NCBI RefSeq assembly: GCF_001040945.1
Contig: NZ_CP011930.1
Location: 1,550,001-1,614,000 of the forward strand
Length of the DNA stretch: 64,000 nucleotides
Direction: 5' to 3'
DNA from: Herbaspirillum seropedicae
Lineage (GTDB): Bacteria; Pseudomonadota; Gammaproteobacteria; Burkholderiales; Burkholderiaceae_D
Within the stretch, counting starts at the first letter, position 1, and the number at the start of each line of letters is the position of its first letter. Below the pieces are notes generated by a model. The model was not told where the DNA came from and made no database searches. It saw only the letters and a list, made by a program, of their open reading frames with translations. Of the stretch, positions 1 through 64,000 are shown piece by piece. Position numbers and translations under genes: made by a program.

Positions 1-1021
1 CAGCCTCAAGGAGCAGGCGCTGCAATCCTTCCTCTCCACTGCCGAGGCGCGCCGCAGTACTCAGATCAGTCTGATTGCCGAAGTGGCCACCGCCTGGCTG
101 ACCCTGGCGTCGGACCAGGATCGCCTGCGCCTGGCCCAGGACACCCTGGAAAGCCAGAGCAGCAGTTACGCGCTCACGCAACGCAGTTTCGAACTGGGCT
201 CGTCCTCTGCACTGACCCTGCGGCAGGCCCAGACCAGCGTGGAGAGCGCCCGCGTGGATGTGGAGAGCTATACCGCCCAGGTCGACCAGGACCGCAATGC
301 GCTGGTGCTGTTGGTGGGCAAGGACTTGCCGACAGCGCTGTTGCCGCAGGGCCTGCCCGATACGCGGCTGGCTGCGGCCAGCCCGCTGGCGACCATCCCA
401 CCGGGACTGCCCTCGGACCTGCTGCAACGGCGCGCTGACATCGTGCAGGCCGAACGCGACCTGCGCGCGGCCAATGCCAACATCGGCGCGGCGCGCGCGG
501 CCTTCTATCCCAGCATCACCCTGACCGTCAATGCCGGTACTGCCAGCGCCCGTCTGGCGGGCTTGTTCAAGGGGGGATCGGGATCGTGGAGCTTCGTGCC
601 GCAGATTTCCCTGCCCATCTTCGACGGCGGCGCCAACCAGGCCAACCTGGATATCGCCACCGTCAGCCGCGACATCTCGGTGGCGCAATACGAGAAGGCC
701 ATCCAGACCGCCTTCCGCGAAGTCTCCGACGCCCTGGCCCAGCGCAATACCCTGGGCCGCCAGCTACAGGCCCAGGAGGCGCTGGTGCAGGCCAGCGACG
801 AGGCCTTCCGCTTGTCGCAGGCGCGCTACCACAGCGGGGTGGACAGTTACCTCACGGTGCTGGATTCGCAGCGCACGCTGTACTCGGCGCAGAAGAACCT
901 GATCGGCACCCAGCTCTCGCGCTGGACCAATCTGGTGACCTTCTACAAGACCCTCGGTGGCGGCTGGGTGGAGCGTACGGGAACGCCGGCGGCCAGCGAT
1001 ATTGCCACGCAGGAGCCGTGA
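1..1021 (+). CDS. Outer-membrane efflux channel, NodT/OprM family (5' end outside window)
   Basis: The reading frame is already open at base 2, so the N-terminus lies upstream; about 339 residues are visible. The sequence is a typical outer-membrane efflux protein (OEP) C-terminal half. It has long amphipathic helices rich in Ala, Gln and Ser, a '[15 protein letters not shown]' signature just before the second repeat, and the 'FYPSITL' strand entry. Such proteins form the TolC-like trimeric exit duct of RND tripartite pumps. The stop codon overlaps the start of the next gene (TGATG), which encodes a TetR repressor, so the two are translationally coupled. The adaptor and RND pump genes are expected upstream of the window. 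Confidence 0.9.
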
Positions 1022-1635
1022 TGGCGCGCGCCGACCAGACCCGGGCGCTCCTGCTCGATGCCGCCCTGGCGGCCTTCGCCCGACGTGGTGTGCGCGCCAC
1101 CACGCTGGAACATGTGGCGGCCAGCGCGGCGTTGACGCGGGGGGCGGTGTATTGGCATTTCCCGGACAAGAAGGCGCTGGTGACGGCGGTCTTCGAGGAG
1201 ATGCGTTGGCCCTTCGAGCTGGGTGAGGATCTGTCGGCTTACCATGCCTGCGACAATCCGCTGGGCTTGCTGCGCGAAGTCCTGTGGCTGCAGATGCGTC
1301 AAGGCGTGGCCGACCTGCGGCAGCGTCGGCGCATGGAAATCGTGCTGCGCTATCGGGGCACGCCCGAGCTGCCAGAAGAGTTGTCGCTGCGTCTGGAAAC
1401 GATGATCCTGCGTGCCGTGAGCGAGCTGACCGCGGTCATCAACATCGCCTATGAGCGCGGCACCTTGCGACGCGGGCTCACGCCCATCGACGTGGCGCGC
1501 AGCATCGTGGCCGCCAGCCTGGGTGTCATTGCCGAAAACATGGATGATGCCCAGGCCGCACCGGAAGGCTATTTCTATCTCACCCCAGGGCTGGTGCTGG
1601 TGGGGGCCAGCACGCTGGCGCTGGAGGACGCCTGA
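1021..1635 (+). CDS. TetR/AcrR-family repressor of the efflux operon
   Basis: This 204-residue protein has a TetR N-terminal helix-turn-helix at about residues 12-58, including the 'GAVYWHFPDKKAL' signature typical of AcrR/TtgR-type repressors of drug efflux. The C-terminal half is a helical ligand-binding domain. It starts on the ATG that overlaps the stop of the efflux-channel gene, so it is the distal gene of the pump operon. The likely role is ligand-relieved autorepression of that operon. The operator itself would be upstream of the window and cannot be seen. Confidence 0.88.
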   Translation: MARADQTRALLLDAALAAFARRGVRATTLEHVAASAALTRGAVYWHFPDKKALVTAVFEEMRWPFELGEDLSAYHACDNPLGLLREVLWLQMRQGVADLRQRRRMEIVLRYRGTPELPEELSLRLETMILRAVSELTAVINIAYERGTLRRGLTPIDVARSIVAASLGVIAENMDDAQAAPEGYFYLTPGLVLVGASTLALEDA

Positions 1636-2041
1636 GCGGCCAGGGCAGGGTGAGTGGCGACGGGCTTTCCTGTCTGTGTTCTCGCCATGATTTAATCGTT
1701 TATATCAAATGTATCGATTTATCGTGGTTATTTTATAAAAGCGGGGAGGGTGTTGCCGCCCTGCAAGCGCTGATCAATCCCCGTTACTCCTGTCGGGTCG
1801 ACCGGTGGCGATTCCGTTTGATGCTCCATCAGGCCAGTGTTTGGAGGGATTTTCTTCCCCTCGTCGCCAGGTCGGCTGCTTGCCTTTCCAACAAGCTGTG
1901 GCGGCAATGCCTCGCCAAAACTCATATAAAAACATATTTATCGAATATATTAAATAAATCGTTTACAGTTGTCTGGACGAGTTCGTGAATCGGGCTCAAC
2001 TTCGCGACCGCGCGAAGAAAACCACTCAATAGGGGGCGATG
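1636..2041 (+). other. AT-rich intergenic region upstream of the first chemoreceptor
   Basis: About 400 bases without a convincing gene. It contains AT-rich stretches near 1690-1735 and 1925-1970, unlike the GC-rich flanks, and probably carries the chemoreceptor promoter. I could not find a clean sigma-28 (TAAA-N15-GCCGATAA) match. A purine-rich AGGGGG at 2031-2036 serves as ribosome binding site. Confidence 0.5.
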
Positions 2042-3769
2042 ATGAAAATTTCGGATATGAAGATCAGTGTGCGGCTGGGGGCGTGTTTTGCTGCATTGAT
2101 CGTGGTGATGTGCGTCATTGCCGGGGTAGGCGTGAAGAACCTGCTGATGGTGAGCGATGCGACCGATGAGATCGTCAACGACCGCTACGTGAAGGTTGCG
2201 CTGGGCACCCAGATCACAGACAAGGTCAACACCGGCGCACGCAGCCTGCGCAACGCCATCATGGCGCGCAATCCGGAGGAGCAGAAGAAGTATCTCGATC
2301 GCATGGATACCTATACCAGCCAGGTGAGTGAGCATCTGGCGGAGATGGAAAAGCGCACCAATACCCCCAGGGGCAGCGAGTTGCTGGCGGCGCTCAAGCA
2401 AGCCCGCGCCGATTACAGCAAGGAGCGTATCAAGGTCGTTGACCTGATCCACCAGCAAAAGCGCGATGAGGCCACTGCCCATCTCTTCGACAAGACCATC
2501 CCGGTCCAGGATAAATATTTTGCGGCGGTCAAGGAGATGGTGAGCTTCCAGTCCTCCTTGATGGACAAGAGCGCGGAGCGCGCCAGTGCCGCCTCCAGTT
2601 CGGCCATCAACATCATGCTGGTGCTCTCCGGCGTGGCCGTGCTGTTGTCGGCCTTGTGCGCCATGCTCATCACGCGCTCCATCACCCGGCCCCTCAATGA
2701 AGCCGTGCAGGTGGCTACCGCCGTGGCGGCCGGTGACCTGACGGTGCAGATCGAGGCCACTTCCAAAGATGAGACCGGCGCCTTGCTGGGCGCGCTCAAG
2801 TCGATGAATGACAACCTGCACCGCATCGTCGCCGAGGTGCGCGCCGGTACCGACACCATCAATACCGCTTCCAGGGAAATCGCTACCGGCAACCTCGACC
2901 TGTCCTCGCGCACCGAGCAGCAGGCCGGGGCGCTGGAAGAGACCGCCTCGGCGATGGAAGAGCTGACCTCGACCGTGCGCCAGAACGCCGACAACGCACG
3001 CCAGGCCAATACCCTGGCCGAGACCGCCTCGCAGGTCGCCATCCAGGGCGGCAGCGTGGTCGGTGAAGTGGTGCAGACCATGGGGCAGATCAACGATGCC
3101 TCGCGCAAGATCGTGGACATCATCAGCGTCATCGATGGCATCGCCTTCCAGACCAATATCCTGGCCTTGAACGCGGCGGTGGAAGCCGCGCGTGCCGGCG
3201 AGCAGGGGCGCGGCTTTGCCGTGGTGGCCTCGGAAGTGCGTACGCTGGCGCAACGCAGCGCGGCGGCGGCCAAGGAAATCAAGTCCTTGATCGACGCCTC
3301 GGTGGAGCGCGTGGAAAGCGGTAGCCGCCTGGTCGGCCAGGCCGGGGCGACGATGGAAGAAGTGGTCGCCAGCGTCAAGCGCGTCACCGATGTGGTCGCC
3401 GAAATCACTGCGGCCAGCGGTGAACAGAGCGATGGCATCGAGCAGATCAATCAGGCCATCGTGCAGATGGATGAAGTGACGCAGCAGAACGCGGCGCTGG
3501 TCGAGCAGGCTGCCGCGGCGGCGCAGTCCTTGCAGGAACAGTCGGGCCGGTTGTCGGACACGGTGGGCATCTTCCGTCTCGGCAACGACCACGCCCATCA
3601 GCCCTCGCCGTTGTCAGCGCCGGTGCAGCGCAGTGTGCAGGTCGCACCGGCCCGTCCAGTCCTGGCGCGCAAGCCGGTCACGCGCACCAGTGCGCCGGCC
3701 AAGTCCATCCCGGCGGCCCAGCCGGTCGCCCAGGCCGCCCTGGCCGATGGGCAGTGGGAGCAGTTCTGA
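2042..3769 (+). CDS. Methyl-accepting chemotaxis protein 1
   Basis: A 575-residue transmembrane chemoreceptor. Order: TM1 (about 12-34), periplasmic four-helix-bundle sensor with '[12 protein letters not shown]' before TM2 (about 190-213), HAMP domain, then a long cytoplasmic methylation/signalling coiled coil with hairpin tip '[19 protein letters not shown]'. The C-terminus ends in QWEQF, an xWxxF pentapeptide of the type that tethers CheR/CheB. Two in-frame ATGs occur (2039 and 2042). The AGGGGG at 2031-2036 is only 2 bases from the first and 5 from the second, so 2042 was chosen. The ligand is unknown. An 88-base stretch is identical to the second receptor gene downstream. Confidence 0.93.
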
Positions 3770-3813
3770 GCAATCCCGAGCAGTCCGCTGCAAGGCGGAC
3801 TCACGCAACATCC

Positions 3814-3839
3814 GGCGCGCCCCAGCGGCGCGCCTTTTT
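3814..3839. terminator. Bidirectional intrinsic terminator
   Basis: Perfect 8-bp stem GGCGCGCC / GGCGCGCC with a 5-base loop, followed by TTTTTA. It ends the first chemoreceptor gene. The stop codon of the facing MerR gene lies within its T-tract. Confidence 0.8.
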
Positions 3840-4830
3840 ATTGGCCCGAGGGCAGGCTGATGCCCTTGACCTGCGCCAGCCGCTGCAAGGTCTCTTCCAG
3901 TGGCAAGCGCGCGCGGCCAGCGGCCAGGCATAGCTCACGGTGGAGGGCGGCTTCTTCTTCGGATTCGTCTTCGCACTGGCGGCTGTAGCGTTCAAAGCCG
4001 ACCAGGGCGGTCAACAGCTCGGCCAGGTGACGCGGGCATTCGCACTGCATGCGTGTGGAGGCTTGCGAGACCTGCGCCAGTTCGGCTTCGCTGAAGCGCG
4101 GGGCGGGTACGTCGGGGCTGTCCATCTGTACCTCGCCGGGCGGCAGGTCCAGGCGTCGCACCAGTTCGCACAGCCAGGCCGGATCGATGCCGTCCATGGG
4201 CTTGCGCACCAGCTGATGGCCGGCCTGGGTCAGCCGCGCCACCATCTCCGGCGAGCCAAAGCGATAGAGGATGACGACGCGGGCGCTGGCGAAACTGCGC
4301 CGCACGCTCTCCATCCTGCCGCCCAGGCCAGGGTCCAGCACCGCGCTTTCCACCAGCAGCAGCGCCACACCGGTGTCCAGGCCCAGGCTGGATTGCCGCA
4401 GTTCTTCCAGGTCCTGGACCGCAGCGCTCACGCTGGCCTGTTGCTGGCGCAGCGCCTCGATGCAGCCCGTGCTGCTGATCCAGGGGCCGGCCAGCACCAG
4501 GCGCAGGCCGGCCAGGGTCGTTTGGCCAGCCGGCCCGGCGGCCTCCGGACTCGGGTCCAGGGATTTGAGCGCTTCCAGCGGCAGCGCGGCCAACTGGCCG
4601 ATCCGATGCCCTTCGTCCACCAGGCGCTTGATGTGCGCCAGGCGCTGTACATCTTCCTGCGAATAAAGCCGCTGGCCGCCGCCGCTGTGATGCGATGAGG
4701 TCAGGCCATAACGGTTCTCCCAGGCCCGCAAGGTCTCCACCGACATGCCCAGCTGGCGGGCTACCGCGCCGGGGCGCAGCAGCGGGAGTTCGTTGAGCTC
4801 GTCGGGATCGGTGGGTGAATTGCTTGTCAT
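3838..4830 (-). CDS. MerR-family transcriptional regulator with a large C-terminal domain
   Basis: 330 residues. Residues about 16-85 are a MerR helix-turn-helix of the CarA/MlrA type, with 'GAVARQLGMSVETLRAWENR' followed by the wing sequence 'GGGQRLYSQEDVQRL'. The middle (about 105-215) has the alternating strand/helix pattern of the B12-binding-like fold seen in CarH/LitR relatives, but I see no DxHxxG cobalamin motif, so B12 binding is doubtful. The C-terminus is Glu-rich and helical. It lies between two chemoreceptors and is divergent from the second, 236 bases away, so it may regulate it. No clear Shine-Dalgarno precedes the ATG. Confidence 0.82.
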   Translation of the reverse strand: MTSNSPTDPDELNELPLLRPGAVARQLGMSVETLRAWENRYGLTSSHHSGGGQRLYSQEDVQRLAHIKRLVDEGHRIGQLAALPLEALKSLDPSPEAAGPAGQTTLAGLRLVLAGPWISSTGCIEALRQQQASVSAAVQDLEELRQSSLGLDTGVALLLVESAVLDPGLGGRMESVRRSFASARVVILYRFGSPEMVARLTQAGHQLVRKPMDGIDPAWLCELVRRLDLPPGEVQMDSPDVPAPRFSEAELAQVSQASTRMQCECPRHLAELLTALVGFERYSRQCEDESEEEAALHRELCLAAGRARLPLEETLQRLAQVKGISLPSGQ

Positions 4831-5066
4831 GTTTGCAATAGAAAAAATTTTGGAAAATACGGATTTTTCTTATATGTACCCGTTCAAAAGCGGTGCATAT
4901 CGATAATTGCGGATAGACAAAACGGCGATACGATCTGTTCCGTGATTTTTTGGGAGAGTATGTCACGTATTTGTACGATTGTGTCGTGTTTGTCTGACAT
5001 AAAGACCAGCCACCCTGGCTGGCCCCCTGAGAAACCTTGCATCCATCACAACAAGAAAGAACCGTC

Positions 5067-6824
5067 ATGAAACTTGCGGACCTGAAAATCGGTACCCGGC
5101 TCTACATGGGCTTTGGCTTGGTCGCCGCCATCCTCGTCATCCTCGTCAGCGTGGCCTATACCAATTTTGCGCGTTTGGGCGCGGCCAACGAGCTCAACGT
5201 GCACACCTATGAAGTGCGCGCCCAGTTGCGCGCCATGGCCGAGAGCCTGATCAACATCGAGACGGGGCAACGCGGTTTTTCGCTCTCGGGCATCGATGCT
5301 TCGCTGGAACCGTATCACCTGGGCATGACCACCTTCAAGACTGCGCTGGAAAAGACGCGCACTCTGACGAGCGATAACACCTTGCAGCAGCAGCGCCTGC
5401 AGGAGCTGTCGGACAGCGAGCAGCGCTGGCTCAAGTCGGCCATCGACCCGGCCATCGAGTTGCGCCGCGCCGTGCGCGAAGGGCGCGAGCAGATGGCCGC
5501 CGTGGTCGCCTTCGAGCAGGCGGGCAAGGGCAAGAGCCAGATGGACAGCATGCGCGTGCTGCTCGATGATCTGGACCGTACCGAATCCGCGCTGCTGGGC
5601 GAGCGCGCCGAGGAAGCTGCGGCGTTGCGGTCTGTGACCAGCACCACCCTCATCGGCGGCGGCGCCATCGCCCTGATGCTGGCCGTGCTGCTGGCCTGGT
5701 GGCTGGCCAACAATATCACCCGTCCGCTGGCGCTGGCGGTGCAACTGGCGCGCCGGGTCGCCTCGGGCGACCTGACTGCGCGCATCGAGGTGCGCTCGCG
5801 GGATGAAACCGGCGCACTGCTGGGCGCGCTCAAGGACATGAATGAAAGCCTGGTGCGCATCGTCTCCGGCGTGCGGCGCGGCACCGAGATGATCGCCACG
5901 GCCTCCTCCGAGATCGCGACCGGTAACCTGGATTTGTCTTCCCGTACCGAACAGCAGGCCAGCTCGCTGGAAGAGACGGCCTCGTCCATGGAAGAACTGA
6001 CCAGCACCGTGCAACAGAACACCGCCAACGCCCGCGAAGCCAACCGCATGGCGCAGGCTGCCTCCGACATCGCCAGCAGCGGCGGCGGGGTGGTGGCCCG
6101 GGTGGTCGATACGATGGAAGAGATCAATGATTCCTCGCGCAAGATCGTGGACATCATCAGCGTCATCGATGGCATCGCCTTCCAGACCAATATCCTGGCC
6201 TTGAACGCGGCGGTGGAAGCGGCGCGCGCTGGCGAGCAGGGGCGCGGTTTTGCGGTCGTGGCCAGCGAGGTGCGCAGCCTGGCCCAGCGTTCGGCGGCGG
6301 CGGCCAAGGAGATCAAGGCCCTCATCAGCGATTCGGTGGCCAAGGTCGAGTCTGGCAGCCTGCTGGTCAATGAGGCCGGCGACACCATGCGCGAGATCGT
6401 CGAGAGCGTGCAGCGCGTGACCAACATGATCAATGAGATCAGCGCCGCCGGTGAAGAGCAGCGCTCGGGCATCGAACAGGTCAGCCAGGCCGTGGGCCAG
6501 ATGGACCAGGTGACCCAGCAGAACGCGGCCCTGGTGGAGCAGGCGGCTGCGGCCTCCCAATCCCTGCAGGAACAGGCGCAGGAACTGGCGCAGGCGGTCA
6601 GCGTGTTCCGTCTGGAGGCTGGCCAGGCGCTGGAGGTCGCACCCGAGCCAGCGCCGGCCAGTGTCGCCGCGTCCAGATCCGGGGTGAGGCCGGCGACGCG
6701 TTCGTCCAGGCTGCCCTCGCCGGTCGGTCCGTCGGCCAGTCCGTCGGCCAGTCCGATGCACCCGGCGCCCGCTTCGGGCAGCCGTCTGAGTTCGGCCGAT
6801 GCCGATGAATGGGTTACCTTCTAA
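5067..6824 (+). CDS. Methyl-accepting chemotaxis protein 2
   Basis: 585 residues. TM1 is near residues 11-33. A periplasmic domain follows with '[11 protein letters not shown]', a CHASE3-type signature (helical sensor bundle). Next come TM2 near 190-212, a HAMP domain and a signalling hairpin with the same tip as receptor 1. The protein ends in EWVTF, again an xWxxF CheR/CheB docking tail. The ATG at 5067 is preceded by AAGAAAG at the right spacing; a TTG 30 bases upstream is in frame but lacks such a site. The signal is unknown. The GAF/EAL gene starts within or just after its end, suggesting co-transcription. Confidence 0.93.
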
Positions 6825-6831
6825 GGCCTAC

Positions 6832-8652
6832 ATGCATGCTGATCTCCTGAAACAGTCCCCTTTGCTGACACCCCCGCTGCCGCTCGATGCTGCCGAGCAG
6901 CAGCGCCTGGCCGTGCTCGATGCCTACTGCCTGCTCGACACCCAGCCCGATCCCTTGTGCGACATGATCACTGAACTGGCGACGCGGCTGTTCGATGTCG
7001 AGATCGCGCTGGTCTCACTGGTGGCCGAGCATCGCCAGTGGTTCAAGTCGCGCCGGGGCCTGGATGCACCCGGTACGCCACGCTCGCAATCCTTCTGTGC
7101 GCATGCCATCGTGCAGGCGCAGACGATGGTCATTCCCGATGCCCGGCAGGATGAGCGCTTCGCCGGCAATCCTCTGGTGCTGGGCGAGCCCGGCATCCGC
7201 TTCTATGCGGGAGCGGCGCTGCGCACCGCCGATGGCGTGGCCCTGGGGACCTTGTGCCTGATCGGCAAATCGCCGCGCAGCCAATTCAGCGAGGTCGATC
7301 AGGACAGGCTGGAACGTCTGGCCGCCATCGTGATGGCGCGCCTGGACATGCTGCGCATGGGCAGCTATGTGGACAGTCTCACCTCCTTGCCCAATCGCAG
7401 TCGCCTGGTGGCCGACGTGCAGCTCATGCAGGCGCACGCGACCGGGCTGGCCGGGCTCGATGAGTTGCCGCGCCGCCTGGCGGCGGTGGCGGTGGATGTC
7501 TGTGACCATACCTACCTGACCGACATGGTCAAGGCGCTGGGCTGGGATTACGTAGAGGGTTTCCTGATCCAGGCCAAGGAGCGGCTGTGCCAGGCGCTGG
7601 GTGAGATGGCGCTCTATCGCATCGGCGCCACCAGCTTCGCCTACCTGGATCGATGCGATCGCTGGCAGGACCAGGCCGACCGAATCCGCCAGGCTTTCGC
7701 GGCCACGGTCGAGCATCAGGGCATTCCGCATCATCTGGAAGTCTCGGTGGGCATCGTGCCGCTGAGCCAGTGTCCGGATGCGGCCGAACTGGTGCCGTCG
7801 CTGCTGACGGCGGCTGACGTGGCGCGCGCGGACGGCCATCTGCAATGCCAGTATGAGCAGCCGCTGGGGCAGATGCAAAAGCACAGTTTCGAACTGCTCT
7901 CCTCGATTCCGGCAGCCTTGCTGAGCACCGACCAGCTGTGGCTGGAGTTCCAGCCCAAGGTGTCCCTGTCCACGGGCCGCTGCGCCGGTGTGGAAGCGCT
8001 GTTGCGCTGGCGTCATCCGATCCATGGGGTGATCTCGCCGGCCTTGTTCATCCCGCTGGCGGAAAAGACTGCGCTGATCCGCCAGGTGACGCTGTGGGTG
8101 CTGCAACGGGGCATCGAGCAGGCCACCGCCTGGGCGCGGCGTGGCGTGGCCATTCCGGTGGCCATCAATGTCTCGGCGCGCGACTTCGACAATGACGACT
8201 TGCTGCAGCTGTTGGGACGCTTGCTGGAGCAGCACCGCATTCCGGCCGGGCTGATCGAGATCGAGTTCACCGAGAGCGCGATGAGCCGCAATCCCGAAAA
8301 GCTCTATGGCCGCATCCAGGAAATCAAGCGGCTGGGGGTGAAGGTGGCCATCGATGACTTCGGTGCCGGCTTCAGCAACCTCAGTTATCTCAAGCATATT
8401 CCGGCCGATTACCTGAAGCTGGACCAGTCCTTCATCCTGCGCATGGAAAGCGACTACTCCGACCAGCAGATCGTCCCCTCGATGATCCACCTGGGCCAGC
8501 GGCTGGGCTTCGCGGTGGTGGCCGAAGGGGTGGAGAACGAAAAGACCCGGCGCATCCTGCAGCATCTGGGCTGTGACTTCGGGCAGGGCTTTGGCATTGC
8601 CCGGCCCATGAACGCCGCCGATTGCTGGGACTGGATCGGGGCGCGCCAGTAG
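6832..8652 (+). CDS. GAF / degenerate GGDEF / EAL cyclic-di-GMP phosphodiesterase
   Basis: About 606 residues. An N-terminal GAF domain (about 30-170, 'SQSFCAHAIV') is followed by a GGDEF fold (about 180-330) whose active-site loop reads 'RIGATSFAYL' instead of GG(D/E)EF, so diguanylate cyclase activity is unlikely. The C-terminal EAL domain (about 345-600) keeps the catalytic signatures EALLRW, EFTES, DDFGAGFSNL, KLD and VAEGVE, so it should hydrolyse c-di-GMP. The chosen ATG lies 7 bases after the chemoreceptor stop; an alternative ATG at 6799 would overlap it. The location links c-di-GMP turnover with the adjacent receptor, perhaps in the motile/sessile switch (inference). Confidence 0.88.
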   Translation: MHADLLKQSPLLTPPLPLDAAEQQRLAVLDAYCLLDTQPDPLCDMITELATRLFDVEIALVSLVAEHRQWFKSRRGLDAPGTPRSQSFCAHAIVQAQTMVIPDARQDERFAGNPLVLGEPGIRFYAGAALRTADGVALGTLCLIGKSPRSQFSEVDQDRLERLAAIVMARLDMLRMGSYVDSLTSLPNRSRLVADVQLMQAHATGLAGLDELPRRLAAVAVDVCDHTYLTDMVKALGWDYVEGFLIQAKERLCQALGEMALYRIGATSFAYLDRCDRWQDQADRIRQAFAATVEHQGIPHHLEVSVGIVPLSQCPDAAELVPSLLTAADVARADGHLQCQYEQPLGQMQKHSFELLSSIPAALLSTDQLWLEFQPKVSLSTGRCAGVEALLRWRHPIHGVISPALFIPLAEKTALIRQVTLWVLQRGIEQATAWARRGVAIPVAINVSARDFDNDDLLQLLGRLLEQHRIPAGLIEIEFTESAMSRNPEKLYGRIQEIKRLGVKVAIDDFGAGFSNLSYLKHIPADYLKLDQSFILRMESDYSDQQIVPSMIHLGQRLGFAVVAEGVENEKTRRILQHLGCDFGQGFGIARPMNAADCWDWIGARQ

Positions 8653-8763
8653 CGGCGGCGTTGCAGCAGCACTGTCCGGTGTGCGCAGGATGGGCCGATA
8701 GGGCTTGTGGTGAGACTTTGTGAGGAGTATATTTCCGCACAGAAATATAAAACGGAGACGATC

Positions 8764-8973
8764 ATGAATGCCAAACCGGCAATTCTGCTACTCCTGCTCC
8801 CCCTCATGTCTCTCCTGCTGCTGACCGGCTGTAGCCGCTCGCCCAAGGAGCAACTGGCCTACCAGCATGCCGAGGAGCAGTACCAGATCAACCAGCGCAA
8901 TGCCCAGGCCTACCAGCAGCGAGGCGAAGTGGACGGCCGTATCGACCTGGCCAGCGGGCGACTGCGGGACTGA
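8764..8973 (+). CDS. Small predicted lipoprotein
   Basis: 69 residues. A strongly hydrophobic signal sequence (a run of Leu) ends in lipobox LTGC, giving Cys23 as the lipidated residue. The mature part is about 47 residues, charged and Gln-rich (QHAEEQYQINQRNAQAYQQR), consistent with a short surface or periplasmic helix. The ATG is preceded by CGGAGACGATC. No family recognised. It stands between the EAL gene and the convergent hybrid kinase gene. Confidence 0.7.
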   Translation: MNAKPAILLLLLPLMSLLLLTGCSRSPKEQLAYQHAEEQYQINQRNAQAYQQRGEVDGRIDLASGRLRD

Positions 8974-8999
8974 ACGCCGCCGCCGTTGCCGACCCTGCC

Positions 9000-11768
9000 T
9001 CAGATGGCGGCCGATGCCGTGCGCTCGCTGAGCGCCTGCTCGCACATGGCGCGCAATCTCGCCAGATGGCCCTGCGAGATCTGCTCAAGCGCCTGCGCCT
9101 GGAACTGGCTGCACTGGGGATGTTCATGACCCAGCGTTTCGCACCAGTCGATCAGGTCGGATACCGCCCCGTCCGCAATCATCGCCAGGGCCGCCTGCAA
9201 CAGCGCCTCGGGTGGCATGGCCACGACCTCGCCGACGCTGCCGCCGCTGCTGGCGCTGCTGGCGGTGCTTCCCAGCAATGGCAATTGCAGCAGTTGCGCG
9301 ATCATCTCTTGCAGCTCGCTGAAGTTGACCGGCTTGAGCAGGCTGCCGTCAAAGCGCAGATCCCCGTCAAGCTCGACCTCGCAGGCATGCAGGGTGGCCG
9401 ACAGCAGCAGCACCGGCACTTCCGGCAGCAGGCGGCGCGCCGCCTGCAACACGGCGCCGCCATGTACGCCGGGCAGCAGGTAGTCGGTCAGCACCAGTGC
9501 GGGGGCTTCCTGGTCCATGGTCAGCGCGGACAGGTGGGCGATGGCGGTTTCGCCATCGCCGAACACGCTCACCGCGAAGCCCAGGCTGCTCAACTGGTCT
9601 GACAGCAAGCGGGCGATTTCCGGACTGTCTTCCACCACCACCACCTGGCGGCCAGCGCCATCGATGAGTACGCGCGTACTGCTGTGCTCCTGCACGTGAT
9701 GGCTGGCGATATCCTGTTCCGATCCCCGCTCGGCCGGCAGTTGCAGGTGCATGCGGGTGCCCATGCCTGGCTGGCTCTCCAGCACAATACTGCCGCCCAT
9801 GCGCTGCACCCATAGCCTGACGATGGCCAGGCCCATGCCGATGCCGGGTTGCCGGCGGTCGGCGTCGGCGCGCTCGAAGGGTTCGAAGATGCGTGACTGG
9901 AACTGCGGCGCAATGCCGCATCCGGTATCACTGACCTCGATCTGCAGCGCGCCCTTGCCGGCGTCGGCGTGGTCGGCCTGCCACTGCACGTGCAGGCCGA
10001 TGCGGCCCTCGCGGGTGTACTTGGCGGCGTTGTCCAGCAGATTGCCGAGGATGCGGTGCAGGCGCCGCGCATCCAGGGCCAGCACGGGCGGCAGGTCCGG
10101 GCTGATGTCCAGGGTGAAATGATTGTGCTGGCGCTGGGCCAGCACCTGGCCCTCCTGGGCGATCTCCTGAAGCAGGGCGTGCAGGTACAGCGGCGTCGGC
10201 TGCGGGGTGTCCAGCGGATCGCCGCGGGCATAGTCGATCAGGTCGTTGACCATGGTCAGCATGTGGCGGGCGCTGCGCATGATGATGCGGCCGTGTCCCG
10301 CATGCGGGCCGCCGCTGGCCTGGATCATGTCGGCAAAGCCGAGGATGGAGGTGAGCGGGGTGCGCAGGTCGTGGCTGATGCGGGTCAGGAAACCGCTCTT
10401 GGCCAGGTTGGCTTCGTCGGCCGCCTGCAGGGCCTGGCGCAGTTCCTGGGTGCGCGCGGCGACCGCCTTTTCCAGCTTGAGCTGTTCGCGCACGCGCAGG
10501 TAGAGCATGGTCCATTGCATCTGTTCGTGCTTGCGATGCAGGTCCACCGCGCGGCCGGTCACGATCACGCTGGTCATGCACAGCAGCCCGATCTGGAACA
10601 GCGCGGCAAAGCGCCAGTCCGGCAGCAGGTCGCCGTCGAACACGCCGTTGAGTTCCAGCATCTTCATCGACATCGCCAGCCAGGCCAGGGCAAAGGACAG
10701 CACCAGCATGCGCGCATTGTCCAGTCGCCGCCGCCAGGCGTGCAGCATCGAGGCCAGCCAGGCCAGGTAGGACAGCCCGGCGCTGGCGTTGGCGACCGGG
10801 GCGGCGTCGCGATAGTCGCCCAGCGCCGTCCACAAGGTCACTCCGCCCAGCGCCAGGATCATGCACCGGTACAGCGTCTTCCAGCGCCATAGCTGCTCCA
10901 GCTCCACCAGGCTCTGGCTCATGCGCAGGTAGATCAGCGTGGCCAGGCAACCCAGGGTGGCGGGAGCATGGACGATCCAGGGGCTGCCCGCTTCCAGCAG
11001 GTAGCGATACAGGTAGCCCTGGAAGGCGCAGATATAGGCCTGCGCCGTCACCAGCCAGGCCGCCATGAGCATGAGGCTGCGATCGCGCCAGACCAGCCCC
11101 TGCACCAGCGCATAGGCCGCCAGCAGCAGCGACAGGCCCAGGAGGAAGCCCTGGATCGCCAGTTCGCGACCTTCTTCCTGGCGCATCGCGGCGGGCTCCC
11201 ACAGCGCCACGCTGATGTCGATGATGGAGTCGCTGGCCACGCGCAGCATGAACTGTCGCTCCTCGCCTGGGGCCAGCGTCACTGTAAAGAAGGGGCGCAA
11301 GGAACGCACGCTGCGCTGCCCGAGGGGAAAGCGGGTGCCGGCCTGCTGCATCTGCGCAGGCGCGCTGGCGTCGCCGCCATGGTCCGTGTCCAGCAGATGC
11401 AGCTGCACGTCTTCCAGGCGCGCCGAACCCAGCCCCAGCCAGCGGGTGACGGGCACCTCCGCCGCATTGCGCAGCGTACCGTACAGCCAGTAAGCCCCTT
11501 CGTCGTAGCCAAGCTTGAGCACACTCACGCCAACGGGACGCCAGTCCGGCTGCGCGCGCGCCTCCTGCACGCCCAGGTGGGCGCCGGGGTCATGCAGCAG
11601 CCACAGCGCAGACGTGATGGTGGCGGCCTCGCCCACTTGCGCGAAGTCGATGCTGAGCGCGCCCGCGCGCGGCGCATGCACAAGCCCGAGCGCCAATGTC
11701 AGCAGCAGAGCGCGCATCATCCGCAGCGCGGGTCCATGCGCCCGGCGCAGTTCCTGCGAGGCTGGCAT
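9000..11768 (-). CDS. 7TMR-DISM hybrid sensor histidine kinase
   Basis: 922 residues. It has a signal-like N-terminus, then an extracellular beta-rich domain (about 40-185, 7TMR-DISMED2-like). About seven transmembrane helices (about 190-405) are followed by a short coiled coil, a HisKA dimerisation domain with phospho-acceptor His in 'SHDLRTPL', and an HATPase with N-box 'LLDNAAKYT', 'DTGCGIAP' and 'GIGMGLAIV'. Next is a receiver domain with the Asp in 'VLTDYLLPG' and a Lys in 'SLLKPV'. The last 100 residues are helical with no HPt His motif that I could identify. The start is 9 bases after the stop of the receiver-AraC gene, so the two form an operon and a likely cognate pair. The ligand of the 7TM sensor is unknown. 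Confidence 0.9.
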   Translation of the reverse strand: MPASQELRRAHGPALRMMRALLLTLALGLVHAPRAGALSIDFAQVGEAATITSALWLLHDPGAHLGVQEARAQPDWRPVGVSVLKLGYDEGAYWLYGTLRNAAEVPVTRWLGLGSARLEDVQLHLLDTDHGGDASAPAQMQQAGTRFPLGQRSVRSLRPFFTVTLAPGEERQFMLRVASDSIIDISVALWEPAAMRQEEGRELAIQGFLLGLSLLLAAYALVQGLVWRDRSLMLMAAWLVTAQAYICAFQGYLYRYLLEAGSPWIVHAPATLGCLATLIYLRMSQSLVELEQLWRWKTLYRCMILALGGVTLWTALGDYRDAAPVANASAGLSYLAWLASMLHAWRRRLDNARMLVLSFALAWLAMSMKMLELNGVFDGDLLPDWRFAALFQIGLLCMTSVIVTGRAVDLHRKHEQMQWTMLYLRVREQLKLEKAVAARTQELRQALQAADEANLAKSGFLTRISHDLRTPLTSILGFADMIQASGGPHAGHGRIIMRSARHMLTMVNDLIDYARGDPLDTPQPTPLYLHALLQEIAQEGQVLAQRQHNHFTLDISPDLPPVLALDARRLHRILGNLLDNAAKYTREGRIGLHVQWQADHADAGKGALQIEVSDTGCGIAPQFQSRIFEPFERADADRRQPGIGMGLAIVRLWVQRMGGSIVLESQPGMGTRMHLQLPAERGSEQDIASHHVQEHSSTRVLIDGAGRQVVVVEDSPEIARLLSDQLSSLGFAVSVFGDGETAIAHLSALTMDQEAPALVLTDYLLPGVHGGAVLQAARRLLPEVPVLLLSATLHACEVELDGDLRFDGSLLKPVNFSELQEMIAQLLQLPLLGSTASSASSGGSVGEVVAMPPEALLQAALAMIADGAVSDLIDWCETLGHEHPQCSQFQAQALEQISQGHLARLRAMCEQALSERTASAAI

Positions 11769-11777
11769 GGCGGGATG

Positions 11778-12566
11778 TCAGCGGCGGAACTGGCTGGGCG
11801 GCATGCCGAAGCGCTCGCGGAACGCCGTGGAGAAATTGGCCGTATTGCTATACCCCAGCGCCAGTGCGATGGCGCCAATCTCCAGCGTGGTTTCCGAGAG
11901 CAGCCGGCGCGCTTCCCTCATGCGCTCTTCGCGCAGGAAGTCGAACACGGTCACGCCCGCGCAGTTCTTGAAGGCGCTGCTGAGCCGACGTGCATTGGTG
12001 CCCACCGCCGAGGCCAGGCCATTGAGGCTCAGGGTCTGGTCCAGCTTTTCCAGCATCAGCTTGCGGGCAGCCTGGAACAGCACCATGTCGAAGGTATTGG
12101 TCCCGTGCGGAATTTCCACACTCTCCGTGCTGGCCGAGGGCGCATTGCTGCGCGCCGCCGAGCGCAGATGGATGCACAACCTCAGTCGCACTTCCTCGAA
12201 GTCGAAGGGTTTGGTGATGTAGTCCACGGCGCCGGTGGAGAGTCCGGTGACCTTCTCTTCCGTGGTCGTGGCTGCAGAGAGGAAGATCACCGGAATATTG
12301 CGCGTGCTCGTATTGGCCTTGAGCAGGCGACAACTGGTCAGGCCGTCGTAGCCGGGCATGCGGATATCCATCAGGATCAGGTCCGGCCGCACGGTCTGGG
12401 CCTTGCGATAGCCATCCTGTCCATCGGTGCCGATGTAGAGGCGCACGCCATGGCGCAGCAGGAATCCCGAGAGCAGGGTGCGGTCGTCCTCGGCATCATC
12501 GACCACCAGGATGCGTTGGCCGGAGAGGGGGCCGGGGGGGAGGGGGGTGAGCGGTTTGTAGATCAT
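11778..12566 (-). CDS. Response regulator: receiver domain fused to AraC-type helix-turn-helix
   Basis: 262 residues. The N-terminal receiver (about 18-135) contains acidic pair VVDDAEDD, phospho-acceptor 'LILMDIRMPG' and 'YITKPFD'. The C-terminal AraC/XylS domain (about 165-262) ends in the signature 'ALALGYSNTANFSTAFRERF'. A strong ribosome binding site (GAGGAGA) precedes the ATG. It is the first gene of a two-gene operon with the hybrid kinase, whose phosphate it presumably receives. A receiver-AraC layout is common in Firmicutes (YesN type) and less usual in proteobacteria. The targets are unknown. Confidence 0.9.
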   Translation of the reverse strand: MIYKPLTPLPPGPLSGQRILVVDDAEDDRTLLSGFLLRHGVRLYIGTDGQDGYRKAQTVRPDLILMDIRMPGYDGLTSCRLLKANTSTRNIPVIFLSAATTTEEKVTGLSTGAVDYITKPFDFEEVRLRLCIHLRSAARSNAPSASTESVEIPHGTNTFDMVLFQAARKLMLEKLDQTLSLNGLASAVGTNARRLSSAFKNCAGVTVFDFLREERMREARRLLSETTLEIGAIALALGYSNTANFSTAFRERFGMPPSQFRR

Positions 12567-13042
12567 TTTCTCCTCGTGATGTAGAGGAGAACGTTACCGC
12601 GAAAGACTAGTATGCCGACGAAAAAATAGTCTTGGAGCAAATATTTTTCCTGCCCTCAAAACTATCGGCCAGGTAGGCAAAAACCCGATGAGAAAGACAG
12701 CGAACTTTTACGAAAAACGTATCGTTGATGATATCCCGAAAAGGCCGCTGTCCGAGCCTCTCTGGTCTCTCACCCGGGCAGATAGTTTTGCTACATGAAT
12801 CAGGGTCTTGGCCATGATCGCGATTAAGCTTTGTTCAAAGACAATAATTTTTCCCCGCTGCAAAAAAACTTGTCCAAACGGAATAAGACAAATTTTAAAA
12901 AATTAGATTTTTTGTCTAAATTTTCTGCCTGGCATCATCGTAAATGCGCTTCATTCAAGGAGCGTAGCGGTGCTGACGTTTTCGTGACATCAGTTTTTTG
13001 TTAGTCATTTTTCGCTTATCTCAATCATAGGGGAGGGATTGA
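12567..13042. other. Long AT-rich divergent regulatory region with inverted repeats
   Basis: 476 bases with no credible gene and much lower GC than the flanks. It separates the leftward receiver-AraC gene from the rightward winged-helix regulator. It contains AAGACTA (12603-12609) mirrored by TAGTCTT (12627-12633), and AGACAAA (12886-12892) mirrored by TTTGTCT (12911-12917). A further TTGTC half-site lies at 12870-12874. These look like regulator binding sites near both promoters, but no protein can be assigned. Confidence 0.5.
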
Positions 13043-13717
13043 ATGGTTGCAGTGTTTCTGGTCGAGAGCGCTTCCAGGCGGCAGTGCAATGCGCCGCTGC
13101 GCGAATATCTGCGTGCGTACGGTCATACGTTGATCTCGTCGATGGAGAAGGGGGGCGGGCTCATGATGCCAGCGCGTGCGGGCGATATCGCTATCGTCGA
13201 TATGGGACGAGCGGCTGGTCCCGCTTGCGAGGTGGTGCGCAGGCTGCGCGCGGTAAATGCGCGCATCGGCATCCTGCTCATTGCCGCGCCCGATGAATGC
13301 ATAGCCAGTCGTATCCTCGGCCTGAACAGCGGTGCTGATTTCTGCGAGCCGATGCCGGTGCGGCTGGACATCCTGATGACTTACATCAACGTGATACTGC
13401 GTCGGTTGGTGCCGGGCGTCTGGCAGCTCGACTTGAAGGCGCGCACCTTGCGCACGCCCAGCAATGATGCATTGAAGGTCAATGAGAAGGAGATGGCCTT
13501 GCTTAGGCTCTTGGCGGCCAATTCGCATCACTTGGCCAGCCGCAGCGATATCGCTGGCGTCTTCGGGAAGCCCTATGTCGATTTCGATGAGCGCATGCTG
13601 GAAAAGATTGTCAGCCGGCTGCGTCGCAAGTGGCGCGAGAGCAAGCTGAGCAGCTTGCCGCTGCAGACCTTGCATGGAGAGGGCTATTACTTCAGCGAGC
13701 CTATCCAGGCCCGTTGA
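13043..13717 (+). CDS. Atypical OmpR-type response regulator
   Basis: 224 residues. A receiver-like fold (about 1-118) keeps an Asp in 'DIAIVDMG' but has 'VFLVES' where the acidic pair should be and 'FCEPMP' where the invariant Lys of the TKP motif should be. Phosphorylation is therefore doubtful. The C-terminal winged-helix domain (about 125-220) is intact, with 'NEKEMALLRLLAAN' and 'TLHGEGYYF'. GGGGAGGG at 13030-13037 precedes the ATG. No kinase gene is adjacent. Probably a phosphorylation-independent regulator that binds the AT-rich region upstream (inference). Confidence 0.83.
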   Translation: MVAVFLVESASRRQCNAPLREYLRAYGHTLISSMEKGGGLMMPARAGDIAIVDMGRAAGPACEVVRRLRAVNARIGILLIAAPDECIASRILGLNSGADFCEPMPVRLDILMTYINVILRRLVPGVWQLDLKARTLRTPSNDALKVNEKEMALLRLLAANSHHLASRSDIAGVFGKPYVDFDERMLEKIVSRLRRKWRESKLSSLPLQTLHGEGYYFSEPIQAR

Positions 13718-13755
13718 AGGGGGCGCCTATTGAAATCGTCGCGACCCTTAACAAG

Positions 13756-13797
13756 AATCGCCGCGCCTGGATCAGCCAGGGGCGGCGATTTCCTTGT
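13756..13797. terminator. Strong GC-rich hairpin between convergent genes
   Basis: Outer stem AATCGCCGC / GCGGCGATT and inner stem CCTGG / CCAGG around a short loop, then a T-rich tail TCCTTGTTTCC. Placed between the ends of two convergent genes, it is best read as a terminator, although the T-tract is imperfect. Confidence 0.55.
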
Positions 13798-13851
13798 TTC
13801 CTTATCCAGGCTCGGCGCAGCCACAGTTTCCTATGGCCAGCCCGGCCGGGT

Positions 13852-14772
13852 TTACCTGCCCCAGCTCAGCACCAGCGGATCCAGGCGGCGCGCCACGCGC
13901 AGCAGGCCTTCGCGCACCTTGGGGTGCAGCGGCGGCTGCGGATGGCGCAGCATGTCGGACTTGATCACGCCGCCTTCGAGCATGAGCGCCTTGCAGGCGG
14001 ACAGGCCGCACTGGCGGTTTTCATAGTTGATCAGCGGCAGCCACTGCATGTAGAGCTCGGCGGCCTTCTCGATGTCGCCCGCGAAGTAGGCGTCGACGAT
14101 CTTGCGGATACCGTCCGGATAGCCGCCGCCGGTCATGGCGCCGGTGGCGCCGGCGTCCAGGTCGGGGATCAGGGTGATGGCTTCTTCGCCATCCCATGGG
14201 CCGACCACGGCGTCGCCGCCCAGTTCGATCAGATCACGCAGCTTGGAGGCCGCGCCGGCGGTTTCGATCTTGAAGTAGGAGACCTGTTCGATTTCCTTGG
14301 CCATGCGGGCCAGGAAGGGCGCTGACAGGGGCGTGCCGGCCACCGGCGCATCCTGGATCATGATGGGGATGTCGATGGCGTCGGAGACGTGCTTGTAGAA
14401 TTCGTAGATCTGTTTTTCCGGCACGCGGAAGGTGGCGCCGTGGTAGGGCGGCATCACCATCACCATGGCTGCGCCCGCATCCTGGGCGGCGCGGCTGCGC
14501 TCGGCGCAGATCTGGCTGCCGTAGTGGGTGGTGGTGACGATGACCGGCACGCGTCCGGCCACATGCTCCAGCACCGTGTTCTGTACCTGCACGCGTTCTT
14601 CGTCCGAGAGCACGAATTGCTCGGAGAAATTGGCCAGGATGCACAGGCCGTTGGAGCCGGCGTCGATCATGAAATCGATGGCGCGCTTCTGGCCTTCCAG
14701 GTCCAGCTTGCCGTTGGCGTCGAAGATGGTCGGGGCGACCGGGAATACGCCGCGGTAGAGAGGGGTGCTCAT
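13852..14772 (-). CDS. DHDPS-family lyase, probable L-2-keto-3-deoxyarabonate dehydratase
   Basis: 306 residues, a (beta/alpha)8 class I aldolase/dehydratase of the DapA superfamily. The Schiff-base Lys is about K168 in 'VSYFKIETAG'. The sequence closely resembles, from memory, the Azospirillum L-2-keto-3-deoxyarabonate dehydratase, sharing 'IDAGSNGLCILANFSEQF', 'MPPYHGATFRVPE', 'IQDAP' and 'GPWDGEEAITL'. That enzyme makes alpha-ketoglutarate semialdehyde in non-phosphorylative arabinose catabolism. No other gene of that pathway is nearby, so the substrate assignment is provisional. An AAGGAG precedes the ATG at 14772. The gene is divergent from a LysR regulator with a T-N11-A site in between. 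Confidence 0.78.
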   Translation of the reverse strand: MSTPLYRGVFPVAPTIFDANGKLDLEGQKRAIDFMIDAGSNGLCILANFSEQFVLSDEERVQVQNTVLEHVAGRVPVIVTTTHYGSQICAERSRAAQDAGAAMVMVMPPYHGATFRVPEKQIYEFYKHVSDAIDIPIMIQDAPVAGTPLSAPFLARMAKEIEQVSYFKIETAGAASKLRDLIELGGDAVVGPWDGEEAITLIPDLDAGATGAMTGGGYPDGIRKIVDAYFAGDIEKAAELYMQWLPLINYENRQCGLSACKALMLEGGVIKSDMLRHPQPPLHPKVREGLLRVARRLDPLVLSWGR

Positions 14773-14853
14773 GGAGTCTCCTTGTTGGGGTTGTTGGCTG
14801 ACGGTGAATATACGTCTGCCCCGATGGGCTGTATAGTGAAGACTTTCCATCAT

Positions 14854-14874
14854 GTGATCGCTTTTTGGAATCAC
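14854..14874. promoter_or_regulatory. LysR-type operator (T-N11-A palindrome)
   Basis: GTGAT (14854-14858) and ATCAC (14870-14874) are perfect inverted arms separated by exactly 11 bases, the classic LysR-type T-N11-A arrangement. The site lies 12 bases upstream of the LysR start and in the shared region with the divergent dehydratase gene, as expected for autoregulation plus activation of the neighbour. Confidence 0.65.
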
Positions 14875-14885
14875 CCGCTCCCTCC

Positions 14886-15830
14886 ATGTCATCCGCTCCC
14901 CGCCCGCAAAGTCTCAACAGCCTGCTGTCGCGCCTGCGCATGAAGCAGCTGCAATTGCTCATCGCCCTGGATGAGCACAAATCCCTGCACAAGGCTTCCA
15001 GCGCCCTGGCCATGACGCAGTCGGCGGCCAGCAAGTCGCTGGCCGAGCTGGAATCGATGCTGGATGCGCAACTGTTCGAGCGCACCAAGTCCGGCCTCAT
15101 TGCCAATCCCTTCGGCCATTGCGTGATCCGTTATGCGCGCCTGATGGCTACCGACCTGGGTTCGCTGTGCGAAGAGATGGCCCAGATCCGTTCGGGGCAG
15201 GGCGGGCGCCTGGCCATCGGCGCGGTCATGGGGGCGGTGCCCGCGCTGATCGTGCCGGCGGTGGATGCCTTGCAGCGGCGCCATCCGGCGCTGAGCATCG
15301 AGATCGTGGAAGACACCAGCCTGCACATGCTGGACCTGCTCGACGAGGGCCATCTCGACCTGCTGGTGGCGCGCGCCAGCGTCTCGGCCCATCCCGGCAA
15401 GTACCATTACCAGAGCCTGTCGGAAGAGCCCTTGTCGGTGGTGGTATCGGCCGAGCATCCGCGGCCGCGCGGCAAGGAGCTGCAGCTGGCGGCGCTGGCC
15501 GGTTACCGCTGGATCACCTATCCCAGCCACATGCCCCTGCATGCGGTGCTGGAGCGGGAGATGGACCTGGCCGGGCTGTCCATGCCGGCCAATACCATCG
15601 CCACGGCCTCCACCTTCGTGACGGTGGCCTTGTTGCAGCAGGGGGCGGACATGGTATCCATCCTGCCGACGGCGGTGGCGGAGATGTTCGTGCAGCGCGG
15701 CATGCTGCGCATCCTGCCGGTGAAACTGCGGTCGATGTCGCAGACCATCGGCATCGTCACGCGCAAGGGCGGGCAATTGTCGGGGGCGGGACAGGCCTTT
15801 GTGCAATTGCTGCGCGAGGGCTTGGCATAG
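14886..15830 (+). CDS. LysR-family transcriptional regulator
   Basis: 314 residues. The N-terminal winged helix (about 15-75, 'KASSALAMTQSAASKSLAELE') is followed by a LysR substrate-binding domain. The sequence resembles the GbpR/CbpA-type subgroup that responds to sugars or sugar acids ('RLAIGAVMGAVPALIVPAV', 'WITYPSHMPLHAV'). That fits control of the divergent keto-deoxy-sugar-acid dehydratase gene. The ATG at 14886 was preferred over an upstream in-frame TTG, which would place the T-N11-A operator inside the coding region. Confidence 0.87.
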   Translation: MSSAPRPQSLNSLLSRLRMKQLQLLIALDEHKSLHKASSALAMTQSAASKSLAELESMLDAQLFERTKSGLIANPFGHCVIRYARLMATDLGSLCEEMAQIRSGQGGRLAIGAVMGAVPALIVPAVDALQRRHPALSIEIVEDTSLHMLDLLDEGHLDLLVARASVSAHPGKYHYQSLSEEPLSVVVSAEHPRPRGKELQLAALAGYRWITYPSHMPLHAVLEREMDLAGLSMPANTIATASTFVTVALLQQGADMVSILPTAVAEMFVQRGMLRILPVKLRSMSQTIGIVTRKGGQLSGAGQAFVQLLREGLA

Positions 15831-15834
15831 GGCG

Positions 15835-15859
15835 CAATCGCAGGCCGGGCCTGGGATTG
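15835..15859. repeat. 25-base interrupted palindrome between two regulator genes
   Basis: Arms CAATC-G-CAGGCC and GGCCTG-G-GATTG around a single central G, with one mismatch. It begins 4 bases after the LysR stop and lies 50 bases before the GntR start. It could be an operator for the GntR protein or a terminator without a T-tract. Confidence 0.4.
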
Positions 15860-15908
15860 TGGTAGAGTGCGCCTCCAACGAAACCTATTAGAGACAGAGA
15901 CATCCGCC

Positions 15909-16616
15909 ATGCCCGAACAGATACAGCGACGCAAGTTATACCAGGAAGTACTGGAACGCCTGATGAACCGTATCCACCAGGGTGAATTCCCGGCGGGGTC
16001 GCAGCTGCCTTCCGAGCGTGACCTGATGGAGCAATACGGCGTGGGTCGGCCGGCCGTACGCGAAGCCTTGCAGGCCATGGAGCGCTCCGGCTTCGTGGAG
16101 ATCGCCCACGGCGAGCGTGCACGGGTGGTCGATCCCACTGCCGAGCGCCTGATCGCCCAGATCGCCGCCGGTGCGCAGCATCTGCTGCGGACCAAGCCGG
16201 ACATGTTGCAGCATCTCAAGGAGGCGCGCGTCTTCCTGGAAACCAGCACCGCCCGCATGGCCGCCGCGCGCGCCACGCCAGAGCAGATCGAGCGCTTGCG
16301 CCAGACCGTGACGGTGCATCGCGCCTCGATGGTCGACCTGGGCGAGTTCATCGAACGCGACATGGCCTTCCACCGCGAGATTGCCGACATCAGCGGCAAT
16401 CCCATCTTCCCCTCCATCGTCGAATCCCTGTTCCGCTGGGCCAGTGAGTTCTATACGCCCATGGTGCGTGCGCCGGGTGCGGAAGAGCTGACCCTGGCCG
16501 AACATACGCGCATCGTGGACGCCATCGCCGCTGGTGACGGCGACGCCGCCGCCGAGGCGATGCGCGTACACCTGGTGCGGGCCAATGAGCTGTATCGCAG
16601 GCTGGGGCAGCAATGA
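15909..16616 (+). CDS. FadR/NanR-like GntR-family regulator
   Basis: 235 residues. The N-terminal GntR winged helix (about 8-75) contains 'LPSERDLMEQYGVGRPAVRE' and 'HGERARV'. The C-terminal FCD domain has metal-ligand-type residues in 'DMAFHREIADISGNPIF' and 'EHTRIVDAI'. The overall pattern is close to E. coli NanR, the sialic-acid repressor. Its lyase-like neighbour is, however, closer to a ketodeoxyarabonate dehydratase, so the effector may be a sugar acid. It is tandem with the LysR gene, 78 bases downstream of its stop. Confidence 0.83.
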   Translation: MPEQIQRRKLYQEVLERLMNRIHQGEFPAGSQLPSERDLMEQYGVGRPAVREALQAMERSGFVEIAHGERARVVDPTAERLIAQIAAGAQHLLRTKPDMLQHLKEARVFLETSTARMAAARATPEQIERLRQTVTVHRASMVDLGEFIERDMAFHREIADISGNPIFPSIVESLFRWASEFYTPMVRAPGAEELTLAEHTRIVDAIAAGDGDAAAEAMRVHLVRANELYRRLGQQ

Positions 16617-16659
16617 CGGGTCGTTGATCCTCACCTCATTGGCCACCCGCTGGCGCGTC

Positions 16660-17331
16660 TCAACCCGACGCCAGCGCGGTGATGCGATAGACGCAACGTC
16701 GTCCCTCGGCCAGCAAGTGTTCCTCCCGGGTGATCTCGGCTTGCTCGCCCAGCACTTCTCCAAACAGTTGCAGCTCCGACCGGCAAAAGCCCTGGCAGCT
16801 CTGCGCCGCTGCGCAGATAGGGCAGTGGTCTTCGATGAGCAGCCATTGCTTTCCGTGTTTTTCCACCCGCGCCATGTAGCCTTCGGCGCTGCGCAATTCG
16901 GCCAGCTTTTCCAGCTTGCGCGGGAGCGAGTTCAGCCTGCCGCAGTGCTGCTGATACTCGGCGCGCATCTGCACTTCGCGCTGCTCGATCAGCTTGTCCA
17001 GGCCGGCCTGGCCAAACAGCTGGCGTATCGATCCTATCAATTGCACGGTCAGTTGCGCGTGCGTATCCGGAAAGCGGGCGTGGCCTGCCGCCGTGAGCTC
17101 CCAGTCCTGCCGCGGCCGCCCGGCGCGTGCGGCGGCGGCCTGGCGGCTTGCGATGAGGCCATCGCCCGCCAGTTTCTGTATCTGCTGGCGCGCCGCCTCG
17201 GCGCTCATCTCCAGCTCACCGGCCAGTTCGCTGGCCGAGGCCGGGCCGCGCGTCTTCAGGCGCAGCAGGATGCGGTCGGCGGTGCTGGGGCTGGCGGCAG
17301 TGGGGTTCTGTATCGCTTGATCGGGTCGCAT
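16660..17331 (-). CDS. SufR-like winged-helix repressor with a Cys cluster
   Basis: 223 residues. The N-terminal DeoR/ArsR-type helix-turn-helix (about 18-75) contains 'SASELAGELEMSAEAARQQI'. The C-terminal half holds Cys residues in 'DHCPICAAAQSCQGFC' plus a last 'RRCVYRI', the layout of SufR-type [Fe-S]-sensing regulators. It is divergent from an MFS transporter gene, and two near-identical palindromes flank the shared promoter region. It probably represses both. The ligand could be an iron-sulfur cluster, a redox signal or a drug. Function beyond DNA binding is inference. Confidence 0.8.
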   Translation of the reverse strand: MRPDQAIQNPTAASPSTADRILLRLKTRGPASASELAGELEMSAEAARQQIQKLAGDGLIASRQAAAARAGRPRQDWELTAAGHARFPDTHAQLTVQLIGSIRQLFGQAGLDKLIEQREVQMRAEYQQHCGRLNSLPRKLEKLAELRSAEGYMARVEKHGKQWLLIEDHCPICAAAQSCQGFCRSELQLFGEVLGEQAEITREEHLLAEGRRCVYRITALASG

Positions 17332-17337
17332 ATTTAT

Positions 17338-17352
17338 CCAAGTGTTTACTTG
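17338..17352. promoter_or_regulatory. Operator copy 1 for the SufR-like repressor
   Basis: CCAAGTGTTTACTTG, with inverted CAAG / CTTG arms, begins 7 bases upstream of the repressor start codon. A near-identical copy lies 54 bases further along. The pair and their placement argue for autoregulation. Confidence 0.65.
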
Positions 17353-17391
17353 TTTAATTGCGCGTTACGTTTTACCATGCGCTCAAATTAA

Positions 17392-17407
17392 CCAAGAGTT
17401 TACTTGG
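17392..17407. promoter_or_regulatory. Operator copy 2 upstream of the MFS gene
   Basis: CCAAGAGTTTACTTGG, a palindrome with perfect CCAAG / CTTGG arms and a 6-base centre. It differs from copy 1 at only two positions over 15 bases. It lies 66 bases upstream of the transporter start, so it fits control of that promoter. Confidence 0.68.
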
Positions 17408-17472
17408 ATAATAGTCCGGCGCCGGACAAAAGTCGATCAGCATTTGCCCCCTCCAATCGTGAAGGAAACGCC

Positions 17473-18930
17473 ATGACAACTTCTTCTTCCGCTCCGCCCG
17501 CCCAGCGTCAAGCTCAGCCCCAGCCCGCCAGCGTGGCCAGCTGGGGCGAACTGCTGGGCCGCCGCCATGGCTGGTGCGCCGTCGCCCTGACTGGCGGCGT
17601 GGCCATGCATGCGATCAACGTGCACATCGTCACGACCATCCTGCCCTCGGTGGTACGTGATATTGGCGGACTCGATTATTACGCCTGGAACGTGACCCTG
17701 TTCGTGGTGACATCGATCATCGGTTCGACCCTGACCGGCAAGCTGCTGGCGCGCCTGGGAGCGCGTGCGGCTTACCTGCTGGCGCTGGCGGTGTTCGGCG
17801 CAGGCGCGCTGGTGTGCGCGGGCGCAGGCAGCATGGGCTGGATGCTGGCGGGACGGGCGGTGCAGGGTGTCGGCGGCGGGTTGCTGGCCTCGCTGGGCTA
17901 CGCCTTGATTCCGCTGGTCTTCGAGCAGCGCTTGTGGTCGCGCGCCATCGCCCTGGTGTCGGGGATGTGGGGCGTCTCAACGCTGTTGGGGCCGGCCGTG
18001 GGTGGGCTGTTTGCGGCAGGCGGGCATTGGCGGCTGGCTTTCTTCGCCTTGCTGCCCTTGCTGTTGCTGCAGTCCGTGCTGGTGGTGCGGCAGTTGGGCC
18101 CGGGCCGGGTGCGGGCGCAGTCCGATGCGGTGCAAGCCATGCCCTTGGGACGCATCTTCTTGCTGGCGCTGTCGGTCTTGCTGGTGGCGCTGGCGGCGCA
18201 GACCGGACAGGCCTGGAGTGCGCTTGCCTGCGTGCTGGGCGGCGCCGGACTGGGCGCATGGGTGGCGCGCATCGACCTGCGCCATCGCATCAGCCTGTTG
18301 CCACGCGATGGCTATCGGCTCTCCACGGTGATGGGCTGCGTCTTCGCCTGCATCTCCCTGCTGGTGATGGCCAGTTGCGTGGAGATCTTCGTGCCGTACT
18401 TCCTGCAGAGCCTGCACGGTTACGCACCACTGGCCGCCGGATATGCCGCCGCCGCCATGGCCGGCGGCTGGAGCGTGGGTTCGCTGGTGGGTTCCGGACG
18501 CAGTGCGCAGGCGGCTGCACGCATGATCCGCATGGGGCCTTGGCTGATGCTGCTGGGGCTGCTGGCCCTGGCGGCGCTGCTGCCGGCGAGCTTGCTGGCG
18601 GCGGGCGTGGTGGCCGATGTGCTGATCGTGCTGGCGCTGGCGGCTGCTGGCCTGGGCATTGGCGTGGGCTGGCCGCATCTGGTGGCGCGGGCCATGCAGG
18701 CGGCGCGTCCCGGTGAAGAGAACCTGACGTCCTCGGCCATCACCACCGTGCAGTTGTATGCGATGGCCATGGGCGCGGCCCTGGCCGGCCTGATCGCCAA
18801 CCAGGCGGGCCTGGGCATGCCGGGCGGGGTGGACGGTGCGCGCCAGGCCGCCGGGGTGTTGTTTGCCGTGTTTGCCGTCGCGCCGGCCCTGGCCATCATG
18901 CTCACGCGCAGGCTGGCGGCGCGTGATTAA
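17473..18930 (+). CDS. MFS transporter, DHA2-like drug/solute exporter
   Basis: 485 residues with about 14 predicted membrane helices, typical of the DHA2 drug:H+ antiporter group. Motif-A-like 'GKLLARLGARAAYLLAL' follows TM2, and the antiporter motif C-like 'GVSTLLGPAVGGLFA' is in TM5. The N-terminal 35 residues are Ala/Gln/Pro-rich and cytosolic. The ATG at 17473 has GAAGGAAA upstream; an earlier TTG would overlap operator copy 2. It is divergent from the SufR-like repressor and probably exports a compound sensed by it. The substrate is unknown. Confidence 0.87.
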   Translation: MTTSSSAPPAQRQAQPQPASVASWGELLGRRHGWCAVALTGGVAMHAINVHIVTTILPSVVRDIGGLDYYAWNVTLFVVTSIIGSTLTGKLLARLGARAAYLLALAVFGAGALVCAGAGSMGWMLAGRAVQGVGGGLLASLGYALIPLVFEQRLWSRAIALVSGMWGVSTLLGPAVGGLFAAGGHWRLAFFALLPLLLLQSVLVVRQLGPGRVRAQSDAVQAMPLGRIFLLALSVLLVALAAQTGQAWSALACVLGGAGLGAWVARIDLRHRISLLPRDGYRLSTVMGCVFACISLLVMASCVEIFVPYFLQSLHGYAPLAAGYAAAAMAGGWSVGSLVGSGRSAQAAARMIRMGPWLMLLGLLALAALLPASLLAAGVVADVLIVLALAAAGLGIGVGWPHLVARAMQAARPGEENLTSSAITTVQLYAMAMGAALAGLIANQAGLGMPGGVDGARQAAGVLFAVFAVAPALAIMLTRRLAARD

Positions 18931-18944
18931 GCGTAGGAGGGAAG

Positions 18945-19112
18945 ATGGAGCTGCCTGTGCCCATGAGCGAGATCGACTATCACCTGCTGGTGGCCGAGTT
19001 CGACATGCTGTGGTCGCGCCCGCCTGATGCGGCCCTGCGCGAGCGCATGGATCAGATGATGCGTTTGATCTCGGCGTTCGAAGAGAGTCGGCGGATCGCC
19101 TCTTCGGCCTGA
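18945..19112 (+). CDS. Small hypothetical protein (55 aa)
   Basis: A 55-residue acidic, helical protein (starting MELPVPMSEIDYHLLVAEFD) with a strong ribosome binding site TAGGAGGGAAG right before the ATG. It begins 14 bases after the MFS stop, so it is probably co-transcribed. The last 61 bases overlap the 3' end of the convergent yigZ gene. The sequence looks like real protein (amphipathic helices, Met/Leu pattern) and not like an antisense shadow, but I recognise no family. No signal peptide or membrane segment. Confidence 0.55.
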   Translation: MELPVPMSEIDYHLLVAEFDMLWSRPPDAALRERMDQMMRLISAFEESRRIASSA

Positions 19113-19642
19113 GCCAGGGCGGCTTCGGGCAGGCGCAGGTGGAGGTACGCCAGGGTGTCGTGACGGCTGTCCAGCAGTTCGTATTTCTGCTGCGCCAGCC
19201 AGTGGCGCAACTGCGGCTCGGCCGAATAGACCACGCCGATCTCGAGCTCGGCCTGGGCCACGCGTTCGATGCGTTGCGCCTGTTTGAGGGCGCTGGCGAT
19301 AGCGTCGGTATAGGCCCGCACCAGTCCGCCCGCGCCCAGCTTCACGCCGCCGAAATAGCGCACCACCATGGCCAGGACGCCATCGAGCTCATGGTGACGC
19401 AGTACTTCCAGCATGGGCCGGCCCGCGGTGCCGGAGGGTTCACCATCATCGGACATGCCGGACTGGCCGCCCGCCATCAGCGCCCAGCAGACGTGGGTGG
19501 CGCTGCGGTGGGCGTCGCGCATGCGGGCGATTTCCTGCATGGCGGCCTCGCGTCCGGGCACCGGCATGACGATGCCGATGAAGCGGCTCTTGCGGATCTC
19601 CAGTTCGATCTCCACACGCTGGGCGAGGGTGAAGGTGGCCAT
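19052..19642 (-). CDS. yigZ: YigZ/IMPACT-family protein
   Basis: 196 residues. The N-terminal UPF0029 (IMPACT) domain carries both hallmark motifs, 'DDGEPSGTAGRPML' and 'VVRYFGGVKLGAGGLVRAY'. A C-terminal DUF1949 ferredoxin-like domain follows. Eukaryotic IMPACT regulates translation via GCN1; the bacterial role is unclear. It lies 12 bases after the ParB-like gene on the same strand, probably one transcript. Its 3' end overlaps the small convergent gene at 18945. Confidence 0.9.
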   Translation of the reverse strand: MATFTLAQRVEIELEIRKSRFIGIVMPVPGREAAMQEIARMRDAHRSATHVCWALMAGGQSGMSDDGEPSGTAGRPMLEVLRHHELDGVLAMVVRYFGGVKLGAGGLVRAYTDAIASALKQAQRIERVAQAELEIGVVYSAEPQLRHWLAQQKYELLDSRHDTLAYLHLRLPEAALAQAEEAIRRLSSNAEIKRII

Positions 19643-19654
19643 GGCGTGGTACCG

Positions 19655-20557
19655 TCAGGCCTGGTGGTCGGCGTTGCCCTTGAACAGGGCCAGTTCGGCG
19701 CGCAGGCCCTGGTTTTCTTCGGACAGCTGCGCCACGCGGGTTTGCAAGGCGCTGATCTCGCGGCGTAGCGTGGCGGTGAGTTCGTTTTCCTGGCCTTCCA
19801 CCAAGGGGATGTGTGCGTCGCCGGCGCTGTCCTCGGCCTTGGGAGCGCGCGGCGTGCGGGTGGCGGCTTTCTGCTCGCGCACTTTCTTGGCGGCCTCGCG
19901 CAATTCCTTCTTGCCGCCGGCCACGGCGCTGACCTGTACTTCGCTGGGCAGGGTGGCCACGGCAGCGGCGGCATTGATGGAGATGGCGCCGCTGCGCACG
20001 GCCTGCACCAGTTCCGGTGCGGCGGTCTTGCGGATGCGGTCGATCTGGCCGATGGTGGCGCTGCTGATGCCGGCGGCGCGGGCGATGTCTTCGCGGGTCT
20101 TGATGCGGCCGGTGTTGTCGTCGGCATGCCAGGGATCATCCTGGGCCTGGGCCGCCTCGGCGGGGACGGCCGCGTCGCTGGCCGGGCTGTCTTCGCTGCT
20201 GCTGGCCTTGGCCGGCGTGGCTTCGGCCTTGGTGCGGGCGGCGATGATGTCGCGCTTGCGCAGGGCCAGCATGCCGCGCTGGAAATCGGAGACGCTGCGG
20301 CGGCCCAGCTGGTTGTCGATCATCCAGAGCAGCACGTCCTCCAGCGATTGGAAGCTGTCATTCTGGATGGTCTTGAAGGGCAGGTCGTACTTGCTGCAGA
20401 TTTCGTAACGGTTGTGACCATCGATGAGCACCTCGCCCCAAAGCACCAACGCGTCGCGGCAGCCTTCGGCCAGCAGGCTGCGTTCCAGCGCGGCGTATTC
20501 GTTGGGAGTGAGCGGGTCGATGTACTGTTTCAGTTCTTCGTTGATGACGATATTCAT
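19655..20557 (-). CDS. Orphan ParB-N-domain protein with C-terminal coiled coil
   Basis: 300 residues. A ParB/Srx N-terminal nuclease-like fold (about 1-85) contains 'GEVLIDGHNRYEI'. A helix-turn-helix-like segment is in the middle ('TREDIARAAGISSATIGQIDRI'). The C-terminus has heptad repeats of a leucine zipper ('ISALQTRVAQLSEENQGL'). It is not the chromosomal ParB, because no parA, gidB or parS site is nearby. The central linker is Ala/Ser/Asp-rich. The start was set at the ATG giving MNIVINEELK. It is divergent from the patatin gene. Role unknown: perhaps a transcription factor derived from a plasmid partition protein. Confidence 0.78.
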   Translation of the reverse strand: MNIVINEELKQYIDPLTPNEYAALERSLLAEGCRDALVLWGEVLIDGHNRYEICSKYDLPFKTIQNDSFQSLEDVLLWMIDNQLGRRSVSDFQRGMLALRKRDIIAARTKAEATPAKASSSEDSPASDAAVPAEAAQAQDDPWHADDNTGRIKTREDIARAAGISSATIGQIDRIRKTAAPELVQAVRSGAISINAAAAVATLPSEVQVSAVAGGKKELREAAKKVREQKAATRTPRAPKAEDSAGDAHIPLVEGQENELTATLRREISALQTRVAQLSEENQGLRAELALFKGNADHQA

Positions 20558-20701
20558 GGTGGTGCCGTGCAAGACGATGCAAAACGATGCATAAGGAAGG
20601 CCTGGAGCCAGGCGGCGCATTCTACACCACTGGCATCTCGGACCCGGACACTGGCCGGGCTTGCAGTAGAATAGGGCGCTTCATTTCCCACCTGTCGTCT
20701 C

Positions 20702-21652
20702 ATGCGCTTTCCCTTCCGTCTGGCTGCGGCCGCCCTTGCTAGCACTTTCTTCCTTTCCGCCTGCGGCACCTCTTCGTGGATGCCGGGCAGCAGTTCGCCC
20801 CGCGAGGGCGGTACGGCCACCTCCTCGACGGTGACGCCGGTCAGCCCGACGCCGCGCCGCCTCAAGATCGGCCTGGCCCTGGGCGGCGGCGCTGCGCGCG
20901 GCTTTGCCCACATCGGCGTGATCAAGGCGCTGGAGGCGCAGGGCGTGCAGGTGGATGTGGTGACCGGCACCAGCGCGGGCAGCCTGGTCGGTGCGCTCTA
21001 TGCCGCCGGCAACGATGGTTTTGCCTTGCAGAAGCTGGCCCTGGCGATGGACGAGGCGGCCATCTCGGACTGGTCGGTGCCACTGTTCTCCAAGGTCAGC
21101 GGCGTCCTGAAGGGGGAGGGCGTGCAGAACTACGTCAACAAGGCCCTCAACAATGTCCCCATCGAGAAATTCAAGATTCCCTTTGGCGCAGTGGCCACTG
21201 ATCTGCGCAGCGGCCAGCCCATCCTGTTCCAGCGCGGCAATGCCGGCATTGCGGTGCGGGCCTCGTCGGCAGTGCCGGGCGTGTTCCAGTCAGTGAAGAT
21301 CGGTGACCACACCTATGTCGATGGCGGGCTGGTATCGCCGGTGCCGGTGCGCTTTGCGCGGCAGATGGGGGCGGACTTCGTGATTGCGGTCAACATCTCG
21401 GCCAATCCCGAGGCGCAGGCTGCCTCCAGCAGTTCGGTCGATGTGCTGCTGCAGACCTTTGCCATCATGGGCCAGACCATCAACCAGTATGAGCTCAAGA
21501 ACGCCGACATCGTCCTGCAGCCCGGCCTGGGCGCGATGAAGGGCAGCGACTTCGCCAGCCGCAACGTGGCCATCATGGCTGGCGAGCAGGCGGCGCTGGC
21601 GGCCATGCCGGAGATCAAGCGCAAGCTCAAGGCCATGCAGATGGGTGAATGA
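20702..21652 (+). CDS. Patatin-like phospholipase lipoprotein (RssA family)
   Basis: 316 residues. The signal peptide ends in lipobox LSAC (Cys21). The patatin domain (about 58-230) has oxyanion loop GGGAARG, nucleophile Ser in GTSAG and catalytic Asp in VDGG, the complete Ser-Asp dyad. It is predicted to hydrolyse acyl esters of phospholipids at the cell envelope. The ATG lies just after CACCTGTCGTCTC with no strong Shine-Dalgarno, but the signal peptide supports it. A bidirectional terminator follows. Confidence 0.9.
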   Translation: MRFPFRLAAAALASTFFLSACGTSSWMPGSSSPREGGTATSSTVTPVSPTPRRLKIGLALGGGAARGFAHIGVIKALEAQGVQVDVVTGTSAGSLVGALYAAGNDGFALQKLALAMDEAAISDWSVPLFSKVSGVLKGEGVQNYVNKALNNVPIEKFKIPFGAVATDLRSGQPILFQRGNAGIAVRASSAVPGVFQSVKIGDHTYVDGGLVSPVPVRFARQMGADFVIAVNISANPEAQAASSSSVDVLLQTFAIMGQTINQYELKNADIVLQPGLGAMKGSDFASRNVAIMAGEQAALAAMPEIKRKLKAMQMGE

Positions 21653-21682
21653 GGGGCTTGGTGATGATGTTTTAGAAATAAC

Positions 21683-21714
21683 AAAAAAGGCCGCTGATGA
21701 TAGCGGCCTTTTTC
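21683..21714. terminator. Bidirectional intrinsic terminator
   Basis: Stem GGCCGCT / AGCGGCC flanked by A6 on the left and T5 on the right, with a 6-base loop. It serves both the patatin gene and the facing NlpC/P60 gene. Confidence 0.88.
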
Positions 21715-21761
21715 GTTGAATTTGCTTGGTAAGCAGAACTCGGAATTGCGTAATTATTTAC

Positions 21762-22364
21762 TTATTTGCTTTCTTCTTCGCCAGCGGCGATGCGGCGCGC
21801 ACCGTTGAAGCGCTTCTTCCAGTAGGACTCGTCCATGCTCTCGATGCGCACCTGGCCGCCGGCCGAGGGGGAGTGGATGAACTTGCCGTCGCCCAGGTAG
21901 ATGCCGACGTGCGAGAAGCCGCGGCGCAGGGTGTTGTAGAACACCAGGTCGCCGGGTTGCAGATTATCCTTGCCGATCTTTTCGCCCACGCGGCTGATTT
22001 CCAGCGAGGTGCGCGGCAGGTCGGTGCCCCATGCTTCCTTGAAGACGTAACGCACCAGGCCGCTGCAATCCAGGCCCGTATCGGGCGAATTGCCGCCGTA
22101 GCGATAATTGATGCCCAGCATGGCCAGGGCCTGGGTGGCCAGTTCGGAGGCGCGGTTGGTGATGTCTTGCAGGCGGGCGATCGCAAGATTGGTCTTGCTG
22201 ATCAGTTGCTGGGCTTGCGGAGAAGTTGCCTGGGGAGGGGGAAGATCCTGCGCTGCCAGGGAAAGGTCAGCGGAATGAGCCGATGCACTGATCCAGAGGC
22301 CGGCTGCGAGCGCGCACGCGCGAGCGGTTTGTCGTCGGATTCGGTCAGATCGGCGTAGGGTCAT
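21762..22364 (-). CDS. Secreted NlpC/P60 (C40) cell-wall hydrolase
   Basis: 200 residues. A twin-basic-looking N-terminus with a hydrophobic core ending SASAHSA is a probable Sec signal. The NlpC/P60 domain (about 80-190) has catalytic Cys in 'GLDCSGLVRYVF', His in 'FSHVGIYLG' and a third polar residue in 'FIHSPSAGG'. Members cleave peptidoglycan peptide bonds, typically D-Glu-DAP. The chosen ATG (22364) is preceded by GAGAGGATC; an upstream in-frame start would add 19 residues before the signal sequence. The gene ends at the shared terminator. Confidence 0.9.
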   Translation of the reverse strand: MTLRRSDRIRRQTARACALAAGLWISASAHSADLSLAAQDLPPPQATSPQAQQLISKTNLAIARLQDITNRASELATQALAMLGINYRYGGNSPDTGLDCSGLVRYVFKEAWGTDLPRTSLEISRVGEKIGKDNLQPGDLVFYNTLRRGFSHVGIYLGDGKFIHSPSAGGQVRIESMDESYWKKRFNGARRIAAGEEESK

Positions 22365-22722
22365 CGGGATCCTCTCAAAATAGGATTGCGGGACTGTAAG
22401 GTAAATCTTACGTCTTGTCAAAAGCTGATTTCATGCCAGCTTGTCAAATTGAAATGATTTGTGGGGCAAAAGCGGGCTTCTCGCGGTCTTCTCCCTGTAA
22501 GTGTTTTTCCTACAGAGGCTGCAAAATTTTTTTTGGCTAAATTATTTGCGCTATTTGCACTACTTCCGGGATCAGCCTGTCGCGAGCTGGGGAGGGGCTT
22601 CTTCCTGGTGCTTTAAATGGTGCATTAAAAACTCTCACCGACGAGTTTGTCCTGGCGGGGTGTCAAAAAAGCGATCTGGCCGTACAATCAGCGTTCGATT
22701 TTTTATGCCTACCGGAGCAAAC
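22365..22722. other. Divergent intergenic region, 358 bases
   Basis: No credible coding sequence. It holds the promoters of the NlpC/P60 gene (leftward) and the GlcG/HbpS gene (rightward), with AT-rich stretches near 22430-22460 and 22520-22560. An in-frame extension of the GlcG gene to 22501 exists but its sequence is not protein-like. Confidence 0.4.
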
Positions 22723-23130
22723 ATGCAAACCAAACCGTTTCTGACGCTGGACGACGTGAAGAAGATCGCCGCCGGCGCCGAAGCCGAAGCCCGTGCCAAC
22801 AACTGGAATGTGGTCATTTCCGTGGTCGACGATGGCGGCCACCTGCTGTGGCTGCAACGCATGGACGGCGCTGCTCCGATCTCCTCGCAGATCGCCCCGG
22901 CCAAGGCCCGCACCGCTGCGCTGGGTCGCCGTGAAAGCAAGATCTATGAAGACATGATCAACAACGGCCGTGTCTCCTTCCTCAGCGCCCCCGGCCTGGA
23001 TGGCCTGCTCGAAGGCGGCGTGCCTGTCGTGGTCGACGGCCACTACGTGGGCGCCGTGGGCGTCTCGGGCGTGAAGTCCTCGGAAGACGTGCAGATCGCC
23101 AAGGCCGGTATCGCTGCCCTGGGCCTGTAA
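22723..23130 (+). CDS. GlcG/HbpS-family protein
   Basis: 135 residues, the full length of the GlcG/HbpS (DUF336) domain, with signature 'VVISVVDDGGHLLWLQRMDGA' broken by a turn, 'KARTAALGRRES', and 'PVVVDGHYVGAVGVSG'. Family members include a heme-degrading/redox-sensing extracellular HbpS and the uncharacterised GlcG of glycolate operons. There is no signal peptide, so it should be cytosolic. The ATG at 22723 has CCGGAGC upstream and matches the family N-terminus. It is monocistronic here. Function not established. Confidence 0.85.
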   Translation: MQTKPFLTLDDVKKIAAGAEAEARANNWNVVISVVDDGGHLLWLQRMDGAAPISSQIAPAKARTAALGRRESKIYEDMINNGRVSFLSAPGLDGLLEGGVPVVVDGHYVGAVGVSGVKSSEDVQIAKAGIAALGL

Positions 23131-23225
23131 TCTCCTCTTCGACGCCGGTGGGCTTGCCTGCCGGCGTTCCCGCGTTTTTGCAGCCATTTCGGTGCTTCTT
23201 GCGGTAACTTTCGGCGATCTACGAT

Positions 23226-23254
23226 TTGCCGGAGGGACGCTCTTGCGCTATAAT
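23226..23254 (+). promoter_or_regulatory. Probable sigma-70 promoter of carAB
   Basis: TTGCCG (23226-23231), a 17-base spacer and a perfect TATAAT (23249-23254). The predicted start is near 23261, giving a leader of about 168 bases before carA. No attenuator or pyrimidine-sensing element was recognised in the leader. Confidence 0.65.
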
Positions 23255-23428
23255 TGAGCGGTTTAGCCAATTTTATCCGCCGTAGCGCATACCCATTCCT
23301 CTTCCTCGTTCCTAACAGGCCCAGCCACGCTCCCGTACCGAATGAGTCGGAGTGTTCGCGCCGGTCGGTTGGCGCGCAAAGGTCTACCGGTCATCCAGCC
23401 GCGGCGGTAACAATCTCAGGAGTTACCC

Positions 23429-24584
23429 TTGCTGCCTCTTCTTTCCGGTCCCGCGATTCCGGCCGTCCTCGCGCTCGCAGACGGGTCTGTCTTCCAAGGT
23501 TTTTCCATCGGCGCCGCAGGCAACACCACCGGTGAGGTCGTGTTCAATACCGCGATGACCGGCTACCAGGAAATCCTGACCGACCCCAGCTACAGCCGCC
23601 AGATCGTCACCCTCACTTATCCGCACATCGGCAACACGGGCGTGAACCGTGAAGACGTCGAAGCTTCGCAGATCCACGCTGCCGGCCTGATCATCAAGGA
23701 CCTGCCGCGCCTGCTGTCGAACTTCCGCAGCCAGCAATCCCTGTCGGATTACCTGAAGGAAGGCAACATCGTCTCCATCGCCGGCATCGATACCCGCAAG
23801 CTGACCCGCATCCTGCGCGAGAAGGGCGCGCAGAACGGCGCCATCGTGGCCGGTGAGGCGGACATCGCCGCGGCCACCGCCAAGGCACTGGAACTGGCGC
23901 GCGCCTTCCCGGGCCTGGCCGGCATGGACCTGGCCAAGGTGGTCTCCACCCAGAAGGCCTACAACTGGACCGAGACCGAATGGCGCCTGGGTCGCGGCTA
24001 TGGTCAGCAGATCACCCCGAAATTCCACGTGGTCGCCTTCGACTACGGCGTCAAGTACAACATCCTGCGTATGCTGGCCGAGCGCGGCTGCAAGGTCACC
24101 GTGCTGCCGGCGCAAGCCACCGCTGCCGAGGCGCTGGCCCTGAATCCGGACGGCATCTTCCTCTCCAACGGTCCTGGCGATCCGGAACCTTGTGATTACG
24201 CCATCGCCGCTTCCAAGGAACTGATCGAGCGCGGCATCCCGACCTTCGGCATCTGCCTGGGTCACCAGATCATGGCCCTGGCCTCGGGCGCCAAGACCCT
24301 GAAGATGAAGTTCGGCCACCACGGCGCCAACCACCCGGTGCAAGACCTGGATAGCAAGCAGGTGATGATCACCTCGCAGAACCACGGTTTCGCCGTGGAT
24401 CAGGCGACCCTCCCGGCCAACTGCCGCGTGACCCATGTCTCGCTCTTCGACGGTTCGCTGCAAGGCTTCGAGCGCACCGACAAACCTGCTTTCTGCTTCC
24501 AGGGCCACCCCGAAGCATCCCCTGGACCGCATGACATCGCTCCCCTGTTCGACAAGTTCGTGGCGATGATGGAGAAGAAACAAA

Positions 24585-24592
<8 letters not shown>
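23429..24592 (+). CDS. carA: Carbamoyl-phosphate synthase small (glutaminase) subunit
   Basis: 387 residues. The N-terminal CPSase small-chain domain ('[21 protein letters not shown]') is followed by a class I glutamine amidotransferase with nucleophile Cys in '[11 protein letters not shown]' and His/Glu in 'GHPEASPG'. It releases ammonia from glutamine and passes it to CarB for carbamoyl phosphate, used in pyrimidine and arginine synthesis. The start is a TTG, set by an excellent CAGGAG six bases upstream; no ATG fits the family N-terminus. E. coli carA also starts with UUG. It overlaps carB by 8 bases. Confidence 0.97.
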
Positions 24593-27818
<3,226 letters not shown>

Positions 27819-28220
27819 ACCCACAACACGTTACTTTGTCGGCTGTATCTGACGCCGGCAAGCGCAGAGGGCATCTGAGCAATCGATGCCCTCTCTGACT
27901 TTTGGACGACACCCTGCGGCCACAACATGTTCAATGTTGCAGGGCAGATCCGTCCGGGGACGCTAAGGACATGACGCCACCGTGCCGCCGTTACAACGGC
28001 ACCCGCTTGGCGTCATGTCCTTAGCGGCTCTGAGTCAGGAGCGCGTGTTGTTGAAGAGCTGACGGAATCCTGCAGCAACGGTCCGCCTACCAGCCAGAAT
28101 GTTCCCGCAAAGACGATGCTTGTCCGCCAGGTTGGCGGCGACGCTGTCCTTTTGCGTGTTCGCTGGCCTGCGGACCTTGGATGCGTCCTCCGTGTAACCC
28201 TAACCTTGAGCAAGAGACTT
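27819..28220 (+). other. Highly structured 400-base region between carB and greA
   Basis: No credible gene. Three hairpins follow one another. The first is GAGGGCAT / ATGCCCTC (27867-27893). The second is CCCTGC / GCAGGG with inner AACAT / ATGTT (27912-27944). The third is a 19-bp perfect inverted repeat (27961-28026). The first may be the carB terminator, though its T-tract is poor. The rest lies in what is probably the greA leader. Confidence 0.6.
27961..28026. repeat. 66-base long hairpin with a perfect 19-bp stem
   Basis: Left arm 27961-27979 (CGCTAAGGACATGACGCCA) is perfectly complementary to right arm 28008-28026. Inside, GTGCCG (27982-27987) pairs with CGGCAC (27997-28002). No T-tract follows and no target-site duplication is evident, so neither a simple terminator nor a recent transposon explains it. 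Confidence 0.85.
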
Positions 28221-28697
28221 ATGAGCACAGTTCCCCTTACCAAGCGTGGCGCCGAACTTCTGAAGGAAGAATTGCACCGTTTGAAAACCAAAGACCGTCC
28301 GGAAGTCATCAATGCGATCGCCGAAGCGCGCGCGCAGGGCGATTTGTCGGAAAACGCCGAATATGAGTCGGCCAAGGAGCGCCAGGCCTTCATCGAAGGC
28401 CGCATCGCTGACCTGGAAGGCAAGCTGGGCGCGGCCCAGATCGTCGATCCGGCCGAACTGAACGCCGAAGGCCGCGTGGTCTTCGCCTCCACCGTGGACC
28501 TGGAAAACCTGGACAGCGGCGAGAAGGTGACCTACCAGATCGTCGGCCTGGACGAAGCCGACATCAAGGAATCCAAGGTCTCCGTGACCTCGCCCATCGC
28601 CCGCGCCCTGATCGGCAAGAGCGCTGGCGACGTGGTGGCGGTGGAAGCCCCGTCGGGTCTGAAGGAATACGAGATCCTGGAAGTGCGCTACGTCTGA
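28221..28697 (+). CDS. greA: Transcription elongation factor GreA
   Basis: 158 residues. The N-terminal coiled-coil finger contains '[16 protein letters not shown]', with the acidic tip D-x-x-E-N-A-E that enters the RNA polymerase secondary channel and stimulates transcript cleavage. The C-terminal FKBP-like domain ('[16 protein letters not shown]') binds the polymerase rim. The ATG at 28221 matches the family start. It lies in the same direction as carAB, 402 bases after it, with strong hairpins in between. Confidence 0.97.
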
Positions 28698-28802
28698 CGT
28701 AGCATCGGCGGCCTGCCTGCCCTCAAGGCGGGGCAGGCTGCCGCAGCGATCCCTCCGGCAAGGAGGTGATCAGGCTGCAAACTCCGACGAGCCGGAAATG
28801 AA

Positions 28803-28830
28803 AATGCCCGCATCAGCGGGCATTCTGTTT
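28803..28830. terminator. Bidirectional intrinsic terminator
   Basis: Perfect 9-bp stem AATGCCCGC / GCGGGCATT around loop ATCA, followed by CTGTTTTTT on the plus strand and by A-runs that give Ts on the minus strand. It serves greA and the facing yhbY. Confidence 0.85.
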
Positions 28831-28871
28831 TTTGGGCCGCAGCACGCTGCCGCCCGTTGGGCGAACCTCAA

Positions 28872-29330
28872 TCAGCCGAGCGACTTCTTGGTGCTGCGCT
28901 GGCGCGGCTTGGCCTTCTTGACCAGGCCACCGGCGGTGATGCGCTCGTTGCCCTTGAGCATGACCTTGCTCACCGAGGGACGCTTGGTGGCATGCGACTT
29001 GACGATGGTCACTTCGCGCAGGCCGCCCTTGGCGCCGGCAGCGGCTTTCTTGCCCTCGTCCTTCTGCGGGCGATACAGCACCAGCAGCTTGCCGATGTGT
29101 TGCACCGGAGCAGCCTTGAGCTCGGCGCAGATGGTTTCGTAGATCGCGATGCGGGCTTCGCGGTCGTCGCCGAAGACGCGTACCTTGATCAGGCCGTGGG
29201 CGTTCAGGCTCTTGTCGATTTCCTTCATCACGGATTCGGACAGGCCGCTTTCGCCAACCATCACGACGGGGTTCAAGCCATGGGCCTGGGCGCGCAGTTC
29301 GCTGCGCTCGGCGGGAGTCAATGTCAACAT
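28872..29330 (-). CDS. yhbY: YhbY-family RNA-binding protein
   Basis: 152 residues. The CRM/YhbY RNA-binding fold (about 1-95) shows 'MLTLTPAERSELRAQAHGL', 'VVMVGESGLSESV' and 'KVRVFGDDREARI'. The C-terminal extension of about 55 residues is Lys/Arg-rich (ending 'KPRQRSTKKSLG'), longer than E. coli YhbY (97 aa), and probably adds RNA contacts. YhbY associates with pre-50S ribosomal particles. It is divergent from rlmE with 76 bases between, a common betaproteobacterial arrangement. Confidence 0.92.
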   Translation of the reverse strand: MLTLTPAERSELRAQAHGLNPVVMVGESGLSESVMKEIDKSLNAHGLIKVRVFGDDREARIAIYETICAELKAAPVQHIGKLLVLYRPQKDEGKKAAAGAKGGLREVTIVKSHATKRPSVSKVMLKGNERITAGGLVKKAKPRQRSTKKSLG

Positions 29331-29406
29331 GGGAGTGCAGGGTCGGGACGGTGTCTCGGCGGCGCCAAGTTGTCCCTCAATGAGATAAAACCAGTATTCT
29401 ACGCGA

Positions 29407-30054
29407 ATGGCAAAGAACAAACTGAACAAAAACTGGTTACACGACCATATCAACGACCCTTATGTGAAGCTTGCGCAGAAGGAGGGCTATCGTGCGCGCG
29501 CCGCCTACAAACTCAAGGAAATCGACGAGGAAGAACGCCTCATCAAGCCCGGCCAGGTGATCGTCGATCTCGGCTGCACCCCCGGCAGCTGGTGCCAGTA
29601 CGTGCGCAACAAGCTGGCCGGCGCCGAGGGCGGAGGCATCCACGGCACCATCATCGGCCTGGACATCCTGCCAATGGACCCGATTGCCGACGTCCACTAT
29701 ATTCAAGGCGACTTCCGCGAGGACGAGCCGGTGCGCCAGCTGGAAGCCGTGCTGGACGGGCGCAAGGCCGACCTGGTGCTGTCCGACATGGCGCCCAACC
29801 TGTCTGGCGTGGCCATTGCCGACGCCGCCCGGGTGGAGTACCTGATCGACCTGGCCATCGATTTTGCCCAGCTGCACATGAAACCTGGCGGCTCCTTGCT
29901 GGTCAAGTGTTTCAACGGGACTGGCTACAACGAGCTGGTGCATAAATTCCGGGCCGAATTCAAGACCGTGATGTCAAAAAAGCCCAAGGCCAGTCGCGAT
30001 AAGTCGTCGGAAATCTTTCTACTAGGGAAAATCCTGAAAAATCCTCGCAGCTAA
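29407..30054 (+). CDS. rlmE: 23S rRNA 2'-O-methyltransferase (Um2552)
   Basis: 215 residues, FtsJ/RrmJ family. The SAM-binding motif is '[13 protein letters not shown]' and the catalytic K-D-K-E set is visible in 'RARAAYKL', 'SDMAPNLSG', 'LLVKCFNG' and 'SSEIFLL'. It methylates U2552 in the ribosomal A loop. The ATG at 29407 fits the family start. Followed in the same direction by ftsH, as in E. coli, but with 335 intervening bases. Confidence 0.96.
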
Positions 30055-30389
30055 ATCGGTTAAAGTTGATGCGAAACAGCGTCAGAAGCTCGGTTTGAGC
30101 GCAAAATCTGCCAGATTTCTCTTCAGATGCTGCGTTTTCCCGACTTGTTTTGCCTGATTTCAGCCTCATATCGATTTTCAGGAATCGTCTGATTGCCTCT
30201 ACCGGCTGTCCAGGACTGCTGATGGCGAAATGACAAGCCTGCCTCCAGAGGTGGCTCGCGCGATGTTGCGTTGCGTGAGCGCACGCCGGGAGCAGGGCGG
30301 ACGGCGGTTTTCTGTGTAAGGGTGTTTGAATCCGGGTAAAATCGGAGCATACAAAGGCAACGTGGCGCCCAGGCGTCGGAGGAGTTCCA
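30055..30389 (+). other. Intergenic region between rlmE and ftsH, 335 bases
   Basis: No gene supported. A TAAAAT at 30337-30342 may be the -10 box of an ftsH promoter, but no good -35 sits 16-18 bases upstream. A purine-rich GGAGGAG at 30378-30384 is the ftsH ribosome binding site. An opposite-strand open frame running through here overlaps both genes and is not protein-like. Confidence 0.4.
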
Positions 30390-32279
<1,890 letters not shown>

Positions 32280-32308
32280 TGACGATGGCAGACGTACTGT
32301 AGCAAGGA

Positions 32309-32336
32309 AGGTGAGGAGCGATCCTCACCTTTTTTC
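32309..32336 (+). terminator. Intrinsic terminator of ftsH
   Basis: Perfect 9-bp stem AGGTGAGGA / TCCTCACCT with tetraloop GCGA, followed by T6-C-T4. Confidence 0.92.
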
Positions 32337-32443
32337 TTTTTTGGCTCTGATCAAAAAGACAAGATGAGGCGGTGTATCATGCATCGCCTGGCGTCCTGCC
32401 AAGGACGCGCAGCAAAAGTTTTCCGCACCACCACACAAGCAAG

Positions 32444-33292
32444 ATGACGCAAGCATTCCTCAAATGCGGCAGGTTCCGCCTGTCGGTACAGCAAGGCCGT
32501 CGCCCCCTGGTGATGGGCATCCTCAATGTCACGCCGGACTCCTTTTCGGATGGCGGCCGTCACCAACGCCTGGACATGGCCCTGACCCATGCCGAGCAGA
32601 TGATCGCCGATGGCGTGGACATCATCGATATCGGCGGCGAATCGACCCGCCCCGGCATCGCTCCGCTGTCGCTGGAAGAGGAGCTGGAACGCGTGCTACC
32701 GGTGATCTACGCCCTGCGCGACTGTGGCAAACCGCTCTCGCTGGATACCTACAAGCCCGCCGTCATGCGGGAAGCGCTGCTGGCCGAGGTGGACATGATC
32801 AATGACATCAACGGTTTTCGCGCAGAAGGCGCCATCGAGGCGGTCAGGGACAGCGAAGCCGGGCTCTGCGTGATGCACATGCAGGGCCAGCCGCAGACCA
32901 TGCAGCAGGCGCCGCAGTACCATGACGTGGTCGGTGAGGTCGAGGCTTTCCTGCAACGACAGGTGGACCTGATGCGCCAGGCCGGTATTGCCCGCGAGCG
33001 TATTTGTATTGATCCCGGTTTTGGCTTTGGCAAGACTGTGGAGCATAATCTCGCCTTGCTGAAGAATACCCGTCGCCTGATCCGGCAACTGGGTTTGCCG
33101 TTGTTGGCGGGAATGTCGCGCAAATCGATGATCGGCGCGGTGACCGGCAAGCCGCTGGAGCGGCGCATGGCCGGCAGCATCGGCGCGGCGCTGGTGGCCG
33201 CCCAGCAGGGCGCGATGATCATCCGGGTGCATGACGTGGCCGAGACGGTCGATGCCCTCACCATGTGGCAGGCCGGACGGGAAGACGCCTGA
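32444..33292 (+). CDS. folP: Dihydropteroate synthase
   Basis: 282 residues, a TIM-barrel enzyme joining 4-aminobenzoate to hydroxymethyl-dihydropterin pyrophosphate in folate synthesis; the sulfonamide target. Signatures are 'MGILNVTPDSFSDGG', 'IIDIGGESTRPG', 'DINGF', 'MHMQG', 'DPGFGFGKT' and 'GMSRKSMI'. The ATG at 32444 gives the family-length N-terminus; the preceding in-frame codons belong to the leader. It is followed by glmM in the same direction, the E. coli ftsH-folP-glmM order. Confidence 0.97.
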   Translation: MTQAFLKCGRFRLSVQQGRRPLVMGILNVTPDSFSDGGRHQRLDMALTHAEQMIADGVDIIDIGGESTRPGIAPLSLEEELERVLPVIYALRDCGKPLSLDTYKPAVMREALLAEVDMINDINGFRAEGAIEAVRDSEAGLCVMHMQGQPQTMQQAPQYHDVVGEVEAFLQRQVDLMRQAGIARERICIDPGFGFGKTVEHNLALLKNTRRLIRQLGLPLLAGMSRKSMIGAVTGKPLERRMAGSIGAALVAAQQGAMIIRVHDVAETVDALTMWQAGREDA

Positions 33293-33408
33293 GCGAGCCA
33301 GCAGGCAAGAGCATTTAGGGATGATGCGGTCGCAGGGGCCGCTTCATGGGAGAAGGACCGTGGGGGACACAGGTCCGCCAGACAAAAGGAAAAAGGAAAA
33401 GGACAGAC

Positions 33409-34743
33409 ATGGCAGCAAAGTATTTCGGCACCGATGGCGTGCGTGGCCGCGTGGGTGTGGCGCCCATCACTCCGGATTTCGTCATGCGCCTGGGCTATGC
33501 CGCGGGCAAGGTGCTGGCCAAGGCCAAGGATGGCATGACCCGCCCCACGGTCCTGATCGGCAAGGACACCCGTATCTCCGGCTACATGCTGGAAGCCGCG
33601 CTGGAAGCCGGTTTTGCCGCTGCCGGCGTGGACGTCTGGCTGGCCGGTCCGCTGCCTACGCCGGCCGTGGCCTATCTGACGCGCGCGCTGCGCCTCTCGG
33701 CGGGCGTGGTGATTTCGGCGTCGCACAATCCCTACCACGACAATGGCATCAAGTTCTTCTCGGCCAGCGGCAACAAGCTGCCGGACTCGGTCGAGGCCGA
33801 TATCGAGGCCGCGCTTGAACAGCCCATGGATTGCGTGCCCTCCGAGAAGCTGGGCAAGGCCCGCCGCCTGTCGGACGCGCCCGGCCGCTACATCGAATTC
33901 TGCAAGAGCACCTTCCCCAACGCCATGAACCTGCGTGGCATGCGCCTGGTGGTCGATTGCGCCCATGGCGCCGCCTACAACATCGCCCCGCACGTGTTCC
34001 ACGAGCTGGGCGCCGAGGTCATCACCATCGGCAACCAGCCGGATGGCCTGAACATCAATGAAGACTGTGGCGCCACAGCACCCAAGACCTTGGTGGCCTC
34101 GGTGCGTGAATACCGCGCTGACCTGGGCATTGCCCTCGATGGTGATGCCGACCGGCTCATCATGGTCGATGGCGAAGGCCGTATCTACAACGGCGACGAG
34201 CTGCTGTACCTGATGGTCAAGGATCGCCTGGCCACAGGCCCGGTGCATGGCGCAGTCGGCACACTGATGACCAACATGGCGCTGGAAGTGGCCTTCAAGA
34301 AGATGGGTGTGCCCTTCGAGCGCGCCAAGGTGGGCGACCGCTATGTGCTGGAAGTCCTGCAGGAAAAGGGCTGGGTGCTGGGCGGCGAAGGCTCCGGCCA
34401 CCTGCTCGCGCTGGACAAGCACACCACCGGCGACGGCATCGTCTCGGCCTTGCAGGTGCTGTCGGCCTTGAAGCGCAGCGGCAAGACCTTGGCCGAGCTG
34501 ACGTCCGATATTTCCATGTATCCTCAGTCGCTGGTCAATGTGAAGATTCCCGCTGGCTACGACTGGAAATCCAATACCGCGCTGCAAGCCGAGAAGGCTG
34601 CCGTGGAAGAGGAACTGGGCGAACGCGGCCGCGTATTGTTGCGCCCCTCCGGCACCGAGCCGCTGATCCGCGTGATGGTGGAAGCACAGCAGGCCGACCT
34701 GGCGCGCAGCATGGCGCAGCGCATTGCGGCCAAGGTGCTTTGA
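33409..34743 (+). CDS. glmM: Phosphoglucosamine mutase
   Basis: 444 residues. It converts glucosamine-6-phosphate to glucosamine-1-phosphate for UDP-GlcNAc. The active serine is in '[17 protein letters not shown]', the Mg-binding loop in '[13 protein letters not shown]', the sugar loop 'GGEGSGH' and the phosphate-binding loop '[11 protein letters not shown]'. The ATG at 33409 ([13 protein letters not shown]) is preceded by AAGGAAAAGGA. Probably in one transcript with folP. Confidence 0.97.
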
Positions 34744-34785
34744 GCCCGGTCTTGTTCAGTATTCAGTGTTGCGGATAGAAGGACG

Positions 34786-35478
34786 ATGTCAAAAGAGTTA
34801 CCCCACATCCTGATGGTCGAGGACGAACCCAGCATCGCGGAGCTGTTGCGCTTCACGATGCAGGGGGCGGGCTTCGCCACCACCATCGCCACCGACGTGG
34901 CCCAGGCGAGGAAGCATATCGCCGAGTCGCTGCCCCATGTGGTGTTGCTGGACTGGATGTTGCCCGACAGTTCCGGCCTGGTCTTGTTGAACGAATTACG
35001 GCGCGACCAGCGTACCGCCAGCCTGCCGGTGATCATGCTGACCGCCAAGGGCATGGAAGAGGACAAGGTCAAGGGCTTGAACGAAGGCGCGGATGACTAT
35101 GTGACCAAGCCGTTCTCGCCCAAGGAACTGGTGGCACGGGTGCAGGCGCTGTTGCGTCGCAAGGCGCCGGAGATCGGCAGCCAGGCGCTGAAGTATCGCG
35201 ACATCAGCATCGACGTCGAGCGGCGCCAGGTCTCGGTGGCCGACAAGCCGGTGTTGCTGGACCAGGCCGAGTTCAAGCTGTTGCGCTACCTGGTGGCGCA
35301 TCCGGAGCGGATCTTCTCGCGCGCCCAACTGCTGGACAAGGTCTGGGGCGACCATACCTTCATCGAAGAGCGCACCGTGGATGTCCATATCATGCGCCTG
35401 CGCAAGTCGCTGGGCGACCTGGCCCACTATGTGCAGACGGTGCGCGGCATGGGCTACAAGCTCAGCGCCGAACAGTAA
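34786..35478 (+). CDS. phoB: PhoB-type response regulator
   Basis: 230 residues. The receiver domain has acidic pair 'VEDEP', phospho-acceptor in 'VVLLDWMLPD', 'MLTAKG' and 'YVTKPFSP', all intact. The OmpR/PhoB winged helix ends 'VQTVRGMGYKL'. It matches PhoB in length and in the DWMLP phosphorylation loop. AGAAGGA precedes the ATG. The usual partner kinase phoR and the pst/phoU genes are not adjacent; the next gene is convergent after a terminator. The symbol is by similarity to PhoB; another phosphate-type regulator remains possible. Confidence 0.87.
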   Translation: MSKELPHILMVEDEPSIAELLRFTMQGAGFATTIATDVAQARKHIAESLPHVVLLDWMLPDSSGLVLLNELRRDQRTASLPVIMLTAKGMEEDKVKGLNEGADDYVTKPFSPKELVARVQALLRRKAPEIGSQALKYRDISIDVERRQVSVADKPVLLDQAEFKLLRYLVAHPERIFSRAQLLDKVWGDHTFIEERTVDVHIMRLRKSLGDLAHYVQTVRGMGYKLSAEQ

Positions 35479-35528
35479 GGGAATAAGCGAGTAAGAGAGT
35501 AAGCGCACCCGCGCACACCACCGTCACC

Positions 35529-35556
35529 AAGGCGATCCAGCGGATCGCCTTTTTTT
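35529..35556 (+). terminator. Intrinsic terminator
   Basis: Perfect 10-bp stem AAGGCGATCC / GGATCGCCTT with loop AGC and a T-tract of about seven. Ends the phoB-type gene and faces the cytochrome operon. Confidence 0.92.
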
Positions 35557-35577
35557 ACGCTCATGCCACCAGGATGT

Positions 35578-36873
35578 TCAATCCAGCGGCACGCTGCGAT
35601 AGCGGTTCACTTCCGCAGCCGATACCAGGCCGCCTTGGTTGCCCCAGCTGTTGCGCACGTAGGAGACCACTGCGGCCACCTCCTGGTCACTCAATTGCGG
35701 ACCGAAGGGCGGCATGCCAAAGGGGTAGGGGTTGCCCGCCGTGGAGGGCGGGAAGCCGCCATTGAGCACGGCCCGGACGGCGTTGGCCGGGTGCGGGCCG
35801 GCAATGGCCCGGTTGCCTGCCAGCGGCGGGTAGTCGGGCGCGCTGCCCTGGCCCTTGCCGCCATGGCAGTCCACGCATAGGGTGCCATAGAGCTGCTTGC
35901 CTTGCTTCATGATGCGCTCGGCCTCGGCGGGTTCTACCGACGCAGGGCGCGCCGCGTCGTCCGCAGCGCTGGCCGGCAGGGATTTCAGATAAACCGCCAT
36001 GGCGCTGACATCCGCATCGTTCAGGTACTGGAGGCTGCGACCGACGATTTCCGACATCGGGCCCAGCGTCACTGCATGGGGAGACACACCCGTCTTGAGC
36101 AGGGCGGCGATATCCGCAGTACTCCAGTCTTGCAGGCCGTCCGCTCCTCCGTGCAAGGGCGGCGCATACCATTGCAGCGCCGGGATCACGCCCCCCGCCA
36201 GCGCCAGCGGCTCAATGCTTGCGCCCAGCCGGTTGCGTGCGCTATGGCAAGCGCTGCAATGGCCCGCGCCTTGCACCAGATAGGCGCCGCGATTCCATTG
36301 GGCATCCTGGCGGGGATCGGGCTGGTAGCTTTGCGGCGTGAAGTAGAGTGCGCGCCATAGTCCCAGCAGCATGCGCTGGTCGTAGGGAAAACGCAGCGTA
36401 TGGGCTTGGTTGGCGCGTGCCACGGGCGGCAGGCTTTGCAGGTAGGCGAACAGCGCATCGCTGTCTGCGCGGCTCAAGCGGGTATAGCTGGTATAGGGGA
36501 AGGCCGGGTACAGGAACTGTCCCTCCTTGCCGCGTCCGTGATGCAGGGCGCGCCAGAAGTCGTCGGCGCTCCATTGGCCGATCCCGGTAGTTTTGTCGGG
36601 AGTGATGTTGCTGGTGTAGAGGGTGCCGAAGGGCGAGGCAATGGCGCGGCCGCCAGCGTAGGGTGCGCCGCCGCGTGCGGTATGGCAGGCCATGCAGTTG
36701 CCGGCGCGCGCCAGGTATTGCCCTTGCGCCAATTGGCGCGTGGGGTCGGGGGCGGGAGTGGCTGCGCCGCGCTCTTCCGGGCCTAGCCATTGCCAGCCGA
36801 TGACGGCGGCGGGCAGGGCGATCAGCAGTGCGGCAAGGACGCCCAGGCTCTTGAAGAAGTGTGTGCGTTTCAT
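35578..36873 (-). CDS. Tri-heme cytochrome c, membrane-anchored
   Basis: 431 residues with one N-terminal hydrophobic segment (about 8-30, uncleaved anchor or signal) and three heme sites CMACH, CSACH and CVDCH, each followed later by a Met-containing stretch. The layout matches the cytochrome subunits of alcohol, gluconate and other membrane dehydrogenases (AdhB/GadH-type), which pass electrons to quinone or terminal oxidases. No dehydrogenase gene is adjacent. The ATG overlaps the stop of the upstream cytochrome by 4 bases (ATGA), so the two are coupled. GGGAG precedes the start. Confidence 0.9.
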   Translation of the reverse strand: MKRTHFFKSLGVLAALLIALPAAVIGWQWLGPEERGAATPAPDPTRQLAQGQYLARAGNCMACHTARGGAPYAGGRAIASPFGTLYTSNITPDKTTGIGQWSADDFWRALHHGRGKEGQFLYPAFPYTSYTRLSRADSDALFAYLQSLPPVARANQAHTLRFPYDQRMLLGLWRALYFTPQSYQPDPRQDAQWNRGAYLVQGAGHCSACHSARNRLGASIEPLALAGGVIPALQWYAPPLHGGADGLQDWSTADIAALLKTGVSPHAVTLGPMSEIVGRSLQYLNDADVSAMAVYLKSLPASAADDAARPASVEPAEAERIMKQGKQLYGTLCVDCHGGKGQGSAPDYPPLAGNRAIAGPHPANAVRAVLNGGFPPSTAGNPYPFGMPPFGPQLSDQEVAAVVSYVRNSWGNQGGLVSAAEVNRYRSVPLD

Positions 36874-37628
36874 CGCTGCACTCCCGACTGCGGCTGGCTG
36901 CCACATTGCTGCGGCAGTGGCGAGGGCAACGCGGGTGCTGGTGCGTAGTCCGCCGGCACGGCCTGGGCGCTGAGCCAGCTGCTGGCCGCATTGATTTCTT
37001 CGGGGCTGAGCGCACGCGCGACGGCGGCCATGCAGTCAGGCGTCTTTGCCGTGCGGTCGCCGTTGCGCCAAGCGCCCAACTGGGCATTGATGTAGTCGCG
37101 CGGCAGGCCCAGCAATCCGGGGATGCCAGGTTGGACGCCACCCAGGCTGGGCGCATGGCAGGCGGCGCAGGCCGGCAGGCGTCGTTGCGGATCGCCTTCC
37201 GTGACCAGGCGGCGACCGCGCTCCAGCACGGTGGCGCTGGCCTCATTCGACGCCGGCGGCGGATAGGGGGGATGCTGGTCAGCGAAGAAGCGCGCAATCT
37301 GCTGCAGATAATCGTCCGACAGGTTGGCCAGCAGGTAATTCATCATCGGATAGCGCCGCTGGCCATCGCGGAAGCTCTGCAATTGATTCAGGAGGTAGGC
37401 CTCAGGCTTGCCCGCGATGCGGGGATAGTAGCCATCTGCGGTGGCGCGCCCTTGCTTGCCATGACAGGCGGTACAGGCCGCCATGCGTTCGGCCATGCCC
37501 GCAATGGCAGCCGGAGCAGCCGGCGCGGCCTCCGGGGCCGCTGCCGCCGCCAGGCTGCATGCCATCCCCACCCCTATTGCCAGGACGATGGCTGCCGTCC
37601 CCTTCACTTTGTTATTGAGCAAGCGCAT
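36870..37628 (-). CDS. Di-heme cytochrome c4-like protein
   Basis: 252 residues. A signal peptide ('VLAIGVGMACSLAAAAA') precedes two c-type heme motifs, CTACH and CAACH, in two similar halves, the arrangement of cytochrome c4. It probably relays electrons between membrane complexes in the periplasm, in partnership with the tri-heme protein encoded 4 bases downstream. The C-terminal 20 residues are Pro/Gln-rich. The ATG at 37628 puts the signal peptide at the N-terminus. Confidence 0.88.
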   Translation of the reverse strand: MRLLNNKVKGTAAIVLAIGVGMACSLAAAAAPEAAPAAPAAIAGMAERMAACTACHGKQGRATADGYYPRIAGKPEAYLLNQLQSFRDGQRRYPMMNYLLANLSDDYLQQIARFFADQHPPYPPPASNEASATVLERGRRLVTEGDPQRRLPACAACHAPSLGGVQPGIPGLLGLPRDYINAQLGAWRNGDRTAKTPDCMAAVARALSPEEINAASSWLSAQAVPADYAPAPALPSPLPQQCGSQPQSGVQR

Positions 37629-37667
37629 GGATCTATTGTAGTCCAAGCCTTGCCCCTGCTTGCAGCT

Positions 37668-37695
37668 TTGCAAGCCTGGACGCAGCAGCTACAAT
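37668..37695 (+). promoter_or_regulatory. Promoter of the tRNA-Arg gene
   Basis: TTGCAA (37668-37673), 16-base spacer, TACAAT (37690-37695). Transcription would start near 37702, about 6 bases before the mature tRNA 5' end. Confidence 0.6.
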
Positions 37696-37707
37696 AGCGG
37701 CCTTGCT

Positions 37708-38044
37708 GCCCCCGTAGCTCAGTGGATAGAGCGATCCCCTCCTAAAGACAATTGGGCAGCGGCTGCCGAAAGGCGCCGCGTGAATGGAGTCAAATTCGGT
37801 GAACCCTGACAGCGCCTGGTCCCTGTGACTGCGCGGCTGCTGGCAATACCGAGCCAAGCCGGTCTCCGAGATGGATGGAAACCGGAAGGTGTAGAGACTA
37901 GACGGCTCCGGCCTGCAGGCATGTGCGGTATCAGGCACAGGCCCATGGCCAAGGTATAGTCCAGACCACAAACGTTCTCCGGTGGCGAAAGCCATAGTGG
38001 TATGAAGGGATAGGTCACACGTTCGATCCGTGTCGGGGGCGCCA
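37708..38044 (+). tRNA. tRNA-Arg(CCU), interrupted by a group I intron
   Basis: Exon 1 is 37708-37743 and exon 2 is 38005-38044. Joined, they fold as a perfect tRNA. The acceptor stem is GCCCCCG / CGGGGGC, the D stem GCTC / GAGC, and the anticodon stem ATCCC / GGGAT with loop CTCCTAA (anticodon CCT). The T stem is ACACG / CGTGT around TTCGATC, the discriminator is G, and CCA is encoded. The interruption is after the third anticodon base. This tRNA reads AGG (Arg), so functional expression requires splicing. A short sigma-70 promoter precedes it and a strong terminator follows. Confidence 0.95.
37744..38004 (+). ncRNA. Group I (IC3-like) self-splicing intron in tRNA-Arg(CCU)
   Basis: 261 bases. 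P1 pairs the anticodon CCU plus AA (37741-37745) with UUGGG (37752-37756), giving the required U-G pair at the 5' site. P2 is capped by GAAA (37768-37771). P3 is GGAG (37786-37789) / CUCC (37906-37909), and P4 is UCGGU (37796-37800) / ACCGA (37848-37852). P7 is GACUA (37896-37900) / UAGUC (37957-37961), the guanosine site. P9 is UGGC-GAAA-GCCA (37983-37994). The intron ends in G (38004). Core stretches such as GUGUAGAGACUAGACGGC match the Azoarcus tRNA-Ile intron from memory, and P3 differs by paired changes. It is too small for a homing endonuclease. Confidence 0.93.
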
Positions 38045-38054
38045 GCATAAAAAA

Positions 38055-38082
38055 AGCGCAGAGGGCAACCTCTGCGCTTTTT
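38055..38082 (+). terminator. Intrinsic terminator after tRNA-Arg
   Basis: Stem AGCGCAGAGG / CCTCTGCGCT with loop GCAA, followed by T5. A-runs on the left make it usable by the facing mrcA gene as well. Confidence 0.92.
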
Positions 38083-38135
38083 CGTTTACGGCGTCTCCTT
38101 CAGCCTCTTCCTCTGCATCAGGAAGAGGCTTTCGT

Positions 38136-40604
38136 TCAATGGCCCTGGTTGGTGCTGTCCAGGAAACGCCGGGCGTTTTCATTCGGTGCGCGCGTCCCAT
38201 TCGTCGCCGGTGCAGTGCCTGGGACATTCGGTTCCGGCTGTGTGCTACCCGGCGTAGCCGGAGCCTGGCTCGGCGTCCAGCCGAAGAAGTTCGAGATCGC
38301 ATCCACCACCGTCACGCCCACATTGGTCACCAGACCATTATTCGGGGTGAAGTTGTCGTAGTAGGGTTCGCCATCGATGAAGCGGATGCCTTCAGGCACT
38401 GGCAAGTCGAATTGCGGCACACCCTTCAAGGCCTTGGCCATGTAGTCGACCCAGATCGGCAGCGCCAGCTGTGCGCCGAATTCCTTGCTGCCCAGGCTCT
38501 TGGGCTGGTCATAGCCCATCCAGACGACCGTCGCCAGGGTGCGCTGGTAGCCGGCGAACCAGCCATCGACGGCGTCATTGGTGGTACCGGTCTTGCCGGC
38601 CAGGTCGCTGCGGCCGATGCTGTTGCTGCGCGCACCCGTACCCCCCTGGGCCACCGACTTGAGCATGCTGGTCATCATGTAGCTGTTGCGCTCCGACACC
38701 ACACGCGGTGCGCCATTGCCCACGATCAGCGGCTCGGCCTTGGACAGCGCCTGGCCACGCGCATCGGTGATCTGGGAGATCAGGTAGGGCTGGACCTTGT
38801 AGCCGCCGTTGGCAAACACCGAGTAGGCCGCCGAGAGCTGCAGCGGATTGGTCTGGCCCGCACCCAGCGCCATCGGCAGGTAGGGCGGCACTTTGTCGGC
38901 ATCGAAACCGTAGGTACCGGTGATGAAGTCCTTGGCATAGGGCACGCCGATGTAGTCCAGCGTACGGATGGCCACCAGGTTCACCGACTTCTGCAGGGCA
39001 GTGCGCACGGTGATGGGGCCGGCCGGGGTCTCGTCATCCCTGGGCTCCCAGTTCGGCTGGCCGGGGCCGGCAGGATAGGAGACCGGAGCATCATTGACGA
39101 TGGAGGCCGGCGCAAAACCCTTCTCCAGTGCTGCCGAGTAGATGAAGGGCTTGAAGGTGGAGCCAGGCTGGCGCCAGGCTTGCGTGACGTGGTTGAAGTT
39201 GTTCTGGGTGAAGTCGAAGCCACCGACCAGCGCGCGGATCGCGCCATCCTGCGGCACCACCGACACCAGCGCGGCTTCCACCTGCGGCAGTTGCGCCACC
39301 TGCCAGTTCTGCTTGGCGTCCTGCATCACGCGGATCAGCGCGCCGGGGCCGATGCGTATGTCCTTCTTGGCCTTTTCCGACAGGGCCGACGCCACGAAGC
39401 GCAGCGCCTCACCCTTGATGCTGATCTTGTCGCCGCTACGCAGCACGGCGTCGATCTGCTTGGGGCTGGCCGCGACTACCACTGCGGCCAGGATGTCGTC
39501 GTTGTCCGGATGGTCATCCATCACGTCATCGATGGCGGCGGCGCGGTCCTCGGCATTGGCCGGCAGCTCGATGGTCTCTTCCGGACCGCGATAGCCGTGG
39601 CGGCGGTCGTAGTCCATCACACCCTTGCGCACGGCCAGGTAAGCGGCCTGCTGGTCGGCGGCATTGACGGTGGTATAGACGTTGAAGCCCTGGGTGTAGG
39701 TATCTTCCTTGTACTGCGCATAGACCATCTGGCGCACCATTTCATTCACATACTCGGCGTGAATGTTGTATTGGCTGCCCGGTGCGCGCACCTTCAGTTC
39801 TTCCTTGGCGGCCTTTTCATATTGCGCCTTGGTGATGAAGCCCACGTCCAGCATGCGCTGCAGGATGTACTGCTGGCGGATATGGGCGCGCTTGGGATTG
39901 ACGATGGGGTTGTAGGCCGAGGGCGCCTTGGGCAGGCCGGCCAGCATGGCCGCTTCGGCCAGGGTGACGTCCTTGAGGTCCTTGCCGAAGTAGGTGCGGG
40001 CGGCGGCGGCGAAGCCGAAGGCGCGCTGGCCCAGGTAGATCTGGTTCATGTAGACCTCCAGGATCTGGTCCTTGGTCAAGGCATGTTCGATCTTGTTGGC
40101 CAGCAGCACTTCATAGAGCTTGCGGGAGAAGGTCTTTTCCTTGGTCAGGAAGACGTTGCGCGCCACCTGCATGGTGATGGTGCTGGCGCCTTGCGAGGCG
40201 CTGCCGCGCAGCACGTCGGTGACCAGCGCACGGGCGATGCCGATCCAGTCGATGCCGCCGTGTTCATAGAAGCGATAGTCCTCGATGGCCAGCACGGCGT
40301 TCTTCATGTCGGCCGGAATGTCGTCCAGCTTGACCAGGCTGCGCTTTTCTTCACCAAACTCGCCCAGCAGCACCTTGTCTTCGGACCAGATGCGCAGCGG
40401 CACCTTGGGGCGATAGTCGGTGATCAGTTCCAGCGAGGGCAGGCGCGGATTGATGAAGATCAGGGCATAGACCACCAGCAGCGCGCCGGCGACGCCCAGG
40501 CCAAGGATGGACAGTCCGATGAACTTGGCGATGTTGGGGTTGAGAAAACCGCGCTGTCGGGTGAGGGGGCGGGAATGCGGTCGGGGAAGCGTTGGCAGAG
40601 GCAT
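38136..40604 (-). CDS. mrcA: Penicillin-binding protein 1A (bifunctional class A PBP)
   Basis: 822 residues. A single TM anchor lies near residues 27-50. The GT51 glycosyltransferase has catalytic Glu in 'AIEDYRFYEHGG' and 'GASTITMQVARN'. An OB-like insert follows, then the transpeptidase with SxxK in 'PGSTFKP', SxN in 'KSVNL' and KTG in 'AGKTGTT'. It polymerises and cross-links peptidoglycan in the periplasm. The C-terminal tail is Pro/Thr-rich and disordered. In many betaproteobacteria mrcA is divergent from pilMNOPQ; here its divergent neighbour is uup. Confidence 0.96.
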   Translation of the reverse strand: MPLPTLPRPHSRPLTRQRGFLNPNIAKFIGLSILGLGVAGALLVVYALIFINPRLPSLELITDYRPKVPLRIWSEDKVLLGEFGEEKRSLVKLDDIPADMKNAVLAIEDYRFYEHGGIDWIGIARALVTDVLRGSASQGASTITMQVARNVFLTKEKTFSRKLYEVLLANKIEHALTKDQILEVYMNQIYLGQRAFGFAAAARTYFGKDLKDVTLAEAAMLAGLPKAPSAYNPIVNPKRAHIRQQYILQRMLDVGFITKAQYEKAAKEELKVRAPGSQYNIHAEYVNEMVRQMVYAQYKEDTYTQGFNVYTTVNAADQQAAYLAVRKGVMDYDRRHGYRGPEETIELPANAEDRAAAIDDVMDDHPDNDDILAAVVVAASPKQIDAVLRSGDKISIKGEALRFVASALSEKAKKDIRIGPGALIRVMQDAKQNWQVAQLPQVEAALVSVVPQDGAIRALVGGFDFTQNNFNHVTQAWRQPGSTFKPFIYSAALEKGFAPASIVNDAPVSYPAGPGQPNWEPRDDETPAGPITVRTALQKSVNLVAIRTLDYIGVPYAKDFITGTYGFDADKVPPYLPMALGAGQTNPLQLSAAYSVFANGGYKVQPYLISQITDARGQALSKAEPLIVGNGAPRVVSERNSYMMTSMLKSVAQGGTGARSNSIGRSDLAGKTGTTNDAVDGWFAGYQRTLATVVWMGYDQPKSLGSKEFGAQLALPIWVDYMAKALKGVPQFDLPVPEGIRFIDGEPYYDNFTPNNGLVTNVGVTVVDAISNFFGWTPSQAPATPGSTQPEPNVPGTAPATNGTRAPNENARRFLDSTNQGH

Positions 40605-40922
40605 GGGATGAGCAGAAATCGGGATGCGCTATCTTACAGCATCGGGCCGCCAGGCCGGCGCGGCGCGCTCGGCCAATGCTTAACCAGTTGTAACATGGAA
40701 CTTCTTCGACGCTGAAATTCGAGTATCTGTCGCTATTTGTCGTCAGGACCGTTGCTACAGTGCAAACCAAGGGCGTCATTGGCGGGGCCTGCGGGCATTC
40801 CTGCGCTTAAATCAGCATTTCGGCGGCGCAGTCGGTACAATGCCGCTCTTGCGCTTTTTCAAGCGCCCTTGCATCCATCCTGCACGGCCCAGGCCGTTGC
40901 ACTCACGCAGATCACGCACGCT
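40605..40922. other. Divergent intergenic region between mrcA and uup, 318 bases
   Basis: No gene supported. A TACAAT at 40836-40841 is a possible -10 for uup, without a clear -35. An in-frame extension of uup to 40737 exists but lacks a ribosome binding site and family similarity. Confidence 0.35.
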
Positions 40923-42845
40923 ATGGCAGTCATTTCCCTTTCCGACGCACAACTGGCCTTCGGCCACGTCGCCCTTCTGGATCACGCCGAATTCTCGCTG
41001 GAGACCGGCGAACGCATTGGCCTGATCGGCCGCAACGGCACCGGCAAGTCCTCGCTGTTGAAGATCATCGCGGGGCGCTCCAAGCTGGACGATGGCCTCC
41101 TGGTGATGCAGCAGAACCTGAAGATTGCCTATGTCGACCAGGAGCCGCATTTCCCGGAAGAGATGACCGTCTTCGATGCCGTGGCCTCGGGGCTGGGCGA
41201 GCTGCCGGCGCTGCTGGCCGAATATGAGGCCATCACCGGCCAGTTCGGCGGCGACAACGATGATGCGCTGCTGGAGCGCATGCACCAGATCCAGACCGTG
41301 CTGGATGCGGCCGATGCCTGGTCCATCGGCAACAAGGTCGAGACCACGCTGGACAAGCTCAACCTGAACCGCGATGCCCGCATCGGCGAGCTCTCCGGCG
41401 GCATGAAGAAGCGCGTGGCGCTGGCCTGCGGCCTGGTCGGCAACCCCGACGTGCTGCTGCTGGACGAACCGACCAACCACCTCGACTTCGGCTCCATCCT
41501 CTGGCTGGAAGGCCTGCTGCGCGACTTCAAGGGCAGCATCCTCTTCATCACCCACGACCGTAGCTTCCTGGACAACGTCTCGACCCGCATCATCGAACTG
41601 GATCGCGGCAAGATCCTCTCCTTCCCTGGCAACTTCACCACCTACCAGACCCGCAAGGCCGAGCTGCTGGCCAATGAAGAGGTGGAAAACGCCAAGTTCG
41701 ACAAATTCCTGGCCCAGGAAGAAGTCTGGATCCGCAAGGGCGTGCAGGCCCGCCGTACCCGCGACGAAGGCCGCGTGCGCCGCCTGGAAGCCTTGCGCGT
41801 GCAGCGCAGCGAGCGCCGCGAGCGGCAAGGCCAGGTGAAGCTGGAAGTGGGCACGGGCGAGCGTTCCGGCAAGATCGTGGCGGAACTGGAGAACGTGAAC
41901 AAGGCCTATGGTCCCAAGACCATCGTGCGCGACTTCAGCACCATCCTCATGCGTGGCGACAAGGTCGGCCTGATCGGCCAGAATGGCGCCGGCAAGACCA
42001 CGCTGTTGAAGCTGATCCTGGGCGAGGAAGCCCCCGACAGCGGCACCGTCAAGCAGGGCACCAAGATGCAGGTGGCGTATTTCGATCAGATGCGCGCGCA
42101 GTTGAATGAAGAAACCACCTTGGCCGATACCATCGCGCCGGGCAGCGACTGGGTCGAAGTCAACGGCCAGCGCAAGCATGTGATGACCTATCTGTCGGAC
42201 TTCCTGTTTGCCCCCGAGCGCGCCCGTTCGCCGGTGCGCACGCTCTCCGGCGGTGAGCGCAACCGCCTGCTGCTGGCGCGCCTGTTCGCCAAGCCGGCCA
42301 ATGTGCTGGTGCTGGACGAACCGACCAATGACCTCGATATCGATACCCTGGAACTGCTGGAAGAATTGCTGGAAGAATACGAAGGCACTGTCTTCCTGGT
42401 CAGCCACGACCGCATGTTCCTGGACAACGTGGTCACCCAGGTGATCGCCTCCGAAGGCAATGGCGTCTGGCGTGAGTACGTGGGGGGGTATTCCGACTGG
42501 GAGCGCCAGCGCCCGGCGCAGCAGGCTGCTTCGTCCAAGGCCGCCGCCAAGGCTGCTGACAAGAGCGAGGTGAAGGCCGAATCGACCATGGCCGCACCGG
42601 TCGTGGCGCCGGTGGCGGCCAAGAAGAAGCTGAGCTACAAGGAGCAGCGTGAGTTGGACGAGCTGCCCAAGCGCATCGCCGCGCTGGAAGCGGAACAGAA
42701 GGAACTGTCCGCCAAGCTGGCCGATCCGGATCTGTACAAGAAGGGGGCCGATGAAGCCGTCAAGCTGAACCAGCGCTTTGCCGAGATCGACGAGGAATTG
42801 CTGGTGAGCCTGGAGCGCTGGGAAGAAATCGAGGGCAAGCAGTAA
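40923..42845 (+). CDS. uup: ABC-F family ATPase Uup
   Basis: 640 residues. There are two ABC ATPase domains, with Walker A 'GRNGTGKSS' and 'GQNGAGKTT', signatures 'LSGGMKKR' and 'LSGGERNR', and Walker B 'LLLDEPTNHLD' and 'LVLDEPTNDLD'. A P-site-tRNA-interaction-type linker lies between them. The C-terminal coiled coil ('QRELDELPKRIAALEAEQ') follows an Ala/Lys-rich linker and identifies Uup among ABC-F proteins. There is no membrane domain; it acts on ribosomes or branched DNA and affects transposon excision in E. coli. Its 3' end faces the SirB1-like gene 15 bases away. Confidence 0.93.
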   Translation: MAVISLSDAQLAFGHVALLDHAEFSLETGERIGLIGRNGTGKSSLLKIIAGRSKLDDGLLVMQQNLKIAYVDQEPHFPEEMTVFDAVASGLGELPALLAEYEAITGQFGGDNDDALLERMHQIQTVLDAADAWSIGNKVETTLDKLNLNRDARIGELSGGMKKRVALACGLVGNPDVLLLDEPTNHLDFGSILWLEGLLRDFKGSILFITHDRSFLDNVSTRIIELDRGKILSFPGNFTTYQTRKAELLANEEVENAKFDKFLAQEEVWIRKGVQARRTRDEGRVRRLEALRVQRSERRERQGQVKLEVGTGERSGKIVAELENVNKAYGPKTIVRDFSTILMRGDKVGLIGQNGAGKTTLLKLILGEEAPDSGTVKQGTKMQVAYFDQMRAQLNEETTLADTIAPGSDWVEVNGQRKHVMTYLSDFLFAPERARSPVRTLSGGERNRLLLARLFAKPANVLVLDEPTNDLDIDTLELLEELLEEYEGTVFLVSHDRMFLDNVVTQVIASEGNGVWREYVGGYSDWERQRPAQQAASSKAAAKAADKSEVKAESTMAAPVVAPVAAKKKLSYKEQRELDELPKRIAALEAEQKELSAKLADPDLYKKGADEAVKLNQRFAEIDEELLVSLERWEEIEGKQ

Positions 42846-42860
42846 GCCCGCCCGGGTTGG

Positions 42861-43718
42861 TCAGTTCGGCTTGCGCAGCGCTTCGCGCAGGTCGGGCAGC
42901 ATCTCGCGCAGATTGGGTGCGTCCTCGGCATGGGGACGCAGGGCCAGGTAGGCTTCCAGGTCTTCCAGCGCCGCCTGAGCCTGGCCCAGGTTGGCGTAGG
43001 CCAGTCCGCGGTCGCGCTTTTCGGTGATTTCCTCGGGCAGCAGGATGACCAGGCGCTCCTGCACATCCAGCACCTGTTGCCAGCGCTGGCTTTCCATGAA
43101 GATGGCCTTGAGGTTGCGCAACATGCGCGCCAGGATCTCGCGCGGATGCGCCGCCCGCAGATAGGCTGCCAGCGGCAGTTCATCGCCGAATTCTTCATCA
43201 GGCTGATGCGTCAGGAAAGGTTCCAGGCGCTCTTCCAGCTCTTCCCGCGAGAGGCTGGCCCCGTTCATGGGGTCGAGCACGATTTCCCCCGACTGTACCG
43301 ACAGCTTCATCAGGAAATGACCGGGGAATGACACCCCCTTCATATCCAGTCCGATGTGCTGGGCCAGTTCGATATAGACCACGGCCAGCGAGATGGGGAT
43401 GCCGCGCCGGGTCGAGAGCACCCGGTGGATGTAGCTGTTGTCGGGATCGTAATAATTGTTGACGTTGCCGGCAAAGGCCATTTCCTGGAAGAAGAAATGG
43501 TTGAGCATGCGCAGCTTCTGGATCTGCGAAGCGTCCGAGGGCAGGCGCTGCTTGAGCTTGGCGGCCAGCGTATCGAGCGCCATCTCCTCTTCGGCGAAAT
43601 CCATCTCGGGATAGAAGTCCTGACCCAGCGTCAGGGCGGATTCGAACAAGGGAATCGAATCGTCCTGGCGCACCAGTGAAGCGAAATAGTCGAGGGAGGT
43701 GAGCGTCATGTCACCCAT
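42861..43718 (-). CDS. SirB1-family transglutaminase-like protein with TPR region
   Basis: 285 residues. The N-terminal SirB1 (transglutaminase-like fold) domain has 'YYDPDNSYIHRVLSTRRGIPISL' broken in the middle of the family signature, and 'GVSFPGHFLMKL'. The C-terminal TPR-like helices (about 215-280, 'GLAYANLGQAQAALEDLEAYL') suggest protein binding. Family members (E. coli YchA) are of unknown function, often near prmC/hemK. Two starts are possible, 43718 and 43709; the GGGTGA between them could serve the second. Confidence 0.88.
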   Translation of the reverse strand: MGDMTLTSLDYFASLVRQDDSIPLFESALTLGQDFYPEMDFAEEEMALDTLAAKLKQRLPSDASQIQKLRMLNHFFFQEMAFAGNVNNYYDPDNSYIHRVLSTRRGIPISLAVVYIELAQHIGLDMKGVSFPGHFLMKLSVQSGEIVLDPMNGASLSREELEERLEPFLTHQPDEEFGDELPLAAYLRAAHPREILARMLRNLKAIFMESQRWQQVLDVQERLVILLPEEITEKRDRGLAYANLGQAQAALEDLEAYLALRPHAEDAPNLREMLPDLREALRKPN

Positions 43719-43820
43719 GCTATCAAAATATTGCGCGCTGCGTCAGGTCTGTCTGCTGTGGCAAGAAAGATCATGATTCAGCTTGCCGACAGTCTGACCA
43801 ACACCTTTTGATTCACCACC

Positions 43821-45374
43821 TCAGCGCCGCGCAATGCGCTTGAACTCGCGCAGCCGGAATCCCATGGCAAACAGCGGCCCGAAGTAGGCCAGGGCGCACA
43901 CCAGCATCACCAGCGCCAGGGCGCCGATGCGCATGAGCGGATGGGCGCGCAGGGCGATCCAGTCGAAGTGCCCGGCGATCCACAGGGAAGCGCCCGCCAG
44001 CACCAGCAGTGCACCCGTCAGGCGCACCAGGAACAGGCCCCAGCCGGGGCGCGGTACATAGATCTGGCGGCGGCGCAGTCCGATGAACAGGCACAGCGCA
44101 TTCAGGCAGGCCCCCAGGCCGATGGACAGCGCCAGCCCGGCGTGGGCGAACAGGGGCACGAAGACGCTATTCATCAGCTGGGTGGCGATGAGCACGCCCA
44201 CGGCGATGATCACGGGGGTGCGGATGTCCTGCTTGGCATAGAAGCCCGGCGCCAGGATCTTGACCATGACCAGGCCGATCAGGCCGACCCCGTAGGCCAC
44301 CAGGGCGTGGCCGGTCATGGTCACCGAAAGTGCGTCGAAGCGGCCGTAGTGGAACAGGGTGGCCGTCAAGGGCTCGGAGAGCGTGGCCAGCGCGACGGCA
44401 GAGGGCATGGCCAGCATGAAGGTCAGGCGCAGACCCCAGTCCAGCAGGGAAGAGTATTCCTCCATGTCCTGCGCGGCGTGGGCGTTGGACAGGCTGGGCA
44501 ACAGGATGGTCCCCAGCGCCACGCCCAAGAGCGCCGTCGGGAATTCCATCAAGCGGTCTGCATAGGAGAGCCAGGAGACGCTGCCATGTTCCAGGCGCGA
44601 GGCAATGTTGGTATTGATCATCAGGCTGATCTGCGCCGCCGAGACGGCAAAGATGGCCGGTCCCATCTTCTTGAGCACCCGTTTGACGCCCTCATCGCGC
44701 AGGCCCAGCAGGGGATTCCAGTAGAGGTGCGGCAGCATGCCGATCTTCATCAGCGCCGGCACCTGGATGGCCACTTGCAGGATGCCGCCCACCAGCACGG
44801 CAAAGGCCATGGCATAGATGGGTTGCGCCATGAAGGGGGCCACGAACAGCGAGGCGATGATGAAGGCCAGGTTCAGCAAGACCGAGGTCACAGCGGGAAT
44901 CTTGAATTCCTTCCAGGTATTGAGGATGCCCCCGGCCAGCGCCACGAAGGCCATGAAACCGATGTAGGGGAACATGATGCGGGTCATCACCACCGAGGCG
45001 TTGAAGGCGTCGGGGTTGTATTGCAGGCCGGTGGCGATGAAATAGACCACGAAGGGAGTCGCCAGGATGCCGGCCACGCAGGTGACCAGCATGACCCACA
45101 TCAGCACCGTGGCCACATGGTCCACCAGGTGCTTGGTCTGTTGCTCGCCGCGCTGGTTCTTGTATTCGGCCAGGATGGGGACGAAGGCCTGCGAGAAAGC
45201 GCCCTCGGCAAACAGCCGGCGCAGCAGGTTGGGGATGCGGAAGGCGATATTGAAGGCGTCGGTATAGGCGGAAGCGCCAAAGGCACGGGCAAACAGGATT
45301 TCCCGGACCAGTCCGGTGATGCGCGAGAGCATCGTCATGCCGGAGATGGCGGCGAGGGTTTTATGCAGATTCAT
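43821..45374 (-). CDS. murJ: Lipid II flippase MurJ
   Basis: 517 residues with about 14 transmembrane helices. The N-terminus has the MurJ signature 'SRITGLVREILFARAFGAS' and 'FRIPNLLRRLFAEGAFSQAF', carrying conserved Arg residues of the central cavity. It flips lipid-linked peptidoglycan precursor across the inner membrane. A TATAAT (45388-45383 on this strand) ends only 8 bases before the ATG, so the transcript may be nearly leaderless. It is divergent from rpsT, the usual betaproteobacterial pairing. Confidence 0.96.
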   Translation of the reverse strand: MNLHKTLAAISGMTMLSRITGLVREILFARAFGASAYTDAFNIAFRIPNLLRRLFAEGAFSQAFVPILAEYKNQRGEQQTKHLVDHVATVLMWVMLVTCVAGILATPFVVYFIATGLQYNPDAFNASVVMTRIMFPYIGFMAFVALAGGILNTWKEFKIPAVTSVLLNLAFIIASLFVAPFMAQPIYAMAFAVLVGGILQVAIQVPALMKIGMLPHLYWNPLLGLRDEGVKRVLKKMGPAIFAVSAAQISLMINTNIASRLEHGSVSWLSYADRLMEFPTALLGVALGTILLPSLSNAHAAQDMEEYSSLLDWGLRLTFMLAMPSAVALATLSEPLTATLFHYGRFDALSVTMTGHALVAYGVGLIGLVMVKILAPGFYAKQDIRTPVIIAVGVLIATQLMNSVFVPLFAHAGLALSIGLGACLNALCLFIGLRRRQIYVPRPGWGLFLVRLTGALLVLAGASLWIAGHFDWIALRAHPLMRIGALALVMLVCALAYFGPLFAMGFRLREFKRIARR

Positions 45375-45598
45375 GGAGCGGCATTATAGCGGGGGCAGGG
45401 AGGGCCGCGGCCAGGACAAGCGCAGCGCGACGCCAGGGCAGGCGCAAGCGCGCCATGGCGCTGTAGAGTGCGGCCGCACGGATCGGTTCAGCCCGGGTGT
45501 ATCATTTCCGCCGGGCAATCCGGAGTGCGCCGCGTAGTGGCGGTGGGGCTGCATGGCAACGGATGCCGTCCGGTTTACCGCAGATACGGACAAGTTGG

Positions 45599-45627
45599 TT
45601 GCCTGCTCACGCAAATCTGGTTATAAT
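45599..45627 (+). promoter_or_regulatory. Promoter of rpsT
   Basis: TTGCCT (45599-45604), a 17-base spacer and a perfect TATAAT (45622-45627). This predicts a leader of about 70 bases before rpsT. The rest of the 330-base murJ-rpsT interval (45375-45704) shows no gene. Confidence 0.75.
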
Positions 45628-45654
45628 CCGATGCTTTACAGAATTTGGCATCGC

Positions 45655-45685
45655 GAGTCCTAGGGGTTTGCGGCGCAAACGACTC
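45655..45685 (+). promoter_or_regulatory. Hairpin in the rpsT leader
   Basis: GTTTGC (45666-45671) pairs with GCAAAC (45675-45680), extended across a one-sided bulge by GAGTC (45655-45659) with GACTC (45681-45685). It lies wholly within the predicted rpsT 5' leader, where it could carry translational autoregulation by S20. Confidence 0.6.
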
Positions 45686-45704
45686 TCGATTTAGGATAAT
45701 TTTC

Positions 45705-45971
45705 ATGGCAAATACCGCACAGGCACGTAAGCGTGCTCGTCAAGCAGTCAAGCAAAACGCTCACAACTCGAGCCAGCGCTCGACCCTGCGCACCGCAATC
45801 AAGGCAGTTCGCAAGGCCATCGCCGCCGGCGACAAGGCTGCAGCAACCTCCGTGTTCCAATCTTCCGTGTCGACCATCGACAGCATCGCCGACAAGAAGA
45901 TCATCCACAAGAACAAGGCTGCTCGCCACAAGAGCCGTCTGGCTGCTGCCCTGAAGGCCCTGGCTGCTTAA
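45705..45971 (+). CDS. rpsT: 30S ribosomal protein S20
   Basis: 88 residues, the usual S20 size, Lys/Arg/Ala-rich. The sequence begins [20 protein letters not shown] and contains '[15 protein letters not shown]' and '[11 protein letters not shown]', a three-helix bundle binding 16S rRNA. The ATG at 45705 follows TTAGGATAATTTTC. Strong promoter, structured leader and terminator make it monocistronic. Confidence 0.98.
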
Positions 45972-46037
45972 TCTGCGCCTGGCTTGAACTGAAGCGCGGC
46001 TCGGCCCGCTTCAGCTTGCAGTAGATGCAGTACAAGA

Positions 46038-46068
46038 AAAACCGCTTATTGCTAAGCGGTTTTTTGCG
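46038..46068 (+). terminator. Intrinsic terminator of rpsT
   Basis: Stem AAAACCGCTTA / TAAGCGGTTTT with loop TTGC and a T-tract, ending the rpsT transcript. Confidence 0.92.
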
Positions 46069-46133
46069 TTTTTATTGCCTGTGTTCTTCCTGGCGGCCGA
46101 GGCCGGAGCGACCGCCCCGGCCCTGCGCCCTGC

Positions 46134-46598
46134 TTAACGAGGCAAGCCTTCGATCTGGCTACCCGGCTGGATATTCTTTTGCTTGAACCAGCCCTTGTTC
46201 ATTTCCAGCGCATAGACCGCCGCACGCTTGGCGCAGTGCGAATCCAGCGTCTGTGCCTTCATGTCCTCGATGTTGATGATGACGCCTTTTTCGTCCATGA
46301 AGGCTACCGACAGGGGAATGAGGGTGTTTTTCATCCACATGCAGACCCCGGCCGGCTGCTCGAACAGGAACAGCATGCCTTCGTTGTCCCCCATCTTTTC
46401 CCGGAACATCAGACCTTGCTCGCGCTCGGCCTCGGTCTTGGCGACTTCTGCCTTGATCAGGTGGATGCCGATGTTGAGCTGGGTAGTGGGAAACTTGCGC
46501 ACCTGCGGCGTCTGGGCCTGGGCGCTGGAGAAGCAGGCGAGCGCCAGCAGGGTGGCGGCGCTGCGGACGAAAAAGCGGGAAAGAGGATGGTGGCGCAT
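46134..46598 (-). CDS. Exported DUF192-family protein
   Basis: 154 residues. A cleavable signal peptide ends 'ACFSSAQA'. The DUF192 domain contains 'EREQGLMFREKM', 'GMLFLFEQP' and 'CMWMKNTLIPLSVAFMD', the hallmark of this family of small beta-barrel envelope proteins. Function is unknown; some archaeal relatives have been studied structurally only. No strong ribosome binding site is visible. It may be co-transcribed with nothing: a terminator lies between it and the upstream small gene. Confidence 0.88.
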   Translation of the reverse strand: MRHHPLSRFFVRSAATLLALACFSSAQAQTPQVRKFPTTQLNIGIHLIKAEVAKTEAEREQGLMFREKMGDNEGMLFLFEQPAGVCMWMKNTLIPLSVAFMDEKGVIINIEDMKAQTLDSHCAKRAAVYALEMNKGWFKQKNIQPGSQIEGLPR

Positions 46599-46699
46599 GT
46601 TCGGATTCTATGGATATCGGTTCGTGCAGGGATCAGCAGCATAGCAGGCGCCGGGCGATGGTGGATGGCCCGGGGATGCGCGCAAAGTGCGCGCCCATG

Positions 46700-46727
46700 A
46701 AAAAAGGCAGGACCAGCCTGCCTTTTT
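46700..46727. terminator. Bidirectional intrinsic terminator
   Basis: Stem GGCAGG / CCTGCC with flanking A6 and T5 runs that extend the pairing. It ends the leftward small secreted-protein gene. Confidence 0.88.
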
Positions 46728-46744
46728 CGTCATGCGGACGCTAA

Positions 46745-46915
46745 TTACTTAGCTTCAGCTGCCTTCTTTGCCTTCTTTGCCTTCTTGGCTTTCTTTGCCT
46801 TCTTGGCCTTCGGAGCAGCGGCTTCAGCCTTCGGCGCTTCCGGAGCGGCCGGAGCTTGTGCGAAAGCAGCAGTTGCGAACAGACCAGCGATCAGAGCGGC
46901 GATCAATTTTTTCAT
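46745..46915 (-). CDS. 56-aa secreted Ala/Lys-repeat protein
   Basis: Residues 1-19 form a clean signal peptide (MKKLIAALIAGLFATAAFA). The mature part is Ala/Pro/Glu-rich and then five tandem K-K-A units (residues 37-52). AAGGA sits 5 bases before the ATG, and a terminator follows, so it is a complete small gene. The basic repeat resembles histone-H1-like tails, but export makes DNA binding unlikely; binding to the outer membrane, peptidoglycan or polyanions is possible. Similar short KKA proteins are often annotated as hypothetical in Burkholderiales (recollection). Confidence 0.8.
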   Translation of the reverse strand: MKKLIAALIAGLFATAAFAQAPAAPEAPKAEAAAPKAKKAKKAKKAKKAKKAAEAK

Positions 46916-46960
46916 TTTGCGTCCTTCAATTCAACATGTTAGGGATGTGAGGCAAACGAT

Positions 46961-47013
46961 GATTCGAGCGAATCACTGTCAATAACGGCAGCGGCTTGCA
47001 TAGGTTGACAGTG
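46961..47013. promoter_or_regulatory. Promoter region with nested palindromes upstream of the KKA protein gene
   Basis: CACTGTCAA (46974-46982) and TTGACAGTG (47005-47013) are perfect inverted arms. On the minus strand the first gives a consensus -35 TTGACA. The palindrome GATTCG-AG-CGAATC (46961-46974) falls in the spacer downstream of that box, an operator-like position. The -10 is weak. Confidence 0.5.
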
Positions 47014-47105
47014 TTCTTCATATTTTTAAGAGTTATTGCCAAGAAAATCTGTTGTGCGATCAGGAAAAACATTGTCATTGATGTAATTTTCCGTTTTGCG
47101 CCGCG

Positions 47106-47672
47106 CTATCCCTGGCGCTCCAGCTCCAGTGGGTCCACTTCCCGCCATTCGCCCGGCATGACCGGATGGGTCGCCAGCGAGAATGGCCCGATGGCAATGC
47201 GCACCAGGCGCAGGGTCGGCAGGCCGACGGCAGCGGTCATGCGCCTTACCTGGCGGTTCTTGCCTTCGCTGATGGTCAGGGCGATCCAGCTGGTTGGCTG
47301 GTTCTGGCGCTGGCGGATGGGCGGGTTGCGCGGCCACATCCAGCCTGGTTCCTGAATCAACCGGGCCTGGCTGCCCTGCGTCACGAAGTCGCCCAGGTCC
47401 AGCGGCTGGCGCAGCTTGTCCAGGGCCTCGGGGGAGGGCTGTCCTTCGACCTGGGCCAGGTAGGTCTTGGGCAGCTTGCGACGCGGATGGGCAATGGCGT
47501 GCTGCAGCTTGCCGTCATCAGTGAGCAGGAGCAAGCCTTCGCTGTCGGCGTCCAGCCTGCCTGCCGGGTAGACGTTGGGAATGTCGATGTAATCGGCCAG
47601 CGTCTGGCGTTCGGGATGGGCCGAGAACTGGCTCATCACCTGGAAGGGTTTGTTCAATAAGATCAGGGGCAT
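47106..47672 (-). CDS. rluE: 23S rRNA pseudouridine synthase, RluE-type
   Basis: 188 residues of the RsuA/RluB/E/F group without an S4 domain, which fits RluE (U2457 in E. coli). The catalytic Asp is in 'YPAGRLDADSEGLLLLT'. Other family blocks are 'KTYLAQVEG', 'ISEGKNRQVRRMTAAVG' and 'LVRIAIGPFSL'. It is divergent from icd, 251 bases apart, with a palindrome in between. E. coli also has rluE (ymfC) next to icd. Confidence 0.93.
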   Translation of the reverse strand: MPLILLNKPFQVMSQFSAHPERQTLADYIDIPNVYPAGRLDADSEGLLLLTDDGKLQHAIAHPRRKLPKTYLAQVEGQPSPEALDKLRQPLDLGDFVTQGSQARLIQEPGWMWPRNPPIRQRQNQPTSWIALTISEGKNRQVRRMTAAVGLPTLRLVRIAIGPFSLATHPVMPGEWREVDPLELERQG

Positions 47673-47738
47673 GCGCTAGTGTCGCAAAAACATGGCGCTG
47701 CGTAAAATCCTGATGCATAATCGACTGGTATGTCCTAT

Positions 47739-47752
47739 GTCTTATATAAGAC
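47739..47752. promoter_or_regulatory. Perfect 14-bp palindrome upstream of icd
   Basis: GTCTTATATAAGAC is fully self-complementary and lies between the divergent rluE and icd genes, 171 bases before the icd start. It has the size and symmetry of a dimeric regulator site (GntR-like). Confidence 0.6.
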
Positions 47753-47923
47753 TTGGATTGGACTCGGATTGCGGCGAACTGGAATTTCCCCGGCTCAAAT
47801 CGCGGAAATCTCTTAAAATTCCCCGCTTGCATGGCAATTCAGGCAATGGTCGCTGCTTTGCCTGCTGCTGCCTGCCGCTGATACCTATACAGGCCACGCT
47901 CGCCTCAACCGTCGGAGAACACG

Positions 47924-49180
47924 ATGTCGTACCAACATATCCAGGTGCCTGCAGAAGGGCGCAAGATCACCGCCAATGCCGATGACACCCTCAATGTCCC
48001 CAACAATCCCATCATCCCCTATATCGTAGGCGATGGCGTGGGCGTGGATGTCACGCCGGTCATGCTCAAGGTGGTCAATGCGGCGGTGGAAAAGGCCTAT
48101 GGCGGCGCGCGCAAGATCCACTGGATGGAGATCTACGCGGGCGAGAAAGCCACCCGCCTCTATGGTCCGGATGTCTGGCTGCCGGAAGAGACGCTGGCGG
48201 TGCTGAAGAAATACCTGGTCGCGATCAAGGGCCCACTGTCCACGCCCGTGGGCGGAGGCATCCGTTCGCTGAACGTGGCCATGCGCCAGCAGCTGGACCT
48301 GTACGTCTGCCTGCGCCCGGTGCGCTACTTCAAGGGCGTGCCTTCGCCGCTGCGTGAGCCGGAGAAGACCGACATGGTGATCTTCCGCGAGAACTCCGAA
48401 GACATCTACGCCGGCATCGAGTGGGCCGCCGGTACGCCTGAAGTCAACAAGCTCATCGACTTGCTGACCCGCGAAATGGGTGTCAAGAAGCTGCGATTCC
48501 CGGAGTCTTCTGCACTGGGCATCAAGCCGGTCTCGCGGGAGGGTACCGAGCGCCTGGTACGCCAGGCGATCCAATACGCCATCGACCACGACAAGCCCTC
48601 GGTGACGCTGGTGCACAAGGGCAATATCATGAAGTTCACCGAAGGCGCGTTCCGTGACTGGGGCTATGCCCTGGCGGCGCGCGAGTTCGGCGCCGAGCTG
48701 ATCGACGATGGTCCGTGGATGCGCCTGAAGAACCCCAAGACCGGTCGCGCCATCATCATCAAGGACGCCATCACCGACGCCTTCTTCCAGCAGGTGCTGA
48801 TGCGCCCGGCTGAATACAGCGTCATCGCCACCCTGAACCTGAATGGCGATTACATCTCCGACGCTGTGGCGGCGCAGGTGGGGGGCATCGGCATTGCACC
48901 TGGAGCCAACATGTCTGACTCGGTGGCCGTGTTCGAAGCCACCCACGGCACCGCGCCCAAGTATGCCGGCAAAGACTACGTCAATCCTGGTTCCAGCATC
49001 CTTTCCGCCGAGATGATGTTGCGCCACATGGGCTGGATCGAAGCCGCCGACCTCATCATCAGCGCCATGCAGAAGTCGGTCTCGTCCAAGCGCGTGACCT
49101 ATGACTTCGCCCGTCTGCTGGAGGGGGCGACCCAGGTTTCGTGCTCGGGCTTTGGCGAGGTCATGATCGAGAATATGTGA
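47924..49180 (+). CDS. icd: NADP-dependent isocitrate dehydrogenase
   Basis: 418 residues, the E. coli-type dimeric enzyme of the TCA cycle making 2-oxoglutarate and NADPH. The substrate Ser lies in '[11 protein letters not shown]'-type sequence (here '[14 protein letters not shown]'). Metal ligands are in '[10 protein letters not shown]' and '[14 protein letters not shown]', and nucleotide binding in '[18 protein letters not shown]'. CGGAGAAC precedes the ATG. A terminator follows. Confidence 0.97.
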
Positions 49181-49199
49181 TCGCAGGATGAAGAATGAA

Positions 49200-49229
49200 A
49201 CAGCCGGGCGCATTCCCCGGCTGTTTTTG
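49200..49229 (+). terminator. Intrinsic terminator of icd
   Basis: Stem ACAGCCGGG / CCCGGCTGT with a 7-base loop and TTTTTG tail. Confidence 0.9.
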
Positions 49230-49282
49230 TCTGTGATGGAGTGATGAAGTGGCGAAGCGGTAGCGCGGCACCGGTGGAAATG

Positions 49283-49310
49283 AAAAAAGCCCCGCGGGGC
49301 GGGGCTTTTC
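49283..49310 (-). terminator. Intrinsic terminator of the cold-shock gene
   Basis: Stem AAAAGCCCC / GGGGCTTTT around a GC-rich loop, with an A6 run on the left that becomes the T-tract for the leftward cold-shock gene. Confidence 0.85.
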
Positions 49311-49325
49311 AGAGAAGACCGGGGT

Positions 49326-49532
49326 TTAGGCGGCGTTCTGGATGTTCGATGCTTGCTTGCCCTTCGGGCCTTGCGTGACGTCAAACTGGACTTTTTGACC
49401 TTCTTTCAGGGTCTTGAAGCCGTTCATCTGGATTGCGGAGAAGTGGGCGAACAGATCTTCGCCGCCGTCATCCGGAGTGATAAAGCCGAAGCCTTTGGAA
49501 TCGTTGAACCACTTGACAGTACCTGTTGCCAT
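49326..49532 (-). CDS. cspA: Cold-shock protein, CspA family
   Basis: 68 residues, a single OB-fold cold-shock domain with RNP1 'KGFGFITP' and RNP2 'DLFAHFSAI'. It binds single-stranded RNA/DNA and melts RNA secondary structure. The ATG giving [10 protein letters not shown] matches the family; it follows GAAAGATGC. The long AT-rich upstream region (338 bases to clpS) may include the structured leader typical of cspA-like genes. Which Csp paralogue it is cannot be told. Confidence 0.96.
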
Positions 49533-49870
49533 AAAAGCATCTTTCAAATATAAACTATCACACGAGCCGTTAAAGCAAGAAACATCGCGCGTCACGCAGC
49601 CCCACTTAAACCGTGCCCCCTTCTATCGGCCAACAGTAACAAGATGTAACTGATTTCCGATGAAATTCCATTGTTCTCGGTCGAAATGCAAAAGTCAAGC
49701 TGTTTTCAGATTTAAGTTTGTAGGCTTGTTTGTTTGATGGGGGACGCTCCCCTTGATTTAGGATAAATCATCGTCATCTGCGCAAGGTCCGGAAAACGCG
49801 TAATATCTATCTCATCTAGATCTTACGTGATCATTGTGCGTTGCACAGCTTATGATGGTCGAACAAACGC
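49533..49870. other. Divergent region between cspA and clpS, 338 bases
   Basis: No gene. It contains GGGGA-CGC-TCCCC (about 49742-49752) and immediately TGATTTA-GGA-TAAATCA (49754-49770), a perfect 7-bp inverted repeat with a 3-base centre. An AT-rich block follows at 49800-49830. Promoters of both genes must be here, but no consensus pair stands out. Confidence 0.5.
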
Positions 49871-50185
49871 ATGGCAACCAAGCACGAAAATGATGGAGGT
49901 ACCGTCCTCGAACGGCAGGAGTCCAAGCTCAAGCCGCCGCCGATGTACCAGGTGTTATTGTTGAACGATGACTATACGCCGATGGAATTCGTCGTCGCCG
50001 TCATCCAGCAGTACTTCAACAAGGACCGTGAAACCGCGACGCAGATCATGCTCAAGGTTCACCGCGATGGGAAGGGAATGTGTGGTGTGTATCCCAAAGA
50101 TATCGCATCCACAAAAGTGGAACTCGTTTTAACCCACGCTCGAAAGGCAGGGCACCCCCTGCAATGCGTGATGGAGGAAGCATGA
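49871..50185 (+). CDS. clpS: ATP-dependent Clp protease adaptor ClpS
   Basis: 104 residues. A flexible N-terminus is followed by the ClpS core with '[13 protein letters not shown]' (N-degron pocket), '[16 protein letters not shown]' and '[16 protein letters not shown]'. It delivers N-end-rule substrates to ClpAP. The stop overlaps the clpA start by 4 bases (ATGA), so expression is coupled. Confidence 0.97.
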
Positions 50186-52485
50186 TTGCGCAGGAACTCG
50201 AAGTCAGTTTGCATATGGCCTTTGTCGAAGCCAGACAATCGCGTCATGAATTCATTACCGTGGAGCATCTGCTGCTGGCTCTGCTGGACAACCCGTCGGC
50301 CGCCGAAGTCTTGCGCGCCTGCTCGGTGAACATTGACGATCTGCGCAAGACGCTGACCAATTTCATCACCGACAACACCCCCACGGTGCCTGGCACCAAC
50401 GAGGTGGACACCCAACCCACGCTGGGCTTCCAGCGGGTGATCCAGCGCGCCATCATGCACGTGCAGTCGGCTTCCAACGGCAAGAAGGAAGTCACCGGCG
50501 CCAATGTGCTGGTGGCCATCTTCGGCGAGAAGGATTCGCACGCGGTCTACTACCTGCACCAGCAGGGCGTGACCCGTCTGGATGTGGTCAACTTCATCTC
50601 GCATGGCGTGCGCAAGGATCAGCAGGCCGATCCGCAGAAGGCTCCGGAAGGCGCGGAAGACGTGCAAGCTGAAGGCCAGCAGAAGGAAAGCCCGCTGGAC
50701 CAGTTCACCCAGAACCTGAACAAGGCCGCTGCCGAAGGCAAGATCGATCCGCTGATCGGGCGCGAGTCCGAAGTCGAGCGCGTGATCCAGACGCTGTGCC
50801 GTCGTCGCAAGAACAACCCGCTGCTGGTGGGCGAAGCCGGCGTGGGCAAGACCGCCATCGCCGAAGGCCTGGCCTGGCGCGTGACGCAAGGCGATGTGCC
50901 CGAGATCCTGAAGAACGCCGTCGTCTATTCGCTGGACATGGGCGCGCTGCTGGCCGGCACCAAGTATCGTGGTGATTTCGAGCAGCGCCTCAAGGCCGTG
51001 TTGAAGCAACTGAAGGACAGCCCCAACGGCATCCTCTTCATCGATGAAATCCACACCATCATTGGTGCGGGTTCGGCTTCGGGCGGTACGCTGGACGCGT
51101 CCAACCTGTTGAAGCCGGCGCTGTCGAGCGGTCAACTGAAGTGCATCGGCGCGACTACCTACACCGAATTCCGTGGCGTCTTCGAGAAGGACCACGCGCT
51201 GTCGCGTCGCTTCCAGAAGATCGATGTGAACGAACCGACGGTGGAACAGACCGTGCAGATCCTGCGTGGCCTGAAGTCCAAGTTCGAGGAACACCATGGT
51301 GTGAAGTATTCGGCTTCGGCGCTGACTTCGGCCGCCGAACTGGCTGCCCGCTTCATCAATGACCGTCACCTGCCCGACAAGGCCATCGACGTGATCGACG
51401 AAGCCGGCGCCGCCCAGCGCATCCTGCCCAAGTCCAAGCAGAAGAAGACCATCGGCAAGCCGGAAATCGAGGAAATCATTTCCAAGATCGCCCGCATCCC
51501 GCCGCAGTCGGTGAACCAGGATGATCGCGCCAAGCTGCAGACCATCGACCGCGACCTGAAGAACGTGGTGTTCGGCCAGGACCCGGCCATCGAAGCCCTG
51601 TCGTCGGCCATCAAGATGGCCCGTGCCGGCCTGGGCAAGACCGACAAGCCGATCGGCTCCTTCCTGTTCTCCGGCCCGACCGGCGTAGGCAAGACCGAAG
51701 TGGCCAAGCAACTGGCCTTCATCCTCGGCATCGAGCTGGTGCGTTTCGACATGTCCGAGTACATGGAGCGTCATGCCGTGAGCCGCCTGATCGGCGCGCC
51801 TCCGGGCTATGTCGGTTTCGACCAGGGCGGCCTCTTGACCGAAGCCGTCAACAAGAAGCCGCACGCCGTGCTGCTGCTGGATGAAATCGAGAAGGCGCAC
51901 CCCGACATCTTCAACATCCTGTTGCAGGTGATGGACCATGGCACGCTGACCGACAACAATGGCCGCAAGACCGACTTCCGCAACGTGATCATCATCATGA
52001 CCACCAATGCGGGCGCCGAGAGCCTGCAGAAGCGCACCATCGGCTTCACCGAGAAGAAGGAAGCCGGCGACGAAATGGCGGACATCAAGCGTATGTTCAC
52101 CCCGGAGTTCCGCAACCGTCTGGACGCCATCATCAGCTTCCGCCCGCTGGACGAGGAAATCATCCTGCGCGTGGTCGACAAGTTCCTCATGCAGCTGGAA
52201 GAGCAACTGCACGAGAAGAAGGTGGAAGCCGTCTTCTCCGACAGCCTGCGCAAGTTCCTGGGCAAGAAGGGCTTCGATCCGTTGATGGGGGCGCGCCCGA
52301 TGTCGCGCCTGATCCAGGACCTGATCCGCAAGGCGCTGGCCGACGAACTGCTGTTCGGCAAGCTGGTCAGCGGTGGCCGGGTGACGGTGGAGATGGACGA
52401 CAAGGACCAGATCAAGCTGGAATTCCCCGAAGGCGACGATTCGTCTCCGCCGGAAGAGCCGCAAGAGAAGCTCGAAGTCGAATAA
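50182..52485 (+). CDS. clpA: ATP-dependent Clp protease ATP-binding subunit ClpA
   Basis: 767 residues. It has an N-domain with two Clp repeats (about 1-145), an acidic linker ('[18 protein letters not shown]'), D1 AAA with Walker A 'GEAGVGKT', and D2 AAA with Walker A 'GPTGVGKT' and Walker B '[10 protein letters not shown]'. An IGF/IGL-type ClpP-binding loop is present near 'RTIGFTEKK'. The unfoldase feeds proteins to ClpP. GGAGGAAG inside the end of clpS positions the ATG at 50182. A strong terminator follows. Confidence 0.97.
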
Positions 52486-52507
52486 GCCTCATCAAGCAAG
52501 CCATGAA

Positions 52508-52538
52508 AGCCACGTCGGGAAACCGGCGTGGCTTTTTT
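52508..52538 (+). terminator. Intrinsic terminator of clpSA
   Basis: 11-bp stem AGCCACGTCGG / CCGGCGTGGCT (one G-U pair) with GAAA tetraloop and a T6 tail. Confidence 0.92.
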
Positions 52539-52654
52539 GTATTGGGCAGGCCGGAGCCTGCCGAAGGGGCGCGCCTCAGTAAGCGATCAACAAAACAAAA
52601 ACGGCGCGGTCTTCACCGCGCCGTCTTCAAGTCGATCTGATCAACACCAACTGA

Positions 52655-53764
52655 TCAAGGTACCAGCGGCTTGCCCGCCTCCTGCTTGGCCTTCACGATC
52701 TGCGTCACCTTCTCGATCATCGCCAGGCGATAGGTGGTGGAGGGATGCAGCGCCGTGTATCCATTGGGTACGCTGGCGGGATACTGCTCCGCCAGGCGCT
52801 TCCAGAAGGCCGGCACGTTGTCGATGCTATAGCCAGCCCGCGCCAGCAGGTACAGCGAGAGCGTATCCGCGGCGGCATCGAGGTCCTGCGGATAGACGCG
52901 GATACCCGCGGTGCCGGCGGTCGTGGTCGGGTCCGGATGCGGCAGCAGCAGGTTGTCGATCACTTCGGCGATGGTCGAGACCATGCGCTGGCGGATCGCA
53001 TGACCGAGGATGTTGTGCGCCATGTCCTTGGCGATCAGGTAGGCCAGCTCGTCATCGGACTGGGTGAACTTGAGCATGCCCCGGGTGATGAGCACGCGGC
53101 GGCCATCGGCATAGGTATTGACGTTGTCGGCATTGCCCAGCTCGATGCTGAAGGCGCAGGCGAAGGTCAGCGGCACATTCACCGTGCTGGTCTGGCCATT
53201 GCGCTGCACGCCCAGGGCGATCGGCGCTTTCTTGACCACCAGCGGGCTCAACAGCACGGCGGCCTGGCGCTCGGCATCGGTACCTTGCGGCATGGGCTTG
53301 CCCGCCACCGAGACCAGCAGGTCGCCGCGCTGGATGCCCGCCTGTTGCGCGCCGCTGCCGGGCAGCACGCCGGTCACCTGCAGACGGTCGTCATAGCCCA
53401 GGCTGCGCGCCGTATCGGCATACTCGATGGGGAAGGAATAGCGGTTCTTGGCGGTGAAGCCCAGCAGGTTGCGGGCATTGCCGCGGCACAGCTGGGCGTT
53501 GCTGGTCAACAGCGGAGCGGCCACACGGTAGAGGCGGTCCTGCTGCGCGATCAGTTCCTGCAACTGCTGCTGCTGGGGAGTGGTGGCCGCCGGCTTGGGC
53601 GGCTGTGCCGTGGCGGTCGGCCAGGTCGTCGAGGGGGGGCTGCTGACGGTCGGTTCCTGCGTAGCACAGGCGGCCAGCAGGGCCAGTGGCGCCAGGGCGG
53701 CCAGGGTCTTCAGTTTCTGCCACTGGGATGGGGGCAGGGGGGATACGAGCATGCGGTTCTCCAT
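52655..53764 (-). CDS. M48-like lipoprotein with PDZ domain and degenerate zinc site
   Basis: 369 residues. The signal peptide has lipobox LAAC (Cys33). A PDZ-like segment in the middle ('GVLPGSGAQQAGIQRGDLLVSVAG'-type turn) precedes the M48 peptidase fold. The HExxH motif expected in 'ELAYLIAHEMAHN'-type sequence reads K-D-M-A-H here ('IAKDMAHNILGH'), and the downstream Glu ligand (ExxAD) is Asp ('DAAADTLSLYLLARAGY'). First His and both Glu are therefore changed, so proteolysis is doubtful. The start overlaps the dut stop by 1 base, so it is the last gene of the ribF-dut operon. Confidence 0.83.
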   Translation of the reverse strand: MENRMLVSPLPPSQWQKLKTLAALAPLALLAACATQEPTVSSPPSTTWPTATAQPPKPAATTPQQQQLQELIAQQDRLYRVAAPLLTSNAQLCRGNARNLLGFTAKNRYSFPIEYADTARSLGYDDRLQVTGVLPGSGAQQAGIQRGDLLVSVAGKPMPQGTDAERQAAVLLSPLVVKKAPIALGVQRNGQTSTVNVPLTFACAFSIELGNADNVNTYADGRRVLITRGMLKFTQSDDELAYLIAKDMAHNILGHAIRQRMVSTIAEVIDNLLLPHPDPTTTAGTAGIRVYPQDLDAAADTLSLYLLARAGYSIDNVPAFWKRLAEQYPASVPNGYTALHPSTTYRLAMIEKVTQIVKAKQEAGKPLVP

Positions 53765-54213
53765 CAGTGTTTGCCTGTGCTGCCGAAACCGCCGGCGCCG
53801 CGTTCGCTGCTGTCGAATTCCTCTACCACGTTGAAGCCGACCTGCAGGACCGGCACGATCACCAACTGCGCCAGGCGTTCCATGGGGTTTAGGACAAACT
53901 CGGTACTGCCGCGGTTCCATGTCGAGACCATCAACTGGCCCTGATAATCCGAATCGATCAGCCCCACCAGGTTGCCCAGCACGATGCCATGCTTGTGGCC
54001 CATGCCGCTGCGCGGCAGGATCACGGCTGCGTAGTTGGGATCGGCCAGATGGATCGCCAGGCCGGTCGGGATCAGGTGGGTGGAACCCGGCGCCAGCGTC
54101 AGCGGCGCATCGATGCAGGCCCGCAGGTCCAGGCCAGCGCTGCCGGGGGTGGCGTAGGCAGGCAGCTGGTCTTTCATGCGGGGGTCGAGGATCTTGATGT
54201 CGATGGTCTTCAT
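53764..54213 (-). CDS. dut: dUTP diphosphatase
   Basis: 149 residues, trimeric dUTPase. The five motifs are visible: 'GSAGLDLRA', '[10 protein letters not shown]', '[13 protein letters not shown]', 'ERLAQLV' and the C-terminal P-loop-like '[11 protein letters not shown]'. It hydrolyses dUTP to dUMP, preventing uracil in DNA. The ATG giving [10 protein letters not shown] matches the family. It lies 73 bases after coaBC; that dut/coaBC pairing is common in proteobacteria. Confidence 0.97.
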
Positions 54214-54286
54214 GGAGGCTTGGTCGAGTTCAAAAGGGTACAAAAAACACGGCCTGCGAGGCTGGTTGCCGGCAGGCCGCTAGGGC

Positions 54287-55483
54287 TCAGGCCGCCAGCC
54301 GGCGCGCGATCTCGCGCACCAGCTGGCGGGCCAGGGTCTGCTTGTCTGCACGCGGCAGCGCCGTATGGCCCTGGGCGTCGAACAGCATGAGCGCATTGTC
54401 GTCGCGGCCAAAGGTCTGGTGGCCGATATTGCCGACCAGTAGCGGAATGTTCTTCTTGATCCGCTTGGCCGCGCCGTAGTGCTCCAGGTTCTCCGATTCG
54501 GCGGCGAAGCCCACGCAATAGGGGCGCTGGGGCAGGGCAGCCACGGTGGCTAGGATGTCGGGATTCTGGACAAAGTGCAGTTCCGGCGTATCCGCGTCGT
54601 TCTGCTTCTTCAGCTTCTGCGCGCTGGCGTTGGCCACGCGCCAGTCAGCCACGGCGGCCACCGCCACGAACAGGTCTTGTCCGGCCACCTGGGCCATCAC
54701 CGCATCATGCATCTGCTGCGCCGTCTGCACGTCCACGCGGCGCACGCCGTAGGGGGTAGCCAGCGCCGTCGGTCCGGACACCAGGGTGACCTCAGCACCG
54801 GCCTCACGGGCGGCCCGGGCAATCGCATACCCCATCTTGCCGGAAGACAGATTGGTGATCCCACGCACCGGATCGATCGGTTCGAAGGTCGGCCCGGCCG
54901 TCAACAGCACGCGACGGCCCGCCAGCAGCTTGGGCTGGAGGGCGGCGACGATCTCTTCCAGCAGTTGCGCCGGCTCCAGCATGCGGCCCTCGCCGACCTC
55001 GCCGCAGGCCTGCGCACCGGCATCCGGGCCCAGCAGCAGGATGCCGTCTTCCCTGATCTGGCGCACGTTGCGTTGCGTGGCGGGGTTCTGCCACATCTCC
55101 ACGTTCATGGCCGGCGCCACCATCAATGGCACCCTGGCGGGACGCGCCACGCACAGGGTGGAGAGCAGGTCGTCGCAGGCGCCATGGGCCAGCTTGGCGA
55201 TGAAGTCGGTGGAGCAGGGCACGATCACCACCGCGTCGGCATCGCGGGTGAGATTGATGTGCGGCATGTTGTTGTCCATGCGCGCATCCCACTGGTCGGT
55301 ATAGACCGGGTTGCCGGTGAGCGCCTGCATGGTGACGGCGGTCATGAAATGGGTGGCCGCTTCGGTCATCACCACATGGACTGCGGCGCCGGCGCGGCCC
55401 AGTTCGCGCGCCAGCATGGCGGCCTTGTAGCAGGCCACGCCGCCGGTCAGGCCCAGTACGATTTTCTTGCCAGCCAGATCCAT
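54287..55483 (-). CDS. coaBC: Bifunctional phosphopantothenoylcysteine decarboxylase / synthetase
   Basis: 398 residues. The N-terminal CoaC flavoprotein half (about 1-185) has '[18 protein letters not shown]' and 'PAMNVEMW' with the PXMNXXMW motif. The C-terminal CoaB half has '[19 protein letters not shown]', '[10 protein letters not shown]' and 'AAVADWR'. Together they convert phosphopantothenate to phosphopantetheine for coenzyme A. The start at 55483 has AAGGAGCAAGCA just before it. Confidence 0.96.
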
Positions 55484-55514
55484 TGCTTGCTCCTTGATGT
55501 GGCGCGCCGCAGGC

Positions 55515-56030
55515 TTACTTCCTGGAGACGCGGCGCAGTTCATCCACGACGAACAATACCGCACCCACGCAGATCGCACTATCGGCGATGTTGAAGGCCG
55601 GCCAGTGCCAGTTGCCCACGTAGACATCGAGGAAATCGATCACATGGCCGTAGACCACGCGGTCGATCACGTTGCCGATCGCACCGCCCAGGATCAGCGC
55701 CAGCGCCCAGCAGAACATGCGCTGGCCGGGATGCTTGCGCAGCAGGTGGATGATGAACACGGCCGCACCGATGCCGATGGCGGTGAACAGGTAGCGCTGC
55801 CAGCCGCCACTGGCGGCCAGGAAGCTGAAGGCCGCGCCCTTGTTGTAGACCAGCACCAGGTTGAAGAAACCGGTCACCGGCAATGACTCACCGTAGTGGA
55901 ACAGTTTGAGGATGGTGATCTTGGAAAGCTGGTCCAGCAGCAGCACGATGGTGGCGATGCCCAGCCAGGGCAGCAGCCCTTGGGTGGAAGAGGAAGCGCT
56001 GGAAGAGGAAGAGCGTTTTTTGGTTGCCAT
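55515..56030 (-). CDS. lspA: Lipoprotein signal peptidase
   Basis: 171 residues with four transmembrane helices and the two catalytic Asp in '[22 protein letters not shown]' (split: GNVIDR) and 'FNIADSAI'. It also has '[12 protein letters not shown]'. It cleaves prolipoproteins after lipidation of Cys, in the inner membrane. The N-terminus has a Ser-rich cytosolic extension ([15 protein letters not shown]) longer than E. coli LspA. The ileS-lspA order is conserved across many bacteria. Confidence 0.96.
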
Positions 56031-56104
56031 GGATGTTCTTGTTTGATGAGGCTGCCCGCTGCATGAAGTCGCAGCGGGCAGCTTGCAAGGCGGTCCTGTC
56101 CGGA

Positions 56105-58999
56105 TCAGGCAAACTGACGCTTCTCGCCCTGGCCGAACAGGTTGCTGACGCAGCGGCCGCACAGGCCCGCATGCTCGGCATGAGACCCGACATCGGCGCG
56201 ATAGTGCCAGCAGCGTTCACATTTCTGATGCGCCGAGGGGGTGACCACCACAGCCTCTTCTTCCACCGAGGCCACACGGGTCACGCGGGCCGCCGAGGTG
56301 ATGAGCACGAACTTCAGGTCATCGCCCAGGCTTTCCAGCAGCGCCGCCTTCTCGCCCGCCACCTTCAGTTCCACCTCGGCTTGCAGGGAAGAACCGATGC
56401 TGCCAGCGATACGCACTTCTTCCAGCTGCTTGGTCACGGCGGCGCGCACTTCGTGCAGCACCGCGAACTTGGCCAGCAGGCCTTGCGCATCGGCCACTTC
56501 CGGCAGAGCGTAATAGACCTGCGAGAAGATGGTCTCGCCGCTGGCCTCGAAGGCTTCCTTGCCGGCAAAGAAGCTCCAGGCTTCCTCTGCGGTGAAGGAC
56601 AGGATCGGAGCCATCAGGCGCAGCAGCGACTGGGTGATATGCCAGACGGCGGTCTGCGCCGAGCGGCGTGCGGCCGAATCCACGCCACTGGTGTAGAGAC
56701 GATCCTTGAGGATGTCCAGGTAGAAGCCGCCCAGGTCTTCCGAGCAGTACATCTGCAGCTTGGCCACCACCGGGTGGAATTCATAGGTCTCGAAGTGCGC
56801 CAGCACCTCGCCCTGCAGGCGCGCCATGTTGGCGATCGCGTAGCGGTCGATTTCCAGCAGCTCGGCCATCGGCACGGCGTGTTGCGCCGGGTCGAAGTCG
56901 GAGGTGTTGGCCAGCAGGAAGCGCAGGGTGTTGCGGATGCGGCGGTAGGCCTCGGTGACGCGCTTGAGGATTTCTTCCGAGATCGAGATCTCGCCGGAGT
57001 AGTCGCTGGAGGCGACCCACAGGCGCAGGATTTCGGCGCCCAGCGAGTCGGCCACCTTTTGCGGCTCCACGCCGTTCTTGAGCGACTTCGACATCTTGCG
57101 GCCTTCGCCATCCACCACGAAGCCGTGCGTGAGCAGCGCCTTGTAGGGGGCGCGGCCGTTGAGCATCGACGAGGTCAGCAGCGAAGAGTGGAACCAGCCG
57201 CGGTGCTGGTCCGAACCTTCCAGGTAGAGGTCCGCCGGGAACTGCAGCTCTTGCCTGTGCGAGCCGCGCAGCACGGTCTGATGGGTCGAGCCGGAGTCGA
57301 ACCAGACGTCCAGCGTGTCCTTGTTCTTCAGGTACTGGTCGGCCTCGTCGCCCAGCAATTCCTTGGGATCGAGCGCCTGCCAGGCTTCGATGCCGCCTTG
57401 CTCGATGCGCTGGGCGATCTGTTCCAGCAATTCAGGCGTGCGCGGATGCAGTTCGCCTGTTTCCTTGTGGACGAAGAAGGCCATCGGCACCCCCCACTGG
57501 CGCTGGCGCGACAGGGTCCAGTCCGGACGGTTGGCGATCATGCCGTGCAGGCGCGCCTTGCCCCAGCCGGGGAAGAAGGCGGTGTCCTCGATGCCTTGCA
57601 GCGCGGTCTGGCGCAGGCTGGGGCCGCCATCCTTGGGCGTGTTGTCCATGCTGGCGAACCACTGCGAGGTGGCGCGATAGATGATGGGGCTCTTGTGGCG
57701 CCAGCAGTGCATGTAGCTGTGGCTGAACATGATCAGCTTGAACAGCGAACCGATTTCCTCGAGCTTGTCGCAGATGGGCTTGGAGGCTTCCCAGATGGTC
57801 AGGCCGGCAAACAGCGGCAGCCAGGAGGCATAGCGTCCATCGCCCATGACCGGGTTGAGGATGTCGTCATCCTTCATCCCGTGCGCCTTGCAGGAGACGA
57901 AGTCTTCGATACCGTAAGCCGGGGAGGAGTGGACGATGCCGGTACCGCTGTCGGCCGTCACGTACTCGCCCAGGAACACCGGCGACAGACGGTCGTAGCC
58001 CGCATCGGCCTTGGCCAGCGGATGATGGAAGCGGATCAGCGAGAGCTTCTCGCCGGTGGTGGTGGCGATGATCTTGCCTTCCAGGCCGAAGCGCTCCAGG
58101 CAGGAGGCCACCAGGTCCTTGGCCAGGATCAGCAGCGTGGCTTCGCCATTGCGGCTGGTTTCCACCAGCGCGTATTCGAATTCCGGATGCACGTTCAGCG
58201 CCTGGTTGGCCGGGATGGTCCAGGGCGTGGTGGTCCAGATGACGATATAGCCGTGGCGGGTCGGCAGATCGGTCAGGCCGAAGGCGGTGGCGACCTTGTC
58301 ATGTTCGGCAAAGGGGAAGCCGACGTCGATGGCCGGGTCGCGCTTGTCCTGGTATTCCACCTCGGCTTCGGCCAGGGCCGAGCCGCAGTCGAAGCACCAG
58401 TTCACAGGCTTCAGGCCGCGATAGACATAGCCCTTCTCCAGGATCTTGCCGAGCGCGCGCAGCTCGTCGGCTTCATTGGAGAAGTTCATGGTCTTGTAGG
58501 GGTTGTCCCATTCACCAAGTACGCCCAGGCGGATGAAATCCTTCTTCTGCAGCGCGATCTGTTCATTGGCGTAGGCGCGCGCCTTGGCTTGCACCTCGGC
58601 CACCGGCAGGTTCTTGCCGTACTTCTTCTCGATCTGGATCTCGATGGGCATGCCGTGGCAATCCCAGCCCGGCACGTATTGCGCGTCAAAGCCGGCCATG
58701 TTGCGTGCCTTGACGATCATGTCCTTGAGGATCTTGTTGACGGCATGGCCCAGATGGATCTCGCCGTTGGCATACGGGGGACCGTCATGCAGGATGAACT
58801 TGGGACGACCTGCCGATGCCTTGCGGATGCGCTCGTAGACCTTCTTCTCCTGCCATTGCTTGACCCATTGCGGCTCGCGCTTGGCGAGGTCGCCGCGCAT
58901 GGGGAAGGCGGTCTCGGTCATATTGACCGGGTACTTGGAGGGGGCTTTGCCGGCTTTTTCCGGTTTGCCGGGCTTGGCGGAGGATTCGTTGTTGGACAT
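56105..58999 (-). CDS. ileS: Isoleucyl-tRNA synthetase
   Basis: 964 residues, class I synthetase of the bacterial (type 1) form. The HIGH motif is '[11 protein letters not shown]' and KMSKS is '[11 protein letters not shown]'. A CP1 editing domain lies between ('[14 protein letters not shown]'), an anticodon-binding domain follows, and the C-terminal zinc finger has Cys in '[12 protein letters not shown]' and '[11 protein letters not shown]'. It charges tRNA-Ile and edits Val. The start at 58999 gives a 25-residue Lys/Pro-rich tail before the core. It lies 123 bases downstream of ribF. Confidence 0.98.
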
Positions 59000-59122
59000 G
59001 ACAAGGCTTTCGTTGAATGCAGGTTGATTCGGTAGCCGCGCGCGGCGAGATGCGCGCTGGCGAGATGCAGGATGGGGCGGCTGGACAGCAGCGGGAGCAG
59101 GGCTCCGGCTGCCGCCCAGCGT

Positions 59123-60100
59123 TCAAATTCGGTCGGTGGCCGAGACGGCGAAACCGGCGTTCTCGCGGAACCAGGCTCGCGCATGGTCCACATCGCGCGC
59201 GATGGCGGCCGTCAGCGTGGGCAGATCGACGTACTTCTCTTCGTCGCGCAGCTTCTTGAGGAATTCCACGCGCACCAGCTTGCCGTAGCAATCGCCCTTG
59301 AAGTCCAGCAGATGAGTCTCCAGCAGCACCCGGCCGCTGTCGTCCACCGTCGGACGCACGCCCAGGCTGGCCACGGCCGGCAGCGGCTGCTCGGCCAGTC
59401 CGTGCACCTGCACCACGAAGATGCCCGAGAGCGCCGGGCGCTTGTGGCCCACGCGCATGTTCAGCGTCGGGAAGCCGATGGTGCGGCCCAGCTTCTTGCC
59501 GTGGACGACCCGACCGCTGATGGCGTAGGGGTGGCCCAGCAACTGGCGCGACAGGCCGAAATCAGCCTCGGCCAGGGCGGCGCGCACGGCCGAAGAGGAG
59601 ATGCGCACCCCGGCATTGGTCACCGTAGGCAGCGCGTGGACTTCGAAGCCGTACTGCTGGCCGGCGGCGATCAGGGTGTCCAGGGTGCCGGCGCGGCGCG
59701 CGCCAAAGCAGAAGTCGTCGCCCACCATCAGCCAGCGCACGTGCAGGCCCTGCACCAGGATCTTCTCGATGAAGTCTTGCGGGGAGAGGGCGGCGAAATG
59801 GCTGCCGAAGTGTTCCACCACCACGCGGTCGATGCCGGAGTTGGCCAGTGCTTCGAGCTTGTCGCGCAGGTTGGCGATACGCGCCGGGGCGCGTTCGGGC
59901 GTGCCGGCCAGCTGGGCGAAGAATTCACGCGGATGCGGCTCGAAGGTCATCACCGCCGCGTCCAGCCCCAGTTTGCCGGCGGCCTCGCGCACGCGCGCCA
60001 AGAGAGCCTGGTGGCCCAGATGCACGCCGTCGAAATTGCCGATGGTCAGCGCGCACGGGGCGCGCGATTCGGCTGTGGGAAGTCCGCGAAATACCTTCAT
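59123..60100 (-). CDS. ribF: Bifunctional riboflavin kinase / FAD synthetase
   Basis: 325 residues. The N-terminal FMN adenylyltransferase has 'TIGNFDGVHLGHQ' and 'FEPHPREFF'. The C-terminal riboflavin kinase has 'GRTIGFPTLNMRV' and 'LETHLLDF'. It makes FMN and FAD. First gene of the leftward ribF-ileS-lspA-coaBC-dut-(M48-like) run. A TATAAT (60144-60139 on this strand) about 39 bases upstream of the ATG is a likely -10 box, without a good -35. Confidence 0.96.
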   Translation of the reverse strand: MKVFRGLPTAESRAPCALTIGNFDGVHLGHQALLARVREAAGKLGLDAAVMTFEPHPREFFAQLAGTPERAPARIANLRDKLEALANSGIDRVVVEHFGSHFAALSPQDFIEKILVQGLHVRWLMVGDDFCFGARRAGTLDTLIAAGQQYGFEVHALPTVTNAGVRISSSAVRAALAEADFGLSRQLLGHPYAISGRVVHGKKLGRTIGFPTLNMRVGHKRPALSGIFVVQVHGLAEQPLPAVASLGVRPTVDDSGRVLLETHLLDFKGDCYGKLVRVEFLKKLRDEEKYVDLPTLTAAIARDVDHARAWFRENAGFAVSATDRI

Positions 60101-60288
60101 TGAGCCGCTGGATAGATGCGCTGTTGCAAAAGCCTTCCATTATAAATGGTTTCGGAGGCTTTCCCTGATTTGGTGGCAGGATCGGGGCGATCAGGCCGCC
60201 AGGGGCGGATATCCAGAGCAGTTTTCATATTTCCTAGATGAAACATTGCTGGTATTTCATCTGAATTCCTCTTCCTTGCTTCCTTGCT

Positions 60289-60993
60289 TCACTGCTGTGC
60301 CAACGCCGCCTCCGGTTCCTGCAACTGGCGCGCCTCGGCCAGCATCCAGATGGTGATCTTCCGGACTTCCAGCTTGCTCTGCGTGATATGGGCGCGCAGC
60401 AGGATCTGGGCTTCAGTGGCCTTGCGCTTGGCAATCAACTGCAGGATCTTGCCGTGTTCCTCGTAGGTGGCGTCGATGCGCTTTTTCTTCAGGAAGTCGA
60501 GCCGGCGCACGATGCGGATCTTTTCCGTGACCTCGGTATGTACCCGCGTCATCTCCTCATTGCCGGCCGCTGCGACCAGGTTGGTGTGGAAAGCCTCGTC
60601 CAGCTGGGCCACCTTGACCGCATCGGTCTGTCGCGCATCGGGTTCGGCCAGCCAGATGGCGTTCAATTGCGTCAGTTCGGCGCTGGCCTCCGGCTGGCTG
60701 CAGAGTTTGTCCAGCGCAGCCATTTCCAGCACGATGCGCAGGTCATAGAGATTGTCGAGCCGGTCGAAGTCGATGGGGCAGACCTTCCAGCCGCGCCGAA
60801 AGCCCACTTCCAGATAGCCTTCGCGCTGCAGCCGGAACAGCGCATCGCGCAAGGGCGTGCGCGAGACCCCCTGGCGTTGCGCCATCTCGGTCTCGGTGAA
60901 ATTGTCGCCCGGCAGCAGGCGGAAGCTGAAGATATCGTCCTTGAGCCGGTGATAGACCTGTTCGGCGAGCGCATTGGCGAGGGTGACAGTCAT
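60289..60993 (-). CDS. GntR-family (FCD) regulator of the adjacent catabolic operon
   Basis: 234 residues. The winged helix (about 8-70) contains 'FTETEMAQRQGVSRTPLRDAL'-type sequence (here split around QGVSRTPLRDA), followed by an FCD effector domain (about 85-215). It is the last gene of a leftward cluster with AtzH-like, hydrolase and ABC genes, 36 bases after the AtzH-like stop, so it probably controls that cluster in response to a pathway intermediate. The effector is unknown. Confidence 0.86.
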   Translation of the reverse strand: MTVTLANALAEQVYHRLKDDIFSFRLLPGDNFTETEMAQRQGVSRTPLRDALFRLQREGYLEVGFRRGWKVCPIDFDRLDNLYDLRIVLEMAALDKLCSQPEASAELTQLNAIWLAEPDARQTDAVKVAQLDEAFHTNLVAAAGNEEMTRVHTEVTEKIRIVRRLDFLKKKRIDATYEEHGKILQLIAKRKATEAQILLRAHITQSKLEVRKITIWMLAEARQLQEPEAALAQQ

Positions 60994-61029
60994 GGCGCAA
61001 TCATTCGGATGTTCTTGGAGGAGTCCAGC

Positions 61030-61407
61030 TCAGGCCATCAGGCTGACGTGGGCGGCGACGATGCGCCAGCCCTCGGCCATGCGCACCCAGGTCTGCATCT
61101 GCCGGCCGATCCGCTCCGAGGTATGGTCGGTGAATTCGGTGGAGACCGTAGCATAGTCCTGGCCAAAGGTGGTGACAACGGTGCGATGCAGCTTGCGCGA
61201 GGCCGGCACCGGCGTGCAGCGCTGGCGGTACTGGCGGATCGCCTCGCCGCCCAGCAGTACCTCGCCCACGCCATAGCGCACCGTCTCGGGGGCATACCAG
61301 AACCAGCGGTCCAGGGTCGCAATGTCATTGATGAGCAGGGCGTATTCATAGTCGGCAAAGGCGTGTTCGACTTCGGCGACCACGTGGGGCAGGTTCACTT
61401 GCATCAT
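61030..61407 (-). CDS. AtzH-like (SnoaL-fold, DUF3225) protein
   Basis: 125 residues of the NTF2/SnoaL-like fold. '[26 protein letters not shown]' spans the family core (seen around residues 30-55), with '[18 protein letters not shown]' and '[12 protein letters not shown]' later. Relatives are called AtzH/HpxZ and sit beside amidases of cyanuric acid, biuret or purine nitrogen pathways, where AtzH was linked to decarboxylation of carboxylated urea compounds (recollection). The ATG overlaps the upstream hydrolase stop by 4 bases, showing coupling. Confidence 0.8.
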
Positions 61408-62087
61408 GGATGTTCTCCGGCATAAGCGGTCACGGCGCTCTGCAATTGCGCCAGCGGCGCGCGCCAGCCGACGATGCCGCCCTGGGCGGTGAGCATGTCG
61501 AGCGTGGCGCGATGGAAGGCGGGGAAGTAGCTGGCGCAGGCGTCTTCCACCACCAGGCATTCATAGCCGCGGTCATTGGCTTCGCGCATCGAGGTCTGCA
61601 CGCAGACTTCGGTAGTGACGCCCGCCACCAGCAGATGCGTGATGCCGCGCTCCTGCAATTGCGCGTGCAGGTCGGTGGCGTAGAAGGCGCCCTTGCCGGG
61701 CTTGTCGATGACGATCTCGCCGGCCATGGGGGTCAACTGCGGCAGGATCTGGTTGCCCGGCTCGCCGCGCACCAGGATGCGGCCCATCGGCCCGACATCG
61801 CCGATGCCCAGCGTCGGGTTGCCGCGCAGGCGCTTGGTGCGCGGGCAGTCCGACAGGTCGGGCAGGTGCGACTCACGCGTATGCACCACCAGCATCTGCG
61901 TCTGGCGCGCCAGCGCCAGCAGCGCTGCCACGGTCGGCACGATGGCGCCCAAGGGGCGTACGTCGTTGCCCAGTGCGCTGCCGAACCCGCCTTCCTCGAC
62001 AAAGTCGCGCTGCATGTCGATCACCACCAGCGCCGTGCTGCGCGGATGGAACTGATAGGGATAGGGAAATGCGTCGATGCGGATCAT
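61404..62087 (-). CDS. Isochorismatase-family cysteine hydrolase (biuret/triuret hydrolase-like)
   Basis: 227 residues. The catalytic triad of the family is visible: Asp in 'VVIDMQRDF', Lys in 'IDKPGKGAF' and Cys in '[18 protein letters not shown]'. It shares '[10 protein letters not shown]', '[11 protein letters not shown]' and 'DKPGKGAF' with biuret hydrolase BiuH but differs in the last third ('[15 protein letters not shown]'). It is thus a paralogue of the partial gene at the window edge. A plausible role is triuret or another ureide amide hydrolysis; a triuret hydrolase (TrtA) was reported from a Herbaspirillum strain (recollection). It overlaps both neighbours by 4 bases. Confidence 0.82.
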
Positions 62088-63652
62088 GCGGCCTCGGCGT
62101 GGGTGGATTGTTGGGCGTGCCCGGCCATCCAGCGGCCCAGGGCGGCGCGGTCCGCGCCTTCTTTGGCCACGTCTTGCGCCACGTGGACGATGCGGCCTTC
62201 GGTCATCACCAGGATGCGGTCAGACAGTTCCAGCAGTTCATCCAGGTCTTCGCTCACCAGCAGCACCGCCGCGCCGCGTGCGCGGGCTTGCAGCAGGCGG
62301 GCGTGGATGTCGGCGACCGAGGCGAAGTCCAGTCCGAATACCGGATTGGCCACGATGAGCACATTGGCCGCGCCGTCCTGGCCGTCTTCCCCCAGCTCGC
62401 GCGCCAGCACGGCGCGCTGCACATTGCCGCCGGAAAGCGTGCCAATGGGACGTTCCGGCACTGGCGGCTTGACGTTGAAGGCGCTGATCAGGGCTTGCGC
62501 CTGGCGCTTCATGGCGCTGCGGTCGATGCGCCAGCCGCCGCGCTTGAAGGGCGCGACGTCGAAATTGCGCAAGGCCATGTTCTCGGCCACGCTCATGCCG
62601 GCGATGCAGGCATTGCGCAGCGGTTCTTCGGGCAGCGCAAAGACGCGCAGACGACGCATCTCTTCGCGGGTGGCGGCGTAGGGTGCGCCTTCCACGCGGA
62701 TCTCGCCCAGCAGGAGGCGGCGCTGGCCCAGCAGGGCTTCCACCAGTTCTTTCTGACCATTGCCGGAGATGCCGGCCAGGCCGACGATCTCACCGCGCCT
62801 GACCTGCAGCGACAGCGCACGCACGGCGGCCACGCCGCGATCATTGTTGACCGTCAGGTCCCGCACCTCCAGTCCCACGGACGCCTGCACAGGCACTGCG
62901 GGGCGCGCCACCTGCGCCTTCTCTGCGCGGGCCTGGCCCATCATCCAGTGCGCCAGCATATCCGGGCTGGTCTCGGCGACGCGGGCGCTGCCGACCAGGC
63001 GGCCCTTGCGCAACACGGTCACATCGTCGGCATAGGCGCTCACCTCGTGGAACTTGTGCGTGATCATCAGCACGGTCAATTCCTGCTGGCGCGTCAGTGC
63101 ATGCATCAGGCCCAGCACTTCGTCGGCTTCCTGCGGGGTGAGTACGGAGGTTGGTTCGTCCAGGATCAGGAAGCGGCGGCGCAGGTAGAGTTGCTTGAGG
63201 ATTTCCAGCTTCTGCTTCTCGCCAGCGGACAGGCTGCTGACCGTGCGTTCCGGCGACAGTTTGAAGGGCATTTTGGCCATGAATTCTTCCAGCACCGCGC
63301 GCTCGCTGCTCCAGCGGATGCGCCAGGGCAGGTCACCGCGCGCCAGCAGCAGGTTCTCCGCCACGGTGAGGCTGGGCGCCAGCGTGAAGTGCTGGTAGAC
63401 CATGCCGATGCCGAGCTGGTTGGGTACGCGTGCACTGCGGATGTCCACCTCGCGGCGATCGGCCAGGATGCTGCCCTGGTCCAGCGGGCTATAGCCGACC
63501 AGGCCCTTGACCAGGGTGCTCTTGCCCGCGCCGTTCTCGCCCAGCAGGGCGTGGATGGTGCCGGCGCGGATCTTCAGCGAGACCTCATCGAGCGCGCGAA
63601 AGCTGCCGAAGGACTTGCCGGCGTTGATGATCTCCAGCTCGAGGGCATGCAT
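62084..63652 (-). CDS. ABC transporter ATPase with two nucleotide-binding domains (BMP/nucleoside type)
   Basis: 522 residues. NBD1 is complete: Walker A 'GENGAGKST', signature 'LSAGEKQK', Walker B 'FLILDEP'. NBD2 is degenerate: 'GISGNGQKE' in place of Walker A, signature 'LSGGNVQR', and 'VANPVFGLD' in place of DEP. This asymmetry is typical of the RbsA/YufO class serving BMP-family (nucleoside or purine-like) importers. Permeases and binding protein are not within the window and should lie beyond its right edge. It starts 2 bases after the upstream biuH-like stop and overlaps the downstream hydrolase start by 4 bases. Confidence 0.9.
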
Positions 63653-63654
63653 GC

Positions 63655-64000
63655 TCAGGCCCCGATCACGGCAATGAGCGCGGCCGAATCCGCGACCGCG
63701 CCGAAGACGCCGCCCTGCATCTTGATCATCGACAGCGCCGCCAGGTGGTTGTTGTAATCGGTCGCGCCGCAGCAGTCCGACAGCATCACGCATTCGAAGC
63801 CACGGTCATTGGCCTCGCGCATGGTGGTATGCACACAGACGTCGGTGGTGATGCCGGTCAGCACGATGTTGCGGATGCCGCGGGTGTGCAAAATCATTTC
63901 CAGATCGGTAGCGCAGAAGGAACCCTTGCCGGGTTTGTCGATGATGATCTCGCCGGCGATGGGGGCCAGTTCGGGAATGATTTCCCAGCCTGGTTCGCCG
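63655..64000 (-). CDS. biuH: Biuret hydrolase-like cysteine hydrolase (5' end outside window)
   Basis: About 114 C-terminal residues are visible and the frame is open to the window edge. It shows '[10 protein letters not shown]', active-site Lys in '[15 protein letters not shown]', the catalytic Cys in '[20 protein letters not shown]' (split), '[13 protein letters not shown]' and 'KMQGGVFG'. This is a very close match, from memory, to Rhizobium leguminosarum BiuH, which hydrolyses biuret to allophanate. The catalytic Asp lies upstream of the window. Head of the visible leftward operon with the ABC ATPase and a second hydrolase. Confidence 0.85.

Follow-up and report, generated by a model that had tools for sequence, protein, structure and literature searches.

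The split tRNA-Arg(CCU) gene of Herbaspirillum seropedicae raises two questions: whether the sequence that interrupts its anticodon loop is a group I intron that leaves a working tRNA, and how such an intron came to lie there. Our reading, to which we give a probability of roughly 95%, is that the gene contains a small IC3-like group I ribozyme, which would be excised to give a working tRNA.

Identification of the split gene

Within the window, that is, the whole 64-kb stretch of DNA analysed, an original prediction made from the letters alone had placed at 37708..38044 a tRNA-Arg(CCU) split after U36 by a 261-nt intron. With introns allowed, ARAGORN calls a tRNA-Arg (cct) that spans 37708-38044 (+) and is broken after nucleotide 36 (U36) by a 261-nt intron, and this result, together with the empty-site genes of congeners, confirms the placement to the base. 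The parts of the locus, all on the plus strand, are:

37668..37695 (+), sigma-70-like promoter, TTGCAA / 16 nt / TACAAT, ending 12 nt from the tRNA (consensus scan)
37708..37743 (+), 5' exon, positions 1-36 of tRNA-Arg(CCU), ending with the anticodon CCU (ARAGORN with introns)
37744..38004 (+), group I intron, 261 nt, its last base the terminal G at 38004 (ARAGORN, RF00028, covariation, model R1)
38005..38044 (+), 3' exon of tRNA-Arg(CCU), CCA encoded at 38042-38044 (ARAGORN, uninterrupted congener genes)
38049..38082 (+), intrinsic terminator-like hairpin with a U run (fold of the flank)

Removal of the intron gives a 76-nt cloverleaf with anticodon CCU (ARAGORN), and no plus-strand reading frame of at least 80 aa overlaps 37744-38004. 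The gene had been described as easily missed by tRNA finders, and default ARAGORN indeed finds no tRNA anywhere in the 64-kb window, while Rfam, run over the window at its gathering scores, reports a cspA leader and nothing else, missing the intron; tRNA inventories made with these tools would therefore lack tRNA-Arg(CCU). The leader is a separate feature, a match to the cspA thermoregulator element (RF01766, 88.7 bits) at 49282-49654 (-) that runs into what looks by eye like a cold-shock-type coding start.

A consensus promoter scan of 37560-38160 gave two overlapping matches where 0.2 were expected, a result that by itself is no proof of function. The fold of 38045-38095 has z = -6.27, with none of 200 shuffles equally stable, and the hairpin is absent from the output of a consensus terminator scan. 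Given a promoter 12 nt upstream and a strong U-run hairpin after the CCA, the locus looks like a single-gene transcription unit with a putative promoter of its own.

Structure of the intron

The original prediction had described a P1, a P2 and P9 capped by GAAA, a P3, a P4, a guanosine site in P7 and a terminal G, and each is present where it was described. The hallmarks of a group I intron are in place: a P3-P9 core with a P3/P7 pseudoknot, the U.G pair of P1, the terminal G and the G-C site in P7. The elements, on the plus strand, are:

37741..37756 (+), P1, exon CCU 37741-37743 with guide GGG 37754-37756, U.G at the splice site (sequence)
37759..37779 (+), P2 hairpin, GAAA loop at 37768-37771 (sequence, alignment)
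37786..37791 (+), P3 5' strand GGAGUC, partner 37904-37909 (6/6 pairs formed in 17/17 introns)
37796..37801 (+), P4 5' strand UCGGUG (99% of cells paired)
37894..37900 (+), P7 5' strand, guanosine site G37896-C37961, bulged A37895 (6/6 pairs in 17/17)
37904..37909 (+), P3 3' strand GGCUCC (covariation)
37910..37950 (+), P8 stem, 37910-37913 with 37947-37950 (3/4 pairs changed on both sides)
37957..37962 (+), P7 3' strand UAGUCC (covariation)
37965..38001 (+), P9.0-like stem ACCAC/GUGGU around the P9 hairpin (37983-37994, GAAA loop) (covariation)

The core was assessed by aligning 17 introns of the same bacterial family, hosted by nine Arg, one Ser, three Leu and four Ile tRNAs, over the stretch that begins with P3 and runs to the 3' end. 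The 43 pairs counted were drawn by hand on the window copy, which therefore fits them by construction; across all 17 introns 96.9% of cells are paired, and 25 of the 43 pairs have changed on both sides (shuffled mean 14.3, with 0 of 500 shuffles as high). When partners were slid by one to three columns pairing fell to 25-44% (maximum 43.5%), a control that is biased toward a structure drawn on one row, the 17 rows also being related to each other. Pairs changed on both sides occur in each of P3, P6, P7 and P8, including four of six in P3 and three of six in P7; P9 is paired in 100% of cells and the P9.0-like stem in 86.1%. G37896-C37961 is G-C in 17/17 introns, and we take it, from general knowledge of group I introns, to be the guanosine site. 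The compensating change in P3 that had been proposed (GGAG/CUCC here, GGUG/CACC in Azoarcus) holds against two tRNA-Ile(CAU) introns inserted after U36, neither named Azoarcus. Covariation supports the group I core fold.

The unconstrained minimum-energy fold is no better than that of shuffles (z = -1.33) and lends no support of its own. A covariance search with RF00028 had been suggested as a check, and at a permissive threshold the model does match 37783-37910 (P3-P7; E = 4e-4 for a 551-base stretch), but with 24.4 bits it falls below the gathering score of 50; no other place in the 5.51-Mb genome matches RF00028 at E <= 0.001 (here E = 9.5e-4 on the scale of the genome). In the part of PMC6125680 available, its authors consider a single alignment such as RF00028 unlikely to capture structural diversity well.

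We call the intron IC3-like. Its P2 and P9 carry GAAA loops, and it aligns over its full length with tRNA-Ile(CAU) introns; the subgroup label itself is taken from general knowledge of such introns and from the Azoarcus ribozyme, which is called IC3 at the start of the abstract of PMC4498298 and in a reference title in PMC3984707.

Pairing of guide and exon

The formation of P1 with the anticodon itself had been singled out as a feature of this intron. The CCU/GGG pairing is present, extended by AA 37744-37745 paired with UU 37752-37753, but it is not special: of 146 full-length introns, all but one could be assigned to a host tRNA, and in 141 of these 145 a three-base guide matches the host's own exon, so that a P1 made with anticodon-loop bases is general to such introns. 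In 500 shuffles of exon ends the mean was 89.7 matches and the maximum 103, figures to be taken as an indication and not as a probability, since the search for the guide took in the whole initial part of each intron and all introns of a given host have one exon end in common. Lengthening the guide by one exon base leaves no signal (48/145, shuffled mean 38.3, maximum 54); in Arg introns, P1 mostly pairs just the three anticodon bases of the exon. Separately, four tRNA-Leu(CAA) introns (L116, L147, L173, L179) have C as the last base of the 5' exon, so that the pair at the splice site would be C-G where U.G is usual, and L131 is an ambiguous fifth case of this type.

A working gene or a dead copy

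In the splicing pathway that we propose, folding of the precursor would pair GGG of the intron with the anticodon CCU and place the U.G pair of P1 at the splice site. Guanosine bound at the G-C pair of P7 would attack after U36, and the freed U36 would then attack behind the terminal G (38004). In this second step U36 would be ligated to A37 and the 261-nt intron set free, leaving a mature tRNA of 76 nt that would read AGG. Transcription from the gene's own promoter, the chemistry of splicing and its occurrence in the cell are inferred.

What speaks for this pathway is the contrast between exons and intron. Across the 24 Herbaspirillum genomes that carry the intron, 75 of the 76 exon bases stay constant (there is one variable position in the 40-nt 3' exon and none in the 36-nt 5' exon), while the 276 pairs of introns have a mean identity of 74% and a lowest of 59%, gaps being scored as differences. 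When split and whole genes of the genus are counted together, 32 of 33 share the same 5' exon. Constant exons around a fast-changing insert are the pattern of a spliced, working gene, with no sign of a pseudogene.

The split gene might instead be a dead copy, whose intron no longer splices and whose codon is read by tRNA-Arg(UCU) alone. An intact tRNA-Arg(UCU) is present elsewhere in the same genome; such a tRNA could read AGG by wobble, and failed splicing of tRNA-Arg(CCU) need not be lethal. A further hint in this direction is that an extra hairpin after P7 (CAGA/UCUG in G116) appears reduced in the window copy, on a by-eye reading of the alignment. Against these points stand the exons, held constant while their introns diverge, and the core helices, which the window sequence retains; we consider a dead copy very improbable. 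A second, uninterrupted tRNA-Arg(CCU), which had been named as the finding that would make this copy a pseudogene, was not found in a pattern search of the organism's own genome: the loose anticodon-to-T-loop pattern, which would miss a copy with other loop letters, hit 27 places, and default ARAGORN recognised no tRNA at any of them. From the sequence evidence, the intron in tRNA-Arg(CCU) is real and almost certainly functional.

According to the portion of PMC7717549 available, group I introns in vivo are presumed to depend in some measure on protein cofactors, and the intron might accordingly be a group I ribozyme in fold that depends on a host protein for splicing in the cell. The same source reports that the Bartonella relative self-splices in vitro, and we find such a dependence rather unlikely.

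Presence and absence in Herbaspirillum

The whole gene was searched against 34 Herbaspirillum genomes, including that of the window. The intron is present in 24, the gene is uninterrupted (two abutting exon matches) in nine, and one genome, which is 63% complete, has neither; none of the 34 has both forms. Uninterrupted genes from four of the nine genomes equal the joined exons of the window base for base, which fixes the splice junction. Herbaspirillum thus offers a natural series of presence and absence with nearly identical exons. In three genomes (G203, G211, G216; loci L112, L110, L111) another tRNA also carries an intron of the family, Ile(CAU) in two cases and Leu(UAA) in one.

The same penicillin-binding-protein gene lies downstream at 28 of 33 loci, and a midpoint-rooted tree of this neighbour (21 loci with the intron and seven empty; the empty G205 and G214 are not included) requires at least two changes of state: the intron occurs on both sides of the root, is missing in a clade of eight and is back in G206, a member of that clade. 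Over four 100-nt steps, the upstream flank of G206 is 77-94% identical to that of its empty sister G196, as against 39-60% to that of the intron-bearing G197. Together, the neighbour tree and this flank imply either about five precise losses or one loss followed by a regain within the gene itself. The intron tree, which pairs G206 with G197 (support 92/90), is compatible with both repeated loss and regain. Within the genus, then, the intron looks to have been passed on mostly together with its gene, one clade having lost it precisely or lost and regained it.

The wider intron family

A model (R1) was built from the 17 aligned introns and gives the window intron, itself among the rows used, 174.1 bits. 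At E <= 0.001 its matches lie in 62 of the 392 genomes searched from the family, 42 of the 398 from the phylum, 42 of the 250 from the organism's own order and 38 of the 249 from an order in another class; these genome sets overlap, and the search filters lose weak matches. In another genus of the same family (three genomes) there is an Arg intron with 75-76% identity across the whole gene. A 21-base core string, chosen from the Herbaspirillum lineage and therefore giving no census, was found at 36 named genome loci. Introns of Arg(CCU) account for 32 of them (30 assigned by ARAGORN, two by further comparison); three others sit in tRNAs for Arg(UCU) or Leu, and one has no tRNA assignment. The 32 carry the labels Herbaspirillum, Variovorax, Xylophilus and Curvibacter and, for metagenome-assembled genomes, Polaromonas, Ramlibacter, Duganella, Corallincola, Parasulfuritortus and others.

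The family extends to several other tRNAs, each with matching three-base guides: Ser UGA (L046, L374, L376, L388), Thr UGU (L113, L114), Thr GGU (L357-L360, L362, L368, L369) and Arg UCU (L145, L187, L198). None of these hosts is among the tRNAs named in the cited literature, in the parts available: Leu(UAA), Arg(CCU), Ile(CAU) and fMet. A second class of tRNA-Ile(CAU) intron lies after U33, before the anticodon (L050, L054, L110, L126, L130, L132 and others), and forms a clade separate from those after U36.

Viral sequences also contain such introns, in at least 81 sources: 80 or more IMG/VR loci (among those listed, L227-L306) and Agrobacterium phage Atu_ph07 (L347, NC_042013.1). Viral contigs may contain host DNA. 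Among the viral matches listed, 62 of 85 R1 matches receive a tRNA assignment, a few of them doubtful, and 23 receive none; the assignments include Leu(UAA) 39 times, Arg(UCU) nine and Lys(UUU) five. In Atu_ph07 the intron-bearing tRNA, at 2246-2607 of the locus, is missing from the annotation. A 2014 review, in the part available (PMC3984707), places all phage introns then known in protein-coding genes.

Origin of the intron

The original prediction offered shared ancestry or transfer between alpha- and betaproteobacteria as the two explanations, a choice that is unsupported as put: our best trees separate the two groups of Arg introns. Trees were made of 97 introns without P1 and P2, and a second of 100 introns; 'alpha' here denotes genomes that belong to a different class within the phylum. 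In both trees the Arg(CCU) introns of the alpha set, 11 and 14 rows respectively with one from a viral contig, form one group (support 97/86 and 87/86) that sits among alpha Leu(UAA) introns and, in the 100-row tree, Thr(GGU) introns also. The beta/gamma Arg introns (24 and 25 rows) fall on the opposite side, where the Leu, Ser(UGA) and Ile(CAU, site 36) introns of beta/gamma genomes also lie, and do not form one clade there. The branch between the alpha-rich and beta/gamma sides has a support of 100/97 in the 100-row tree, and the split is unclean. Both trees place the Ile(CAU, site 33) and Thr(UGU) introns of beta/gamma genomes on the alpha-rich side, and the 97-row tree has two Leu introns, one alpha and one from a phage, on the beta side.

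Transfer of the Herbaspirillum intron from an alpha tRNA-Arg(CCU) intron, or descent of both from one Arg intron, would account for the shared site, guide (GGG) and host tRNA. Formal comparison of the tRNA-Arg(CCU) introns by tree, which had been proposed, bears on this with mixed results: a single clade of all Arg introns is rejected with 97 rows (p 0.008), but not with 82 rows after removal of long branches (p 0.169), with 100 rows (p 0.056) or with 100 rows reduced to one strand of each helix (p 0.269). A clade of 12 Herbaspirillum-type and 14 alpha Arg introns is rejected (p 0.023), this group having been chosen after the tree was seen. Neither a single clade of the 24 beta/gamma Arg introns (p 0.44) nor one of the alpha Arg rows in the one-strand set (p 0.263) is rejected. 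With the alpha Arg introns placed among alpha Leu(UAA) and Thr(GGU) introns across a strongly supported branch, transfer or a single Arg origin seems unlikely, and separate invasion of the CCU site in alpha and in beta/gamma lineages is, on these trees, the probable history. A fuller scenario, in which a tRNA-specialised family switches between identities (Leu, Arg, Ile, Ser, Thr, Lys) through changes in its three-base guide and has phage tRNA genes among its reservoirs, may underlie these separate invasions, and we put it forward tentatively, at a little short of even odds. With many tRNA identities and viral contigs represented in the wider family, how small introns find new tRNAs becomes testable.

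Comparison with known introns

We found no report of group I introns in Herbaspirillum tRNAs, nor of tRNA-Arg group I introns in proteobacteria considered together with Azoarcus, in a full-text search that covers few of the subscription papers. The intron is a well-supported member of an established type of bacterial intron and not a novel type of element; that we found none described from this lineage does not establish novelty.

Agrobacterium is where the family was first observed, according to the sources in part available, and the direct precedents are the tRNA-Arg(CCU) group I introns of Agrobacterium tumefaciens and of Bartonella bacilliformis (BbgpI), as given in an excerpt of PMC7717549. 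BbgpI occupies the same tRNA as the Herbaspirillum intron and is described there as flanked by CCT repeats. The sporadic distribution of the Herbaspirillum introns recalls the title of Paquin et al. 1999, cited in the same source.

The likeness to alpha tRNA-Arg(CCU) and to tRNA-Ile(CAU) introns that had been noticed at the outset is supported by alignment and by the same insertion site. The alpha Arg introns compared here, a set that excludes those of Agrobacterium and Bartonella themselves, also lie after U36 and use the guide GGG, but the letters of their P3 and P8 are unlike those of Herbaspirillum, and the best trees group them with alpha Leu and Thr introns. The tRNA-Ile(CAU) introns after U36 have the same core and a GAAA-capped P9 and fall on the same side of the tree as the Herbaspirillum intron; they differ in their guide (GUG for CAU) and in a shorter 3' part that lacks the extra hairpin after P7, and they form a clade of their own (support 100/100). 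The Azoarcus intron, which we take to be a member of this type, is compared by type and not by its own sequence. Introns of tRNA-Ile2 are reported in Acidovorax and Burkholderia in the available part of PMC8450103.

The portion of PMC4033280 available records tRNA group I introns from cyanobacteria and a few alpha- and betaproteobacteria, and tRNA-Leu(UAA) introns from cyanobacteria and plastids. The tRNA-Leu(UAA) introns in our comparison, from proteobacteria and one cyanobacterium (L220), belong to the same small tRNA-intron family and have a matching guide; unlike the Herbaspirillum intron, with its U36 site and GGG guide, they are inserted after U34 and use GAG.
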